Source of the DNA: a virus
Strand: one strand, 5' to 3'
Length of the DNA stretch: 34,621 nucleotides
IMG/VR virus record: IMGVR_UViG_3300025030_000296
Coordinates: 1-34,621 of that record
Each line of letters starts with the position of its first letter. The first letter of the stretch is position 1. Shown in pieces: positions 1 through 34,621 of the stretch. The notes below the pieces were generated by a model. It ran no database searches and was not told the origin of the DNA. It was given only the letters and a program-made list of their open reading frames with translations. The position numbers and the translations under genes were made by a program.

Positions 1-25
1 ATATATCTCTCTGTTTTTTATTCAT
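1..25 (-). CDS. Start of a gene running off the left edge (partial)
   Basis: Only the first eight codons are visible (MNKKQRDI), reading left from the ATG at 25-23. A GGAGG motif lies about 10 nt upstream on the minus strand, inside a GC-rich stem (31-46). The start codon is 24 nt inside the boundary of the attC-like site at 44-101, the same layout as in the two complete cassettes upstream. I infer it is the first gene of a third cassette. Nothing can be said of its function. Confidence 0.4.
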
Positions 26-43
26 CTTCGTGGCGCCTCCGCG

Positions 44-101
44 CCATAACCAGGTAAATGCACCGGTCTGCAACCGCCGGTGATTTCCTGGCCCGTTATA
101 G
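44..101 (-). other. attC-like recombination site (site a), end of cassette 2
   Basis: In cassette orientation (minus strand) the site runs from CTATAAC to GTTATGG. The plus strand, which would be the recombining bottom strand, folds as ATAAC(46-50)/GTTAT(95-99), CAGG(51-54)/CCTG(87-90), AAAT(56-59)/ATTT(83-86) and CACCGG(61-66)/CCGGTG(77-82) with a 10-nt loop. T55 and G60 stay unpaired on this strand, and GCCC at 91-94 is unpaired next to the core. Extrahelical T and G bases on the bottom strand and an unpaired spacer by the core are known attC hallmarks. CTATAAC is the exact complement of GTTATAG, which opens the same cassette at 1028-1034. A chance hairpin or a transcript-end stem is the alternative; no U-run follows. 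Confidence 0.6.
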
Positions 102-105
102 TGCT

Positions 106-453
106 CTATGTTCCGTAGTCGATTGCCACTATTCGACCCTGAAACCATCCGAATGAATCCTGTTTGTTCTCAACAGGGACAACCCAATCTCCGGCATCAA
201 CAAACGAGTCAAAATCAAAATCAGCGTGGTCACTGCGCGAAAATTCAGACGCACGAGCCATAACAATCAGAAACCCGCCAGAGATTGCAAACAGCACAGG
301 ACACAGTTTGTCGCTCTTGAGTTGCCGCCAAAAATTAGCCTCTTGCATATTTGCTAGCAGCCCGTGAAGGAACAACCGCCATTCCACAAAACGAGGAATT
401 TTAATTGCGTACCGTTTTGTTAAAAATACATTCCGAGTTGCACCCTGTTTCAT
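106..453 (-). CDS. Conserved hypothetical protein (115 aa), cassette 2 gene 3
   Basis: The protein opens with a basic segment (MKQGATRNVFLTKRYAIKIP) followed by a WRLFLHGLLANMQE helix and an LCPVLFA...GGFLIVMARA strand pair. I associate this pattern with a small uncharacterised family met in phage and accessory DNA, but know no function. No signal peptide or membrane segment is evident. The ATG overlaps the stop of the upstream zinc-ribbon ORF (ATGA), so translation is probably coupled. The stop codon lies five bases from attC-like site a, as is typical of the last gene in an integron cassette. Confidence 0.75.
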   Translation of the reverse strand: MKQGATRNVFLTKRYAIKIPRFVEWRLFLHGLLANMQEANFWRQLKSDKLCPVLFAISGGFLIVMARASEFSRSDHADFDFDSFVDAGDWVVPVENKQDSFGWFQGRIVAIDYGT

Positions 454-617
454 GGTTGTATTTCCCTTATTAACCGTTGCAGCCTTATAATGTCTGCGAC
501 TTTACAAGCTGGGCAGTAGTAGGTTCCCCGCGACTCTTCCAGTGGAGTGTTGCAATCTGGGCAGCGATATTTGTTCTTTTCTGCTTCCTGCGCCGTCAAA
601 GTTTTAATTATCCGCAT
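450..617 (-). CDS. Small zinc-ribbon protein (55 aa), cassette 2 gene 2
   Basis: This short ORF reads MRIIKTLTAQEAEKNKYRC and continues with two CPxC knuckles, CPDC and CPAC, about 15 residues apart. It ends in a basic/aliphatic helix (IIRLQRLIREIQP). The paired CxxC motifs predict a structural zinc ribbon; the target (nucleic acid or protein) is unknown. The ATG at 617 overlaps the last 14 bases of the upstream gene and the stop overlaps the next ATG, so the three genes of the cassette form one coupled string. A TTG at 599 is a possible later start. No strong Shine-Dalgarno is visible. Confidence 0.6.
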   Translation of the reverse strand: MRIIKTLTAQEAEKNKYRCPDCNTPLEESRGTYYCPACKVADIIRLQRLIREIQP

Positions 618-993
618 ACTTTAAACCACTGAATATCTCAGCCAGTGCCACTAGTTGAGCCGTCGCAGTGGCAGTCTTGTCCGGCCCCAAGGGGTAAAAC
701 ATTGCTTTCCATTGATCGATATCAAAATTTGCTTTGCGGCAGGCTTCCAACAGCTTCTCTTCTGTTATTGTTTCTGCCGGTAAATCTGACACGCGCCGTT
801 CTATGGCTCCCCATGTTGGCTCATATTCAGGCCAGCCAGATTCTACAACAACACACTTGAGAGGCCCACACCCTGTATTTTGTCTGTGGTGGTGGATGGC
901 ATCCAAAATATCATCCAGAAAGTTATGTTGTTGCGTAGTCAAGATGGTCAAATCGCTATTTTTCATTACTGTGTATCTGCTTTCTCTTTTCAT
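604..993 (-). CDS. Hypothetical protein (129 aa), cassette 2 gene 1
   Basis: A soluble, mixed alpha/beta protein beginning MKRESRYTVMKNSDLTILTT, with a helix QQHNFLDDILDAIHHHRQ near residues 21-38. I do not recognise the family. The ATG at 993 is chosen because AAGGAGC lies 7 nt upstream on the minus strand; a second Met at residue 10 has no comparable site. It is the first gene after the attC-like site at 1028-1115, with a 40-nt leader from the cassette boundary, and its end overlaps the zinc-ribbon ORF. Confidence 0.7.
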   Translation of the reverse strand: MKRESRYTVMKNSDLTILTTQQHNFLDDILDAIHHHRQNTGCGPLKCVVVESGWPEYEPTWGAIERRVSDLPAETITEEKLLEACRKANFDIDQWKAMFYPLGPDKTATATAQLVALAEIFSGLKYADN

Positions 994-1027
994 TTTTAAG
1001 CTCCTTTTCCTTATTGCCGCAACCGCT

Positions 1028-1115
1028 CTATAACCAGTCGCGGCACACGGTCTGCGCTACCGCTTGCCGGTGCACTTAGTCGTTATGCCTCAAAATCTGA
1101 AGCCCCGTTAGCAAA
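1028..1115 (-). other. attC-like recombination site (site b), end of cassette 1
   Basis: In cassette orientation the site starts with TTTGCTAAC (plus strand 1107-1115, overlapping the stop codon of the upstream gene) and ends with GTTATAG (1028-1034). TTTGCTAAC is the exact 9-nt complement of GTTAGCAAA, which opens the same cassette at 1603-1611. The interior folds imperfectly: CGGCA/TGCCG and CGGT/ACCG pairs around a 7-nt loop. A second possible R'' core, GCATAAC (plus strand 1082-1088), would give a 61-bp site much closer in size to the other two. The exact left boundary is therefore uncertain. Confidence 0.5.
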
Positions 1116-1584
1116 CCTCTATCACCTTCGCCCCGTCTGCTCGTACAGTAGTAATCCGCATGAGTGGGCTATTGTCCGGTACAGGGTGATTGTCGTTTGG
1201 TTCGATAATTGCCCCTGTCTCTGGGTATTCGCCGTTGCCGAGTGTATACGGTTGCGTGTAATCCTCGTAAAGTTTGGGGGTGACACCTTCCTTGAAACAG
1301 CTTTTCAGCTTTTCCAGCCAGAAATCATCCAGCAAATGAAACGACTGGTTTTCATGGCGGGAGAGTGTACCGTCAGGGTGCCGGAGCAAAACCATATCGC
1401 TACCGAATGCACCGGCTTTCTTTCTGACCTGTACCACGTAACCGACATAGTTATTCCACCCCTTAAATCCGCCCGCTTGTGGACCTGTAATGACGTATTC
1501 GCCAGGCATAGGGTGTGATCCAAAGTGCGTCATTTTCTCGTAATTGCGAGATTTTACTATCAGTTCGAGTATTTCATCGTTCAT
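1108..1584 (-). CDS. Hypothetical protein (158 aa), sole gene of cassette 1
   Basis: The product starts MNDEILELIVKSRNYEKM and has a beta-rich middle (MPGEYVITGPQAGGFKGW, then GYVVQVRKKAGAFGSD, VLLRHPDGTLSRHENQSF) that looks like a small barrel or KOW/SH3-type fold; this is only a visual guess. I do not recognise the family. The frame stays open to an ATG at 1731, but that extension crosses a terminator-like hairpin and the attC-like stem at 1603-1661. The ATG at 1584 has AAGGGGG 8 nt upstream and lies 26 nt inside the cassette boundary, so I prefer it. The stop codon sits inside the R'' core of site b. Confidence 0.7.
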   Translation of the reverse strand: MNDEILELIVKSRNYEKMTHFGSHPMPGEYVITGPQAGGFKGWNNYVGYVVQVRKKAGAFGSDMVLLRHPDGTLSRHENQSFHLLDDFWLEKLKSCFKEGVTPKLYEDYTQPYTLGNGEYPETGAIIEPNDNHPVPDNSPLMRITTVRADGAKVIEVC

Positions 1585-1602
1585 GCCGCTATCCCCCTTC
1601 GA

Positions 1603-1661
1603 TTTGCTAACCACCGGCACAGCGGGTTTATCGCCCGCCGCTGTGCCGGTAGCCGTTATAT
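1603..1661 (-). other. attC-like recombination site (site c), upstream of cassette 1
   Basis: In cassette orientation it runs from ATATAAC to GTTAGCA. The centre is a perfect 13-bp stem (ACCGGCACAGCGG pairing with CCGCTGTGCCGGT) with a 12-nt loop, and TAAC/GTTA pairs at the base. On the plus strand the 3' arm is followed by AGCC before GTTAT, matching the GCCC before GTTAT in site a and the GCCCC before GTTA in site b. The very regular stem lacks an obvious extrahelical base, unlike site a. It separates the leader/terminator segment from cassette 1, so it could be the remains of an earlier cassette or the entry point of the array. Confidence 0.45.
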
Positions 1662-1688
1662 GATTATCAACTTTCGTTGTGGTCGCTT

Positions 1689-1723
1689 TAAAAAAGCCCC
1701 ACCCATCAAGAGATGGGCTTTTT
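1689..1723 (-). terminator. Rho-independent terminator, probably two-way
   Basis: CCCATC(1702-1707)/GATGGG(1712-1717) forms a tight stem with loop AAGA, and flanking A-run and T-run extend the pairing (AAAAAGCCC/GGGCTTTTT alternative). On the minus strand the stem is followed by CTTTTTT, which would end the operon from 3162. On the plus strand it is followed by CTTTTTGC. It lies five bases after an 18-codon leader ORF, so attenuation of transcription into the cassettes is possible. Confidence 0.65.
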
Positions 1724-1727
1724 GCAT

Positions 1728-1784
1728 TCATAGGTGTTTAGCTGTAATTACGGATACCCGTAATTGGTGGTTGGAAATACACAT
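1728..1784 (-). CDS. 18-residue leader ORF before the terminator
   Basis: ATG at 1784-1782 is preceded by an excellent Shine-Dalgarno (AAGGAGGTCAA on the minus strand). It encodes MCISNHQLRVSVITAKHL and stops at 1730-1728, overlapping a further ATG at 1731. The ribosome site is stronger than at most genes here, yet the product is tiny and the next element is a terminator. A regulatory leader (attenuator or translational enhancer for the first cassette gene) is a reasonable inference; a chance ORF remains possible. Confidence 0.4.
   Translation of the reverse strand: MCISNHQLRVSVITAKHL
1746..1765. repeat. Perfect inverted repeat, 8-bp arms
   Basis: AATTACGG and CCGTAATT are separated by ATAC. 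The repeat lies inside the leader ORF and just downstream of the putative promoter at 1806-1811. It could be an operator or an RNA hairpin competing with the terminator stem. Confidence 0.45.
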
Positions 1785-1805
1785 TTGACCTCCTTGTCAC
1801 AAAAG

Positions 1806-1833
1806 TTTATAAAACGTATTCTGTGGTGGAAAC
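1806..1833 (-). promoter_or_regulatory. Possible promoter for the leader ORF and cassettes
   Basis: On the minus strand TATAAA (1811-1806) makes a good -10, about 20 nt before the AAGGAGG ribosome site. The -35 region (TTTCCA or GTTTCC at 15-16 nt spacing) is weak. The location, just past the end of the 79-aa gene and ahead of the array, parallels a cassette promoter, but this is inference. Confidence 0.3.
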
Positions 1834-1857
1834 GTTTACCTTATCCCGCTAGCAAGC

Positions 1858-2097
1858 CTACATTAGGTCCAAGTCTCCTGCAGCAAAATTTGAACGGGAT
1901 GCCTCACCGCGACTAGGAACGTCTGCAATATCATTGTCCACATATTCGTCTAAATTGGTGAAACGCAAAACAGTACCATCTACTAGGTTTTCCGACTCCT
2001 CAGGCGCAGCTCCCGGAATTCGGAGACGACGATAACGGGCTGCATCTATGACCGTTTCCGTTCTGGCAGGTATTAAGGTTGTCTCGTCAATCATCAT
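1858..2097 (-). CDS. Hypothetical protein (79 aa)
   Basis: A small acidic, hydrophilic protein beginning MMIDETTLIPARTETVIDAA; no motif is recognised. The start has AAGGAGGGG 6-7 nt upstream. It follows the 349-aa gene by 15 bp in the same direction, so both are probably one transcript from the promoter at 3192-3220, ended by the terminator at 1689-1723. A partner or antirepressor role for the HTH-like neighbour would be speculation. Confidence 0.65.
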   Translation of the reverse strand: MMIDETTLIPARTETVIDAARYRRLRIPGAAPEESENLVDGTVLRFTNLDEYVDNDIADVPSRGEASRSNFAAGDLDLM

Positions 2098-2112
2098 CGT
2101 TACCCCTCCTTT

Positions 2113-3162
2113 TTAGTCCATCGGTGTCCGACGGGTCAACGGAATTTCCGGTTCTTCTTGTGAGTCCTGGTCTGGTACCGGTTTTTGTTCCTCTTCCGGC
2201 GAAAAGCTTTTTACTCCGTAGGTGTACCCTGTGCTCTTAGGAGCAGATCTCTTCAGTTCTTCGACTCGGACGAAAAGCTTATCGAGAAGTATCACCAGAT
2301 TCGTACCATCTTCGAGGAAGTCAAAGGTCTTGAGGCTGATCAGTAGTTTCTGCGCCACGCTCTCGACGTGTCCGCCTTTCCTACCAGTTACGTCGATGGC
2401 TCCGTTCTCCATGACGGGATAACCGGAAGTTCTGCTTGAGTAAACCGCTTTCTTATCACTTCCGGGGCTTATATCCACCGGCTCGTCTGAGATTGGGTCC
2501 ACGTCGGAGATCACCCAGTGCTCTTTGATATGGTCAGCTCTGGCCTTGAGGTATTTGAGAGGAGATCCAAGAAGAGACACCTGCTCCGCCGATGTCATAA
2601 AGTACCTCCGACGGGTTATCGGGTGATATAGGATGTTCGGCGACCGCAGGGTTAAACCTGCTCGCTCTCTCAGTGCGTCCCTGGCACGGAGAACTGCGGC
2701 CCTTGAGGAGTCCATAGCCTTGAGCTCAGTGGCGGAGCTGAAACTGAAGAATCCACGCTTATTGATGTTCTCTACGGCAAACTGGATGGCAATGGGTGTG
2801 GCCGCATTCGAATCACTCTTCGCTTTATGCCTCTGCATCGCAGCATCCACGGCTCTCAGGGATCGGCCAGTCTCCTCTGCGTATGCTTTTCTTTCCTTGT
2901 GAGATAAAAGGACAAGCTGGTCAAGTTCTTTATCGGTGTAGGTCTTCCTCCTGTCACGGATTCTGTTTCCGAGCGGCTTGTCTCTCAGGTAGTAGCAGAC
3001 CATCTGGTAGGCTGATTGAAAGCTGCGTCCTTCGAAGTAAGCCGCGAACTCAGTGACCAGTGCCTGAGGGATGGTGGGATCACCCACGGTGAGAGTCTTT
3101 TCAAGTTCCGCGGCGCGGCGGCGTAGCGCGTTCCTCAGTTGGTCGTTCTTTGCAAATGACAT
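2113..3162 (-). CDS. HTH-like hypothetical protein (349 aa), leftward operon
   Basis: A basic soluble protein. The N-terminal third is arginine-rich and helical (LRNALRRRAAELEKTL). Residues about 73-104 (YTDKELDQLVLLSHKERKAY to SLRAVDAAMQRH) look like a three-helix Myb/SANT or recombinase-type HTH, with the RSLRAVDAAMQRH helix resembling a recognition helix. The C-terminal tail is acidic and proline-rich (EEEQKPVPDQDSQEEPE). The frame opens at 3201, but ATG 3162 has AGGAGG 6 nt upstream and the earlier ATG falls inside the promoter, so 3162 is preferred. A DNA-binding or regulatory role is inferred from the basic HTH-like region and its place beside the divergent control region. The family is not recognised. 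Confidence 0.7.
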   Translation of the reverse strand: MSFAKNDQLRNALRRRAAELEKTLTVGDPTIPQALVTEFAAYFEGRSFQSAYQMVCYYLRDKPLGNRIRDRRKTYTDKELDQLVLLSHKERKAYAEETGRSLRAVDAAMQRHKAKSDSNAATPIAIQFAVENINKRGFFSFSSATELKAMDSSRAAVLRARDALRERAGLTLRSPNILYHPITRRRYFMTSAEQVSLLGSPLKYLKARADHIKEHWVISDVDPISDEPVDISPGSDKKAVYSSRTSGYPVMENGAIDVTGRKGGHVESVAQKLLISLKTFDFLEDGTNLVILLDKLFVRVEELKRSAPKSTGYTYGVKSFSPEEEQKPVPDQDSQEEPEIPLTRRTPMD

Positions 3163-3191
3163 AATATCCTCCTGGTTAGATATGTGGTATG

Positions 3192-3220
3192 GGTGTAACA
3201 TTAAGTTTGGAGGTTGTCAA
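3192..3220 (-). promoter_or_regulatory. Sigma70-type promoter for the leftward operon
   Basis: On the minus strand TTGACA (3220-3215), a 17-nt spacer and TGTTACACC (extended -10, hexamer TACACC at 3197-3192). Transcription would start near 3185, giving a leader of about 23 nt that holds the AGGAGG of the 349-aa gene. Confidence 0.6.
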
Positions 3221-3250
3221 GCAGTTTTACTAGTATGCGGATAGTAGGGC

Positions 3251-3263
3251 ACTATCACGATTG
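3251..3263. repeat. Operator-like 13-mer, copy 1
   Basis: ACTATCACGATTG is identical to the copy at 3572-3584. Here the ACTATC half is mirrored by GATAGT five bases upstream (GATAGT-AGGGC-ACTATC). It lies 30 bp upstream of the -35 of the leftward promoter, a suitable place for an activator or repressor. Confidence 0.45.
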
Positions 3264-3377
3264 AAACTAGCTCTAAGACTCAAGGTAAGTGATTGAAAAA
3301 TCTAGGAAGGGACGGGTTTCAGGGTGTGGAATAAGCATTCTTGCGCAGGAAAAAAACTAGAGGTAGCCCTTTTACAG

Positions 3378-3391
3378 TTAAATTGAGATGT
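3378..3391. repeat. Inverted repeat, left arm
   Basis: TTAAATTGAGATGT, exactly complementary to ACATCTCAATTTAA at 3458-3471. The 66 bases between the arms contain AAAAGGAGAG but no plausible ORF. The pair could fold as a long RNA hairpin or cruciform. Confidence 0.5.
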
Positions 3392-3457
3392 GTTAATTTA
3401 CGTGCGTGTAAAAAGGAGAGAACTTCGCGGCCTTGCCAAGGATACATACATTTTAAG

Positions 3458-3471
3458 ACATCTCAATTTAA
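3458..3471. repeat. Inverted repeat, right arm
   Basis: ACATCTCAATTTAA, a perfect 14-bp match to the complement of 3378-3391. Confidence 0.5.
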
Positions 3472-3571
3472 ACACTATATGGCTTGCTAGTTTTCAGATT
3501 TCATAAGTATCTTTAAAAAATTATTACTACTGGATTACCTTTAAAAATCAATACTTACCGGTGGAAATAGT

Positions 3572-3584
3572 ACTATCACGATTG
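3572..3584. repeat. Operator-like 13-mer, copy 2
   Basis: ACTATCACGATTG. Here the mirrored half is directly adjacent, making the palindrome ATAGTACTAT. It lies about 250 bp upstream of the rightward promoter at 3841. Confidence 0.45.
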
Positions 3585-3840
3585 GCACCCCCCGTCGGCG
3601 CACCGTTGGAATGTAACTCCCCGTAAACTACTGGTTTTTAGTTGTATATGGTTAGTAATATTATTGTGTTACATGTTTACTTTCCTACTACAGACATTTA
3701 TATTACATACCGTATGGGAGTTTGTTAGATGATTTTAATACCCGTCTCGGGGCTAGGCTTAACCCGTCCGAGATCCAAGGGTTCCATTATGCACCTTTTC
3801 ATATATAGAGAGACCCGTATACTCCAAAGCTGTAAAATAC

Positions 3841-3868
3841 TTGACTTTTAGCCCTTTTCGGGTACAAT
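3841..3868 (+). promoter_or_regulatory. Rightward early promoter
   Basis: TTGACT (3841-3846), a 16-nt spacer and TACAAT (3863-3868), one mismatch in each hexamer. It would start transcription near 3875, about 16 nt before the AAAGGAGG at 3891. It reads into the small-gene run 3903-5636. Confidence 0.7.
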
Positions 3869-3902
3869 AAGAACATATTTTAAGAGTCACAAAGGAGGAT
3901 GT

Positions 3903-3995
3903 ATGCTACTTTTAATTATGTGTCTGGTAGTTCTTTTCGGTCTCTGTATCGAGCTGGAGAGTTTGAAAAATGATCTTAAAAGGAGGAGAAAATGA
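3903..3995 (+). CDS. 30-residue membrane peptide
   Basis: ATG at 3903 follows AAAGGAGG by 4 nt. The peptide has one hydrophobic helix (MLLLIMCLVVLFGLCIELES) and a basic tail ending KRRRK, so a single-span membrane peptide with a cytoplasmic C-terminus is likely. The stop overlaps the next ATG (ATGA), and its last codons supply the AGGAGG of the next gene, so coupling is built in. An overlapping ATG at 3899 opens a 24-codon frame but abuts the ribosome site too closely. The function is unknown. Confidence 0.5.
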   Translation: MLLLIMCLVVLFGLCIELESLKNDLKRRRK

Positions 3996-4654
3996 GCATT
4001 AAAAAATATTCAACTTATACCTACGAACACGACGGCGAGACGTTCCCACTACCGTTTGACCCAGAAGGCGGCCCGGAAAAGGTTTATGTGGCCGAGAACG
4101 GTTTAAAAGCCATTCTTGCCTTCCTGGTCCGCGACGATTCACCGGCTGACCCGTTCGAAGAGTTTGATGAGGGCGACTTTTACCAGTTCAATAATAGGTA
4201 TAAGCATTATACCCCGCGACCGGACATAGAAGAGTTTAAACGCATTGTAAGAGATAATCCGGGCCGCGTCGTGACAGTCGATTCATATGGAGACGGTTAC
4301 AGGGCGGGAGAACTTGTTACCTCTAAGATGTGCCGAGGGGACAAAAGGACCGGAGAGAACAGCAAAGCGGAAAAGCTCCTGGATTATTCGGACGGGTATT
4401 ATATATCACCCGAGGATGCAACGGATTATTACCAATACGCGAAAGGCTCGATAGAAACATATTCTTCATGGTGTGAGGGTGACGTTTACGGCGTGATTAT
4501 TTGGGAGTATAAGCGGGACAGTATAGCAAAATCCTGGGAAGATCCAGACCGGAATGAGTGTTGGGGTTATTATGGGTATGCGTATGCTGGCCAGGTACTG
4601 GCCGAGGAGTTTAAAAATTATTTCGACATTAATTCTAAGGAGGCTACACGATGA
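3992..4654 (+). CDS. Hypothetical phage protein (220 aa), early region
   Basis: An acidic, tyrosine-rich soluble protein. Motifs that stand out are VVTVDSYGDGYRAG near residue 92, ISPEDATDYYQYAKGSIETY near 138, EGDVYGVIIWEYKRD near 162, and a C-terminal ECWGYYGYAYAG. A C-terminal CWG(Y/F)YG segment is a pattern I recall from uncharacterised phage and plasmid proteins; no activity is known to me. AGGAGG lies 7-8 nt upstream. It overlaps the next gene by four bases and belongs to the transcript from 3841. Confidence 0.7.
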   Translation: MSIKKYSTYTYEHDGETFPLPFDPEGGPEKVYVAENGLKAILAFLVRDDSPADPFEEFDEGDFYQFNNRYKHYTPRPDIEEFKRIVRDNPGRVVTVDSYGDGYRAGELVTSKMCRGDKRTGENSKAEKLLDYSDGYYISPEDATDYYQYAKGSIETYSSWCEGDVYGVIIWEYKRDSIAKSWEDPDRNECWGYYGYAYAGQVLAEEFKNYFDINSKEATR

Positions 4655-5094
4655 AAGCAAAATTCACTAAAAACCGGATCCACAACGCACGCCAGCTGGA
4701 CAATAAAGAGACCATCTCGACGTATAACCTGGTGACTCACAAGAAAGGGGTATTTAAAAACCCTGTAACCGTTCGCTGCTACATGGGCCGGTCGAGCCAA
4801 GCGTCTGTGATCTATGCTTGCTTGTGGGTAAATGACAAGCTCGTCAGTGTATCAGGTAAAGGGAGCGCCGGCGGGTATGGGTATCATAAAGAGAGCGCGG
4901 CGATCGATGAAGCAATCACGAGTGCAGGGATTGAGCTTTACGGCTCGCCTTACGGAGGGGAGCGGGACAAGGAAGCAGCAAAGAAAAAATGCAATATTAG
5001 CGGGGTAGGATCAACCGCTATTGAGGACGCTTTATATGCAATCGGGCGGGCACTGGGGTACACGGAAAAACAAATGTATTTGACGAAGGGGTGA
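4651..5094 (+). CDS. Hypothetical phage protein (147 aa), early region
   Basis: A basic N-terminal half (KNRIHNARQLDNKETISTYN) is followed by VSVSGKGSAGGYGYHKESAA near residues 67-86. That glycine-rich stretch is a pattern I recall from conserved phage/plasmid proteins of unknown role, usually next to genes like the one upstream. AAGGAGG lies 7 nt upstream inside the preceding gene, and the start overlaps its stop. No membrane segment or enzyme motif is visible. Confidence 0.7.
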   Translation: MKAKFTKNRIHNARQLDNKETISTYNLVTHKKGVFKNPVTVRCYMGRSSQASVIYACLWVNDKLVSVSGKGSAGGYGYHKESAAIDEAITSAGIELYGSPYGGERDKEAAKKKCNISGVGSTAIEDALYAIGRALGYTEKQMYLTKG

Positions 5095-5097
5095 AAA

Positions 5098-5154
5098 ATG
5101 ATTGAGCTCTTGATAGTAGGGGCGGTAGTTACCTGGATTTTGAGACATAAATAG
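5098..5154 (+). CDS. 18-residue membrane peptide
   Basis: MIELLIVGAVVTWILRHK: one hydrophobic helix with a basic end. AAGGGG lies 6 nt upstream and the ORF starts 3 nt after the previous stop. Such short peptides are easily over-called. The ribosome site, the packing between neighbours and the resemblance in form to the peptides at 3903 and 13123 argue for it. Confidence 0.4.
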   Translation: MIELLIVGAVVTWILRHK

Positions 5155-5171
5155 TGAGGGAGGGTGAGAGG

Positions 5172-5330
5172 ATGGTTAGACAGATGTTGATAGATGCATA
5201 CCTTGACTATAGAAATAATTACATAACTATTCATAAATATGCTGAACATAACGGATTAAGGTACGAGGAAGCAGTCGCATTTATAGACGCCTGTAGACTT
5301 GTTTTCTATTCTGAACACCCTGAAAGGTGA
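5172..5330 (+). CDS. Small hypothetical protein (52 aa)
   Basis: MVRQMLIDAYLDYRNNYITI then HKYAEHNGLRYEEAVAFIDA. The pattern (short helix, YLTI-like turn, KxAExxGL, then a helix with EEA) looks like a tiny helix-turn-helix and is a common form among small phage proteins. No function is known. GGGAGGG lies 7 nt upstream. It sits in the early run between two other small genes. Confidence 0.6.
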   Translation: MVRQMLIDAYLDYRNNYITIHKYAEHNGLRYEEAVAFIDACRLVFYSEHPER

Positions 5331-5345
5331 GGAGGACTTAGAACC

Positions 5346-5636
5346 ATGAGAGACCGCACACCAGGACCATGGGAAGCCAAAAAAGGGCCGATATATCTGG
5401 AAAATAAGTACTACATAACCAGCGAAGATGGGTTTATTGTAGCCGCTACGGGATTCCAGAGCGAAGAGAACGCGATTAATGCGCATCTAATTGCCGCAGC
5501 TCCTGATATGCTGGAGGTGTTACAGGGATTGCATAAGGCGCTGGCACGCATGATTGACAAGCACGACCCTGACAGCATAGAGGCCGAATGGTTGCAGCAC
5601 TCACATGAGGCGATTTTAAAGGCCCAAGGTAAATAA
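5346..5636 (+). CDS. Conserved small phage protein (96 aa)
   Basis: Starts MRDRTPGPWEAKKGP and contains ENAINAHLIAAAPDMLEVLQ at residues 41-60. The TPGPW opening together with NAxLIAAAPDxLExL is a signature I recognise from a widespread family of small phage proteins of unknown function. GGAGG lies about 12 nt upstream, a rather long spacing. It is the last gene of the early run; a strong terminator follows 15 bases after the stop. Confidence 0.75.
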   Translation: MRDRTPGPWEAKKGPIYLENKYYITSEDGFIVAATGFQSEENAINAHLIAAAPDMLEVLQGLHKALARMIDKHDPDSIEAEWLQHSHEAILKAQGK

Positions 5637-5650
5637 ATAAGCTTCATCCA

Positions 5651-5686
5651 AGCCCGGAAGTGTCAAGTTCCGGGCTTTCTTTTTTG
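5651..5686 (+). terminator. Rho-independent terminator after the early genes
   Basis: AAGCCCGGAA and TTCCGGGCTT form a perfect 10-bp stem around the loop GTGTCAAG, followed by TCTTTTTT. Confidence 0.85.
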
Positions 5687-5878
5687 TCCGCGCCCCTCAC
5701 TTTGTTCGGGGATTAAGTAGCACCTATCGGTGCATAGCGTGCCGCCTTTCATTACAACCGAATAGTTACGCCCTGGCGGGCGGGATGAAAAGCCGACATA
5801 GCGATTTTGAGAGGGGCACCTGGGGGGATTTGTTGCGACCCGGCCGGAGTACTAATCATCCAGAATGTGATATATGAG

Positions 5879-5908
5879 CACCCAAAAATCCGAAAAAGTA
5901 AAGAATTT
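5879..5908 (+). repeat. Operator-like direct repeat, block 1
   Basis: CACCCAAAAATCC then GTAAAGAATTT at 5898-5908. Block 2 repeats both parts at almost the same spacing 93 bp downstream. A pair of binding sites for the XRE-type regulator is inferred. Confidence 0.5.
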
Positions 5909-5971
5909 CACACGCTTACAGGTGGAGCCGCGACGAGGGGTGAGATGGAGGAGAGGGGTGCGGAAGGATAC

Positions 5972-5999
5972 CACCAAAAATCCCATCTGTAAAGAATTT
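5972..5999 (+). repeat. Operator-like direct repeat, block 2
   Basis: CACCAAAAATCC then GTAAAGAATTT at 5989-5999. It ends seven bases before the putative -35 at 6006, so a protein bound here would touch RNA polymerase. Confidence 0.5.
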
Positions 6000-6005
6000 A
6001 ACCCC

Positions 6006-6034
6006 TTGACCCCCGCATCCACTTCATGCTAAAT
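6006..6034 (+). promoter_or_regulatory. Probable promoter of the XRE gene
   Basis: TTGACC (6006-6011), a 17-nt spacer and TGCTAAAT around 6027-6034. The -35 is good and the -10 is weak, which fits a regulated promoter. It lies directly after operator-like block 2. Confidence 0.4.
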
Positions 6035-6058
6035 CTACTAAAAAAGAGGTGATTTCGT

Positions 6059-6304
6059 ATGCGGGAAATACGGCTCCGCCTAAAACTCAGTGTCGCGGAA
6101 TTTGCAGAGCTTCTGGGCCTTGAGAAGTCCACGTACCAAGGGTATGAGTCGAGGAGGAGAAAGACCCCGCCTGACATGATTCTCAAGGCGCAGGAAGCTG
6201 AGAGGCTCAACACCAAGTTCTTCAAAGAGCTGCCTAAGAGGATCGACAAGGCGCTCGGTGGTCGTGGGGTGCCTAATGTGGCGAGGAATGTCCCGTGGGA
6301 GTGA
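6059..6304 (+). CDS. XRE-family HTH regulator (81 aa)
   Basis: Residues about 9-33 form a compact XRE helix-turn-helix: LSVAEFAELLGLEKSTYQGY followed by ESRRRKTPP. The remainder is a helical tail (LKAQEAERLNTKFFKELPKR), so it is shorter than cI-type repressors and lacks a cleavable C-terminal domain. AGAGGTG lies 8 nt upstream. It sits between the early terminator and the late promoter, where it could repress or time late transcription. The operator-like blocks upstream suggest autoregulation. Confidence 0.8.
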   Translation: MREIRLRLKLSVAEFAELLGLEKSTYQGYESRRRKTPPDMILKAQEAERLNTKFFKELPKRIDKALGGRGVPNVARNVPWE

Positions 6305-6372
6305 CAGGACGAGCCGGTCGAGGCGAGGTAAATTAATTCCTTAACTGAGTCATTAAACCACACATATTTTAC

Positions 6373-6400
6373 TTGACTTTCTACACAGTTCTGATATACC
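6373..6400 (+). promoter_or_regulatory. Promoter of the late region
   Basis: TTGACT (6373-6378), a 16-nt spacer and TATACC (6395-6400). The expected start is near 6407, only a few bases before the ATG at 6410. Confidence 0.55.
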
Positions 6401-6409
6401 GTCCCGTCC

Positions 6410-6955
6410 ATGGATCTCATGGCGCAGGACATATTCTGTCTGGATTTGGGACTCCCTGGAGATCCCCCACCCGCTATTGCTCCATTCAACCCGAAAGACC
6501 CTTCTACCTACATCGACGAAACCTGCCAACTTTACGACCCTTTTTCTGACGACGCACCACCCACACCCGAGAGAAAACCCTTAACCCCGTGGCCCCCGAG
6601 CCTGCCGGTGGAGATCGCCCTTGGTGCCGACAGCATGGACAACATCCTGCTCCGTAACGGCGTAACTGAGGAAGAGTATGTAGGGTGGACGCTGACCCCT
6701 GCTTTCCGTCGTGCGCTGGCCGAGGCTGCCAAGGATATACGCGAGAACGGTCTGACCTTCCGTGGGCTCTGCCGAGGCATCGCCGAAGACTTCCTGCCGG
6801 AACTCGACCAGAAACTCCATGATAAGCTGATCCCCTTCGCGCAGAAACTGGACGCGCTGAAAAGCGTGGTCAAGTGGGCGGGCCTTGAGCCGAAAGAAGA
6901 GAAGGCCGTCGCATCTGCTAACTCCAACCTCGTCAATATTCAGATAAATCTGTAA
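6410..6955 (+). CDS. terS: Probable small terminase subunit (181 aa)
   Basis: The first 65 residues are proline/aspartate-rich and look disordered. From residue 66 the sequence VEIALGADSMDNILLRNGVT, then TPAFRRALAEAAKDIRENGL, TFRGLCRGIAEDF and LKSVVKWAGLEPK follows the pattern of an N-terminal HTH and a helical TFRxKAxxxAE...VKWAGLE body that I associate with small terminase subunits of podovirus-like phages. It would bind packaging sites and hand DNA to the large subunit at 15055. No Shine-Dalgarno precedes ATG 6410; ATG 6419 is an alternative. The large subunit is over 8 kb away, an unusual split. Confidence 0.5.
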   Translation: MDLMAQDIFCLDLGLPGDPPPAIAPFNPKDPSTYIDETCQLYDPFSDDAPPTPERKPLTPWPPSLPVEIALGADSMDNILLRNGVTEEEYVGWTLTPAFRRALAEAAKDIRENGLTFRGLCRGIAEDFLPELDQKLHDKLIPFAQKLDALKSVVKWAGLEPKEEKAVASANSNLVNIQINL

Positions 6956-6968
6956 CGGAGCCAGTCCA

Positions 6969-7916
6969 ATGCTCATGCAAACACTTTCAGGCGTTGCACA
7001 GGATCTTGATGCGGATTCCGCAGGTGGTACGATAACCGCCACCCCTGCGCATTACCCTCAATCAGTAGAAGGCGTACTTATATCCTCCGCCCCTGTGGTC
7101 GCTGTTATTGACGAGGAGAGTGGTGCGTTCACCATCGACCTGCCGAAAACCGCCCACATACTGCTCACTGCCAAAGACCTACGAGGCAAGACTTACTTCT
7201 CCCAGATCATCGTCATATCCAACGACGACAGTGTGAGTATCACCCAGTATCTCCCGACCAACCCCGCCGGAGGGCTTACCCCCGCTGTGATCGAGGGTGG
7301 CGTCGTGGTGATGCAGCAACGTCGGCACACAGCCGCAGAGTGGGCGGAGGAGAACCCGGTACTCGCCAATGGTCAGATCGGCCTCGCCGCGGACACAGGC
7401 GTTTTTAAGATTGGTAACGGTGTGGCGGTGTGGAGCAGCCTCGCCACTGAGTACGGACCAGGCGCAGGGGGTGGGTCGTGTGAAGATGGTGCTGGTATTG
7501 TCTCAATTCTGCTTACTGGCTCGGTGGGTCTCGTTGACACATACACGATAACCCTCGACGACCTCACGACATATACCTTCGACGTGACTAACGGAGCTGA
7601 TTCCTTCGTTCCTGGACCTCCGGGACCATCAGGGATCGACGGTGACTCTGCCTATGACATTGCCGTACTGAATGGATTCGTTGGTACTGAGGTAGAATGG
7701 CTTGCTAGCCTCGAAGGGGATGTAGGTCTGCCAGGCCCACCGGGTGCGACAGAAGCTTCGGGGGTGTCGTTCACTCCTGCAGGGACTCTCTTAGCCACGG
7801 ATGTACAAGCGGCGATAGTGGAGCTGGATGCCGAAAAGCAGTCGAAAATTACCATCAGTACCCTTGAGCCATCAGGCGGGGTGGATGGAGACATCTGGTT
7901 TAAATACACGGTTTAA
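6969..7916 (+). CDS. Collagen-like tail fibre protein (315 aa)
   Basis: Residues about 117-157 carry RRHTAAEWAEENPVLANGQI then GLAADTGVFKIGNGVAVW, a trimerisation-type module common in phage fibres and phage hyaluronidases. Residues about 213-262 are collagen-like GPPGPSG segments around SAYDIAVLNGFVGTEVEWLA, also a known fibre motif. The end (AAIVELDAEKQSK, then DGDIWFKYTV) resembles fibre tips. It probably forms a trimeric fibre for host contact. ACGGAGCC lies about 9 nt upstream. It is the first of a run of fibre genes. Confidence 0.75.
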   Translation: MLMQTLSGVAQDLDADSAGGTITATPAHYPQSVEGVLISSAPVVAVIDEESGAFTIDLPKTAHILLTAKDLRGKTYFSQIIVISNDDSVSITQYLPTNPAGGLTPAVIEGGVVVMQQRRHTAAEWAEENPVLANGQIGLAADTGVFKIGNGVAVWSSLATEYGPGAGGGSCEDGAGIVSILLTGSVGLVDTYTITLDDLTTYTFDVTNGADSFVPGPPGPSGIDGDSAYDIAVLNGFVGTEVEWLASLEGDVGLPGPPGATEASGVSFTPAGTLLATDVQAAIVELDAEKQSKITISTLEPSGGVDGDIWFKYTV

Positions 7917-7933
7917 ATAAAAGGAGCACAACC

Positions 7934-8344
7934 ATGGCCGGAAAATCAAACTATCTCGAAGGACAGTATCTTACCCACGAACTCCGCACTGGGTCATTCA
8001 CGAAACCGGCAGGGATTTTCGTCGCACTGCTGACCGCCGCACCATCGGACGCAGGCGGTGGAACTGAATGCACTGGTGGTGACTATGCCCGTGTGCAGTG
8101 TGGTCCCTCTGATGCAACCTGGAGCGCACCCAGCGGAACGCCGCGCAGTTCATCCAATGTTGGATCTGTTACATTCCCGACCCCTTCCGCAAACTGGGGC
8201 AGCGCCACACATTTCGGGCTATACGACGCGGCCACAGGTGGCAACCTGCTAAGATGGGCGGCGCTGACGACAGCCAAAACCATCAATAATGGCGACCCTG
8301 CACCGTATTTCCCTGCTGGTACGCTGGTTGTGACGGAGGATTAA
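7934..8344 (+). CDS. Phage tail fibre-associated protein (136 aa)
   Basis: The form is MAGKSNYLEGQYLTHELRTG, PAGIFVALLTAAPSD, GGDYARVQC, VTFPTPSANWGSATHFGLYD and GNLLRWAALTTAKTINNGD, ending with FPAGTLVVTED. I recognise this as a common small tail or baseplate protein family in phages of Gram-negative hosts (surface-exposed beta structure; exact role unknown). AAAGGAG lies about 9 nt upstream. It lies between the collagen-like fibre and a conserved fibre-cluster gene, which fits a tail role. Confidence 0.7.
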   Translation: MAGKSNYLEGQYLTHELRTGSFTKPAGIFVALLTAAPSDAGGGTECTGGDYARVQCGPSDATWSAPSGTPRSSSNVGSVTFPTPSANWGSATHFGLYDAATGGNLLRWAALTTAKTINNGDPAPYFPAGTLVVTED

Positions 8345-8348
8345 GGCG

Positions 8349-8765
8349 TTGGCCCAACTCCTAATAAAAGCCATCGACGCAACAAATCCCGATCCAGCCA
8401 CAGATCTCCGAGGTTGCTACAAGGCGGGAATGATTGTGGAAGTGCGGGAGGATAACGCACCGCGTGGGACTCTGGAAAAATGGCCTGCATTTGCGTGGAT
8501 CATGGTTCCCGGCATTCCGGCTGACACTGTGCGTAAGTACATGCAGCCGGAGCTGTCCGCGCTCACCGGAGAAGTAACGCGGCGGCGAAGATGGCGGATT
8601 CGGTGGGCTGATTTGCCGCTAGCTGTACGCAATAAGCTGCAAGCCACTGGGCAGATTGTAATCAAGGCTGGTGACTATACCGGCGCATATGACTTCACCT
8701 GGTCGCAAGTGAAAGTCTACTTCCGCGACTTGCAGACCGGGCTTGACGAGGCGGGAGAACTGTAA
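8349..8765 (+). CDS. Conserved phage protein of the fibre cluster (138 aa), TTG start
   Basis: Begins AQLLIKAIDATNPDPATD then RGCYKAGMIVEVRED after the initiator, a pattern I know from small conserved proteins beside tail genes; no function is established. The only in-frame start near the ribosome site is TTG at 8349, with GGAGG (8335-8339) about 9 nt upstream, so a TTG start is preferred. The stop overlaps the next ATG by one base. Confidence 0.65.
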   Translation: MAQLLIKAIDATNPDPATDLRGCYKAGMIVEVREDNAPRGTLEKWPAFAWIMVPGIPADTVRKYMQPELSALTGEVTRRRRWRIRWADLPLAVRNKLQATGQIVIKAGDYTGAYDFTWSQVKVYFRDLQTGLDEAGEL

Positions 8766-10357
8766 TGGCGACCTACACCAAAACAGTCGATCCCAACGGC
8801 GGATCTGACTATGCCAGCCTCAGTGCTTGGGAGGCCGGGGAGCAGGCGCTTTATTCCTCTGGTGATATTGCTATTGCTGATTGCAAACGTACGGGAGCAA
8901 CCAAGGACACAACCATTGTCACTGTCGCTGGATGGACTGCTGGTGTTATTCCTAAAATCATCGTTAATGCTGCCCATCGCCATGAGGGTAAATGGGCAGA
9001 TCAGCGGGGAGATGGGAATTATATTTATGTGTTGTCTGTTGGTGCTAGTGGAACCGCCCTCCAACTGGGAAATGCGGGGAATGAGGTGTTTGGACTGCTC
9101 CTGGAAAAAGTATCAACAGCCGGATACAACTCAGCGGGGATCGGTGTTAGCGCAGTAGCTAATACCCGTATTTCTGGCTGTATTGTACGAAATGCAGGGT
9201 CGGGATCTACAGAGGTAAAAGGGATTGCTGGTGAAACAGTAAACACCGATACCATCGTGGAAAATAGTATTTTCTATAATTGGCCAACCGCTGGCATCAA
9301 GGTCCAGGCTGCCTCAGATAGTAATTTCAAGATTTACAACTGCACGGTATATGGTTGCGGGATTGGTGTTCACACTTATGGATATCAGGACACAGATATA
9401 AAAAACACATTGGCATTGAACTGCACCACTTGTTTTGCAGGTGGTGCGGGTCCAGTCAGTAATTACAACGTATCATCCGACGCCACCGCCCCAGGTGCTA
9501 ACAAAGCGACCAACAAAACCGCATACACAGATTATTTCGTCGATCCCGCAAACGGTGATTTCCATCTCAAAAACACATCACTGGCGCTGTTCGGGCTATC
9601 CGGTGCTGACCTTTCCGCCACGTTCACTACCGACATCGACGGCGTAACCCGCTCGGCACCGTGGGACATCGGTGCGGATCAGTATGTGGCCGCTGGTGGG
9701 GGCGAAATCCTCCTTGCCGGTTCACTCACCGGCAGCGCCTCAGTATCGGCAGCACTTACCACTGCGATAACACTCGCGGGTAGCAACACAGGCACCGGGT
9801 CCGCAACTGCCGCACTGACAACCGCTATACATCTTGCGGCAACAAATGCAGGCTACGGCAGTATTGCCGGGGAGCTGGCAGGCACGGTAGCAGGAATACT
9901 TCTATCCGGCACGATCAGCGGGACCAGCGCGGCAACTGCCGCACTGACAACTGCAATCACCCTGGCCGGTGCAAACGCTGGAGCAGGTGCAACATCCGCT
10001 CAACTATCCACGGCTATTATCCTTGCCGGCGCTGCTAATGGTGACAGTGACTGTCAGGCGGCGTTGACCACGTCCATTGCTCTGGCGGGGCAGATTGTTG
10101 GGACGGGATCGGCCCAAAGCTTGTTGACCGTCGTAATTGGAATACTCGGCTCGATGTCCGTAAAGGTCGCAGGGGCGCATAAGAACGTAGACGCAGCCTA
10201 TGTATTCGCAGACGGAGCGTTTCGGTTGGTGGGTGATGTATGGGGGAATGTCTTAGGTGAGTGGGTGCATATCAGCCCGACGACACCGTTTCTACTGCGC
10301 GAGGATTTAGGTTATCTGCTGAGAGAAGACGGTACGCGATTTATGAGGGAGGTATAA
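8765..10357 (+). CDS. Beta-helix tail protein with 20-residue repeats (530 aa)
   Basis: The N-terminal 300 residues follow a right-handed beta-helix pattern: MATYTKTVDPNGGSDYASLS, then isoleucine/asparagine ladder turns (TRISGCIVRNA, IVENSIFYNW, KIYNCTVYGCGIGVHT) and the DIGADQY ending typical of pectate-lyase-like domains. Residues 315-457 hold seven degenerate repeats of about 20 residues, ideal form ILLAGSxTGTGSATAALTTA. The C-terminus is a separate small domain (LLREDLGYLLREDGTRFMRE). It is probably a surface adhesin or depolymerase-like spike; no catalytic residues can be assigned. The ATG overlaps the preceding stop. Confidence 0.7.
   Translation: MATYTKTVDPNGGSDYASLSAWEAGEQALYSSGDIAIADCKRTGATKDTTIVTVAGWTAGVIPKIIVNAAHRHEGKWADQRGDGNYIYVLSVGASGTALQLGNAGNEVFGLLLEKVSTAGYNSAGIGVSAVANTRISGCIVRNAGSGSTEVKGIAGETVNTDTIVENSIFYNWPTAGIKVQAASDSNFKIYNCTVYGCGIGVHTYGYQDTDIKNTLALNCTTCFAGGAGPVSNYNVSSDATAPGANKATNKTAYTDYFVDPANGDFHLKNTSLALFGLSGADLSATFTTDIDGVTRSAPWDIGADQYVAAGGGEILLAGSLTGSASVSAALTTAITLAGSNTGTGSATAALTTAIHLAATNAGYGSIAGELAGTVAGILLSGTISGTSAATAALTTAITLAGANAGAGATSAQLSTAIILAGAANGDSDCQAALTTSIALAGQIVGTGSAQSLLTVVIGILGSMSVKVAGAHKNVDAAYVFADGAFRLVGDVWGNVLGEWVHISPTTPFLLREDLGYLLREDGTRFMREV
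9707..10134 (+). repeat. Seven 60-bp coding repeats in the beta-helix protein
   Basis: Codons for I/L-x-LAGS/A-xxG-x-GSAxAALTTA recur every 60 bp; the third copy is three residues longer. The repeats are well diverged at the DNA level, so they are old or selected for protein structure. Confidence 0.7.
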
Positions 10358-10358
10358 A

Positions 10359-12752
10359 GTGGCGGATGCAAAGATCAGCGCAGATGAAACAGTAACCCCC
10401 GCAGGCGGGGATTTCGTCCCTATCGTACAAGGCGGGGTCAATAAGAAAGCCACGATTGGCAGTATCAACGCTCTGGCTGAGGAAGTGGTAACAGCTCATG
10501 CCGAGCTTACTGACGCACACGGGCTTGGTAATAAAGCAGACCTCGTGGGGGGTATCGTACCTACGAACCAGCTCCCCTCTTACGTGGACGACGTACTCGA
10601 ATACAGCTCACTTGCAGCATTCCCCGCAACAGGCGAGACGGGCAAGATATATATAGCACTTGACAATAATAAGACCTATCGCTGGTCAGGGTCGGTTTAT
10701 GTCTACATCACAAGTGGGGCCGTAGACAGCGTAGCTGGCAAGACAGGAATCGTAGTGCTGGTTAAAGGCGATGTCGGTCTTGGAAACGTCGATAATACTT
10801 CCGATGAGAGCAAGCCGGTTTCCACAGCACAGCAGACGGCGCTGGACCTGAAAGCACCCAAAGCTTCTCCGGTATTTACAGGCAATGTCACGGGACTAGG
10901 GGCTTCCACGGGAACCTCCTTCAATTCAATCACAGGACTTGCTTCAGTGGCTCCGGTAGCTCCAGCAGTGACTCCTGCAGTTGGTACGTCAACCCTGACA
11001 GCAAGACAAGATCACGTCCATCCTGCTACAGCACCAACGGCGACCGCAGGCACCAATACCACACAGGTAGCAACGACGGAGTTTGTCCAGTCTGCTGCTA
11101 ATAGTCAACTTATCACCACCAACACAACTCTGGTCGCCAGTCAAAAATACCTCTGCGATAACCGACTCGGCTCAATCCAGATAACTCTGCCCACAGCACC
11201 GGTAGTAGGAGCGACAGTAGAAGTTGTTGACGCTTATAACCAGTTCTATCTCAATCCGCTTAAAGTGATCGGCGTTGTCTCAGGGATTGCCAATGCTGAT
11301 ATTACCACGCAAGGGGTGTCAATCAAGTTCACCTACCTCGATTCGGTAAAAGGATGGAAGGCAATCTATCAGCATGACGATGTGACTGATCTGCTGGAGA
11401 GTTACAAGATGTATACTGCCCGACTGAAGAGTGATCTGTCTTTACTGTCTGGCACTGGTGTGCATACGTTTACAAGGGCATCCAACCAGTACGGAACTGC
11501 CGCAGACGGATCGCCTCTATTGGCTACCTCCGGTAATCCAGCTTATAACGCACAGACCGGCACAGGCATCCTCATCGAACCAGCCTCAACCAACAAGTGT
11601 ACCTGCCACGGCGTGCCGAGGGCTGATGCTTATGGATCGACACTTTCATCAGGCGCGGCAACAAAAGGTAAGGTTTATGAGATAGTAACGAGGACAAGTA
11701 TTGATTGGTCTACTGTCGGTACTTTGGTTAGTGGCGCTGCAAATACTGTCGGCGCTAAATATCTGATTACCGGAACACTTACATTTACCGCTGATGATAC
11801 AGGTAAAGAAGCAATCGACTACATCGGCACCAAAGCCTACCACGATGGTACAGCGTTCCAGAATCCTATAGTTGGTATGACGTTGAGTGGTGCTACTCAA
11901 GCAGTCCTCTCCATAGTAGACGACAGCACCGCCATATCCGCAGCAGGGTTAAGTGGAATGGTGAATGGTGGGAAGGTTTATAAGCTGGATAATAGTTTGG
12001 GTATAGCTGTGGCAAGGCTACATATAGCAGGGAGCGTAGGAAACTTAAATCCGCACAATGCTGGTGTGCGTTACAGGGCTACAGGTAATCTCCTCCTTCG
12101 CGATGGATGGACTGCTACAACATGGTCAGCGGCCAGCACATCAGCAACTTATATCCAAAAGGTGTCTCAGGCGGCGATAATACCAGGCAATACTGGCACG
12201 GTGATGATGTTGGAAGCCACAGTAGGAGCAGTCGCTTACTTCATCCTCCCTCAACTAGAGGAACAATCAGTAGCCACCTCCCCAATCCTCACAGCAGGGG
12301 CCACGGCTACAAGGGCAGCAACGGTACTATCCATACCAACAGCTTCAAATATTCAAGTGGCCCCAAGCCGCCTTGAGTTCCGCTGGACTCCCTCATTCGC
12401 CACGACAGTTACTATTGGTACGCAATGCCTTTGGAGCAGCTATACGGATGCGAATAATGAGTTGAGTATTCTTTTTACCGGCACGTCACTGATTTTCCGT
12501 AAACGTGTAGCAGGTACTAACTACGATGCGACTATTGCCGCCACAGCCACGGCAGGGGTAACAAAGTATATCGCAGCAAAGGTGCTGGCAGACAACAGCA
12601 CGCAAATAACCGTTGACGATGTAGCCGGGACAGCGAACAGCAACACCACCGCCCCCATTATCGGCACCACTATGGAAATAGGCTCGTTGAACGGAGCTTC
12701 ACAGACAGTGGGCAATATTCAGATGGTTAGGACGTTTAACAATGCTTTCTAA
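10359..12752 (+). CDS. Large tail fibre protein (797 aa), GTG start
   Basis: A typical fibre: ADAKISADETVTPAGGDFVP start, AHGLGNKADLVGGIVPTNQL, the SLAAFPATGETGKIYIALDN and TYRWSGSVYVYIT module (about residues 86-118), and GLGNVDNTSDESKPVSTAQQ followed by KAPKASPVFTGNVTG. The C-terminal 400 residues include LIEPASTNKCTCHG and LEFRWTPSFA segments resembling concanavalin-like lectin domains that bind host glycans. The GTG at 10359 has GGGAGG about 7 nt upstream and is the only suitable start. The end overlaps the next gene by 11 bases. Confidence 0.8.
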   Translation: MADAKISADETVTPAGGDFVPIVQGGVNKKATIGSINALAEEVVTAHAELTDAHGLGNKADLVGGIVPTNQLPSYVDDVLEYSSLAAFPATGETGKIYIALDNNKTYRWSGSVYVYITSGAVDSVAGKTGIVVLVKGDVGLGNVDNTSDESKPVSTAQQTALDLKAPKASPVFTGNVTGLGASTGTSFNSITGLASVAPVAPAVTPAVGTSTLTARQDHVHPATAPTATAGTNTTQVATTEFVQSAANSQLITTNTTLVASQKYLCDNRLGSIQITLPTAPVVGATVEVVDAYNQFYLNPLKVIGVVSGIANADITTQGVSIKFTYLDSVKGWKAIYQHDDVTDLLESYKMYTARLKSDLSLLSGTGVHTFTRASNQYGTAADGSPLLATSGNPAYNAQTGTGILIEPASTNKCTCHGVPRADAYGSTLSSGAATKGKVYEIVTRTSIDWSTVGTLVSGAANTVGAKYLITGTLTFTADDTGKEAIDYIGTKAYHDGTAFQNPIVGMTLSGATQAVLSIVDDSTAISAAGLSGMVNGGKVYKLDNSLGIAVARLHIAGSVGNLNPHNAGVRYRATGNLLLRDGWTATTWSAASTSATYIQKVSQAAIIPGNTGTVMMLEATVGAVAYFILPQLEEQSVATSPILTAGATATRAATVLSIPTASNIQVAPSRLEFRWTPSFATTVTIGTQCLWSSYTDANNELSILFTGTSLIFRKRVAGTNYDATIAATATAGVTKYIAAKVLADNSTQITVDDVAGTANSNTTAPIIGTTMEIGSLNGASQTVGNIQMVRTFNNAF

Positions 12753-13113
12753 GCTATTTATATTAAGCATCTTATGTACGATGCTTACAAGTTGCTCCAC
12801 TTGGGATCGTCGAGATGTTAACAAGGCGCTGTGGGCAGCATCTACTGCAACGCTTATAGCTGATTGGGGGCAAACAAGATATACGGCGGCTAACCCTGAC
12901 AGATATTATGAAAAGAATAAGATACTTGGAGAGCAACCATCACTTGATGCGGTAGATAGATACTTTACAGGAGCGGTCCTTCTTAATACTACCATGTTTT
13001 TTGTATTACCTGAGAAATGGCAGACTTACTGGTTTGCCGGACTTGCTGGATTTGAATTATTTATAGTAGGAAGAAATCATACCAGAGGTATTAAATTTAA
13101 CTTTGGCATGTAA
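12742..13113 (+). CDS. Lipoprotein with membrane segments (123 aa)
   Basis: A signal sequence MLSKLFILSILCTMLTSCS ends in a lipobox with Cys18 as the predicted lipidated residue. The mature part has DWGQTRYTAANPDRYYEKN followed by KILGEQPS and VDRYF, a pattern seen in conserved proteins of phage and bacterial origin, then a hydrophobic segment (TGAVLLNTTMFFVLPE) and another (YWFAGLAGFELFIVG). Its place at the head of the lysis segment suggests a role in envelope disruption or exclusion, but that is inference. It overlaps the fibre gene end. Confidence 0.65.
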   Translation: MLSKLFILSILCTMLTSCSTWDRRDVNKALWAASTATLIADWGQTRYTAANPDRYYEKNKILGEQPSLDAVDRYFTGAVLLNTTMFFVLPEKWQTYWFAGLAGFELFIVGRNHTRGIKFNFGM

Positions 13114-13122
13114 GGAGTTAGT

Positions 13123-13179
13123 ATGACAGCAGTTATAATAGTCGCTCTTATAACTATATTTATCGGGTCTACGGTATGA
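13123..13179 (+). CDS. 18-residue membrane peptide in the lysis segment
   Basis: MTAVIIVALITIFIGSTV is almost entirely hydrophobic. AAGGAG lies 5 nt upstream and the stop overlaps the next ATG (ATGA), so it is well placed for coupled translation. It could be a tiny holin-like or regulatory membrane peptide. Confidence 0.5.
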   Translation: MTAVIIVALITIFIGSTV

Positions 13180-13385
13180 TCAAACCGCAAGCCAACATAG
13201 CGGATACCACCAGCCTCTGCTGTATCGGAGGAGATCATCTGGTGCATAATGGGCCGCAGCTTAACCTGATCTGTTTTGCAGTAATAACCTTGTGCGCTAT
13301 CCAGATCTGGAAAATCCTGGCTGATTGTCGTGCTCGTAGACTTCGACGTAAAAAGTTGAAGGGGATTTATGATAAACGCCAGTGA
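13176..13385 (+). CDS. Small single-span membrane protein (69 aa), holin candidate
   Basis: An N-terminal polar segment with two adjacent cysteines (TSLCCIGGDH) precedes one clear membrane helix at about residues 29-49 (LNLICFAVITLCAIQIWKIL) and a strongly basic tail (CRARRLRRKKLKGIYDKRQ). One span with a cationic C-terminal tail, next to an endolysin, is compatible with a class III-type holin; no family is recognised. Its start overlaps the preceding micro-ORF, and its last 17 bases overlap the next gene. Confidence 0.6.
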   Translation: MIKPQANIADTTSLCCIGGDHLVHNGPQLNLICFAVITLCAIQIWKILADCRARRLRRKKLKGIYDKRQ

Positions 13386-13689
13386 AACACAAATATGGGA
13401 TGCGTTTCTTGGGACTGTAACCCTTCTCCTCGGCCTTGTGACTATCCTTTACAACAGAATCAATAAGGACACGCAAGCCAATACGGACCAACTCGCAGCC
13501 GGGGCAGAGACCTTCCGGAAGATCGGGACGACTCTTGTGGAGTTCTCGGAGCGGATAAAGGTTCTTGAGAGGACAGGCGGAGAGTCGGACGAAGATGCGG
13601 AGGAGATCCGGGAAGAGATTAAGAAGATGCACGACCAGCTTCTGATCTTGGCAAGAGAGTGTCATCGCCAGCACGGGACAAACGTTTAA
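13369..13689 (+). CDS. Membrane-anchored coiled-coil protein (106 aa), holin or inner spanin candidate
   Basis: Residues about 10-28 form one membrane helix (AFLGTVTLLLGLVTILY). The rest is a charged coiled coil (ERIKVLERTGG, DEDAEEIREEIKKMHDQLLI). An N-terminal anchor with a periplasmic coiled coil is the topology of inner-membrane spanins. The lipoprotein at 14882 would then be the outer-membrane partner. Holin is the alternative. AAGGGG lies 5 nt before ATG 13369, and the gene overlaps its predecessor by 17 bases. Confidence 0.55.
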   Translation: MINASETQIWDAFLGTVTLLLGLVTILYNRINKDTQANTDQLAAGAETFRKIGTTLVEFSERIKVLERTGGESDEDAEEIREEIKKMHDQLLILARECHRQHGTNV

Positions 13690-13701
13690 AGAGGAGCTGT
13701 C

Positions 13702-13821
13702 ATGGGTTACTGCAGACAGATTGATGGTGAATGCAAAGCATCGAATAACGCTTTGAAATGCGCTCAAACTGAGTGCCCCAAGGAGAAACCCGATGCCGCC
13801 AAAAAGGATCGACACACTTGA
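13702..13821 (+). CDS. Small Cys-rich protein (39 aa)
   Basis: MGYCRQIDGECKASNNALKC then AQTECPKEKPD and a basic end. Four cysteines (4, 11, 20, 25) could bind one zinc or form two disulfides. GAGGAG lies 6 nt upstream, and the last 29 bases overlap the endolysin gene. It is the first of three tiny Cys-containing ORFs around the endolysin. No function is known. Confidence 0.55.
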   Translation: MGYCRQIDGECKASNNALKCAQTECPKEKPDAAKKDRHT

Positions 13822-14224
13822 GCCGGAGTTTAAGGCGAAGATCGAGAAACTCCTTGCAGCGGCGGAAGCCGCAACAGGGCGCAAGTGGATCATCACTGAC
13901 GGGCGACGGACCATGGCAGCGCAGAGGGCCATTTATGCTCAGGGGCGTACCAAACCGGGTAAAGTCGTCAGCAACGCACCGGCAGGAGCATCGGCACACA
14001 ACTACGGACTCGCCGCCGACCTCGCACCGCTCATGGAGATGACAAGCCAGATCGACTGGGCCGCACCGCGTAGTCTCTGGAAGCAGATGGCGAACATCGC
14101 CGTCGAGATGGGGCTGACCGCAGGATATTACTTCAGGACGATTTTCGATGCACCCCACGTGGAAGACCCACGATGGAAAGAGCAGCGCGAACTCTGGAAG
14201 GCAGGAAAGGTGGATATACCATGA
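13793..14224 (+). CDS. Endolysin, M15-type L-alanyl-D-glutamate/D-Ala peptidase (143 aa)
   Basis: The zinc-peptidase motif SAHNYGLAAD (residues 67-76) supplies His69 and Asp76, and FDAPHVED near residue 122 supplies the third ligand His122. The helix TMAAQRAIYAQGR is the usual family element before the first motif. This is the VanY/peptidase M15 fold used by endolysins such as T5 Lys; it cleaves the peptide stems of peptidoglycan. There is no signal peptide, so a holin is needed for export. AAGGAG lies 9 nt upstream. The stop overlaps the following ATG. Confidence 0.85.
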   Translation: MPPKRIDTLEPEFKAKIEKLLAAAEAATGRKWIITDGRRTMAAQRAIYAQGRTKPGKVVSNAPAGASAHNYGLAADLAPLMEMTSQIDWAAPRSLWKQMANIAVEMGLTAGYYFRTIFDAPHVEDPRWKEQRELWKAGKVDIP

Positions 14225-14361
14225 CAACCGAACTCGAACCACACAAAAAATGCAAGACCTGCAAATTCTGGTCGCAGAGCAACAGAGTCTGCCCGTTGAC
14301 ACGCTCCGACCGCGCGGCGTGGGATGGGTGCCACAGTTGGGACAAGAAAGATGGCCGGTAA
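14221..14361 (+). CDS. Small zinc-finger-like protein (46 aa)
   Basis: MTTELEPHKKCKTCKFW starts with a CxxC knuckle (Cys11, Cys14), and two further cysteines follow at 24 and 37 (VCPL, GCHSW). The spacing suits a small zinc-binding fold. The ATG overlaps the endolysin stop (ATGA) and has AAAGGTGG upstream. The frame extends upstream inside the endolysin gene, but that extension is a shadow. Confidence 0.6.
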   Translation: MTTELEPHKKCKTCKFWSQSNRVCPLTRSDRAAWDGCHSWDKKDGR

Positions 14362-14500
14362 CTCCTTTGTCCTGAGATGCCGCGTGTGCGGTGAGAAAGC
14401 ACTACATCAAAGGTGTAAAAAGGTTGGCGGGTTAATCATCTGGGAAGCATGTTGCCGCACCCACCGGGAGGCGAAAGATGAGGGTCATAAAATATCGTGA
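14351..14500 (+). CDS. Small Cys-rich protein (49 aa)
   Basis: MAGNSFVLRCRVCGEKALHQ begins with a CxxC knuckle, and three more cysteines follow (RCKK, ACCRTH). It overlaps the previous ORF by 11 bases and the next gene by 23 bases. The ribosome site is weak, so the call rests on the cysteine pattern, the start placement and the lack of any other gene in 14362-14477. Confidence 0.5.
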   Translation: MAGNSFVLRCRVCGEKALHQRCKKVGGLIIWEACCRTHREAKDEGHKIS

Positions 14501-14885
14501 CGGGTACAAGTACCAGCTCGCCGAAGGGTACGCAGTGCAAACCAGCATCGCCCCCCGAGAGCACATTGCGACGGAATATATCATCTTATCGACGAACGGG
14601 GTACTGGTTATCAACAAGGGATATGCGTGGGACGGACCATCAGGGCCGACCATAGATTCGAAGAACTTCATGCGCGGGAGTCTAGTGCACGACTCGCTGT
14701 ACCAGCTCATGAGGGAAGGACTACTCCCCGAGTTCTGGCGCGACGAGGCAGATAAGGAGTTGCGCAGGATATGTATCGAGGACGGCATGTGGAAGATCAG
14801 GGCGTGGTGGGTATACCGCGCCGTTCAAGACTTCGGCGGAAGTTCGGCAGCACGCCGCAAACAGGCCGTACTGGAGGCACCATGA
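14478..14885 (+). CDS. DUF1353 family protein (135 aa)
   Basis: The core GYAWDGPSGPTIDSKNFMRG followed by SLVHDSLYQLMREGLLP and a C-terminal RAWWVYRAVQDFGG is the diagnostic pattern of DUF1353, a small family frequent in phage lysis or tail regions with no proven role. The conserved Asp and His residues (WDGPSGP, HDSLY) suggest a hydrolase-like or metal site, but no reaction is known. GGGAGG lies 6 nt upstream. It is packed between the Cys-rich ORFs and the small lipoprotein. Confidence 0.8.
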   Translation: MRVIKYRDGYKYQLAEGYAVQTSIAPREHIATEYIILSTNGVLVINKGYAWDGPSGPTIDSKNFMRGSLVHDSLYQLMREGLLPEFWRDEADKELRRICIEDGMWKIRAWWVYRAVQDFGGSSAARRKQAVLEAP

Positions 14886-15040
14886 AATATCTGATCCTAT
14901 CCTTCGCCCTTCTAGCAGGCTGCTCCACCGTGAATTGCAATTTCCACGGGGATAATAACAAGGTCACGATTGAAGTCCCGAAAACCGTGCAAACCAACCC
15001 GTCGCTCCAGGCTGACGGGAATACCGTTCCATTGATGTAA
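14882..15040 (+). CDS. Small lipoprotein (52 aa), outer spanin candidate
   Basis: MKYLILSFALLAGCSTVNC holds a lipobox LLAGC with Cys14 as the lipidated residue. The mature peptide is 39 residues, with a polar NFHGDNNKVTIEVPK segment and a short end (TVPLM). Size and placement match outer-membrane spanin subunits, which join an inner-membrane coiled-coil partner (candidate at 13369). It lacks the proline richness of Rz1. The ATG overlaps the DUF1353 stop. Confidence 0.6.
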   Translation: MKYLILSFALLAGCSTVNCNFHGDNNKVTIEVPKTVQTNPSLQADGNTVPLM

Positions 15041-15054
15041 AGGAGCACCACCCA

Positions 15055-16518
15055 ATGGCAGTTGGAGGCTTAAACTATACCCCGTCAAAAACCGTGCGGG
15101 AGTTCATGTTGTCCGAGGCAAAGATACGGGCGATCATGGGCCCGGTCGGTTCCGGCAAGACCTCCGGAGCGATCATCGAACTCCTACGTCAGTCCATTAC
15201 GATGGCACCTATGGAGGACGGGATACGCCGCAGCCGCCAGCTTGTCGTGCGAAATACGAAGCAGCAATTAAAGGATACCACGCTCGCCTCGGTCGTCGGC
15301 CTTTTGCCTGTGGAGATATTCAAATGGCGCGAATCGGAAATGGTTATGCGATTCCGATTTAATGATGTGGAGTCGGACTGGCTGTTCAGAAGTCTCGACA
15401 CGCCCGAGGACATCCAACGGGTGCTCTCGCTTGAAATCACAAACGCATGGGTGGAGGAAGCACGCGAAATCCCGGTGCAGATGCTGTCCGACATCGAGGG
15501 TCGTACAGGGCGATACCCCTCGCAGGCCAATAACTTTAGGTATCGATCAGGCATTCTCTACACCACCAACCCGCCGGAACTTGACAGCGACCACTACAAG
15601 CTCCTCGAAGGACTCCCACAGGAAGATGATAACGATAACTCGATCATCATCTGCGACGTGTTCAAGCAACCATCCGGTCTTTCCCCAGAGGCGGAGAACC
15701 TCAATAACCTTCGACCTGGATACTATGAGGAGCTGTCGAAGGGTAAGAAACAGGACTTTATCGACGTTTACGTTCACGGGCGTTACGCCAAGAGCATGTC
15801 CGGAAAACCAGTCTACGAACTGTCATTCCAGTATGACCGAAGGGTCAAGAAGGGACTACAGATCGACCCATTCTTACCAATAATTGTAGGTATGGACAGT
15901 GCTAGGCAGCCGGCGGCAGTGTTCATGCAGCTCGGGCGTGATGGAAAACTTCGGAAACTGCGGGAAGCGGTCGGTTTTGATATGGGGGCTAAAACATTTA
16001 TAGCTACCAAACTAAGACCCATCATCCGCAATAATTTTACGACCAACCCACTTGTGTTTGTGATTGACCCGGCGGCTAAACGTCAAAATGAAACCGATAA
16101 CAATAGCTGGCTCAAAGAACTGAAAAAGCAGTTTGTTACCGACATGCCGGACGCAGGCAACGCCGTGCGCAGCGCGCCGACCAACGATCCTATCGCACGT
16201 ATCAACGCCCTCGACGAGCCGTTCCGCAACATGTGGCCGGACGGAGAACCTGGCATCGAGTACGATGCGGAGTGCAAGATGTGCGTAGAAGGGTTGAGGA
16301 GCAAGTACCGCTACACAAGGCAAAAGACGACAGACGGCAAGATGAAGGACTCTCCGGACAAGAACAACTGGTCCCACGTCGTCGAGGCCGATCAGTACGG
16401 CACACTGTTCATCCTTAGTAACCACTATAATCCGTCAGATTACGTCAGATCGGCACCAGAACTTAATTTCAGCACCACACCATCACATTCACCGGCGGAT
16501 GCGTACACCGGGTATTAA
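15055..16518 (+). CDS. terL: Large terminase subunit (487 aa)
   Basis: This is the packaging motor ATPase and headful nuclease. Walker A is GPVGSGKT (residues 29-36). The Walker B/catalytic glutamate segment is ITNAWVEEAREIP (residues 128-140, Glu134/135). The nuclease domain shows Asp281 (IVGMDSARQP), Asp338 (VFVIDPAAK) and Asp446 (HVVEADQYG), the expected acidic triad. Length is normal for podovirus terminases. AAAGGAG lies about 10 nt upstream. The portal gene follows after 20 bp, the usual pairing. Confidence 0.9.
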   Translation: MAVGGLNYTPSKTVREFMLSEAKIRAIMGPVGSGKTSGAIIELLRQSITMAPMEDGIRRSRQLVVRNTKQQLKDTTLASVVGLLPVEIFKWRESEMVMRFRFNDVESDWLFRSLDTPEDIQRVLSLEITNAWVEEAREIPVQMLSDIEGRTGRYPSQANNFRYRSGILYTTNPPELDSDHYKLLEGLPQEDDNDNSIIICDVFKQPSGLSPEAENLNNLRPGYYEELSKGKKQDFIDVYVHGRYAKSMSGKPVYELSFQYDRRVKKGLQIDPFLPIIVGMDSARQPAAVFMQLGRDGKLRKLREAVGFDMGAKTFIATKLRPIIRNNFTTNPLVFVIDPAAKRQNETDNNSWLKELKKQFVTDMPDAGNAVRSAPTNDPIARINALDEPFRNMWPDGEPGIEYDAECKMCVEGLRSKYRYTRQKTTDGKMKDSPDKNNWSHVVEADQYGTLFILSNHYNPSDYVRSAPELNFSTTPSHSPADAYTGY

Positions 16519-16538
16519 GGGCTTTTCGGGAGGATAGC

Positions 16539-18650
16539 ATGAAAGTAACATCACAAGAGAAGCTCGACACGCTCGGGAAATTCCTGCGGGGTAAATTCGA
16601 CATCTACGACGGAGAACGTCGTCAACTTGAACTGCAGTGGCTGAAGAACCTGCGCCAGTACAAAAGGATTTACGACCCGGACGTAAAGATACCTGCAGGT
16701 AAGTCCCGTGTGTACCCTGCGGATACGCATACCAAGATGGTCGGATGGACGGCCAAGATGATGGAGATGATGTTCCCTGCGCAGGAGAAGAACTGGGAAC
16801 TGACCCCGACACCGTTTCCGAACATCAGGCAGGAGGATCTTCAGATAATCCTCGACACTTTAAAGGCGCAGCAGGAGTTACTCGCCCAAGAAGCAGGGAC
16901 GGATGTACAGCCTGTCGAGTCCGATATGATCGAGAAGGCGGTCAAGGAGTTTGCCGAGCAGCGTGCGCAGCGTATGACCATGGAGTGCGAGGACCAGCTT
17001 GCCGACGAAGGTGTGGATTATCCCGAGCTATGCAAACGGGCCATCCGGCGCGGTGGATTGTACGGCTTTGGTGTTGCCGAAGGGCCGCAGGTCCGGACGC
17101 AAAAAGAACGGGTGTGGGAGTTGCAGCAGGACGGCACCTTCGCCGCCGTAGAGAAGGATGTACCCAGACCGTACTACGAGGTGCTGAAGGTGTGGGACGT
17201 GTACCCCGACCTGACGGCGCAGAAGTGGAGCGACCAGGAAGGACTGTTCACCCGCAAGGCATACTCCCGCCAAGGTATCCGCGCACTGGCAAAGCGCAGC
17301 GACTTTTTCGGCGACGTTATCGAGGAGCATCTGCGAGACAGTAATAATACAGGGAATTACAAAGCCCGTCAGTTCGAGAGCGAACTGGACGAGATCAAGA
17401 AGACCAGCACCAACCCGCCCAACAAGGCGGCGAGGCAGTTCGAGATTATCAGGTGGTACGGCTACATCGCCGCGCAGGATCTGGCAGACGTAGGCACTCC
17501 GGTCCCAGAGACGGCCATCGGCAAGGACATTCTCGCTGATGTGTGGATGCTCGGCGACGTGGTAATCAAGGCCGACACCGCGCCGTTCGGAGAAAAAGTC
17601 TCTGACATGTTCCACGCTTTCATCCCTGAAGAGGACGAGGACGGCCCGCTGACAGGCTCGGCCAAGGTGGAGACGCTGCGCGACTCACAAGCGAAAATCT
17701 GCGCTACCGACCGTGCGATTATGGACAACATGGCCGACAGCGCCTCCAGCATCAAAGAGGTCAACGAGGAGTTGCTGGTTGCGAACGAGCGAGGGAAAAA
17801 CATCTGCGGCGGCATGACCATTCACCGCACCGGTGAGGGGAACGAGGCGAACTATCCGGCAATCAGGATTTACGACATCCCCAACCACACCTCGGAACTA
17901 CTCGCACTGCGCAAGGCGTTCACCGAAGTTTTCGACGTTGAGAGCAACCTGCCGTCGTGGACGATGGGCAACGCCGATCAGCTTGGCGAAGCCTTCAGGA
18001 CCAGCAACAATATGTCCATGATGCGGGCGGGCGGAGATATGGTCACAAAGGACGACGTGCGATCCTTCGACCGCTTCGTAAAATCCCTGATCGGCAGCCT
18101 CGTGCGCTGGAACATGGAGTTCAACGAGAAGCCCGACATCAAGGGCGACTTCCAGGTCATGCCGAAAGGCAACATCTCACTGGTTGCCAAGGAAGTACGC
18201 GGTGCGGCAATGGACCAGCTTGTTACTACACTGACTCCCAGACAGCTTGTGATGGTGGACGAGCGGGGACTTCTTGAAGATCGCTTCAAGGCTCGGGATC
18301 TCCCGCTGAACAGAATCAAGCCGCTGAAGGACGCGCAGGAAGCACTCGCACAGTTCGACGAGGCGCAGGCCGCCGCATCGCAGATTCAGCAGGGGCTGGA
18401 CACCAGCAAGACGCAGAAGCAGCTCGCCGACGCGCAACTGCAGGTCGCACGGGCGCAGGAAGTAACCGAGATGCTCAAAGGGAAGGTGGAGGAGTCGCTG
18501 TCACGTATCGCACAGAATCTCGCAAAAGCGAAAGGGGTCAAAGATGGAACAGCTTTACAGTCGATCCAATTACTTCTCGATCAGGTCAAAACTGAGGGAG
18601 CGGGAGGAGGAGCTGACGGAAAGGCTCCGAAAAAGGCTGCCGACAAGTGA
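16539..18650 (+). CDS. Portal protein (703 aa)
   Basis: A podovirus-size portal. It begins with a charged helix (EKLDTLGKFLRGKFDIYDGE) and has TDRAIMDNMADSAS near residues 389-402, a RxxxDN helix common to this portal type. GNADQLGEAFRTSNNMSMMR near residues 480-499 is typical too. The C-terminus is a long coiled coil (AQAAASQIQQGLDTSKTQKQ and QVARAQEVTEMLKGKVEESL), as in portals with a barrel. It forms the 12-fold DNA gate at the capsid vertex. GGGAGG lies 6 nt upstream. Its last 107 bases overlap the next ORF in another frame. Confidence 0.85.
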   Translation: MKVTSQEKLDTLGKFLRGKFDIYDGERRQLELQWLKNLRQYKRIYDPDVKIPAGKSRVYPADTHTKMVGWTAKMMEMMFPAQEKNWELTPTPFPNIRQEDLQIILDTLKAQQELLAQEAGTDVQPVESDMIEKAVKEFAEQRAQRMTMECEDQLADEGVDYPELCKRAIRRGGLYGFGVAEGPQVRTQKERVWELQQDGTFAAVEKDVPRPYYEVLKVWDVYPDLTAQKWSDQEGLFTRKAYSRQGIRALAKRSDFFGDVIEEHLRDSNNTGNYKARQFESELDEIKKTSTNPPNKAARQFEIIRWYGYIAAQDLADVGTPVPETAIGKDILADVWMLGDVVIKADTAPFGEKVSDMFHAFIPEEDEDGPLTGSAKVETLRDSQAKICATDRAIMDNMADSASSIKEVNEELLVANERGKNICGGMTIHRTGEGNEANYPAIRIYDIPNHTSELLALRKAFTEVFDVESNLPSWTMGNADQLGEAFRTSNNMSMMRAGGDMVTKDDVRSFDRFVKSLIGSLVRWNMEFNEKPDIKGDFQVMPKGNISLVAKEVRGAAMDQLVTTLTPRQLVMVDERGLLEDRFKARDLPLNRIKPLKDAQEALAQFDEAQAAASQIQQGLDTSKTQKQLADAQLQVARAQEVTEMLKGKVEESLSRIAQNLAKAKGVKDGTALQSIQLLLDQVKTEGAGGGADGKAPKKAADK

Positions 18651-18798
18651 GGTCGCCAACGACCTCTTCGAGCTCCTGGTGATTCGTCGGGAGCGCGCCA
18701 AGGAAAAGAAAGAAGTTGACAGTGAAGACCGTGGGCGGATTCGTGAGCTCGGTGAACTTCTTAACTTATTTTCCCTTGATATTTCAACAGGTGAGTAG
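18544..18798 (+). CDS. Small charged helical protein overlapping the portal end (84 aa)
   Basis: MEQLYSRSNYFSIRSKLRER then EEELTERLRKRL and RRERAKEKKEVDSEDRGRIR: a highly charged, mostly helical protein with no membrane part. AAAGGGG lies 5 nt before the ATG, and more than half of the ORF lies beyond the portal stop, where no other frame explains the DNA. I infer a real gene translated from inside the portal cistron. It may assist head assembly; no family is recognised. Confidence 0.6.
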   Translation: MEQLYSRSNYFSIRSKLREREEELTERLRKRLPTSEVANDLFELLVIRRERAKEKKEVDSEDRGRIRELGELLNLFSLDISTGE

Positions 18799-18807
18799 AT
18801 ATTTAAC

Positions 18808-18836
18808 TTGACAATGTGTTAAAAATGTAGTTAGGT
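18808..18836 (+). promoter_or_regulatory. Possible promoter before the scaffold and capsid genes
   Basis: TTGACA at 18808-18813 is a consensus -35. The best -10 at 17-nt spacing, TTAGGT (18831-18836), is poor. It lies in the only gap between the portal and capsid genes. Confidence 0.3.
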
Positions 18837-18867
18837 GGCACACAATATCCGAAAGGGGCCAACTTAC

Positions 18868-19665
18868 ATGGAAGAGGATGATGTCGTAACAACCGACGCA
18901 CTGGCAGACGATCTTTTCAGCGCAGGGTTTGATGATGCACTGGAGCCGAAGGAAGAGGGTGAAGTCAAGGACGAACCGACCGTCAAAGATGAGCCGTCCG
19001 TCAAGGACGAAACCGAACCTGAGCCGGAGAAGAAGCTCGAGCCAGTCGCAGAAGTAAAAGAGATTACCCCTGCACCGGTCTTTGACAGCAAGACTCTCGC
19101 AGCAGACATCGCCGCTGCGCTTAAACCAGCGCCGGTGGCCGATGCGCCAGCAGGCCCAACCCCCGAGGAAATCGCCGCAGAGGAGCAGTACCGCAAGGAC
19201 TGGCCCGAGCAGGCGGCACGGGAAGATCGGCTGAAGGCTGAAATAGAGGGTCTGAAGACCTTGCTGACCACCACCGTGGATACGCTCAAAGGGCAGATTC
19301 AGCCGGTGATCGAGAGCGCGGCGGTCTCCGCCGAGGAACTGCATCTCAAGACAATAACCACAGCACACCCGGACGTGTTCGAGATTCATCCCGCTCTGGT
19401 GAGTTGGATAAATGCACAGCCGAGAATACTGCAGCCGCAGTATAACAATGTACTCGAAAACGGCACCGCCGCTGACATCGTGGAACTGGTGTCGCTCTAC
19501 AAGGAGACTCTGCCGAAAGTTGACCCAGAACCGAAGATCGATCCTGTGAAAGAAGATCGTTTGAAGCGCATGGAGACAACCGGCACGGTCAGAACGTCGG
19601 TGACGACGGAGCCTGACCCAGAGGATTTTGATTCAGCCTTTGACCAGGCAGCCAAGAAGTTTTAA
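18868..19665 (+). CDS. Probable scaffolding protein (265 aa)
   Basis: A strongly acidic protein with KDEPTVKDEPSVKDE repeats near residues 33-50, a proline/alanine linker, and a helical body (REDRLKAEIEGLKTLLTTTV). Acidic, helical and immediately before the major capsid gene is the usual profile of a podovirus scaffold, which templates the procapsid and then leaves. The frame runs back to GTG 18835, but AAAGGGG lies 9 nt before ATG 18868, which is preferred. Confidence 0.7.
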   Translation: MEEDDVVTTDALADDLFSAGFDDALEPKEEGEVKDEPTVKDEPSVKDETEPEPEKKLEPVAEVKEITPAPVFDSKTLAADIAAALKPAPVADAPAGPTPEEIAAEEQYRKDWPEQAAREDRLKAEIEGLKTLLTTTVDTLKGQIQPVIESAAVSAEELHLKTITTAHPDVFEIHPALVSWINAQPRILQPQYNNVLENGTAADIVELVSLYKETLPKVDPEPKIDPVKEDRLKRMETTGTVRTSVTTEPDPEDFDSAFDQAAKKF

Positions 19666-19685
19666 ACAATTTTTAAAATAGTACC

Positions 19686-19727
19686 CGGTATCCTTTAGGA
19701 ACCGTAACTTTGCGCGAGAACACGCGC
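19686..19727 (+). promoter_or_regulatory. Two hairpins in the capsid gene leader
   Basis: CGGT/ACCG plus TCC/GGA (19686-19704) and GCGCG/CGCGC (19712-19727) form consecutive stems. The second ends one base before the AGGAGG (19729-19734) of the capsid gene. They may stabilise the mRNA end or hold the ribosome site open; neither has a U-run. Confidence 0.45.
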
Positions 19728-19740
19728 CAGGAGGTAGACC

Positions 19741-20730
19741 ATGAACGTCTACGGAGATATTACCCCGCGCACAGCGGGAAAGGCAATGCCGGGATTCTTG
19801 ATGAGGGCGCTCCCCTATCTGGTTCTGGAGAAGTACCTGGATATGAAGCCCCTGCCGAGCAACAGCACCAAGGTAGCAATTTTCCGGCGTTATGAGGCGC
19901 TGGCAAAAGCCCTTACCCCTCTCGTCGAGGGCGTAACACCTGTCGGCAAGAACGTCACCTACACTGACGTACAGTGTACTCTCCAGCAGTACGGCGATTT
20001 CGTACAGCTCACCGACCAAATCCAAGATTTCCACGAAGACCCTGTGCTTCAGGAGTTCATCGGCATCACCGCCGAGCAGGCCGCACAGACCCTTGAGACC
20101 CTCCGCTACAACATCCTCAAGGCCGGAACCAACGTGTTCTTCGCCAACGGCACAGGCCGCACCGATGTCAACACCGCCCTGACCCTCGGGATGCAGCGCA
20201 AGGTGACTCGCGCGTTCAAGCGCCAGAACGTCGGCTATATCACACAGCAGACATCATCCACCCCCAACTACGGCACCACCAGCGTCCGGGCCAGCTACAT
20301 CGGCCTGATCCACCCCGACTGCGAGAATGACGTTCGCGCTCTGGCCGGATTCAAAGACGCCGTGGATTACGGTTCCAAAGTCCCTGTCGATTCTTTCGAG
20401 ATCGGCTCGGTCGAGGACGTGCGCTACATCCGCTCCACTATTTTCGAATCGTTCGCAGACGGTGGCGGAGCCAAAGGTACAATGGTCTCCACCTCCGGCG
20501 TCAAGGCTGACGTTTACCCGATCCTGTATCTGGGTGCTCACTGTGCCGCATCCGTGCCGCTCAAGGGCAAAAACGCCATTACCGCACCCATCGTACGTAA
20601 CCCCGGCACCATCAGCGACTCCGACAAACTCGGCCAGCGCGGTCACGTCGGCTGGAAAGCGTACTTCGGTGCAGTGATCCTCAACCAGCTCTTTATGGCA
20701 AGGTACGAGGTGGGCGCAACCGAGCTGTAA
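19741..20730 (+). CDS. Major capsid protein, N4-gp56 family (329 aa)
   Basis: The opening MNVYGDITPRTAGKAMPGFL, the LPSNSTKVAIFRRYEAL strand and LTPLVEGVTPVGKNVTYTD are characteristic of the N4-gp56-type HK97-fold capsid protein. They are followed by QYGDFVQLTDQIQDFHEDPV and a central LGMQRKVTRAFKR helix. The C-terminal GQRGHVGWKAYFGAVILNQL is also typical. It builds the icosahedral head. AGGAGG lies 6 nt before the ATG. A terminator follows after 22 bases, so the capsid gene can be expressed at a different level from genes behind it. Confidence 0.85.
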   Translation: MNVYGDITPRTAGKAMPGFLMRALPYLVLEKYLDMKPLPSNSTKVAIFRRYEALAKALTPLVEGVTPVGKNVTYTDVQCTLQQYGDFVQLTDQIQDFHEDPVLQEFIGITAEQAAQTLETLRYNILKAGTNVFFANGTGRTDVNTALTLGMQRKVTRAFKRQNVGYITQQTSSTPNYGTTSVRASYIGLIHPDCENDVRALAGFKDAVDYGSKVPVDSFEIGSVEDVRYIRSTIFESFADGGGAKGTMVSTSGVKADVYPILYLGAHCAASVPLKGKNAITAPIVRNPGTISDSDKLGQRGHVGWKAYFGAVILNQLFMARYEVGATEL

Positions 20731-20752
20731 GTTTCAAGTAGGATCAGACCTG

Positions 20753-20781
20753 GCCCTGCACTCACAAGGTGCAGGGCTTTT
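20753..20781 (+). terminator. Rho-independent terminator after the capsid gene
   Basis: GCCCTGCAC and GTGCAGGGC make a perfect 9-bp stem around TCACAAG, followed by TTTT. The short U-run suggests partial read-through into the next genes. Confidence 0.75.
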
Positions 20782-20837
20782 CCAGTAAAAACCCCCAACC
20801 ATCCCGTCATGCAACGGGGCCTTTAAGGAGGCACATC

Positions 20838-21326
20838 ATGGATCGTGCAATTAATCTGGGAGATATCCACACCGCCGCATTGCGGAGTCTGTTGGGCAAC
20901 CGCTGCTTCACCAAAGCGATCTGCGCCACCGGTAGCACTGCCACCAAAGTCAAAACGACTACCAACACTGTGCAGTACTGCATCGACGGCATCCTTTATG
21001 AGAAGGCTGCTACCGACGATCTGTTCGTGTTCACCACCGTCACACCGCAACCCAATCTGACCACGGCTTTTTACGCTTTCTGCCTAGACAAAAACGGGGC
21101 ATCGGTTGTCGTCAACGGCGACCCTGTGCTGACCGCATCCATCGCCGCAGGCAGCGCCAAAGCGGTAATACCTGCAATCCCTGACACCGCCTGCCTGGTG
21201 GGGGCTGTAAAAGTGGTCGCATCGGGCGGGGCGTTCACACCCGGCACATCCAACGTGGCTACTGCCGGTAACTTCACCGTGACTTTCTACAACCTCACCA
21301 GCACGCCTGCCGCAGGCCATCCATAA
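20838..21326 (+). CDS. Capsid-adjacent structural protein, paralogue 1 (162 aa)
   Basis: Starts MDRAINLGDIHTAALRSLLG and ends TSTPAAGHP. It is a beta-rich, Thr/Ala-rich protein (FTTVTPQPNLTTAFYAFCLD, PGTSNVATAGNFTVTFYNLT), as in head decoration or fibre proteins. Its start and end match the next gene, showing a tandem duplication. AAGGAGG lies 7 nt before ATG 20838. The longer frame from 20769 begins inside the terminator stem and is not used. A head decoration or spike role is inferred from position. Confidence 0.65.
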   Translation: MDRAINLGDIHTAALRSLLGNRCFTKAICATGSTATKVKTTTNTVQYCIDGILYEKAATDDLFVFTTVTPQPNLTTAFYAFCLDKNGASVVVNGDPVLTASIAAGSAKAVIPAIPDTACLVGAVKVVASGGAFTPGTSNVATAGNFTVTFYNLTSTPAAGHP

Positions 21327-21338
21327 GGGGATCTGACC

Positions 21339-22103
21339 ATGAATCGTGCTAACGGACTAGGTAACATAGATACCGCTGCGGTAAGGTCGCTTCTGACACA
21401 GCGCAGCTTCTCGAAACCGGGACTGGCAGTAAACGCTACTACCAACACCCACACTATAACCCTTGGCGGTACTGTCCAGACCGACGACATTATCACCGTC
21501 ACAATCCAGACCGAAGCTGGCGAGGTGGAGGGGGTCTACACAGTAGGTGCGCTCGACGACACGCTTACTAAAGCCGCCACCGCACTTGAACTGGTTGTAG
21601 AGGCGTTGGTAGGTGTTGCGTCTTCGGCTGCCGATACGGTGGTTACAGTCACACCGGCTACGACCACCGAGGCGCTTACGGTGACTGCTGTAGTTACCAA
21701 GGCGGAAGGAGCCCCGACCACCACCGCCACTGTTGCCGAAACGATCATCGGCCCCAAGGGTGTCAAAACTGCCAACACATTCATGTTTGGTATCGACGGA
21801 CACACCGGCTCACAGACCACACAGACTAATGTGGCCCTTACTGGCGACACGCTGCCGATATCGTCTTTCCGTTGGTATCTGGCGGTGATAGACACTGCAG
21901 GTGCAGTCACCATGATCCCAAGCGAGGACAATCTCAACGATCTGCCAGCCATACCGGCTAACAAGGCACCTATCGGCGCACTCAAGATCGTGACCGACGC
22001 AACGCATACTTTCATCCCAGGAACCACGTCTCTCAATGCTGCGGGTATCACCGATACCTACTACGACCTGAGCTGCGTACCCAAGGCGGGCTACCCGGCA
22101 TAA
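21339..22103 (+). CDS. Capsid-adjacent structural protein, paralogue 2 with inserted domain (254 aa)
   Basis: MNRANGLGNIDTAAVRSLLT and the C-terminal half (from VKTANTFMFGIDG, residue 142, to KAGYPA) align with the previous gene. Between residues about 30 and 141 it has an extra segment, THTITLGGTVQTDDIITVTI to TVAETIIGPKG, which resembles a small beta-sandwich module found in phage structural proteins. AAGGGG lies 7-8 nt upstream. It is probably a decoration or spike protein that gained a domain after duplication. Confidence 0.65.
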   Translation: MNRANGLGNIDTAAVRSLLTQRSFSKPGLAVNATTNTHTITLGGTVQTDDIITVTIQTEAGEVEGVYTVGALDDTLTKAATALELVVEALVGVASSAADTVVTVTPATTTEALTVTAVVTKAEGAPTTTATVAETIIGPKGVKTANTFMFGIDGHTGSQTTQTNVALTGDTLPISSFRWYLAVIDTAGAVTMIPSEDNLNDLPAIPANKAPIGALKIVTDATHTFIPGTTSLNAAGITDTYYDLSCVPKAGYPA

Positions 22104-22126
22104 AGGACTGAGTTACTCAGAATCCG

Positions 22127-22156
22127 GCCCACTACTCGCAAGGTAGTGGGCTTTTT
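22127..22156 (+). terminator. Rho-independent terminator after paralogue 2
   Basis: GCCCACTAC and GTAGTGGGC make a perfect 9-bp stem around TCGCAAG, followed by TTTTT. Stem length and loop match the terminator at 20753-20781, although the inner stem sequence differs. Confidence 0.8.
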
Positions 22157-22186
22157 GGGTATCGAAACAAGAAAAGGAGCCATTCC

Positions 22187-22486
22187 ATGTACTTCGACAC
22201 CATGCTATCGGTAGGAAAAGCAGCCAACGGGTTCGTGGTTGAATGCCGTGTCAGATTCAAGAAGGCGGCGAAGACCACCGAGAAGATGGACAAGTGCTGC
22301 TGCGCTCCGTCACCAGAGTACGCAGGCTCCTGCGAGAAACGCTACATCGCCAAGGACGCCAAAGAAGTGGGCGAACTGATTGCTGACATCATGCCCCTAC
22401 TGGACCAGGACTTCTCCAAGGAGTCGGAGTTCGACAAGGCGTTCGAAGAGGCAACCTCGGAAATCTCAGAGAAAGGGGAAAAGTGA
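22187..22486 (+). CDS. Hypothetical structural-region protein (99 aa)
   Basis: MYFDTMLSVGKAANGFVVEC opens a basic first half that contains three consecutive cysteines (DKCCCAPSPEYAGSCEKRY, residues 36-54). An acidic helical second half follows (EVGELIADIMPLLDQDF). Cysteine clustering suggests metal binding or a disulfide, unusual for a head gene. AAAGGAG lies 8 nt upstream. It overlaps the next start (TGATG). The family is not recognised. Confidence 0.65.
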   Translation: MYFDTMLSVGKAANGFVVECRVRFKKAAKTTEKMDKCCCAPSPEYAGSCEKRYIAKDAKEVGELIADIMPLLDQDFSKESEFDKAFEEATSEISEKGEK

Positions 22487-22755
22487 TGGCTAAAAAGAAA
22501 GTAGTGATGGGTCAGGACGGAGATTCCGAGATGGCCGGACCTGTGACGTACACCAAGCCGCCTGAAGTACCTGAAATCACCATCAACCTCGACGTACCAA
22601 AGACACGCACGGTCATTCTCGCCGGCAACAGGGGGCAGACTCTCGACGGAGGCATCAACGGGCGAGTCTTCGCCATTCCGTGCGGTGAGGAAGTACAGGT
22701 GGACGAAGCGACGTACCACGCCATACAGGCGCATATCATACAAGAAAGGGAATAA
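22486..22755 (+). CDS. Hypothetical structural-region protein (89 aa)
   Basis: MAKKKVVMGQDGDSEMAGPV then TINLDVPKTRTVILAGNRGQ and VFAIPCGEEVQVDEATYHAI. The last part looks like the small beta-domain with a VPxxVxxAL-type ending seen in connector-region proteins. The ATG overlaps the preceding stop, and AAAGGGG lies about 6 nt before it. A GTG three bases earlier is possible but less likely. Confidence 0.6.
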   Translation: MAKKKVVMGQDGDSEMAGPVTYTKPPEVPEITINLDVPKTRTVILAGNRGQTLDGGINGRVFAIPCGEEVQVDEATYHAIQAHIIQERE

Positions 22756-22761
22756 CCGACC

Positions 22762-23121
22762 ATGGACTCAACACCAGCTCTGGACCTCGGACTCGCAACC
22801 GAAAAGCCGTTTGCCGATAAGTTCTACAAAGGCAAGCCTGAGTATGCACCGCCATTCTACACGATCAACGTCTCGCATGTGGAGCATCTGCCGGAGTACG
22901 AAGTGATCGGCGTCAACGGCGAAGTCATCCAGATCGAGCGCGGGATGGACGTAGCCAATATCCCGCAGGCGTTTGTGAACGTGCTGAAGAACGCCGTCGC
23001 GTCCCGCAGGGTAAAAAAGATCGCACCCGACAAGACGGAGTATTTCGAGTGGCTGCCATACCCCGCCATCCCGTACCAGATCGTGGCAGGACCGTACACG
23101 GAACGCAGAGTACAGGAGTAA
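22762..23121 (+). CDS. Hypothetical structural-region protein (119 aa)
   Basis: Segments EHLPEYEVIGVNGEVIQIER and MDVANIPQAFVNVLKNAVAS near residues 41-81 read as a small beta/alpha domain similar in plan to the preceding protein. PYPAIPYQIVAGPYTERRVQ ends it. AAAGGGA lies about 11 nt upstream. It stands directly before the adaptor gene, so a head completion or tail interface role is plausible; I do not recognise the family. Confidence 0.6.
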   Translation: MDSTPALDLGLATEKPFADKFYKGKPEYAPPFYTINVSHVEHLPEYEVIGVNGEVIQIERGMDVANIPQAFVNVLKNAVASRRVKKIAPDKTEYFEWLPYPAIPYQIVAGPYTERRVQE

Positions 23122-23124
23122 TAC

Positions 23125-23802
23125 ATGACCAGACTTGAGCTGCTCGCAGAACTTCGCGCCGTGCTGGCCGATACCGTCGGACCGAGGTATGGCTGGTCAG
23201 ACGACCGGCTGATGAACTTCCTCTCGGAAGGGCAGGATAAGTTCTGTGAGCAGACCGGGTTCTGGCTGGACCGTTCCACCTACACGATTGTAACCGAGGC
23301 AGATACGCTCGACTACGACCTGGACCCGAGAATCATTGAGGTTATTGCAGCGCGCGACGGCATCCGCAAGTTAATCGAGTATGGGGAGGAGTCGTTCGCG
23401 GATAACAATGATACGAGTTTCGCCGATACATCACCACAAAGACCCCAGTTCTACCGCCTTGACGGCGACACTGGTACGCTCTCCCTGCTCTCGCCTCCGG
23501 AGGCAGGCATCGTGATCAACCTGCGGGTACATCGATACAGTCTTGTGGCATTTAACACCAAGAACGCCAGCAACCAGTACACCGTCGAGACCCCTGAGAT
23601 CCCGTCGCGTTTCCACCTCGCCATGGTGGAGTATGCAGCGGCCAAGGCGTTCGGCGACCACGACCGGGAGCTGCAAGACCCGGTGAAAGCCGGTGAGCAC
23701 ATGAAGAACTTCCGCCAGTATGTCCGTGAAGGGGGCGAGGCGTTCCGCAGGCTCACACGGTCCCACACCACCATCACCGGCACGCCGGAATACGTCGTTT
23801 AA
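23125..23802 (+). CDS. Phage adaptor / head-tail connector protein (225 aa)
   Basis: The start MTRLELLAELRAVLADTVGP with YGWSDDRLMNFLSEGQDKFC and then SYTI-like strands (TYTIVTEADTLDYDLDPRII), followed by the helix HLAMVEYAAAKAFGDHDREL, matches the adaptor proteins of podoviruses (gp6-like, DUF6682 type), which form a ring under the portal. Length is normal. AGGAG lies 7 nt upstream. Position after the capsid genes and before the tail genes fits. Confidence 0.75.
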   Translation: MTRLELLAELRAVLADTVGPRYGWSDDRLMNFLSEGQDKFCEQTGFWLDRSTYTIVTEADTLDYDLDPRIIEVIAARDGIRKLIEYGEESFADNNDTSFADTSPQRPQFYRLDGDTGTLSLLSPPEAGIVINLRVHRYSLVAFNTKNASNQYTVETPEIPSRFHLAMVEYAAAKAFGDHDRELQDPVKAGEHMKNFRQYVREGGEAFRRLTRSHTTITGTPEYVV

Positions 23803-23862
23803 AATGGGTCAGAAAGGGCGCACGGGGGCAGCACCTCTATAAGACGCAAAGGGTAAAATAAA

Positions 23863-25212
23863 ATGGATGCGATCCTGTTCCGTAAATGTCTAGGGCTTAA
23901 TGACACCCGTGCGGTCAGTTCGCAACGGATGATTACGGAGCCGCGTGATCCTGAAGCCGGCAACGTCGAGTTTATCGACTGCCTGAATGTAACCACCACA
24001 CCCGACGGCTGCGTGGAGAAGATCCCGCCGCTCGTCACTGCTTTGACGCACACCGCACCTATTATCAACATTTCTGCAGGAAAACGCCTCCTCTTCACCG
24101 ATGGTGTGGATACCTCGGAGTGGTCGGGCACCGCCGTCACCAAACGTTTCCCGCTCGTGTCAGGCCCGATGGTGCATACCCCCATCGACTGCCGTGTGTC
24201 TACGGCTACTCAGGTCTTTAAAAGCCCACACGCAGCACCCACCATGGCCGAAGCGGTTGTCGGTACAAACCCCGGACCTGTCACATCCACCAGCTTTTCG
24301 AAAATGCCTGCGTTCGACAGCGCCTTCGTGTACAACTCACGACTCTGCTCGGTCAATCACGCCGACCCGCGATTCCTGCAGTACTCCCGCCCGTTCGCTT
24401 ACGACCTCTGGAACCTTGGCGACGACTTCGTACCCCACATGCTCCTCGTACTCCAGGCGGGGCAGATACCAGGCTGCGTCGTGGCGCTCCATGCCGGAGG
24501 GGTGTCGGTCTACACAGGCGGCGACCTGTCCGACGTTGCCAGGAAGTTCTACCCCTGCCCTGCCATCAACGGCACGCTTTACAGCGGGTTTATCAGCGAG
24601 GCTGACGGCCACGCCCATGTGTTCCTTGGTAGCGACGGGGTGTATGTCGTGGACGCGTCGGGCAAGCTCTCCAACATCACACCCACCTTCAGGAAGGTCT
24701 CGGGACTGAATACGTCATACACCTGTGCGACCGCTGTCGGCGGCAAGTATCTCGCCTTCGGGAGCAGCATCTGCGTGGAGTATGACTTCGAGACCAAGAC
24801 GGTGCTGAAACGCTCGTCGCAGGCGGTCAAAGGCGCGGCGGTATGGAACGGCACTAACTACTTCGCCACAGGCTCCACGGTCAGCTCCTACGGCAGCACC
24901 ATCGACACCTCCAGTATCACCACCAGCATCACGCTCCCCTTCTCCGATTTAGGTGCCGTCGGCACGAAATCGCTTTCCTGCTTTTACTTCACCGGGGAGA
25001 TCGGCGAGTGTGCCACGTTCACCGTCACCGACTCGAAAGGCGACTCATGGAGCGTGCAGGAGGACGGCATCGGCGCTGTCACCGAGTACCGCATCAAAGC
25101 CCCTCGGGGGGATCTCGGCAACCGTGTGTCGGTCAAGGTCGAGAGCACCAGCGGCACGTTCCGGATGGAAGAGTTAAGAGCGGTATTTATGTCAGGCAAG
25201 AGAACACGCTGA
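23863..25212 (+). CDS. Beta-propeller-like tail protein (449 aa)
   Basis: Repeated strand-turn blocks (LLFTDGVDTSEWSGT, GCVVALHAGGVSVYTGGDLS, HAHVFLGSDGVYVVDASGKL, GKYLAFGSSICVEYDF, AVWNGTNYFATGSTVSSYGS) look like propeller blades. A jelly-roll-like end follows (FTVTDSKGDSWSVQEDGIGA). Proteins of this form after the adaptor gene are usual in podoviruses and probably belong to the tail nozzle or stabiliser. AAAGGG lies about 9 nt upstream. The last base of the stop is shared with the next ATG (TGATG). Confidence 0.65.
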   Translation: MDAILFRKCLGLNDTRAVSSQRMITEPRDPEAGNVEFIDCLNVTTTPDGCVEKIPPLVTALTHTAPIINISAGKRLLFTDGVDTSEWSGTAVTKRFPLVSGPMVHTPIDCRVSTATQVFKSPHAAPTMAEAVVGTNPGPVTSTSFSKMPAFDSAFVYNSRLCSVNHADPRFLQYSRPFAYDLWNLGDDFVPHMLLVLQAGQIPGCVVALHAGGVSVYTGGDLSDVARKFYPCPAINGTLYSGFISEADGHAHVFLGSDGVYVVDASGKLSNITPTFRKVSGLNTSYTCATAVGGKYLAFGSSICVEYDFETKTVLKRSSQAVKGAAVWNGTNYFATGSTVSSYGSTIDTSSITTSITLPFSDLGAVGTKSLSCFYFTGEIGECATFTVTDSKGDSWSVQEDGIGAVTEYRIKAPRGDLGNRVSVKVESTSGTFRMEELRAVFMSGKRTR

Positions 25213-27503
25213 TGGCTACCACCCCCACCATGCCCGGAGCGGGCTACGAAGAGAACCTATATCGCGGCCAGGCGATGGCGCAGCTTCGTATTCTCAAGCA
25301 GCAGATGGCGATTGGTGGGTTGAAGATCGGTAGCCGTCGGGTGGATCTCGGTAACGGAGTGACGTGCTTCTGCAACATCTGTTTTAACAAGGAAGATGTT
25401 TATGTGATGGTGCCACGGGTGGGTGGTGGGGAAGAGGTCACAACAGAATCATTTACAGGTATCATTATACACCCACGCAGCGGAGGTATAGAGCCATTTC
25501 AGTATACAGAGTATGTGAGTACCGACTTTGGTTCGATAGCTGAGATTCACTATATGTATGGAGTTGCCGGAGGTTGGCTTGATGGAGTAACTCCGTACAG
25601 TACACAGTATATTTACCCCATGAACGCCACAGGGAACACTAACTTCGTCAAAGGGTTGCATACAAAAACAGTTACAAAAACCGGCTCGGACCCAAAAGAG
25701 ACTGTTACTGAGGTAGCAAAGTTCGTAGCGCCAGGTCTTTACGGGAATCTGTACTGGGATAACGGTGCAGTGTGGGATGCTGAGACAGAGACTTGGGATA
25801 AACCATACATAGCACTGTCATGGAAAGGCACTCCTACAAGGCATTTTCGGCTACCGAGTAATATCGAGATACCTGGATTTTCAACTTTTGAAACATCCGT
25901 ACCTGGAATGATTGAGGATAAACCAGAATATACAGCATTCGGAACCAAGCTATACTGCCGAGGCTTAGTGGTAGCGGAAGCGCCACACTATTCTTGGCCC
26001 TACAATAACAGTGGTGTCAATGGTAGATGTTTGATACTTGGAGCAATGCGTAACACACAAGGAGTGACTTATATTGTATGTCAGTCCGATCATAAACTAG
26101 CACCCTCGTTCATATGGCAGTATTCTGATGGCGTTGTTAAATCCGGCGAAACAGAGACATACCTTGCGGAGAATCCCCTTGTCACGTTAGTACACACAAG
26201 AGAACTCACCAGCCCTGGTTTCTTTATCGGCCTGTGGAAACGGGGAAAGTATACTGAACTCTTTTCTGTTGACGGGTGGGGTCTAGTAAGCGAACACGCA
26301 TACTCACGTAATGGATTACCTTGGTTCGGTAAAGCGGATGGTACTGAGTTCGTTTGTGGTAACGGTGATACTTTGAGTGCTGTAGGATTACTAACACAGA
26401 TGCCTCTAAGTGCTTATGGTGTTGCCGACGATACAGGGGATTGGATTACTGATACGGGGGATTACTGGTTTGATACTCACTACGATTTTATTCTACCAAG
26501 CACACAAGCTTTCCACGAGTTTTTAGGAAATACACCGGCTCAAGCACTCAGACAAATCAATGCCGTATTTACATCTACGTCCTCATATACGCATGAAGTT
26601 GTCACCAATGATGATATTGGGGAAGTGTATTTAACGGGGTATCCGACAGACGGGTATTTGAGTGGGGCGATAGGCGATCTTGTACCATTGGCTGTCGGCG
26701 ATTATATCTACGCAAATTGGAATGTTAATATAGGGTTTTGTGATTACCTGACGGAGTGGGTTGTCTCTGGGTTCACTTACACTTTCCCTGCAGGAGAAGT
26801 AACAACGAGCAAGGAACTACGCCACGACGTAATCAAGGTTATGTCTGTGGAGTGTGGTACTGGCTCAGTACAGGCGTTTTGCGGTATAGGTAACGCCACG
26901 GCATCAAGCCCTGTCAGGCTCAGAGATTTATCTGTTACTGATACAGCGAACTCGGTTTGCACAATAACGGGTAGCTCTATGGGAAATGCGTATCTGACAA
27001 ATGGAAGCAGTTTATATCGTGTTTATTGGGGGAAGAGTCAGATACCGACAGACTTAGTTGTTACCACACTTACCAGCGCCGCCGGTAATTTTGTATACAG
27101 TACAATAAAGTGTGGGAATATGCAAAGCCCTGATGCTTGGGTAGAAAGTCCTTATGCTGCTCTTGATGTTTGGGTAACAGTTCCACAAGGAATCAGAAAG
27201 GTAGAGCAAGTATCACGGTTTTGTAATACACCAAGCGCAATGGTTTATAACGCGACACCTAGAACGTGGGTAACAGCGGATAACACTACGCATTTTTTCA
27301 GGGTGAGTCTTAATTGGCATCAAGGAACAACAACGTATGTGCGTTGCGTGACACAGCAGTCTGGGGGCTACTGCAACAACTGGCTTTCTGATTCATTTAA
27401 ATCAGGTCTTGTTGACTCTCTAGGGAATCCAGTAATCGTGCCTGATTCAGTAGATGGTTATTTAGTCAAGGTACATAAAGTGGAGACGCTTTTATGTTCA
27501 TAA
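25212..27503 (+). CDS. Large tail protein with conserved N-terminus and divergent body (763 aa)
   Basis: The first 60 residues (MATTPTMPGAGYEENLYRGQ then LKIGSRRVDLGNG) keep the GC-rich codon use of the upstream genes. From about 25380 the DNA is clearly AT-richer, and the protein becomes Tyr/Trp/Thr-rich beta structure (VSTDFGSIAEIHYMYGVAGG, NAVFTSTSSYTHEVV) with many cysteines. This looks like a fixed attachment domain with an exchanged receptor-binding or tail body. The frame runs back to 25008, but that part is a shadow of the previous gene. I do not recognise the family. Confidence 0.7.
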   Translation: MATTPTMPGAGYEENLYRGQAMAQLRILKQQMAIGGLKIGSRRVDLGNGVTCFCNICFNKEDVYVMVPRVGGGEEVTTESFTGIIIHPRSGGIEPFQYTEYVSTDFGSIAEIHYMYGVAGGWLDGVTPYSTQYIYPMNATGNTNFVKGLHTKTVTKTGSDPKETVTEVAKFVAPGLYGNLYWDNGAVWDAETETWDKPYIALSWKGTPTRHFRLPSNIEIPGFSTFETSVPGMIEDKPEYTAFGTKLYCRGLVVAEAPHYSWPYNNSGVNGRCLILGAMRNTQGVTYIVCQSDHKLAPSFIWQYSDGVVKSGETETYLAENPLVTLVHTRELTSPGFFIGLWKRGKYTELFSVDGWGLVSEHAYSRNGLPWFGKADGTEFVCGNGDTLSAVGLLTQMPLSAYGVADDTGDWITDTGDYWFDTHYDFILPSTQAFHEFLGNTPAQALRQINAVFTSTSSYTHEVVTNDDIGEVYLTGYPTDGYLSGAIGDLVPLAVGDYIYANWNVNIGFCDYLTEWVVSGFTYTFPAGEVTTSKELRHDVIKVMSVECGTGSVQAFCGIGNATASSPVRLRDLSVTDTANSVCTITGSSMGNAYLTNGSSLYRVYWGKSQIPTDLVVTTLTSAAGNFVYSTIKCGNMQSPDAWVESPYAALDVWVTVPQGIRKVEQVSRFCNTPSAMVYNATPRTWVTADNTTHFFRVSLNWHQGTTTYVRCVTQQSGGYCNNWLSDSFKSGLVDSLGNPVIVPDSVDGYLVKVHKVETLLCS

Positions 27504-27877
27504 TTAATCAAAAGGCAGCTCATTTGTTCAAAAAGGGTATGAGCTATGACGAGTGTGCCAAAACGTTCTCAGACGCAGGGTTCGGGCAGATACCTTTCGG
27601 GGAGTATTGTCTTATGCGAGGGACGGCTGACTATGCCACCGAAGCAGGTATGCCATATACCACCCTGCTTTCTAAGCTGAATAATTTTTGTACCCCCATC
27701 TTTGTAACACCAGAAAGCCAAGGCTTTGGTGATACCGTCGCAAAAATCACACATGCTACAGGACTGGATAAGTTGGCTGAAGTGTATACCAAGATCACCG
27801 GCAGACCTTGCGGGTGTAAAACCAGACAAGAGGTCTTGAACAAACTGATTCCTTACGGAGTGCGCGAAGATGTCTAA
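27494..27877 (+). CDS. Small protein with PCGC motif (127 aa)
   Basis: Near the N-terminus HLFKKGMSYDECAKTFSDAG; near the C-terminus TGLDKLAEVYTKITGRPCGC then KTRQEVLNKLIPYG. The end pattern (GLDKL...TG-x-x-CGC-x-x-RQ-x-x-LN) recurs in small phage tail-region proteins of unknown function; the paired cysteines may bind metal. It overlaps both neighbours (10 and 8 bases), forming a coupled trio within the low-GC module. GTGGAG lies 8 nt upstream. Confidence 0.6.
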   Translation: MFIINQKAAHLFKKGMSYDECAKTFSDAGFGQIPFGEYCLMRGTADYATEAGMPYTTLLSKLNNFCTPIFVTPESQGFGDTVAKITHATGLDKLAEVYTKITGRPCGCKTRQEVLNKLIPYGVREDV

Positions 27878-29018
27878 TATGTCCACGACAGAAGGAATTT
27901 GCGTGACTGGTGTCACAAGCTGCAACACCTTCGACTGCGCCGAGCATGGGTTGTGCGAAACGGTAGAGACGTTTTCTCATAAGGGGTTCAATCATGCGAT
28001 CAATACTGATTACAGATTGATGGTGAGGGGTATTAACATACCCCTGGTTAAGACCATAAGAACTTTAGACGTTCAGTGGGAGACGGTACGGGACGCGCCT
28101 GTGCTTACGAACGGTCAATACTATTTTGGCGAGTGGCTGCCTGTACGCTGCGAGGTCCACGGCCCCGATCAGCACACCTGTACTTTCCTTGAAGACTGTG
28201 TGATTGAAAAATCCGTTATTCACTATCTTGACCTAAGATACGGGGTGTGTCTTTACAAATACACCAGAGAGTCGCTGGTGATAGATTCCAGGCAAAGAAA
28301 CAATGAAGTCGCGCTATTTCGTACACAAGCAGGACCGTTCCACAGAGTCAGAATCATGGCTGGTGATTTCATCCAGGCGCACAGAACGGAGTGGCGGGTG
28401 GTCATAAACGGAGTTGAGTCCGTTATAGACTCGGTAGATGTGGAGCCATCTTTCATCGGCGGTGCATACAGCTCTAACCATCTTGATGGAGCAAGTCAAT
28501 GGTATCCAGATTACACAAGGCCGCCAGGAATTCATAAGGTATTAATATTCCCATATCCAGGTTCAATGGGAATAGCGCAGTCCGATCTTGAGTGCGGTAC
28601 TCCATTCTATGATTACTCAACACCGGGTGGTTTGGAGGATGAGCCAGCAATAAGTGACGGCGGTAAAGATATGTTTTATCCTGAGTGGTGCCGTAATATG
28701 CAGGAAGACCCTATTTGGAAAGAAGCTGCGGCCCGTAGGTGGAACGCTAAATGGTGGCATGTACCAGAGGAAAAAAATAGACACTGGACCCCGCCGGCAG
28801 TTTATGTTGACCCCATACCCCGAGGTACATTTGCACGGCATCCAGCCGTCGGAGAGGTTTATCAATTTTTAACCGATATGTATGGTAATCATGTGACGAG
28901 CAACCAAGAGCCGAGGGTTACTACCTCACCAAGCCTGGATGATGGAGTAAGTGCTGCACTACCCGAAGGGCAGGTATTAGCGGGCACGACCCTATATTAT
29001 CCGATTGGAGTGATCTGA
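27870..29018 (+). CDS. Hypothetical tail-module protein (382 aa)
   Basis: A Cys/Trp-containing soluble protein: ICVTGVTSCNTFDCAEHGLC at residues 10-29, WLPVRCEVHGPDQHTCTFLE near 90, and DPIWKEAAARRWNAKWWHVP near 278. The N-terminal six cysteines might form a metal or disulfide-stabilised knob. It overlaps the previous gene by 8 bases, shares the lower GC content of the module, and is followed by a 33-bp gap with AAAAGGAG. A tail or receptor-binding role is inferred only from position. Confidence 0.6.
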   Translation: MSNMSTTEGICVTGVTSCNTFDCAEHGLCETVETFSHKGFNHAINTDYRLMVRGINIPLVKTIRTLDVQWETVRDAPVLTNGQYYFGEWLPVRCEVHGPDQHTCTFLEDCVIEKSVIHYLDLRYGVCLYKYTRESLVIDSRQRNNEVALFRTQAGPFHRVRIMAGDFIQAHRTEWRVVINGVESVIDSVDVEPSFIGGAYSSNHLDGASQWYPDYTRPPGIHKVLIFPYPGSMGIAQSDLECGTPFYDYSTPGGLEDEPAISDGGKDMFYPEWCRNMQEDPIWKEAAARRWNAKWWHVPEEKNRHWTPPAVYVDPIPRGTFARHPAVGEVYQFLTDMYGNHVTSNQEPRVTTSPSLDDGVSAALPEGQVLAGTTLYYPIGVI

Positions 29019-29051
29019 GCTATTAAAAGGTTAAATAAAAGGAGTAACACC

Positions 29052-29858
29052 ATGGATATTCTCGTAAAGACCCAAGCAACAGCAGACATCAACATAATCA
29101 TCCCGCTGATGATTAACACCGGTGCACCAGATACAGGGGCCACGCTTACAGTAAAGGCGACCAATCCTGATGGTTCGGAGAACGTATCTTTTACCGCCCC
29201 CACGATAAGTGAGGTTGTGGCTGGATCAGGCGTCTACAAACTGATCTTTCCTGCTGCTGCCGCGAACAAACTATTCACCCTCGCTGATGAACTGAACCCT
29301 TACACAGTGCTGGTTACGACAGCGACATCCGGTTCGACAGGGTACAGAGCTATTAGAGCATACTGCGTATCTCGGCTTCCTGGTGAGATTGCCAAGTCAT
29401 CTGAAATAGCGGCGATAGATACTTTGATCGACTCCATCATCGTAACCACAGATGCATTACCAACTCTTGCGGAAATCGAAGCATCAACGGTGATAGCTAA
29501 AGATTCGACAGTAGCAAAGGATGCAACAGTAGCAAAAGCCGCAACCGTAGCACTCGACGCAACTGTAGCCAAGGCGACAGCAGTAACGACGCTCCAGGCA
29601 ACAGCAGATGCGGTGCCGACGCTCTCTGAGATCGAGGCGTCCACTGTTCTTGCAAAAGAAGCCACTACTGCGCTTATCCGCAAGCTTATCAAGAATAAGA
29701 AGATACTTACCAACTCGGGTGGGGTGTACTCGCTCGTGGTGTATGACGACAACGATATTGACGAGCTCATGCGGAAGGTTATCAAGGATGTGTCTGGTGC
29801 GGATATAGCCACTATCGGCGCAGGTGTGATTGCCAGAGAAGCAAAGTCGAGCGTGTAA
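29052..29858 (+). CDS. Tail protein with hexapeptide repeats (268 aa)
   Basis: A beta-sandwich-like N-terminal domain (LTVKATNPDGSENVSFTAPT) is followed, at residues about 135-200, by STVAKDATVAKAATVALDAT-type six-residue repeats. These are flanked by two copies of PTLxEIEASTVxAK. The C-terminal part is a basic helix (ALIRKLIKNKKIL) and a small strand domain. The repeats would form a regular fibre shaft or coiled stalk. AAAAGGAG lies 8 nt upstream. GC content returns to the late-region norm in this gene. Confidence 0.65.
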   Translation: MDILVKTQATADINIIIPLMINTGAPDTGATLTVKATNPDGSENVSFTAPTISEVVAGSGVYKLIFPAAAANKLFTLADELNPYTVLVTTATSGSTGYRAIRAYCVSRLPGEIAKSSEIAAIDTLIDSIIVTTDALPTLAEIEASTVIAKDSTVAKDATVAKAATVALDATVAKATAVTTLQATADAVPTLSEIEASTVLAKEATTALIRKLIKNKKILTNSGGVYSLVVYDDNDIDELMRKVIKDVSGADIATIGAGVIAREAKSSV

Positions 29859-29859
29859 C

Positions 29860-30279
29860 ATGAACTATTATCCTGGACAAGGACTTACTGTCGGTACTGC
29901 GATACTCGGCAGTACCGTAGGCCAGGCGTACCCGGAAGGGACAGTGTTCTCTCTTACAAAGCTGTACGGGAAAATACTAACACCCTCCGGTACTCCTGTA
30001 GGCAGTGCCGGAACTACGCTCAGTAGCAGTGTTGGGGGTACGTCGGTCGTTGATACTTGGAAAGGCTCGCAGGTCACGGCTAGTATCTCGCCAGCAGACG
30101 AATCGCAAGGGAGTATCATCTCAGTGGATCGTCTGACAACTACTACTAATGAAAGCGGGTACTTTGAAATTTACATCATTAAAGGGTTGACAGCAGTCGT
30201 ATCCTGTCCGTCGTTCGGTAAATCGGTTACGGTTGATACCACCGGCCTCGACACCGTTGACCTCAGTACCTACTTCTAA
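29860..30279 (+). CDS. Small beta-rich tail protein (139 aa)
   Basis: MNYYPGQGLTVGTAILGSTV then VFSLTKLYGKILTPSGTPVG and ESGYFEIYIIKGLTAVVSCP. The strand pattern with a TNESGYFEIYI segment resembles carboxypeptidase-regulatory or Ig-like extension domains, as found on phage fibres. The start at 29860 is one base after the previous stop. The track of open frame from 29830 lies inside the upstream gene. No strong ribosome site, so coupling to the upstream gene is likely. Confidence 0.6.
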   Translation: MNYYPGQGLTVGTAILGSTVGQAYPEGTVFSLTKLYGKILTPSGTPVGSAGTTLSSSVGGTSVVDTWKGSQVTASISPADESQGSIISVDRLTTTTNESGYFEIYIIKGLTAVVSCPSFGKSVTVDTTGLDTVDLSTYF

Positions 30280-30290
30280 GGAGAACCGCC

Positions 30291-31199
30291 ATGGCACTCA
30301 CACCACCGCCAGCCACATCCACACCAGATCCTTCAGGAGATTACGCACGGGCGCAATCGTGGGCGCTGGTCACATCCAAATATGCCGACGCCGGGAACTG
30401 GGCGACATGGGCCGCGAACCTGCTGAACAGCAACATTACCGACATTACCGCACTGCTCGGCTCCGATACTGTCGAGGCTGACCTTACTGCGTTGATCGGC
30501 GAGATCGGCACGATCACCGCCTCCTCACCAGGCACAATCGACGGAGCGGGTGCAGGGTTCACCGATACCTTGATCGCCGACCTGAGAACGAAACTCTCCA
30601 ACTCAATTACCACGGCAAGCACCGGCCTTGGGGATGCGGAAGCTGCACTGTTCGCCCGTGAAACGGCGAGGCAAAATGCCTCAAGAGCAGCGTCGTACAC
30701 CGAGATCACCACACAGTTCTCAGCCCGTGGGTTCGACATGCCTCCAGGTGCGTTGCTCGCCAAGCAGACCGAGATGAACAACGAGAGCACAATACGCCTC
30801 TCCGACTCCAGTTCCCAGATCATGGCCGAGTCGGCGCGTCTCGCAGTGGACTACAACAAGCATATTCTTTCCGTTTCCACTCAGTTTCTGGAAATGCTCT
30901 CCAAGGTCTACGAAAGCGAGGAACTGCGCAGGTTCGAGGCGAGCAAGGCTACGGTAATGCTTGAGGTCGAAAATTATAAGAATTATCTCGGGCTGGTGAA
31001 AACCAAGGCCGATATCGCCATCAGGAAGACGGACACCATCCTCGACAACAAGGCACGTCAACTGACTCTCGAAGTCAGCACCCTCTCTGGTCTTGCACAG
31101 TCGGCACAGCAGATCGTCGCCAGTGCGTTGAACGGCATCAATGCAAGTTCCAGTTTCGGGTGGAGTGCCAGTGCTTCGACAAGCTACGATGGAACGTAA
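30291..31199 (+). CDS. Helical virion protein (302 aa), tail or internal
   Basis: After a proline-rich start the protein is nearly all helix, with ASYTEITTQFSARGFDMPPG near residues 144-163. That SARGFxxPPGAL segment is a pattern I recall from uncharacterised structural proteins of podovirus-like phages. The end is serine-rich (INASSSFGWSASASTSYDGT). AAGGAG lies 8 nt upstream. A 61-bp AT-rich gap follows before the next gene. It is likely a tail needle-type or ejected protein, by position. Confidence 0.6.
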   Translation: MALTPPPATSTPDPSGDYARAQSWALVTSKYADAGNWATWAANLLNSNITDITALLGSDTVEADLTALIGEIGTITASSPGTIDGAGAGFTDTLIADLRTKLSNSITTASTGLGDAEAALFARETARQNASRAASYTEITTQFSARGFDMPPGALLAKQTEMNNESTIRLSDSSSQIMAESARLAVDYNKHILSVSTQFLEMLSKVYESEELRRFEASKATVMLEVENYKNYLGLVKTKADIAIRKTDTILDNKARQLTLEVSTLSGLAQSAQQIVASALNGINASSSFGWSASASTSYDGT

Positions 31200-31260
31200 A
31201 CTCTTGTATATTAATAATTAATGATGTAATGTACGGCAAAACTGCGTATGGAGGTACAAC

Positions 31261-33057
31261 ATGGCAACCGCGAGGCTGAATCCTGCCGGAATAAAGAGTT
31301 ACTTTGACAACGCTATGCTCGGCGGGAGCACCATGTACGTGACTCCACAAGGCACCACCTCAACCGTGCCGCCACCACCTATTATGAATAACGAGATGCC
31401 CCGCGGGTTCGGGCTTAATAACCCTCCCACGCTGCGTCCTGCCGCCGGTCCACCGGCGGTGGTCCCTGCTCCACCCATCACACCTCTTTCACCTACAACT
31501 AATGTTCTCCCGTCAGGTGCGCCGATCCAACTCGGCTCTCCGGGTGCCGGTCCTCCGGCTTTGATACCGTCTACCCAAGGTGTACCCGTAGGCGCTCCCA
31601 CGACTTCTTATCCTTCAGGCGCTCCGATCTCCGGAGGATCTCCCGGCGCTGGTCTGCCGGTAACTACAGGAGCAGGACTTCCTGTACCTCGTCCTGCGGC
31701 GGGTCTGCCTGCGACAACTTCAAGGGCCCTGTCCGTCGTACCCCCGAGAGCTACCCCGACAGGAGCACCCTCGCGTCTCCCAGGTCTTGCGGGAGCAGGA
31801 CTCGCCGCTGTAACCATTGGCAAGAAAGTCGCCAACGGGCAACCCCTTATCGACACCTCCGGCGTGCCAGAGGCACGGAACATGGCACGAACCGCGCTTA
31901 ACGGCGGCACTACTCCCGAAGTCGTAAAGACCGTCGCAGGTTCGCCCCTCGCACGAGGACTGAAAGCCGGAGCAAAGGGACTTATGGCCGGTGCCGCACT
32001 CCCCTTCGCCGCTGTCAACGACGTGGGCAACAAAGTGCTTAATGCGGGTAATGCACTGCTCGGTGGAGACGCTGATTACTTCCGCACCGACCTGACTTCG
32101 AAACTTATGGGGCGTGGTTTGGGTGTTAAAGAGGCGAGTGCGGAATCTTTACCTGTTACCAAGAAGCCCGTTACCTCTACGACTAACCCAGACTCCAAGA
32201 TGGGTCCGGGCGATTTGTCGCGTTTGAGCGACGGGAGCCTGCCTGTGCCCACAGCGCCCAAGAATATCTTCTCCGGAGAATCCCCAGTTATTTCTCTCGG
32301 TAAGCCCCTCGGGGACACGACCGCCATCTCAGATCGTGTGGACTGGTCGCCGGGGTCCAAGAATGTGAAGGGTCTGGCTGCCGCAGCCAAGTATGCTGAA
32401 GAAGTGGCGCAGGCGGAAAAGTTCAACGCCGCACAAGGGGCCAAGACGCTCGACCAGCAACTGACGAATATCAATAGTGGCAACACGACCTGGAGTCTCC
32501 CCAAGGAGCAGAGAGAGGCTCTGGCGCTTGGCAACTTCAAACGCGACCTTGAACTGAAGGATCTCACTCAGAAATCCGAGGCGACCGCCGCAGGACTTGA
32601 GGCGGAGAAGATCAAGGCAGGACTCGGACTCAGTGCGGCACAGGTTACTGCGCAGCAGGCTCTGGAGCGGGAGATCGCGTCGGCCACAATCAAGGCAGAT
32701 GGAGATGTAAAGGCTGCGAAGATCAAGGCAGAGGGTGACAAGGCTTCCAAAGTAGGGACGGAAAAAGAGACTGAGATGCAGAAGGAACTCGCAAAGGCCA
32801 AAGTCGCCAAGGCCGTAGAAGACGCTGTAACAATGGGTAGTAGCATCGAGGAGGCTCTGGCTAATAGAGAGGCAGGGCTGAAACCGAAGCTGCTCGGCAA
32901 CTGGAGTCCCGCACCAAATCGTATGGGATGGGTCGGAGCTGATGGGAAAGAGGTGACAGGTGGTGCAGATGTACCCGCAGGGTACAAGCAAGTAGGCACG
33001 TCCAAAGGAAAGCCAGTGTACGAGAACGCCACAGGAAAACGGTTCATAGGAGCGTAA
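31261..33057 (+). CDS. Pro/Ala-rich internal virion protein (598 aa)
   Basis: Residues about 35-175 are low-complexity, with repeated GAPI, SPGAGxP and PAAGxP units. A middle helical/hydrophobic part follows (GLKAGAKGLMAGAALPFAAV). Residues about 380-535 form a long Lys/Glu/Ala coiled region (ATIKADGDVKAAKIKAEGDK). The end has a WVGADGKEVTGG domain. Such disordered, alanine-rich proteins late in the operon are typical internal or ejection proteins that pass through the tail with the DNA. GGAGG lies 6 nt upstream; the AT-rich 31200-31250 could hold a weak promoter. Confidence 0.6.
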   Translation: MATARLNPAGIKSYFDNAMLGGSTMYVTPQGTTSTVPPPPIMNNEMPRGFGLNNPPTLRPAAGPPAVVPAPPITPLSPTTNVLPSGAPIQLGSPGAGPPALIPSTQGVPVGAPTTSYPSGAPISGGSPGAGLPVTTGAGLPVPRPAAGLPATTSRALSVVPPRATPTGAPSRLPGLAGAGLAAVTIGKKVANGQPLIDTSGVPEARNMARTALNGGTTPEVVKTVAGSPLARGLKAGAKGLMAGAALPFAAVNDVGNKVLNAGNALLGGDADYFRTDLTSKLMGRGLGVKEASAESLPVTKKPVTSTTNPDSKMGPGDLSRLSDGSLPVPTAPKNIFSGESPVISLGKPLGDTTAISDRVDWSPGSKNVKGLAAAAKYAEEVAQAEKFNAAQGAKTLDQQLTNINSGNTTWSLPKEQREALALGNFKRDLELKDLTQKSEATAAGLEAEKIKAGLGLSAAQVTAQQALEREIASATIKADGDVKAAKIKAEGDKASKVGTEKETEMQKELAKAKVAKAVEDAVTMGSSIEEALANREAGLKPKLLGNWSPAPNRMGWVGADGKEVTGGADVPAGYKQVGTSKGKPVYENATGKRFIGA

Positions 33058-33060
33058 CCC

Positions 33061-34621
33061 ATGGCGCTGACACCCTTCACCGGAGAACTTGATACCGCCC
33101 CTGATATGTCGCCCTTTAGCGGCGAGCTTGACCCCGAGCCTTCGGGGATGCTCCGCAGGGGCATAGCCGACCCTGCACTCAGCCTGTTAAAAGGAGCGAT
33201 ACGTCTCCCCGAGGCAGCCGTAGGTATTGCCGACATGGCGACCGGCGGGGAAGCGGGGAAGGCAGCCGAGGGATTAGGCTTTCAACCCCAAAAGGCGCGG
33301 GAGATTATCGACACCTGGCAGTCGCCGGAACTTCAGCAGGCCAAGGCCGCAGTCAGTCAGGCCAAGGGATTTATTCCGACCGTTGCGGCGATGGTGCAGA
33401 ACCCCTCAACCATTGTAGACTCCGCACTGGAGTCGGCGCCGTCCATGATCGGCGGAGCAGGGGTAGCCAGAGGGCTGCTCAAATACGCACCTAACGCCGT
33501 GAAAGCCGCATCAACCGCGATAGGTGTTACGGAAGGCACACTCGCCGCAGGCGCGGGAGAAGGTGTCGTCGCCGCAGGTGCTACGGCGGAAGCGGTACGG
33601 CAGGAAAGTCCCACAAAACTACTCGACCCCCGACAGATCGCTCTCTCGGCGGCAACGGGCGCACTTACCGGAATGCTCGGCATAGCAGGCGGGGCCGTAG
33701 CGTCCAAACTCGGCATCGGCGACATCGACACACTCCTCGCAGGCGGAAAGGGGCCAGGATATAACAAGAACATTATCCGGCGTGTGGCCGAGGGTGCGTT
33801 CTCCGAGGGCTTGCTTGAAGAGTTGCCACAATCCGCACAGGAGCAGGTCGCACAGAACCTCGCACTCGGCAAGCCGTGGAATGAGGGCGTAGCCGAATCT
33901 GCTGCATCCGGCATGATTGTAGGCGGCATGATGGGCTTGTCAGCCAACATCAGACCCTCCGCCGACCCAAGTTCCGCCACGAAAGCAAAGATCCTCGCCG
34001 CACTGGCCGAAGCCGCCAACCCTGCCACAGATACAACCATCTCCGACGCACTCGACGCCGTAGCACAGCAGGACGCAGCCAGGGTCGCCGACAAGGTGAC
34101 ACCGGAAGTCGTGGAACAGGCGATTCAGGATGATGTGCTGGCAGAGGCTTTAAATCTCGCTCCTGCCACGCCTCTCGCACCTGCTCCGCAGGAGCCGACC
34201 ACCGCCTCAGTCCCATTTATGATTACCCGCGACATGCGCAGCCGTTTGCAGGATATGGGGTACGACGACGCAGGGATTGACCGGATGAAACCCGCCGATG
34301 CTCAGGAGATTTTGAGAGATGAGGCTCCGCCGCTCACGCCTCTCGATTCCGAGGCCCCGCCTCTCGTTCCGGAACTTACTTCCCCCGAAGTAAATCCAAT
34401 CAAGGCGTGGATGGGCACCCTCCCGGCCAAGGAGAGGGCCAAACTCGTAAAGCGTGCTACCGACCAGGGTAGCAAGGCGCAGGACTACCTGCTTCGTAAG
34501 TACAATGAGGCGAATCCTGCATCTGAGACCTTAGCACCTGAGACCTTAGCACCTGAGACCTTAGCACCTGAGACCTTAGCACCTGAGACCTTAGCACCTG
34601 AGACCTTAGCACCTGAGACCT
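33061..34621 (+). CDS. N-terminal part of a large internal/ejection protein (partial, at least 520 aa)
   Basis: The frame opens at 33061 (MALTPFTGELDTAPDMSPFS) with AGGAGC 8 nt upstream and has no stop before the right edge. It repeats SPFSGELD-like units at the start and has alanine/glycine-rich, potentially membrane-active helices (IGGAGVARGLLKYAP, GALTGMLGIAGGAVASKLG). FSEGLLEELPQSAQEQVAQN near residue 250, followed by NLALGKPWNEGV, is a pattern I associate with very large phage polyvalent or ejected proteins. The visible end is a LAPET repeat. Enzymatic domains may lie beyond the window. Confidence 0.7.
   Translation, partial: MALTPFTGELDTAPDMSPFSGELDPEPSGMLRRGIADPALSLLKGAIRLPEAAVGIADMATGGEAGKAAEGLGFQPQKAREIIDTWQSPELQQAKAAVSQAKGFIPTVAAMVQNPSTIVDSALESAPSMIGGAGVARGLLKYAPNAVKAASTAIGVTEGTLAAGAGEGVVAAGATAEAVRQESPTKLLDPRQIALSAATGALTGMLGIAGGAVASKLGIGDIDTLLAGGKGPGYNKNIIRRVAEGAFSEGLLEELPQSAQEQVAQNLALGKPWNEGVAESAASGMIVGGMMGLSANIRPSADPSSATKAKILAALAEAANPATDTTISDALDAVAQQDAARVADKVTPEVVEQAIQDDVLAEALNLAPATPLAPAPQEPTTASVPFMITRDMRSRLQDMGYDDAGIDRMKPADAQEILRDEAPPLTPLDSEAPPLVPELTSPEVNPIKAWMGTLPAKERAKLVKRATDQGSKAQDYLLRKYNEANPASETLAPETLAPETLAPETLAPETLAPETLAPET
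34531..34620 (+). repeat. 15-bp tandem repeat, six full copies reaching the edge
   Basis: TTAGCACCTGAGACC is repeated six times without a mismatch, and a seventh begins at 34621. A partial unit (CTGAGACC, 34523-34530) precedes them. In frame it encodes (LAPET)n. Perfect DNA identity implies recent expansion. Confidence 0.9.

Follow-up and report, generated by a model that had tools for sequence, protein, structure and literature searches.

Can a phage genome fragment that encodes no integrase carry an integron-type array of gene cassettes, and which hairpin in such an array belongs with which gene? Integrons are familiar chiefly for capturing genes in bacteria, and the question is raised by the left end (positions 1–1661) of the window, a complete IMG/VR record (linear, 34,621 bases) that represents a genome fragment with terminase (TerL), portal and major capsid genes. 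We consider it very likely that this region is the start of an integrase-less integron-type array in the early/replication region of a podovirus-like phage, with attC sites upstream and genes inverted. Each cassette would comprise an attC hairpin together with one, two or three small phage genes, which point the opposite way from genes in bacterial cassettes. This reading draws on features of the sequence: the sites, their complementary ends, their orientation, and a conserved place with differing content in two relatives.

Hairpins, cores and cassette limits

An earlier note on this DNA had described three hairpins with AAC...GTT cores, and these same places (44–101, 1028–1088 and 1605–1661) take the top three ranks in a scan for attC geometry over both strands of the 34.6 kb. 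The cores of all three conform to the R'' RYYYAAC and R' GTTRRRY consensus. The complementary unit ends that the note had reported on the minus strand are exact: GTTAGCAAA pairs with TTTGCTAAC over 9 nt, and GTTATAG with CTATAAC over 7 nt. Complementarity between the start of a cassette and its own R'' is a trait of integron cassettes, and both complete units of the window have it. Across the arrays examined, the complementary ends range from 6 to 14 nt, and hairpin pairs with unit ends complementary over at least 7 nt occurred in one case in 895 kb of Markov-randomised sequence. In locus L053, the unit ends GTTGTGCCC and GGGCACAAC match by eye over 9 nt. In L068, the core of one cassette (5395–5835) is GTTC, and its ends are complementary over 14 nt, well above the usual 7.

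For an independent view of the sites we built a covariance model, R1, from 11 attC sites of class 1 integrons, phage TJE1 and Shewanella phage M16-3, all written in gene direction and none taken from the window; Vibrio phage L102 was left out because the hairpin scan found its long sites poorly. Run on the window with filters off, as a check that the earlier note had proposed, R1 ranks 1028–1088 and 44–101 first, and every other match has an E value of at least 6. The two matches are modest in strength (Table 1). The model is nevertheless specific, since 837 kb of other phage DNA gave just four matches with E <1. At the thresholds used, it misses the site at 1605–1661 and both sites of the related contigs G010 and G011. 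Thus, of the three hairpins put forward as attC sites, two are recovered by R1, while the third, a perfect stem, is not. Two R1 matches 0.9 kb apart on a contig without an IntI match make the array a CALIN, defined as at least two close attC sites with no intI. The note's integron-type array on a phage contig lacking an integrase is upheld. Rfam, which holds no attC family, has no family matching the window hairpins.

Extrahelical bases on the L'' arm of attC are a determinant of strand choice. In most R1-detected sites such bases lie on the canonical arm (136 versus 12). In the window they are seen on the + strand reading of 44–101 and 1028–1088, and there are none at 1605–1661.

The middle site has two cores, with G^TT at 1082 and at 1107, and its odd length is explained by a 25-nt remnant of another attC end sitting between them. 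The remnant resembles the ATCTGAAGCCCCG end in L105 and looks like the scar of a lost cassette. The limits of the units first proposed, 50–1033 and 1034–1610, are redrawn here. In the orientation supported by the evidence below, cassette C covers <1–95, cassette B 96–1082, the remnant 1083–1107 and cassette A 1108–1655. The gene of cassette C runs off the contig. Leftward extension of the contig, also proposed in the note, found no continuation when the exact contig-end sequence was used; the complete cassette C came to light through another phage contig, L107.

Table 1. Features of the array and the adjoining phage genes in the window
Feature	Position	Strand	Details
Cassette C gene, first codons only, cut by contig end	1..25	-	Complete copy in L107
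attC of cassette C	44..101	+	R1 15.1 bits, E 0.081; antisense to cassette C gene
Cassette B gene 3, 115 aa, phrog_4301	106..453	-	
Cassette B gene 2, 55 aa zinc-ribbon protein	450..617	-	
Cassette B gene 1, 129 aa	604..993	-	First 70 aa = phrog_7810/7432
attC of cassette B	1028..1088	+	R1 20.7 bits, E 0.0025; antisense to cassette B genes
Remnant, 25 nt	1083..1107	+	attC 3' half TCTGAAGCCCCG, direct reading; present in L105 too
Cassette A gene, 158 aa, phrog_33619	1108..1584	-	
Hairpin site of cassette A	1605..1661	+	R'' TTTGCTAAC, R' G^TT at 1655; perfect 13-bp stem
Terminator-like hairpin	1698..1718	-	T-runs on both strands; between phage gene and array
Phage gene adjoining array, 79 aa	1858..2097	-	
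D5-like regulator	2113..3201	-	Homologue precedes array in G010/G011

Orientation of genes relative to attC

In bacterial cassettes the gene lies upstream of its attC and in the sense direction with it. The window departs from this rule: both R1 sites are on the + strand and all cassette genes are on the - strand, antisense to attC. The same model places the sites of TJE1, the Shewanella phage and the class 1 integrons in the expected sense orientation. Four lines of evidence, namely the R1 orientation and three comparisons between contigs, agree that each attC probably stands in front of its own gene, the opposite of the bacterial arrangement. The polarity favoured in the earlier note, with the hairpins read on the minus strand and each at the far end of its gene, was therefore wrong.

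The first comparison is between loci L052 and L108, whose flanks are 99.4% identical on both sides. L052 has one unit more, which reads stem-GTTATGATGC-gene-GCATCATAAC, and the stem retained in L108 is the other one. The breakpoint thus falls at the gene-sense R'', and therefore the stem belongs in front of the gene, with the proviso that replication slippage at a 9-nt repeat, CATAACGGC, could also account for the difference. In the second comparison, L107, which carries RecT and exonuclease genes, matches the window at 97 of 101 nt across the third stem and the beginning of cassette C, and its preceding cassette differs from that of the window and has a different R''. In the third, L148 and L175 have 290 of 291 nt in common, nothing else in the stretches compared, and unrelated flanks. 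The common piece opens with G^TTAGGCGTCAC, continues through a gene in antisense and closes with GTGACGCCTAAC, the stem and G^TTAG, with 12-nt complementary ends; by its sequence, it has exactly the limits of an attC-type cassette, and its gene is inverted. The naturally occurring units of L148/L175 and L052/L108, which end at G^TT, are consistent with integron-integrase recombination there.

Together these comparisons point to phages gaining or losing, and sharing, single cassettes with exact limits. The mobility proposed in the earlier note is borne out to that extent, whereas its suggestion of easy exchange with host integrons needs a proviso, because an inserted phage cassette would read against the cassette promoter. 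The stem and leader of the cassette B attC are also common to the window and phage contig L106. Within the otherwise inverted array of L106, a 197-aa gene (5551–6144), membrane-anchored as judged by eye, is in the normal orientation.

We surveyed how general the inversion is by searching one attC arm pattern against IMG/VR (64 loci) and against bacterial and archaeal genomes (80 loci from 120 matched stretches). Both sets were scored with R1, with near-identical contigs removed in part, and orientation was called, by a simple ORF-orientation rule, between neighbouring sites with a clear gene. The viral set also took in the window, L053 and L068. Bacterial integron cassettes gave 85 sense versus 4 antisense calls (14 loci), in a control set that is mostly Xanthomonadales; the four antisense calls looked like spurious ORFs and not phage genes. 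The viral set, in which phage hallmarks were checked in part of the contigs, gave 13 sense versus 60 antisense. A single locus, L174, contributes 9 of these sense calls and one antisense call, leaving 4 sense versus 59 antisense in viral contigs without IntI. With cassettes treated as independent, the bacterial and viral orientations differ at Fisher p ~ 4e-32. Inversion is seen in at least two dozen phage contigs besides the window.

The L174 contig, G041, is the sole mainly sense viral contig and also the sole encoder of a full IntI (489 bits) among the 39 records searched, the other 38 having no IntI above the family cut-off. The locus (IMG/VR 2834908352_000001, G041:47278-48222) is a complete integron with IntI and 13 sense-oriented attC sites, and its contig is classed as viral. 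TJE1 is an exception of a different kind, an integrase-free phage array in sense orientation. Loci L129 and L140 each have two attC groups, on opposite strands, at the two sides of the locus.

Phage context and rival readings

By terminase, the nearest array-bearing relatives of the window are G010 (58.6 kb) and G011, with TerL 67% identical. In both, homologues of the D5-like gene are followed immediately by two small cassettes, with complementary ends of 7 and 9 nt, and then by a phage DNA polymerase gene. Since the array of these relatives lies between the D5-like genes and the polymerase, its place inside the phage genome is conserved while its content differs. On this gene context, the window array is phage-resident. 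The earlier note had named one outcome that would speak against an array, namely the lack of any attC match combined with an invariant gene order in related phages; what we see is R1 matches and a cassette content that differs in G010 and G011. Several other arrays also have a clear phage setting; among them, two inverted arrays lie within the head module, between the TerL and portal genes (L137 3732–4989 and L155 3127–4038). In L147 (1400–2539) a reverse transcriptase gene adjoins an inverted cassette array.

A search for integron integrases found none on the window contig, G010 or G011, and thus none of the three has the intI gene of a complete integron. On the side where an attI site would be expected, the window array extends past the contig end. 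There is no integrase on this contig, and as it is a fragment, one could lie elsewhere in the genome.

The cassette genes have phage relatives. The cassette A protein has relatives in phages L002 and L003 (67%) and L004 (48%), a homologue of cassette B gene 1 sits within the L053 array, and the zinc-ribbon gene matches, at 84% in DNA over 76 nt, a gene of relative G012 that is outside any array. The 70-aa N-terminal part of cassette B gene 1 recurs in many enterobacterial and environmental phages, sometimes in cassettes, as in L053, and sometimes outside them. Searched against PADLOC for defence and anti-defence functions, the cassette genes gave no match, and against Pfam they gave weak or sub-threshold matches only. 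By DNA, the array region matched no record in the named-phage collection, nor did the shared L148/L175 cassette or an L143 attC; thus, we found no isolated phage with window-type cassettes. The cassette-start motif was absent from the genome collection searched. At the right contig end (34457–34621), the sequence stops within a tandem repeat coding for APETL repeats, probably an assembly break.

Three other explanations have to be weighed against a phage-resident, inverted array. The cassettes might be of the normal bacterial type, each gene followed by its own attC, and picked up from a host integron. Complementary unit ends are compatible with either polarity, and TJE1 demonstrates that the normal arrangement can be present in a phage. 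We regard this explanation as improbable, as the R1 orientation, the L052/L108 breakpoint, the sharing with L107 and the L148/L175 unit all place the stem with the downstream gene, and outside the IntI contig the viral survey runs strongly the other way. Still less probable is that the hairpins are intergenic terminators or RNA control elements, with genes changing by ordinary phage mosaicism. The perfect stem at 1605–1661, devoid of attC asymmetry, would suit this idea, as would the stems and short leaders common to different phages and the 9-nt repeat that also explains the L052/L108 difference. Set against these are unit ends complementary over 6–14 nt, compared with a single chance case of at least 7 nt in the randomised sequence, the placement of extrahelical bases on the canonical arm, and, in L148/L175, cassette exchange exactly at G^TT.

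The least probable explanation, in our estimate, is a host chromosomal integron array adjoining a prophage end, or a chimeric assembly, the former having been the alternative offered in the earlier note. The position of the array at the end of a fragmentary contig is in keeping with such an explanation. The explanation is disfavoured by G010 and G011, where the corresponding place, flanked on each side by phage replication genes, holds other cassettes, by the phage-type genes in the window cassettes, and by L107, a different phage of the same sample series that also carries cassette C.

Relation to known systems and proposed mechanism

The inverted, phage-resident array shares with sedentary chromosomal and class 1 integrons its R''/R' cores, its G^TT boundary, the size of its cassettes and an operon-like organization, and two of its three sites show the asymmetry of attC stems. 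The difference is one of polarity: bacterial integron cassettes read with attC, and the phage cassettes in the reverse direction. Neither an integrase nor, for want of an intI to anchor it, an attI was found with the phage cassettes. Morons and ordinary phage mosaicism likewise produce small accessory genes that vary at one place per lineage, but window-type units have exact attC-type boundaries and move singly.

Integrase-free phage CALINs are known from Qi et al. 2023 (PMC9892861), which describes attC cassettes in phage genomes without intI, like those of the window. The arrays described there run in the same direction (TJE1, PH101) or in some cases divergently, and IntI1 recombined 5 of the 6 phage attC sites tested (PMC9892861). 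Vibrio phage Va_90-11-286_p16 and Shewanella phage M16-3 are given there as phage-borne integron arrays, as here, but they carry an integron integrase and host-type arrays, unlike the window (PMC9892861); the Shewanella phage array scores as sense in our analysis. Systematic inversion of genes relative to attC is not reported in the available text (PMC9892861). MW202573, an annotated phage genome in its list, scores as inverted here, with attC antisense to the deposited genes and unit ends complementary over 6–7 nt. Thus, the kind of element is known, the phage CALIN, and what departs from the usual is the gene-against-attC polarity. Systematic inversion in phage arrays appears to be unreported in the open-access journal papers searched.

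How would such arrays work? Since they are without an integrase of their own, the phages may rely on the integron integrase of the infected host, which would cut and join cassettes at G^TT in trans. Because the cassette genes run the same way as the flanking phage genes, they may be expressed by read-through from the phage's own operon. Through the inversion, the bottom strand of attC, the recombinogenic one, would come to lie on the coding strand, which would be the lagging-strand template where replication and transcription run the same way. In Vibrio cholerae, cassette excision is sharply raised when the recombinogenic attC strand is on the lagging-strand template (PMC11023631); that this strand effect is the selective reason for the inversion is a guess. 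Phages would thereby have a pool of accessory genes that exchanges quickly and stays separate from that of bacteria. We lean towards the wider view that many kinds of integrase-free phages share one inverted pool, with attC before the gene, the active strand coding and host IntI acting in trans, such that exchange is high in phages and the cassettes are silent in host integrons.

Phage CALINs have only recently been reported, as occasional finds. The inversion implies that phages have a cassette pool of their own, beyond the mere carriage of host cassettes, from which cassettes pass singly between otherwise different phages. Annotation that presumes the bacterial polarity will pair attC sites with the wrong genes. 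The inversion also ties the attC strand to replication and to the rate of exchange in a way that can be tested, and it offers a mechanism by which small phage genes could turn over fast. The inverted arrays thus suggest that phages maintain a stock of exchangeable genes of their own.
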